This document shows positions 1 through 8,897 of a stretch of DNA of 8,897 nt, piece after piece. Positions within the stretch are counted from its first letter, which is position 1; the number at the start of each line of letters is the position of its first letter. The stretch spans positions 1 through 8,897 of the forward strand of contig NZER01000456.1 of NCBI GenBank assembly GCA_002690445.1, written 5' to 3'. This stretch comes from Candidatus Pacearchaeota archaeon (GTDB lineage Archaea; Nanoarchaeota; Nanoarchaeia; Pacearchaeales; GW2011-AR1). A program made the translations under genes and the position numbers. Under the pieces are notes generated by a model. It made no database searches and was not told where the DNA came from. It saw nothing but the letters and a program-made list of their open reading frames with translations.

Positions 1-1
1 C

Positions 2-772
2 TTTGCCAATGAGATGCCTCTTCCTCCCCATAACATCACAGTGCTTCCATTGCAGCATCCTAACGGCATGTTCTTCTCATTCCAGAGCGCATACCAGATG
101 AATCTTGAATGGAAGTCAGGAGAACTGGAGAAACCTCCTATATCAGAAGAGAATAATATTTATGACCAACTACTCCAAGATCCTTTGCCCTTTCTGACAG
201 ACCCACAGACACATAGACATGTAGGAGATCGTAACTGGATCTACATACGTGAAGCATTTGATAAAGACAAAAATTCCGTGATGGAGATATTCCATGATTT
301 TGGTCTAAGGGAAGAATACTACGATAGAAACGTAACTCAGGATTCCAGAATATTTCGGGATGTCATCAAACAGGGTGATCATTTCCCAACAGACTTTGCC
401 GAACCGGAGTATATTGAATTAGTACTGTCCTTGCTGAATTTCCTGAATACTCCTCTGGTACATCTAGAGAGGCGCGGACTTCCACGTTCCACTAGGAAAC
501 AACTGGAGAGAGAAACAGGTGAAGACAAGGGTACGTGGAGCGCACCGAAGTTTGAGTCCAACGTGATCATACTCCGTCATCCACAAAGGAGGGTTGAGCG
601 CGATGAGGACGGTGAGCCTCTCTACCACACATTCAGGTGGTGGAACTCAGGACACTTCCGTAATCAATGGTATCCGTCATTAGGCATTCATAAGCTGAAA
701 TGGATAGATGCCTATATAAAAGGCCCGGAAGGAAAACCTCTTAAAAGGAAAACTTACAGGGTGGAACAGTAA
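2..772 (+). CDS. Phage-type protein of unknown function, probably 5'-truncated by the window edge
   Basis: The frame is open from the first bases of the window. The first ATG is at 14, but no ribosome binding site is visible in the 13 nt before it, so the gene probably begins upstream and is partial; counted from that ATG it has 252 residues. The most recognisable part is C-terminal (about residues 206-245): HTFRWWNSGHFRNQWYPS followed by WIDAYIKGPEG. From memory this resembles an aromatic, His/Arg-rich tail in uncharacterised proteins of actinobacterial phages and mobile elements, whose function I do not know. The middle is charged and helical, with no catalytic motif I recognise. The stop TAA overlaps the next gene's ATG (TAATG at 770-774), so the two are translationally coupled. 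It is not a Nop-domain protein as far as I can judge. Confidence 0.75.
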   Translation, partial: FANEMPLPPHNITVLPLQHPNGMFFSFQSAYQMNLEWKSGELEKPPISEENNIYDQLLQDPLPFLTDPQTHRHVGDRNWIYIREAFDKDKNSVMEIFHDFGLREEYYDRNVTQDSRIFRDVIKQGDHFPTDFAEPEYIELVLSLLNFLNTPLVHLERRGLPRSTRKQLERETGEDKGTWSAPKFESNVIILRHPQRRVERDEDGEPLYHTFRWWNSGHFRNQWYPSLGIHKLKWIDAYIKGPEGKPLKRKTYRVEQ

Positions 773-1026
773 TGTCCAGATTTTCTAAAATTCCCGATAC
801 TATAAAACTACCGGATGAATCATTTGGTAGATGCAAACGATACGAACCAAAGCGTCGAGACAGAACCCAAAAATGTACCAACTACCGACAGGTCATGCTT
901 GCTGATGGGCTGTGTATGCGTTGTTGGGACAGAATGGTTTCAAGACTTACATACAGAGAAACCATTTCCAAAAGCGAGGAAGGGCAGTATCTGGAAAAGG
1001 TACTATCTATAGTCAGAGACAATTGA
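772..1026 (+). CDS. Small Cys4 zinc-binding-like protein (84 aa), paralogue of the protein at 1636-1941
   Basis: The ATG overlaps the upstream stop by one base, and a purine-rich AGGGTGG (about 758-764) precedes it. Four cysteines at about residues 21, 35, 48 and 51 (C-x13-C-x12-C-x2-C) suggest one zinc site. The core has two blocks, LPDESFGRC and LADGLCMRCWDRMV. Both recur in the 101-aa protein inside the array (LPEESFGRC and LADGLCMSCWDKMV), so the two are clear paralogues. The protein is basic, and binding nucleic acid or acting as a protein adaptor are both possible; there is no direct evidence for either. It belongs to the rightward cluster running into the first repeat array. I do not recognise a named family. 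Confidence 0.75.
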   Translation: MSRFSKIPDTIKLPDESFGRCKRYEPKRRDRTQKCTNYRQVMLADGLCMRCWDRMVSRLTYRETISKSEEGQYLEKVLSIVRDN

Positions 1027-1032
1027 TGAATA

Positions 1033-1046
1033 ATCTATATATAGAT
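1033..1046. promoter_or_regulatory. Perfect 14-nt palindrome between two small genes
   Basis: ATCTATATATAGAT is its own reverse complement and lies in the 30-nt gap between the 84-aa and 58-aa genes. It is AT-only apart from one C/G pair, so it is more likely an operator or DNA-flexibility site than a stable RNA hairpin. Function is unknown. Confidence 0.35.
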
Positions 1047-1056
1047 AAATTAGATT

Positions 1057-1233
1057 ATGTTGTGTAAATACTGCGGTAACTCTGTCACCAAGGTAACCAA
1101 CCTCCGGGGGGTTATCATGTGTATGGACTGCTATAACAAAAAGGCGGGTCCGGAAGAGAGGGAGAGGGACCGCTTAATAAAAGAGGCTCGTAGAGAGCGC
1201 ATTGAATGGATGCATAGAGAAAAGTATATATAA
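1057..1233 (+). CDS. Small zinc-ribbon protein (58 aa)
   Basis: This short gene encodes MLCKYCGNSV at its start and MCMDCYNKKAG near residue 21. The cysteines at 3, 6, 22 and 25 form C-x2-C-x15-C-x2-C, a typical zinc-ribbon layout. The C-terminal half (about residues 30-58) is a highly charged Arg/Glu-rich helix that could contact RNA, DNA or a partner. The start is preceded by AT-rich sequence with no good Shine-Dalgarno site, and no other start keeps the first CxxC. Its stop TAA (1231-1233) lies inside a degenerate first edge repeat (1229-1236) of the downstream array, exactly 36 nt before the next edge, so gene and array abut with no gap. No family recognised. Confidence 0.7.
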   Translation: MLCKYCGNSVTKVTNLRGVIMCMDCYNKKAGPEERERDRLIKEARRERIEWMHREKYI

Positions 1234-1635
1234 ACCAAAAAGATCAATAGCACCATAGTTGCCAAGTGAATCCTTTCAACGGAAAGCACCAGAAGGCAAA
1301 AATGAACCAGCATACCAGATAGCAACAGGTAGATTAAGTGAACCCTTAGGATTGACAGCAACAATTCATCGAAGTGAGTCACGGGCCTCGACTGCAACAT
1401 TACAATCGAATGAACCAGCACATGAGACAGCAACAGTCATAAAGAGTGAGTCAGGGTCATAAAAAGCAACAGAATGCCAAAGCGAACTATTAGAACAAAG
1501 AGCACCAGAGAGGGTAAGTGAGCCAGCTTAGAATAAGAGCACCATAGCGCACGAACGAACCATTCGCCACCAAAAGTATCATCAGTGGTAAGTGAACCAT
1601 TATACCGGAAGAGCACCTTTGAAGAAGAGTGAGTT
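1229..1635 (+). repeat. TIGR-like dual-repeat array, block 1a (11 units)
   Basis: Edge repeats start at 1229 (degenerate, TATAAACC), 1265, 1301, 1337, 1373, 1409, 1445, 1481, 1517, 1554, 1591 and 1628. The first eight steps are 36 nt and the last three 37 nt. Between edges lie a ~9-nt spacer, a loop repeat RANAGCAMCA (for example at 1318-1327 and 1354-1363), and a second ~9-nt spacer. Edge forms include AGTGAACC, AGTGAGTC, AATGAACC, AGCGAACT and AACGAACC. I noticed no spacer used twice. The 36-nt unit with two 9-nt spacers and two alternating repeats matches what I know of TIGR arrays, which are processed into ~36-nt box C/D-like guide RNAs. The strand is assigned by analogy with block 2, which has a rightward promoter. 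The array is seen directly; the TIGR identity is inference. Confidence 0.85.
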
Positions 1636-1941
1636 ATGCCACTAAGACTAACGAGAAAGAACCTGACTTCTCACGACAGCTCCAATAGCAAACGAGAAGT
1701 ACCGTCGTTACCGGAAGAGTCCTTCGGGCGGTGTACACGGCGCGCTTCACAGGGGAGGGGTGGTTGCACAACAAAGAAGAAAACCACGTTAGCAGACGGA
1801 TTATGTATGAGTTGCTGGGACAAAATGGTCGGACAGGCATCACCAGCAGAGGATGAAAAGTACGGTAGGACATCTAATCTGCAAAAAGAACCGCAAAATC
1901 GTCCGACAGGACGCCCAAAAGGTTGGAAAAAGCTTAAATGA
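1636..1941 (+). CDS. Small Cys4 zinc-binding-like protein (101 aa) embedded in the repeat array
   Basis: Paralogue of the 84-aa protein at 772-1026: both carry LP(D/E)ESFGRC and LADGLCM(R/S)CWD(R/K)MV. Cysteines at about 33, 44, 57 and 60 give C-x10-C-x12-C-x2-C. The first 24 residues differ from the paralogue and are rich in Ser, Arg and Lys; the C-terminal ~35 residues are Lys/Arg/Pro-rich. The placement is unusual. The ATG directly follows edge repeat AGTGAGTT (1628-1635). The TGA stop (1939-1941) is part of the next edge, AATGAACC (1937-1944). Purine-rich GAAGAAG just upstream, which is array spacer sequence, may serve as ribosome binding site. The gene may have been inserted into or captured by the array, or the array may have grown around it. 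Function unknown; an array-associated role is only suggested by position. Confidence 0.7.
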   Translation: MPLRLTRKNLTSHDSSNSKREVPSLPEESFGRCTRRASQGRGGCTTKKKTTLADGLCMSCWDKMVGQASPAEDEKYGRTSNLQKEPQNRPTGRPKGWKKLK

Positions 1942-2016
1942 ACCACAATTTCCGAAAGTACCAGAAGGACAAAGTGAGCCAAAAAGGACAATTTCAACAA
2001 AAAAGAAGAGCGTAAA
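1937..2016 (+). repeat. TIGR-like dual-repeat array, block 1b (2 units, decaying end)
   Basis: Beyond the embedded gene the array resumes: edge AATGAACC at 1937, a loop-like AGTACCA at about 1957-1963, edge AGTGAGCC at 1973, a degraded loop (TTCAACA, about 1993-1999) and a degraded edge AGCGTAAA at 2009. Both steps are exactly 36 nt, so phase is kept even where the motifs have decayed. The loss of consensus at the 3' end resembles the terminal repeat decay seen in CRISPR and other guide arrays. Confidence 0.7.
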
Positions 2017-2069
2017 ATCCAACTTTACGGCAAATAGAGCAGGTATTCTCATATATAGTTACTACTAAT

Positions 2070-2104
2070 AAGGGGGTATGAGCCAAAAGGGGGGCTATGC
2101 CCTT
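2070..2104 (+). other. G-rich imperfect hairpin after array block 1
   Basis: AAGGG (2070-2074) can pair with CCCTT (2100-2104), and AGCC (2081-2084) with GGCT (2093-2096), giving an interrupted stem. It contains GCTATGCCC (2094-2102), which recurs downstream of the main array at 3732-3740. There is no T-run, so it is not a standard terminator. Possible processing or end signal for the array transcript. Confidence 0.3.
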
Positions 2105-2166
2105 ACTGAGATCCGAATCAGAATTTGAATAGCTGGTCGAGGAGAAAGGAAGGAAAGGAAGGAACG

Positions 2167-2394
2167 GTGGCAAGGCAAAAGTGCGAGATAATCAACAACG
2201 ATAGCGTGAAGTGCCATCGCATATCACGTTACATCATGGGCATTCGCAGTAACATCCCCAGTGTTGCTAACGATGACAACCGCATGTACCACGTATGTGG
2301 CACGCATGACAAGCTGATAGGTAGACACAACCTCATTGCACTTGGCTGGTCCAAGGAGCAAGCCATGCGTTGGGAGTCCAATCCAACCACCTAG
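2167..2394 (+). CDS. Small Cys/His zinc-binding-like protein (75 aa)
   Basis: I chose the GTG at 2167 because the purine-rich repeat AAGGAAGGA lies just upstream; a longer form from TTG at 2125 would add 14 low-complexity Arg/Lys/Glu/Gly residues encoded by that same stretch. From GTG, cysteines at 6, 16 and 44 with His17 and His47 (KCEI, VKCHR, HVCGTH) form a plausible zinc site. The C-terminus has LGWSKEQAMRWE, a helical LGWS-x-E-x-A motif that I recall from small uncharacterised phage proteins. The gene lies between the end of the first array and the iteron/promoter leader of the main array. Function unknown. Confidence 0.6.
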   Translation: MARQKCEIINNDSVKCHRISRYIMGIRSNIPSVANDDNRMYHVCGTHDKLIGRHNLIALGWSKEQAMRWESNPTT

Positions 2395-2472
2395 TGCCCA
2401 TCTAGTGACCACTTAATGTGACCATCTAATGTGATCCATTGGTGTGACACCTTTCAAATACTTAATGTGATA
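2394..2472. repeat. 13-nt iterons (core TGTGAYC) upstream of the main array promoter
   Basis: GTGACC, GTGACC, GTGATC and GTGACA begin at 2405, 2418, 2431 and 2444, spaced by exactly 13 nt. The flanking bases are related (CTAATGTGAYCCA-like). A further copy, TTAATGTGATA, has its core at 2467, and a weaker GTGCCC is at 2394. The period differs from the 36-nt array, though the core GTGAYC resembles the array edge GTGAACC. Direct repeats like these just before a promoter usually bind a repressor, activator or replication initiator. The 2395-2576 interval otherwise has no gene, only a C-rich run near 2481-2491. Confidence 0.6.
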
Positions 2473-2493
2473 CATGTACCACCCACCCCCCTG

Positions 2494-2524
2494 TTGACAT
2501 TGCTATATCAGAAAATGATATGGT
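2494..2524 (+). promoter_or_regulatory. Sigma-70-type promoter, probably driving the main array
   Basis: A perfect -35 TTGACA (2494-2499) is followed after 16 nt by TGATATGGT (2516-2524), readable as an extended -10 (TG-n-TATGGT). The same arrangement, TTGACA-N16-TGATATGAT, occurs at 4578-4608, which supports both. A start near 2530 would place the hairpin and the array in the transcript with no gene in between. Confidence 0.6.
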
Positions 2525-2556
2525 GAGTACCTTAATAACTAAATAGCATCCCATCT

Positions 2557-2579
2557 ATGTATACCCTACGGGTATACAT
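2557..2579 (+). promoter_or_regulatory. Leader hairpin (10-bp perfect inverted repeat) before the main array
   Basis: ATGTATACCC (2557-2566) and GGGTATACAT (2570-2579) are perfect inverted repeats around the 3-nt loop TAC. The 3' arm runs into the first degenerate edge repeat (CATTAACC, 2577-2584). There is no T-run, so it is not a terminator. It may mark or protect the 5' end of the array RNA, or be an operator in DNA. Confidence 0.6.
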
Positions 2580-3678
2580 TAACCATGGAGTCCCAAACGC
2601 AACATCTTGGACGAGTGAACCCTAATTTAAGAACGCACCACGCCAGCCAAGTGAACCCGGTTCGATAATAGCAACACTACGACGGAGTGAACCAGCGCCA
2701 AAAAAAGCAACAAAGTGGCGAAGTGAGTCATCAGTATAGATAGCAACAGTGATAGTCAAGCGAGCCATTTCCAGAGATAGCAGCACCACTCCCAAGTGAA
2801 CCCTTCGAGATAATAGCAACAACGACATATAGTGAACCCCCTCTCCGAAGAGTGCCACGATGAATAAGTGAGCCTGAACCAGCGATAGCAACACTACCGA
2901 GCAGCGAACCCGCCAAGTATAAAAGCACCCATGTGAACAAGTGAGCCATCCTTTGCAACAGCAACATAGACAGTCAGCGAACCCATAGACCCAAGAGCAT
3001 CAAAGTGAGTAAGTGAACCACTGGTTTAGAAAGCACCAAGATAGACAAGTGAACCCTCCTCAGCGATAGCAACAAAATCGTCTAGTGAGTCATATATGTC
3101 GAGAGCATCAGGTAACCACGAACGAACTATCCCATTACGACAGCAACACAGACCATGAGTGAGTCAGCATGTACAAAAGCACCGTGAAGTCGAAGCGAAT
3201 GAGCCATTCTATAAGATAGCAACAACGCTCTCAAGCGATCCAACACCCATGACAGTACCACTGAAACTAAGAGAGCCAACAACTCCTATAGCAACACCTC
3301 TAAAGAGCGAGACAATGGTGCCTAAAAGCAACATATGTAGAGATCGAGCCAGACGATACAAAAGCAACACGCAACGTGAGCGAACCATACCTGCAGAGAG
3401 CACCAAAGTTTTCGAATGAATCAACACCCCAAAGAGCACCCTTCCTATTGAATGAGTCACCCAGCTAGAAAGGCCACATACTCCATGAACGAACCATGAG
3501 ACAGATCGCACCGGATGATACGAGTGAGTCAAGTATTCCGACAGCAACAACTGGTTATGAACGAACCACTGTGATATGAAAGCAACACTGATGAGAAGTG
3601 AACCAATAGCACCGATAGAGCATCAAACCGGACAAGTGAACCAGCGTATAGAAAAGCAGCATCACTGAAGAGTGAAAT
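2577..3678 (+). repeat. TIGR-like dual-repeat array, main block (30 units)
   Basis: From a degenerate first edge at 2577, edges start at 2614, 2650, 2686, 2722, 2759, 2795, 2831, 2867, 2903, 2940, 2976, 3012, 3048, 3084, 3121, 3158, 3198, 3234, 3270, 3306, 3343, 3379, 3415, 3451, 3488, 3523, 3560, 3597, 3635 and 3671. Steps: 18 of 36 nt, 9 of 37, and one each of 35, 38 and 40. Each unit reads edge (RRYGARYC), ~9-nt spacer, loop (RANAGCAMCA), ~9-nt spacer. The last edge (AGTGAAAT) is degraded, and a further loop-like AGCACCA sits at 3697-3703. Spacers look unique. One- to four-base length changes rule out a single protein frame across the block. This matches the architecture known for TIGR arrays (36-nt guide RNA, two 9-nt spacers). 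No repeat here is long enough for a CRISPR. No Nop-domain effector is visible in the window. Confidence 0.9.
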
Positions 3679-3688
3679 AAAAATATAC

Positions 3689-3780
3689 GACACCCAAGCA
3701 CCACATAGCTGAGGAAATTGGCATAACCCCAGCTATGCCCAACCGCATACGAGAGAGGTGATCCCGTGTACTTGGGTGTC
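3689..3780 (+). ncRNA. Folded element at the 3' end of the main array and 5' of the secreted-protein gene
   Basis: An outer stem of 10 perfect pairs joins GACACCCAAG (3689-3698) to CTTGGGTGTC (3771-3780). Inside, CATAGCTG (3704-3711) pairs perfectly with CAGCTATG (3730-3737), extended by two G-C pairs past one mismatch. An alternative hairpin, GGCATA (3719-3724) with TATGCC (3734-3739), would exclude the inner stem. There is no T-run. It could be a 3'-end or processing structure of the array RNA, a cis-regulator of the gene at 3798, or the inverted ends of something that moved. I do not recognise a known riboswitch class. Confidence 0.5.
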
Positions 3781-3797
3781 AAATGAGAGTTTAACAG

Positions 3798-4250
3798 ATG
3801 AAACGTATAGCAAGCATAGGAACAATAGCATTAGTGTTAGCCGCATCAGTATTCATGATAGCGCGTCCCACATATGCAGACACAGGAACAACGATCAGCA
3901 CAGCCGAGAGCGTGATGGGAACGCATACAGTGTGGTTCGGTTCAGGATATGGATTATTCAAGCTACAGAGGTTCGGAACCTACTGTATGCCCGGAGAACG
4001 ATTGACAAACGTTCCCATCGGTGCAAAAGTGCGCGGAATGGAAACAAGGGAATGCGAAGGCATACCCCAACGGTTCAGGCGAGTAACATATGGGAACTAC
4101 TCTGGATGGATGTGGGATTTCACTTTGATGGAGAACGATCCATTAGAAGGACACTTCCCAGATGATACTGAGGAAGAGGTTCCAATACTTAAGGATGACG
4201 AAGCTGTAGAAGAGGCACTAGAGACTGAGCCAGAGGAGCAGGTACAGTGA
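3798..4250 (+). CDS. Secreted protein with signal peptide and SH3-like core (150 aa)
   Basis: The N-terminus is a clear Sec signal: MKR, a hydrophobic stretch (about 5-22), and a likely cleavage after PTYA (residue 27). There is no lipobox cysteine. The mature part contains a region (about 72-107) with an SH3b-like rhythm, PIGAKVRGMETRE followed by RFRRVTYGNYSGWMW, and two cysteines (about 63 and 86) that could form a disulfide outside the cell. The last 40 residues are very acidic. SH3b domains often bind cell wall or ligands at the surface, so a role in surface alteration or exclusion is possible, but no enzyme motif is present. The ribosome binding site is weak (GAGAG at 3785-3789). The gene follows the folded element 3689-3780 closely and overlaps the next gene (GTGA, 4247-4250). 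Confidence 0.7.
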   Translation: MKRIASIGTIALVLAASVFMIARPTYADTGTTISTAESVMGTHTVWFGSGYGLFKLQRFGTYCMPGERLTNVPIGAKVRGMETRECEGIPQRFRRVTYGNYSGWMWDFTLMENDPLEGHFPDDTEEEVPILKDDEAVEEALETEPEEQVQ

Positions 4251-4570
4251 CTGATACAGTAGAACGAACACAGATCAAGTTATATTTCCCACCTGATACG
4301 GCATGTTGTATCAGAGAGTACGAGAACATGCCTAGTCAGGAGTACAAGGTGATGGCAGAGGTCAGCACAACAAAGAAGTTAACGAAACGTTTAGCCATAA
4401 TGGACATAGAGCCTACCAACGGACCATTCTTGTTCTTATATAAGTATATGGGGAAGAACAAGAAGAGAGCGCTTAGAAAGGCAGTATTCAACGCTACGTG
4501 CGAAGCATTAGGCATACAGCCGAAGAGTACAAGCCTTGCACAGTCTGTACCAGAAGTATTGTTCGAGTAG
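4247..4570 (+). CDS. Hypothetical protein (107 aa)
   Basis: The GTG start overlaps the previous stop in a GTGA junction, with AGGAG (4234-4238) eight bases upstream, so translation is coupled to the secreted-protein gene. The protein is mixed alpha/beta in appearance: a beta-like N-terminus (TQIKLYFPPD), two cysteines (CC near residue 20), a central FLFLYKYMG stretch, and a basic segment KNKKRALRKAVFNATCEALG. It has no signal peptide and no recognised motif. It may act with the secreted protein, but cytoplasmic location is more likely. A promoter begins directly after its stop, so it closes this transcription unit. Confidence 0.65.
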   Translation: MTDTVERTQIKLYFPPDTACCIREYENMPSQEYKVMAEVSTTKKLTKRLAIMDIEPTNGPFLFLYKYMGKNKKRALRKAVFNATCEALGIQPKSTSLAQSVPEVLFE

Positions 4571-4577
4571 AATTAAC

Positions 4578-4608
4578 TTGACAAAAACAGAGAAATGGAT
4601 GATATGAT
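4578..4608 (+). promoter_or_regulatory. Sigma-70-type promoter with extended -10
   Basis: TTGACA (4578-4583) is followed after 16 nt by TGATATGAT (4600-4608), whose TATGAT matches the -10 consensus at five of six positions and carries a TG extension. The layout is identical to the main array promoter at 2494-2524. It would start RNA near 4615, upstream of the hairpin at 4664-4697 and the 446-aa gene. Confidence 0.6.
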
Positions 4609-4663
4609 TCATCTCGTGTAAATTTTGTCACTCACTCCGGCTGGCAAAGCACACAACTCCTTT

Positions 4664-4705
4664 GAGAGTGGGTTCCAACAGCCCGGAACCCGCTCTCGCT
4701 TTGTT
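4664..4705 (+). terminator. Strong hairpin with short U-tract: attenuator or end of a short RNA
   Basis: GAGAGTGGGTTCC (4664-4676) pairs with GGAACCCGCTCTC (4685-4697) over 13 positions including one G-U pair, with an 8-nt loop, followed by GCTTTGTTTA. With the promoter at 4578-4608 this defines a transcript of roughly 85-90 nt, or an attenuator before the 446-aa gene at 4726. The T-tract is interrupted, so termination may be partial. Confidence 0.6.
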
Positions 4706-4725
4706 TATAGGGTAATATATCCGAT

Positions 4726-6066
4726 ATGGAAACGAAGGAATTCGACCAACTCATATTCGATAAGCTCCTATTCGACACTCTTGTACAGAATCACCAGTCC
4801 AACAGATTCGATGCGCTGATCAAAGCCTATCTGGAAGAGGCTGACCTACGTACAGAACCCGACATCTCTCAAGCCGCTGGCGGTGCAGTTCGTCAGATAG
4901 CACACCCGGAACACAAGAAAGAAGACAGGATATATCTATCCAGTGTGAAGGATGAGCAGAAGAAGGAATGGGAAGGAGCAGAGTCACCTCCCGGTGTAGT
5001 TATCTATACCGGAGCCAGAGGTGGAGACTACTTCCTTCAATCCCATGCAGATAATCCGAAGCTGGCGGACGAAGCTATGAAGCGAGCTATACAGACTGCC
5101 ACACCGGAGAAGCGGATGTACGCTAATCTGGGAGCAGACGGAGCGGAAAAGTTCGTAGCAGACTGGGCAGAACGACAAGAAAGCAGATTGGAATGGGCAT
5201 CCAGCAACAAAGACGACTATGAAAGCAAAGTAGAAGCTGTTTCAAGTTCACCAGTTTCTATACTCAGAAAGACAGAATACGCATTCATAACAGCAAATTG
5301 CAACCTGAACCAAGCAAATGCGGCTTGGATGGCTGTACGGGATATAGAGGATCTGAACACCGTAGCCGCAATCTTTGATGGGAAACATCCGGAATTTGGA
5401 TCAACCACCTCTGTCGGAATGGGATCTAAAGGATTTGTTTATGGAGAAAGGGCTTTGTTGTATGGAGGTGGAAGAGCAGGAGCGCTGTCAAATATCAGAG
5501 CAATAGGAGAATTCTTAGGAGATGAGCTTCCAATCGGTCCAACAGACTCCGACAGAGCACGAACAATGGGTTTGTTTTGGGGTCTGGGATGGGCGAAATA
5601 CAGTTTCGCCTCCTCCCTAATCCACGGCAGCAAATCAGAAATTGTCTGCGTTGATACACATATGGCGCAGATATTTCTAGGTGGAGCTAAGGACAGGGAC
5701 TCTTCAGCACTTGCAGAGCGAACGAAAAAGACAGAATTACAAGTACTTCCCGATCCGGATGGAATTCCAATAGGAAACCCTATGGCTTTGGGTGCTGGAA
5801 TATATAGGTACTTGGAGAATTATGTTAAGCACGAAGCGAAGCTAGCAGGATTATCTCCATTTGCATATCAGTGGGCGGCTTGGGACTGGCAGAGAAACCA
5901 GAACGAGAAAGTAAAGAATCCCGATCATAAGGATGTGAAGGAATCACATTCGGTTCTGACCAAAAGAGAACCAGATAAGTATGATCTAGAAGAGATAATC
6001 AAGATCAGTAAGACCACACCAACAGGAAAAGCAGGTCTAGCTCCAGTGCCTCTATCAGACGTTTAG
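4726..6066 (+). CDS. Helix-hairpin-helix DNA glycosylase-superfamily-like protein (446 aa)
   Basis: Residues about 180-320 resemble the HhH-GPD base-excision fold. EYAFITANCNLNQANAAW (184-201) looks like the helix where glycosylases have an A-I-L-S-A-N-like segment. GLGWAKYSFASSLI (286-299) occupies the place of the hairpin plus catalytic Lys helix, with Lys291 the candidate. IVCVDTHMAQ (306-315) matches the V-D-T-H motif, with Asp310 the candidate catalytic residue. The first ~170 residues and the basic tail (after about 390) are unlike glycosylases. Relatives of this fold in phages include enzymes acting on hypermodified thymine (the aGPT-PPlase and hmU-kinase helical groups), so DNA-modification chemistry is an alternative to repair. 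No good Shine-Dalgarno site precedes the ATG; TAATAT (4713-4718) lies 7 nt upstream and could make a leaderless message. The gene follows the 4578 promoter/hairpin. The superfamily is an inference from motifs; the substrate is unknown. Confidence 0.6.
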   Translation: METKEFDQLIFDKLLFDTLVQNHQSNRFDALIKAYLEEADLRTEPDISQAAGGAVRQIAHPEHKKEDRIYLSSVKDEQKKEWEGAESPPGVVIYTGARGGDYFLQSHADNPKLADEAMKRAIQTATPEKRMYANLGADGAEKFVADWAERQESRLEWASSNKDDYESKVEAVSSSPVSILRKTEYAFITANCNLNQANAAWMAVRDIEDLNTVAAIFDGKHPEFGSTTSVGMGSKGFVYGERALLYGGGRAGALSNIRAIGEFLGDELPIGPTDSDRARTMGLFWGLGWAKYSFASSLIHGSKSEIVCVDTHMAQIFLGGAKDRDSSALAERTKKTELQVLPDPDGIPIGNPMALGAGIYRYLENYVKHEAKLAGLSPFAYQWAAWDWQRNQNEKVKNPDHKDVKESHSVLTKREPDKYDLEEIIKISKTTPTGKAGLAPVPLSDV

Positions 6067-6084
6067 GCATGCTACACTTGCAGT

Positions 6085-6420
6085 ATGAATTCCCTTGCTG
6101 TAGTTATCCTGATTATTGTTTCAAGCGCAATTCTAGTAGGAATTAATCTCTGGTTACTGTGGTACACAAAACTGATTTACGAAATCAGTGTAAGAATATT
6201 TAACGTTAGTGAGAGACTACTGGAAGAAACGATTGTCGTTAAAGATGAAACCATTATCATCAGAAAAGACACGCGTGTGATAAAGAACGAATCTACACGA
6301 GTAAGAGAATTAACTGAAACCAATACCGATTTAAACCGACTTAACGCCGCTCAGAAACAAAATAAGAAACTAACCGGAAAAGACAGAATAGTTATTCCCG
6401 ATGAGGATGCGGCAGGCTAA
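6085..6420 (+). CDS. Membrane-anchored coiled-coil protein (111 aa)
   Basis: An N-terminal hydrophobic segment (about residues 4-28, rich in Val, Ile and Leu) forms one transmembrane helix or uncleaved signal anchor. A long polar helix of coiled-coil character follows (about 35-98), rich in Glu, Lys, Asn and Thr with heptad-like Ile/Val/Leu spacing. This small anchored-helix design is common among phage proteins such as spanin-like, holin-accessory and superinfection-exclusion proteins, but nothing selects one of these. No Shine-Dalgarno site is seen. TACACT (6073-6078) lies 6 nt before the ATG, a spacing typical of leaderless mRNAs. Its stop overlaps the stop of the leftward gene by four bases (6417-6420). 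Confidence 0.65.
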   Translation: MNSLAVVILIIVSSAILVGINLWLLWYTKLIYEISVRIFNVSERLLEETIVVKDETIIIRKDTRVIKNESTRVRELTETNTDLNRLNAAQKQNKKLTGKDRIVIPDEDAAG

Positions 6421-6962
6421 CTCTGTTTAACCCATCTCTGTAATGTAGAGCGCGGTATTCCGAAATCCTTTGCTACACCTCTAAAGTTTTTACGTTTCTC
6501 GTACTCAGAAATAACTTTTGCTTTGAATTCCTTTGTATATTTTGTCGGATTGTAGGAAAAAGGAGAAAGCCCTTTCGTCCAGAGATGGAGAGTAGAGACG
6601 GGAATCTCGTACTGCTTGGCAGTCTGATTCATTCCTATCTCCTTTACTGAATCAATCAGAGTCTGAACCTCAGAGTCATCCCATCGGTTACGGCTAACAG
6701 GAATATCCAACGAGCGTAAGAATCTGCGCTTCTCTGCACTCGTAGGGAGAATCTGTTTTCCTTTTACATATCCTATCGAAGAATCACGAAAAGGTTCTGT
6801 CCGTCTACACCACTTGCAACGACCTAACGCCCAACCACCAGAATGTGACTGTACCTGATACCTATGTGGATAATCCTTGCACATGCAACAAATATACCAC
6901 CAAAAACCCCCGTACCAGCTTTCCCTTACAGGTTTAGCTCCGCCACGGGCAAAATCACCCAA
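6417..6962 (-). CDS. DNA-binding protein with zinc ribbon and two helix-turn-helix domains (about 181 aa)
   Basis: Read leftward. Two HTH units are visible near the C-terminus: residues about 91-131 (WDDSEVQTLIDSVKEIG then TAKQYEIPVSTLHLW) and about 142-180 (FKAKVISEYEKRKNFRGVAKDFGIPRSTLQRWVKQ in outline). Both are like the N-terminal domain of IS3/IS630-type transposases, but no DDE nuclease domain follows, so a regulator is more likely. Near the N-terminus, cysteines at about 25, 28, 49 and 52 (CCMC and CKWC) make a zinc ribbon. An ATG at 6884 would delete its first CxxC, so I prefer the TTG at 6962. The frame stays open further upstream to 7214, but that part overlaps the rightward gene at 7029. 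No Shine-Dalgarno site supports any start. Confidence 0.65.
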   Translation of the reverse strand: MGDFARGGAKPVRESWYGGFWWYICCMCKDYPHRYQVQSHSGGWALGRCKWCRRTEPFRDSSIGYVKGKQILPTSAEKRRFLRSLDIPVSRNRWDDSEVQTLIDSVKEIGMNQTAKQYEIPVSTLHLWTKGLSPFSYNPTKYTKEFKAKVISEYEKRKNFRGVAKDFGIPRSTLQRWVKQS

Positions 6963-6980
6963 GATTAGTGTAATAGAGCA

Positions 6981-7013
6981 TTGACAGACTCGTATTCGAT
7001 AATGTAGTATGGT
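6981..7013 (+). promoter_or_regulatory. Candidate promoter for the rightward run of small zinc-protein genes
   Basis: TTGACA (6981-6986) is followed by TAGTAT (7005-7010, 18-nt spacer) overlapping TATGGT (7008-7013). It lies in the gap between the divergent genes at 6962 and 7029. The -35 is perfect and the -10 mediocre. The gap holds no other feature I can support. Confidence 0.4.
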
Positions 7014-7028
7014 ATACAGAGATAAGAA

Positions 7029-7235
7029 ATGGACACCACCCACACACATACGCCTGACTACGTCAACATCGAATTTGGATGGGGCGACTGCCGAACAAGC
7101 TGTCACGAATGTGGAAAACGCATTATCTGGAAAGGCACACCTAACGAGATCATCAAAAACATTCCTAGCAATTCGGAGTGGAAAACAAAGAAAGAACACT
7201 TCTTTGGAAGACAAGCAAAGAGGACAAGGATATAA
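7029..7235 (+). CDS. Small zinc-finger-like protein (68 aa)
   Basis: Cysteines at about 21, 25 and 28 in DCRTSCHECGKRIIW, plus His26 and an N-terminal THTHT, suggest a zinc site, although a fourth ligand is not obvious. The C-terminal third is basic (KTKKEHFFGRQAKRTRI). It is the first rightward gene after the divergent gap and sits about 16 nt downstream of the candidate -10. The upstream Shine-Dalgarno site is weak. A competing frame (7009-7365) is open across the same DNA, but I regard only its 3' part as coding. Function unknown. Confidence 0.55.
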   Translation: MDTTHTHTPDYVNIEFGWGDCRTSCHECGKRIIWKGTPNEIIKNIPSNSEWKTKKEHFFGRQAKRTRI

Positions 7236-7236
7236 C

Positions 7237-7365
7237 TTGACAAACTTATTATTAAATATATTAGACTACGAGGAAACCAATCAAATATGTCCTGAGTGCG
7301 AAGGTGTAAACCTAACCGAGGACAAAACTAAATGTTTTGATTGCGAGTCGGCAGACTACGAATAA
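7237..7365 (+). CDS. Very small zinc-ribbon protein (42 aa), TTG start
   Basis: The product contains CPEC and CFDC (cysteines 18, 21, 33 and 36; C-x2-C-x11-C-x2-C), a minimal zinc ribbon, with an acidic tail. I chose the TTG at 7237 because AAGGA (7226-7230) lies six bases upstream and the previous gene stops at 7235. An ATG at 7009 in the same frame would give 118 aa, but its N-terminal part overlaps the better supported 68-aa gene. TTGACA at 7237-7242 also looks like a -35 box, so part of this may be a promoter instead. The stop is followed directly by the next gene's Shine-Dalgarno site. Confidence 0.5.
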   Translation: MTNLLLNILDYEETNQICPECEGVNLTEDKTKCFDCESADYE

Positions 7366-7376
7366 AGGAGAAATTC

Positions 7377-7673
7377 ATGTCACAGATACCGAACGGGAAA
7401 CTAGAGCCAACTACGATGGGAGAAATCGAAGCGTTCGTGCAGAAGCATTCAGCGGTTGTAGAAGACTTAAAAGGCTATAGGTACGAAGCTACTATAGGAT
7501 TTGTCGATACGATCAGTGTTTTAATGCTTAAAAAGCTGATACTTGACGAAATAGATCGAAGGAGAGCCGAACAAAATACTACTAACTTCTCAGAGAAGGA
7601 AGGGCATATCAGGCACTTCAGGGATATTCTCGCTCAGTTAGAAAATTATAAAAGGGTGACAAAAAGTAAGTAA
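7377..7673 (+). CDS. Hypothetical helical protein (98 aa)
   Basis: The ATG at 7377 is preceded by AAAGGAG (7364-7370), a strong ribosome binding site, so I prefer it to the in-frame ATG at 7341. The protein is predicted to be mainly helical and strongly charged (EIEAFVQKH, MLKKLILDEIDRRRAEQ, HFRDILAQLENYKR), with no cysteine and no signal. It resembles small phage accessory proteins with no known role. The stop TAA and the next ATG overlap (TAATG, 7671-7675), so it is co-translated with the HTH/zinc protein that follows. Confidence 0.65.
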   Translation: MSQIPNGKLEPTTMGEIEAFVQKHSAVVEDLKGYRYEATIGFVDTISVLMLKKLILDEIDRRRAEQNTTNFSEKEGHIRHFRDILAQLENYKRVTKSK

Positions 7674-8410
7674 TGAGCACTGTGTATTACGAAGAGAGGG
7701 ATAAAATAATCGTAAATCGATTATCTACTACTAACGATACGCTACAAGGTATCGGAGATGATTTTGGAATAACGCGAGAGCGCGTTAGGCAGATTGGAGC
7801 GAAGTACGGAGTAGTACGACCAGAAAAGCCTCCAGTCTATTGTAAGAATCCTGCGTGCGATAACGTAATAGAAAAGAGGCATAGCAGTCGTAACCATCTC
7901 GGTAAAACTGCATATCTTGCGTATTGCAGTGAGAAATGTGGAAAGTATGCCCACCAATTAAGAATTAAGAAGTACGAATTTACCTGTGCCTATTGCGGAA
8001 AACACAACGTAATCACAGGATTAAACGCATCCCAACGTAAGTCGTACGATAAGAGGAGAATCCACTCAGAGTTAAAGTATTGCGACAGGAAGTGCCAGCA
8101 AGCTCATTTAGGCATTAAATTCGGATGGGGTGATCCTAACCACACTAATTACCAAAAAGAAGGAAAAAAGAAGTTAGATCCTGAAAAGGTCATTACGCTG
8201 TATTACGAAGAAGGATTAACTCAGATGGAGATTAGCAAACGTCTGGGAACTAAGCAGGGATCAGTAAGTCAGATTATTATAAAAGAGTCTAAAAAGAATC
8301 CTGAGGCAATGAAAAGGTATAAAGCCAGAAGACATCTATCAATATATTATCCTGACTTGCAAGTTAAGTTTAAACAATTCGTAGAGAGTATTAAAAAAGA
8401 ATCTGGCTAA
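7673..8410 (+). CDS. HTH and double zinc-finger DNA-binding protein (245 aa)
   Basis: Domain order: an HTH at about residues 21-45 (TLQGIGDDFGITRERVRQIG) that looks like sigma-factor region 4, the -35-recognising domain. Next, a first zinc unit with cysteines at 57, 62, 85 and 89, and a second at 105, 108, 137 and 141 (CAYC, then CDRKC). Last, a second HTH at about 173-205 (VITLYYEEGLTQMEISKRLGTKQGSVSQI). The two zinc units share the pattern YC-x3-C followed by a helix, so they may be an internal duplication. There is no HNH catalytic triad I can defend. The most likely role is a transcription regulator or specificity factor; homing-type DNA recognition is an alternative. The gene ends the rightward unit and is followed by a clear terminator. 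Confidence 0.75.
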   Translation: MSTVYYEERDKIIVNRLSTTNDTLQGIGDDFGITRERVRQIGAKYGVVRPEKPPVYCKNPACDNVIEKRHSSRNHLGKTAYLAYCSEKCGKYAHQLRIKKYEFTCAYCGKHNVITGLNASQRKSYDKRRIHSELKYCDRKCQQAHLGIKFGWGDPNHTNYQKEGKKKLDPEKVITLYYEEGLTQMEISKRLGTKQGSVSQIIIKESKKNPEAMKRYKARRHLSIYYPDLQVKFKQFVESIKKESG

Positions 8411-8448
8411 GCCACAATCGTAGAACGCAACAGGGAAATCAAGCGATG

Positions 8449-8481
8449 ACCTCCTGATTTAATCGTCAGGAGGTTTTTTTT
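8449..8481 (+). terminator. Rho-independent terminator after the HTH/zinc protein gene
   Basis: ACCTCCTGA (8449-8457) and TCAGGAGGT (8466-8474) form a perfect 9-bp stem with an 8-nt loop, followed by a run of eight T (8474-8481). This is the clearest terminator in the window and closes the 7029-8410 unit. Confidence 0.9.
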
Positions 8482-8532
8482 GTGCCGAAAAAACCCGCCG
8501 GACCCGTATACATCTTTCCCTTACACTATGTA

Positions 8533-8562
8533 TTGGCAATCACGTACTCTATGTGGTACTAT
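8533..8562 (+). promoter_or_regulatory. Promoter upstream of the 40-codon ORF
   Basis: TTGGCA (8533-8538) and TACTAT (8557-8562) are separated by 18 nt, with TG one base before the -10 (extended -10). It lies between the terminator at 8481 and a good ribosome binding site at 8571, as expected for a new transcription unit. Confidence 0.5.
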
Positions 8563-8587
8563 TACAGCATAAGGAGATACGTGCAAG

Positions 8588-8710
8588 ATGACAGCTAAGA
8601 GGAACGCGCTCACCACCGAGCAGTTGGTAGCACTGCTCAGGAAGTCACGGCTAACCGTGATTTCGTGGGACAAAGACGGTCAGCCCGTCAAAACCTACCC
8701 CTACGGGTAG
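8588..8710 (+). CDS. Short ORF (40 aa), possible leader peptide
   Basis: AAGGAG (8571-8576) precedes the ATG by 11 nt, and a promoter lies just upstream. The product begins MTAKRNALTTEQLVALL and ends with a Pro/Tyr-rich tail, VKTYPYG. The stop codon TAG (8708-8710) sits inside a 7-bp hairpin (8694-8711), and competing hairpins plus a terminator follow directly. The DNA looks richer in GC than the upstream genes. It may be an ordinary tiny regulator or a leader peptide whose translation controls the downstream hairpins. No family recognised. Confidence 0.5.
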   Translation: MTAKRNALTTEQLVALLRKSRLTVISWDKDGQPVKTYPYG

Positions 8711-8796
8711 GCTCCCCACACCCTACGGGATGGCTTCACCAGAAGCCATCCCAACCCCCAAAAACACTGTTTTTTCAGCCTAAATCAGGCTTCTGG
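8694..8796 (+). promoter_or_regulatory. Set of competing hairpins (possible attenuator)
   Basis: CCTACCC (8694-8700) pairs with GGGTAGG (8705-8711). GGGATGGCTTC (8727-8737) pairs perfectly with GAAGCCATCCC (8742-8752) around ACCA. CCAGAAGCC (8739-8747) can instead pair with GGCTTCTGG (8788-8796), which also overlaps a small AGCCT/AGGCT stem at 8777-8791. The two main pairings exclude each other. This is the layout of a conditional switch between the short ORF and the terminator at 8801-8825. Confidence 0.5.
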
Positions 8797-8800
8797 ACGA

Positions 8801-8825
8801 CCGAACATCTGTTCGGTTTTTTTTT
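8801..8825 (+). terminator. Rho-independent terminator
   Basis: CCGAACA (8801-8807) and TGTTCGG (8810-8816) form a perfect 7-bp stem with a 2-nt loop, possibly opened to a slightly larger one, followed by nine T (8817-8825). Beyond it, 8826-8897 holds only CAG-rich sequence in which I support no gene. Confidence 0.85.
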
Positions 8826-8897
8826 ATCCCGTAAATCCAGCAGCACAGCCAGCAGCAGAAGCGGCATCTTTTCCTTAGCACTTAGGGATTGCCAAAC

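Follow-up and report, generated by a model that had tools for sequence, protein, structure and literature searches.

This locus raises the question of whether its short, alternating repeats are guide RNA arrays and, if so, where the protein that would use them is encoded. The initial annotation had identified a single run of 30 units (2577 to 3678) as a TIGR (Tandem Interspaced Guide RNA) array, a type described in 2025 by Faure et al. (PMC12045711). In the whole 8.9-kb stretch of DNA that was analyzed, referred to here as the window, there are three arrays, all on the plus strand and with 43 units in total, and we put at about 90% the probability that they are TIGR arrays of a tailed phage, functioning by the mechanism outlined below.

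Arrangement of the repeats

The array flagged earlier, designated A2 (2581 to 3675), was found to contain 30 loop repeats with alternating edge repeats, as had been claimed. It begins with a 5'-truncated edge (2581 to 2585) and ends with a 3'-truncated edge (3670 to 3675). The same truncations, which are typical of TIGR arrays (PMC12045711), bound array A1 (1233 to 1632; 11 units), in which the first edge (AACCA) overlaps the stop codon of the open reading frame (ORF) at 1057 to 1233 and the last directly precedes the ATG at 1636. A mini-array located at 1936 to 2013 has two units, of which the second shows a degenerate loop; the first edge of the mini-array is complete and holds the stop codon of the ORF at 1636 to 1941. 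A1 and the mini-array, on the same strand as A2, had been missed in the first reading.

In each array an edge repeat with the 10-nt consensus RA-RY-GA-RY-CA alternates with a 10-nt loop repeat, RA-N-AGCA-M-CA, and each unit has two spacers of ~8 to 9 nt. The proposed unit of 36 nt is correct for most of the 43 units (36 nt in 28 and 37 nt in 12, with one each of 35, 38, and 40 nt), but the period is not perfectly fixed and varies from 35 to 40 nt. Likewise, the repeats of 8 and 10 nt with spacers of 9 and 9 nt given earlier are better drawn, from conservation, as repeats of 10 and 10 nt with 8-nt spacers, the sum being unchanged. A strict two-unit pattern matched six times in the window versus zero times in 200 dinucleotide shuffles. 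The spacers vary while the repeats are conserved: in a table of 39 units, from which the mini-array and the truncated first units of A1 and A2 were omitted, all 39 A spacers and all 39 B spacers were distinct. The initial annotation, which had named repeated spacers as a ground for abandoning its reading, is thus upheld on this point. Among 16-nt spacer pairs from 37 units, the mutual distance was about the same as in column shuffles.

This architecture resembles that of published TIGR arrays, in which edge and loop repeats of 8 to 12 nt alternate with unique spacers of 8 to 9 nt (~9 nt) in 36-nt units (PMC12045711, main sections). The 30 units of A2 exceed the 5 to 15 most often reported there. 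The comparison with published repeats that had been suggested earlier turned up closely similar edges in the SpTIGR array of Salicola phage CGphi29 (NC_020844), which has a 36-nt unit, 8-nt spacers, and the edge RAGCGAGYCA, very like the window edge RARYGARYCA. It differs in its loop (AAGACAACCA) and in the TasH (HNH) effector beside the array, a protein identified from that position and from a match to PDB 21kl; the modeled Tas of a relative of the window's phage (L100; see below) has no nuclease domain. Other known systems also differ. IS110/IS621 bridge-RNA recombinases use a recombinase with one bridge RNA and no array, and box C/D snoRNAs and sRNAs guide RNA methylation and are not arrayed as 36-nt units (PMC12045711, main sections).

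A rho-independent terminator, which is typical of TIGR arrays but not defining, was not found directly after A2; the nearest plus-strand candidate is ~1 kb downstream (4663 to 4698). A long plus-strand stem-loop (GACACCCAAG / CTTGGGTGTC; 3689 to 3780; fold z-score, -3.4) without a U-tract lies between A2 and the gene at 3798. Good intrinsic terminator-like hairpins on the plus strand were located at 4663 to 4698, 8448 to 8475, and 8799 to 8818, although the total count of such hairpins was not above that in shuffles. An Rfam search of the window gave two matches, both far below their gathering scores.

Pairing of half-edges within each unit

In the published TasR structure, the two terminal half-edges of a tigRNA form base pairs (PMC12045711, main sections). 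In the window, position 7 of an edge can pair with position 4 of the following edge at all 38 steps, and position 8 can pair with position 3 at 36 of the 38; this level of pairing was reached in 0 of 20,000 permutations. Control comparisons within the same edge and with the previous edge gave P values of 0.13 to 0.87. When the truncated first units and the mini-array were added, pairing was 43 of 43 and 41 of 43; the two unpaired cases are both C-A (units at 1521 and 3383). Rare letters are also compensated, as U-A in the unit at 3238 and as A-U in the unit at 3310.

For covariation, which the initial annotation had proposed to model, 27 units of 36 nt (25 from A1 and A2 and 2 from the mini-array) were aligned with the loop pair included. 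The score was 0.567; none of 500 shuffles attained it, nor did any attain the observed proportion of paired cells. When the partner was slid, the score fell to at most 0.157, even though a slide of +2 still paired 68.5% of cells. The number of pairs with two-sided change in these 27 units was not above that in shuffles (3 versus a mean of 2.4; 221 of 500). The loop N.M pair is weaker and was supported in 14 of the 27 units. In other loci, 1,180 and 1,178 of 1,197 distinct units pair at the two positions, versus ~1,036 and 1,053 in shuffles; the same-edge control was also raised (1,103 and 1,096), because repeats differ between arrays, but less than the true pairing.

The half-edge covariation was thus apparent unit by unit, and the compensating letter changes indicate that each ~36-nt unit acts as RNA. 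In the main sections of PMC12045711, covariation is reported among consensus repeats compared across TasR arrays; unit-by-unit covariation within one array is not mentioned there. The repeat variation in A2 is enough to show co-evolving half-edges of neighboring repeats within one locus, which marks the tigRNA ends without experiment and extends the pairing known from the TasR structure to arrays whose likely partner is TasA. Tas clades that lack a dual-repeat array in their vicinity have been reported, and some of them have stem-loop arrays (PMC12045711, main sections). A TIGR stem-loop array, in which palindromic variable sequences replace the edges, was considered for the window and rejected, as the edges here are conserved and the pairing spans the unit and not the edge.

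Tas genes and the layout of the system

A pattern built from the window repeats alone matched 81 stretches in IMG/VR, some of them on near-duplicate contigs, and a looser search found a chain of at least five repeats in 79 of the 81 (all except L034 and L065). With a Tas profile grown from CGphi29 TasH, a Tas ORF was detected in 55 of the 81 stretches, with the nearest array on the same strand and within 335 nt or overlapping. Of 22 records behind the loci without a Tas ORF and behind L049, which has a partial one, 14 had a Tas match somewhere, partly in pieces already counted. Pfam Nop (PF01798) had no match in the 20 array-bearing records tested; Transposase_20 matched both Tas proteins scanned, CGphi29 TasH and the Tas of L100. 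The array pattern had no exact match in GTDB genomes (84,980 bacterial and archaeal species genomes), and the Tas of one locus (L012) had no match among named phages. One of five distal repeats (L124) was discarded because, when read, it turned out to be a different type of tandem repeat. The TIGR identity given in the initial annotation is supported by this recurrent association of the same repeats with Tas ORFs, together with the architecture, the truncated edges, the half-edge covariation, and the CGphi29-like edges.

The window itself departs from published TIGR-Tas loci. A Nop-domain gene (TasA, TasH, or TasR), which the initial annotation had suggested seeking in the flanks, is not present within the 8.9 kb: a profile HMM of array-adjacent Tas proteins, run against ORFs and six-frame peptides, gave a best E value of 1.3. 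Two related phage contigs, L100 and L108, end in the first gene of the window (2 to 772), and each has a Tas ORF ~7 to 8 kb upstream of the matching place with no array seen adjoining it. Both contigs stop 0.7 to 0.9 kb before the expected start of A1; therefore, no single molecule of this lineage was seen to carry both tas and the arrays. Because L100 and L108 have a distant upstream Tas without an adjacent array, a split layout is likely, and the protein partner of the window arrays is probably encoded several thousand bases away. The arrays of the window are judged to be genuine TIGR arrays, of a kind already known, with this probable split layout. The main sections of PMC12045711 do not mention dual-repeat arrays far from tas. 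Should tas and arrays prove to be split, a search limited to 5 kb around tas, the distance used in the methods of that paper, would miss such arrays; the repeat pattern finds them directly.

The strongest competing explanation is that these are orphan TIGR arrays whose Tas was lost or never present, so that they are relics or depend on a co-infecting phage to provide Tas in trans. The lack of any Tas ORF or remnant in 8.9 kb would fit, as would the fact that the repeats have drifted away from the GAGCGAGCCA / GAGAGCACCA type seen at most other loci. However, this drift is compensated at the pairs, as continuing selection would give, and an open Tas frame lies upstream in L100 and in L108, the two relatives with the first gene of the window, which makes orphan arrays unlikely. 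Short, evenly spaced repeats with small Cys-containing and helix-turn-helix proteins nearby might also point to an operator or iteron array that a protein binds at the DNA level, but such an array gives no reason for a 3' half-repeat to complement the next 5' half 36 nt on, with compensation, or for the same repeats to adjoin Tas ORFs in 55 of 81 stretches, and its probability is minimal. Equally negligible is a CRISPR-like array or decaying minisatellite, for which the long, regular array with unique intervals might be taken, since covariation and Tas association contradict both, the two kinds of 10-nt repeat are unlike the single ~25- to 36-nt CRISPR repeat, no Cas domain was found in the ten window proteins scanned, and the distances between spacer pairs, in 37 units, are close to those in column shuffles; the initial annotation had likewise set aside CRISPR arrays, iterons, and minisatellites.

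By homology to TasR and TasH, for which tandem-spacer DNA binding and guide trimming have been described (PMC12045711, main sections), the following mechanism is proposed for the TIGR arrays of the window. After transcription, a host RNase together with Tas would trim the transcript to ~36 nt, each unit being cut from mid-edge to mid-edge to give one tigRNA. Motifs resembling box D (RA) and box C (CA), located in the loop repeat and in both half-edges, would hold its two 8- to 9-nt spacers, and the pairing of the half-edges that the covariation shows would close the RNA. The window's phage is predicted to encode a TasA-type Nop-domain Tas without a nuclease domain, like that ~7 to 8 kb upstream in L100 and L108, which may bind each tigRNA as a dimer. 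Spacer A would pair with one strand of the DNA and spacer B, at an adjacent site, with the opposite strand, so that the target would be A plus the reverse complement of B, 16 to 18 bp, as in published TasR and TasH work. Because the modeled structure of the L100 Tas has no nuclease domain, interference is expected to proceed without cutting; the likely effect would be binding, unwinding, and bending of target DNA, so that competitor or host DNA could not be transcribed or replicated. The 43 guides present in 8.9 kb make it probable that the system is directed at many sites.

A broader proposal is more tentative, and we hold it a little less probable than its negation: one nuclease-free, array-less Tas gene may serve several distant arrays with 43 or more guides, the arrays may be carried at the 3' ends of small phage genes for Cys-containing proteins, and complementarity of the half-edges may be kept by selection, so that the whole tigRNA, and not the repeat, would be the unit of evolution.

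The Tas of L108 (9914 to 10972) matches PHROG phrog_4285 (9e-36), which is labeled transposase (integration and excision); this label probably misleads when applied to phage genes of this sort. A conserved phage protein of L100 (1110 to 1610) and L108 (4528 to 5034) has weak Cas2-like and PaaX-like matches, those of the L100 protein being to PaaX_M, ChrB_N, and Cas2, each below the curated cutoff. It adjoins tas in L100 only, because the gene block is inverted between the two contigs and the L108 homolog lies in the inverted block away from tas. The L100 protein had no match below an E value of 0.5 among the ORFs of earlier loci, and a tas-linked adaptation gene is therefore not claimed. L100 proteins searched in IMG/VR returned their own contig.

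Target searches and other genes of the window

In order to evaluate potential targets, sites of the form A8, 0 to 2 nt, and the reverse complement of B8 were sought for 1,204 units in fetched viral sequences totaling ~0.78 Mb (1.55 million positions over the two strands) in which the arrays were left unmasked, with re-paired B spacers as the control. Exact matches (0 versus 6 in the control), one-mismatch matches (77 versus 77), and two-mismatch matches (1,612 versus 1,637) were not in excess. For 37 window units, searched in two geometries, the window with its arrays masked, together with the L100 contig and 19.4 kb of L108, gave 4 and 4 two-mismatch matches versus control means of 2.8 and 2.9 and 45 and 43 three-mismatch matches versus 47.1 and 46.3. 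When the units of all loci were searched against their own masked locus, the TasR geometry gave 10 two-mismatch matches versus 15 in the control (plus one at one mismatch) and the opposite geometry gave 23 versus 12 (plus one at one mismatch), an excess that is not taken as signal with a single control shuffle per geometry. Spacer targets above control were thus absent from the viral sequence, the window, and L100 and L108; true targets may lie elsewhere.

The five genes described here between 2 and 2394 are on the plus strand. The first (2 to 772) is the 3' part of a phage gene of PHROG 15934, function not known, and is common to L100 and L108; its protein had one weak match among named phages, to Streptomyces phage Yara. 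Named phages gave no DNA match to the window and no match to the proteins encoded at 4726 to 6066 and 7673 to 8407; in IMG/VR these two and the Cys-containing family had no relatives. The 446-aa protein at 4726 to 6066 has two homologs (E ≤ 0.001) among 7,996 scored candidates, no Pfam family above cutoff, and no relative in GTDB genomes, and its fold model (pLDDT, 30.7) was too poor for use.

An 89-aa hypothetical protein (2125 to 2394) is encoded upstream of A2. Also upstream of A2, between 2386 and 2475, several copies of a TAATGTGAYCCAT-like motif were noted by eye, ~13 nt apart and with one pair at 36 nt; the period is 13 at 2405 to 2434. It is possible that this cluster is an operator or iteron cluster.

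The small proteins near A1 are an 84-aa Cys-containing protein (772 to 1026), a 58-aa CxxC protein (1057 to 1233) that is zinc-ribbon-like by eye only and at whose stop codon A1 begins, and a 101-aa Cys-containing protein (1636 to 1941) between A1 and the mini-array, with a C-terminus shorter than that of its two homologs (119 aa). Among 3,882 extracted ORFs, no window ORF had a homolog except the two Cys-containing paralogs, which matched each other, and these proteins, otherwise without homologs in that set, were rejected as an alternative effector. The two paralogs (772 to 1026 and 1636 to 1941) flank A1 and share 49% identity over 51 aa.
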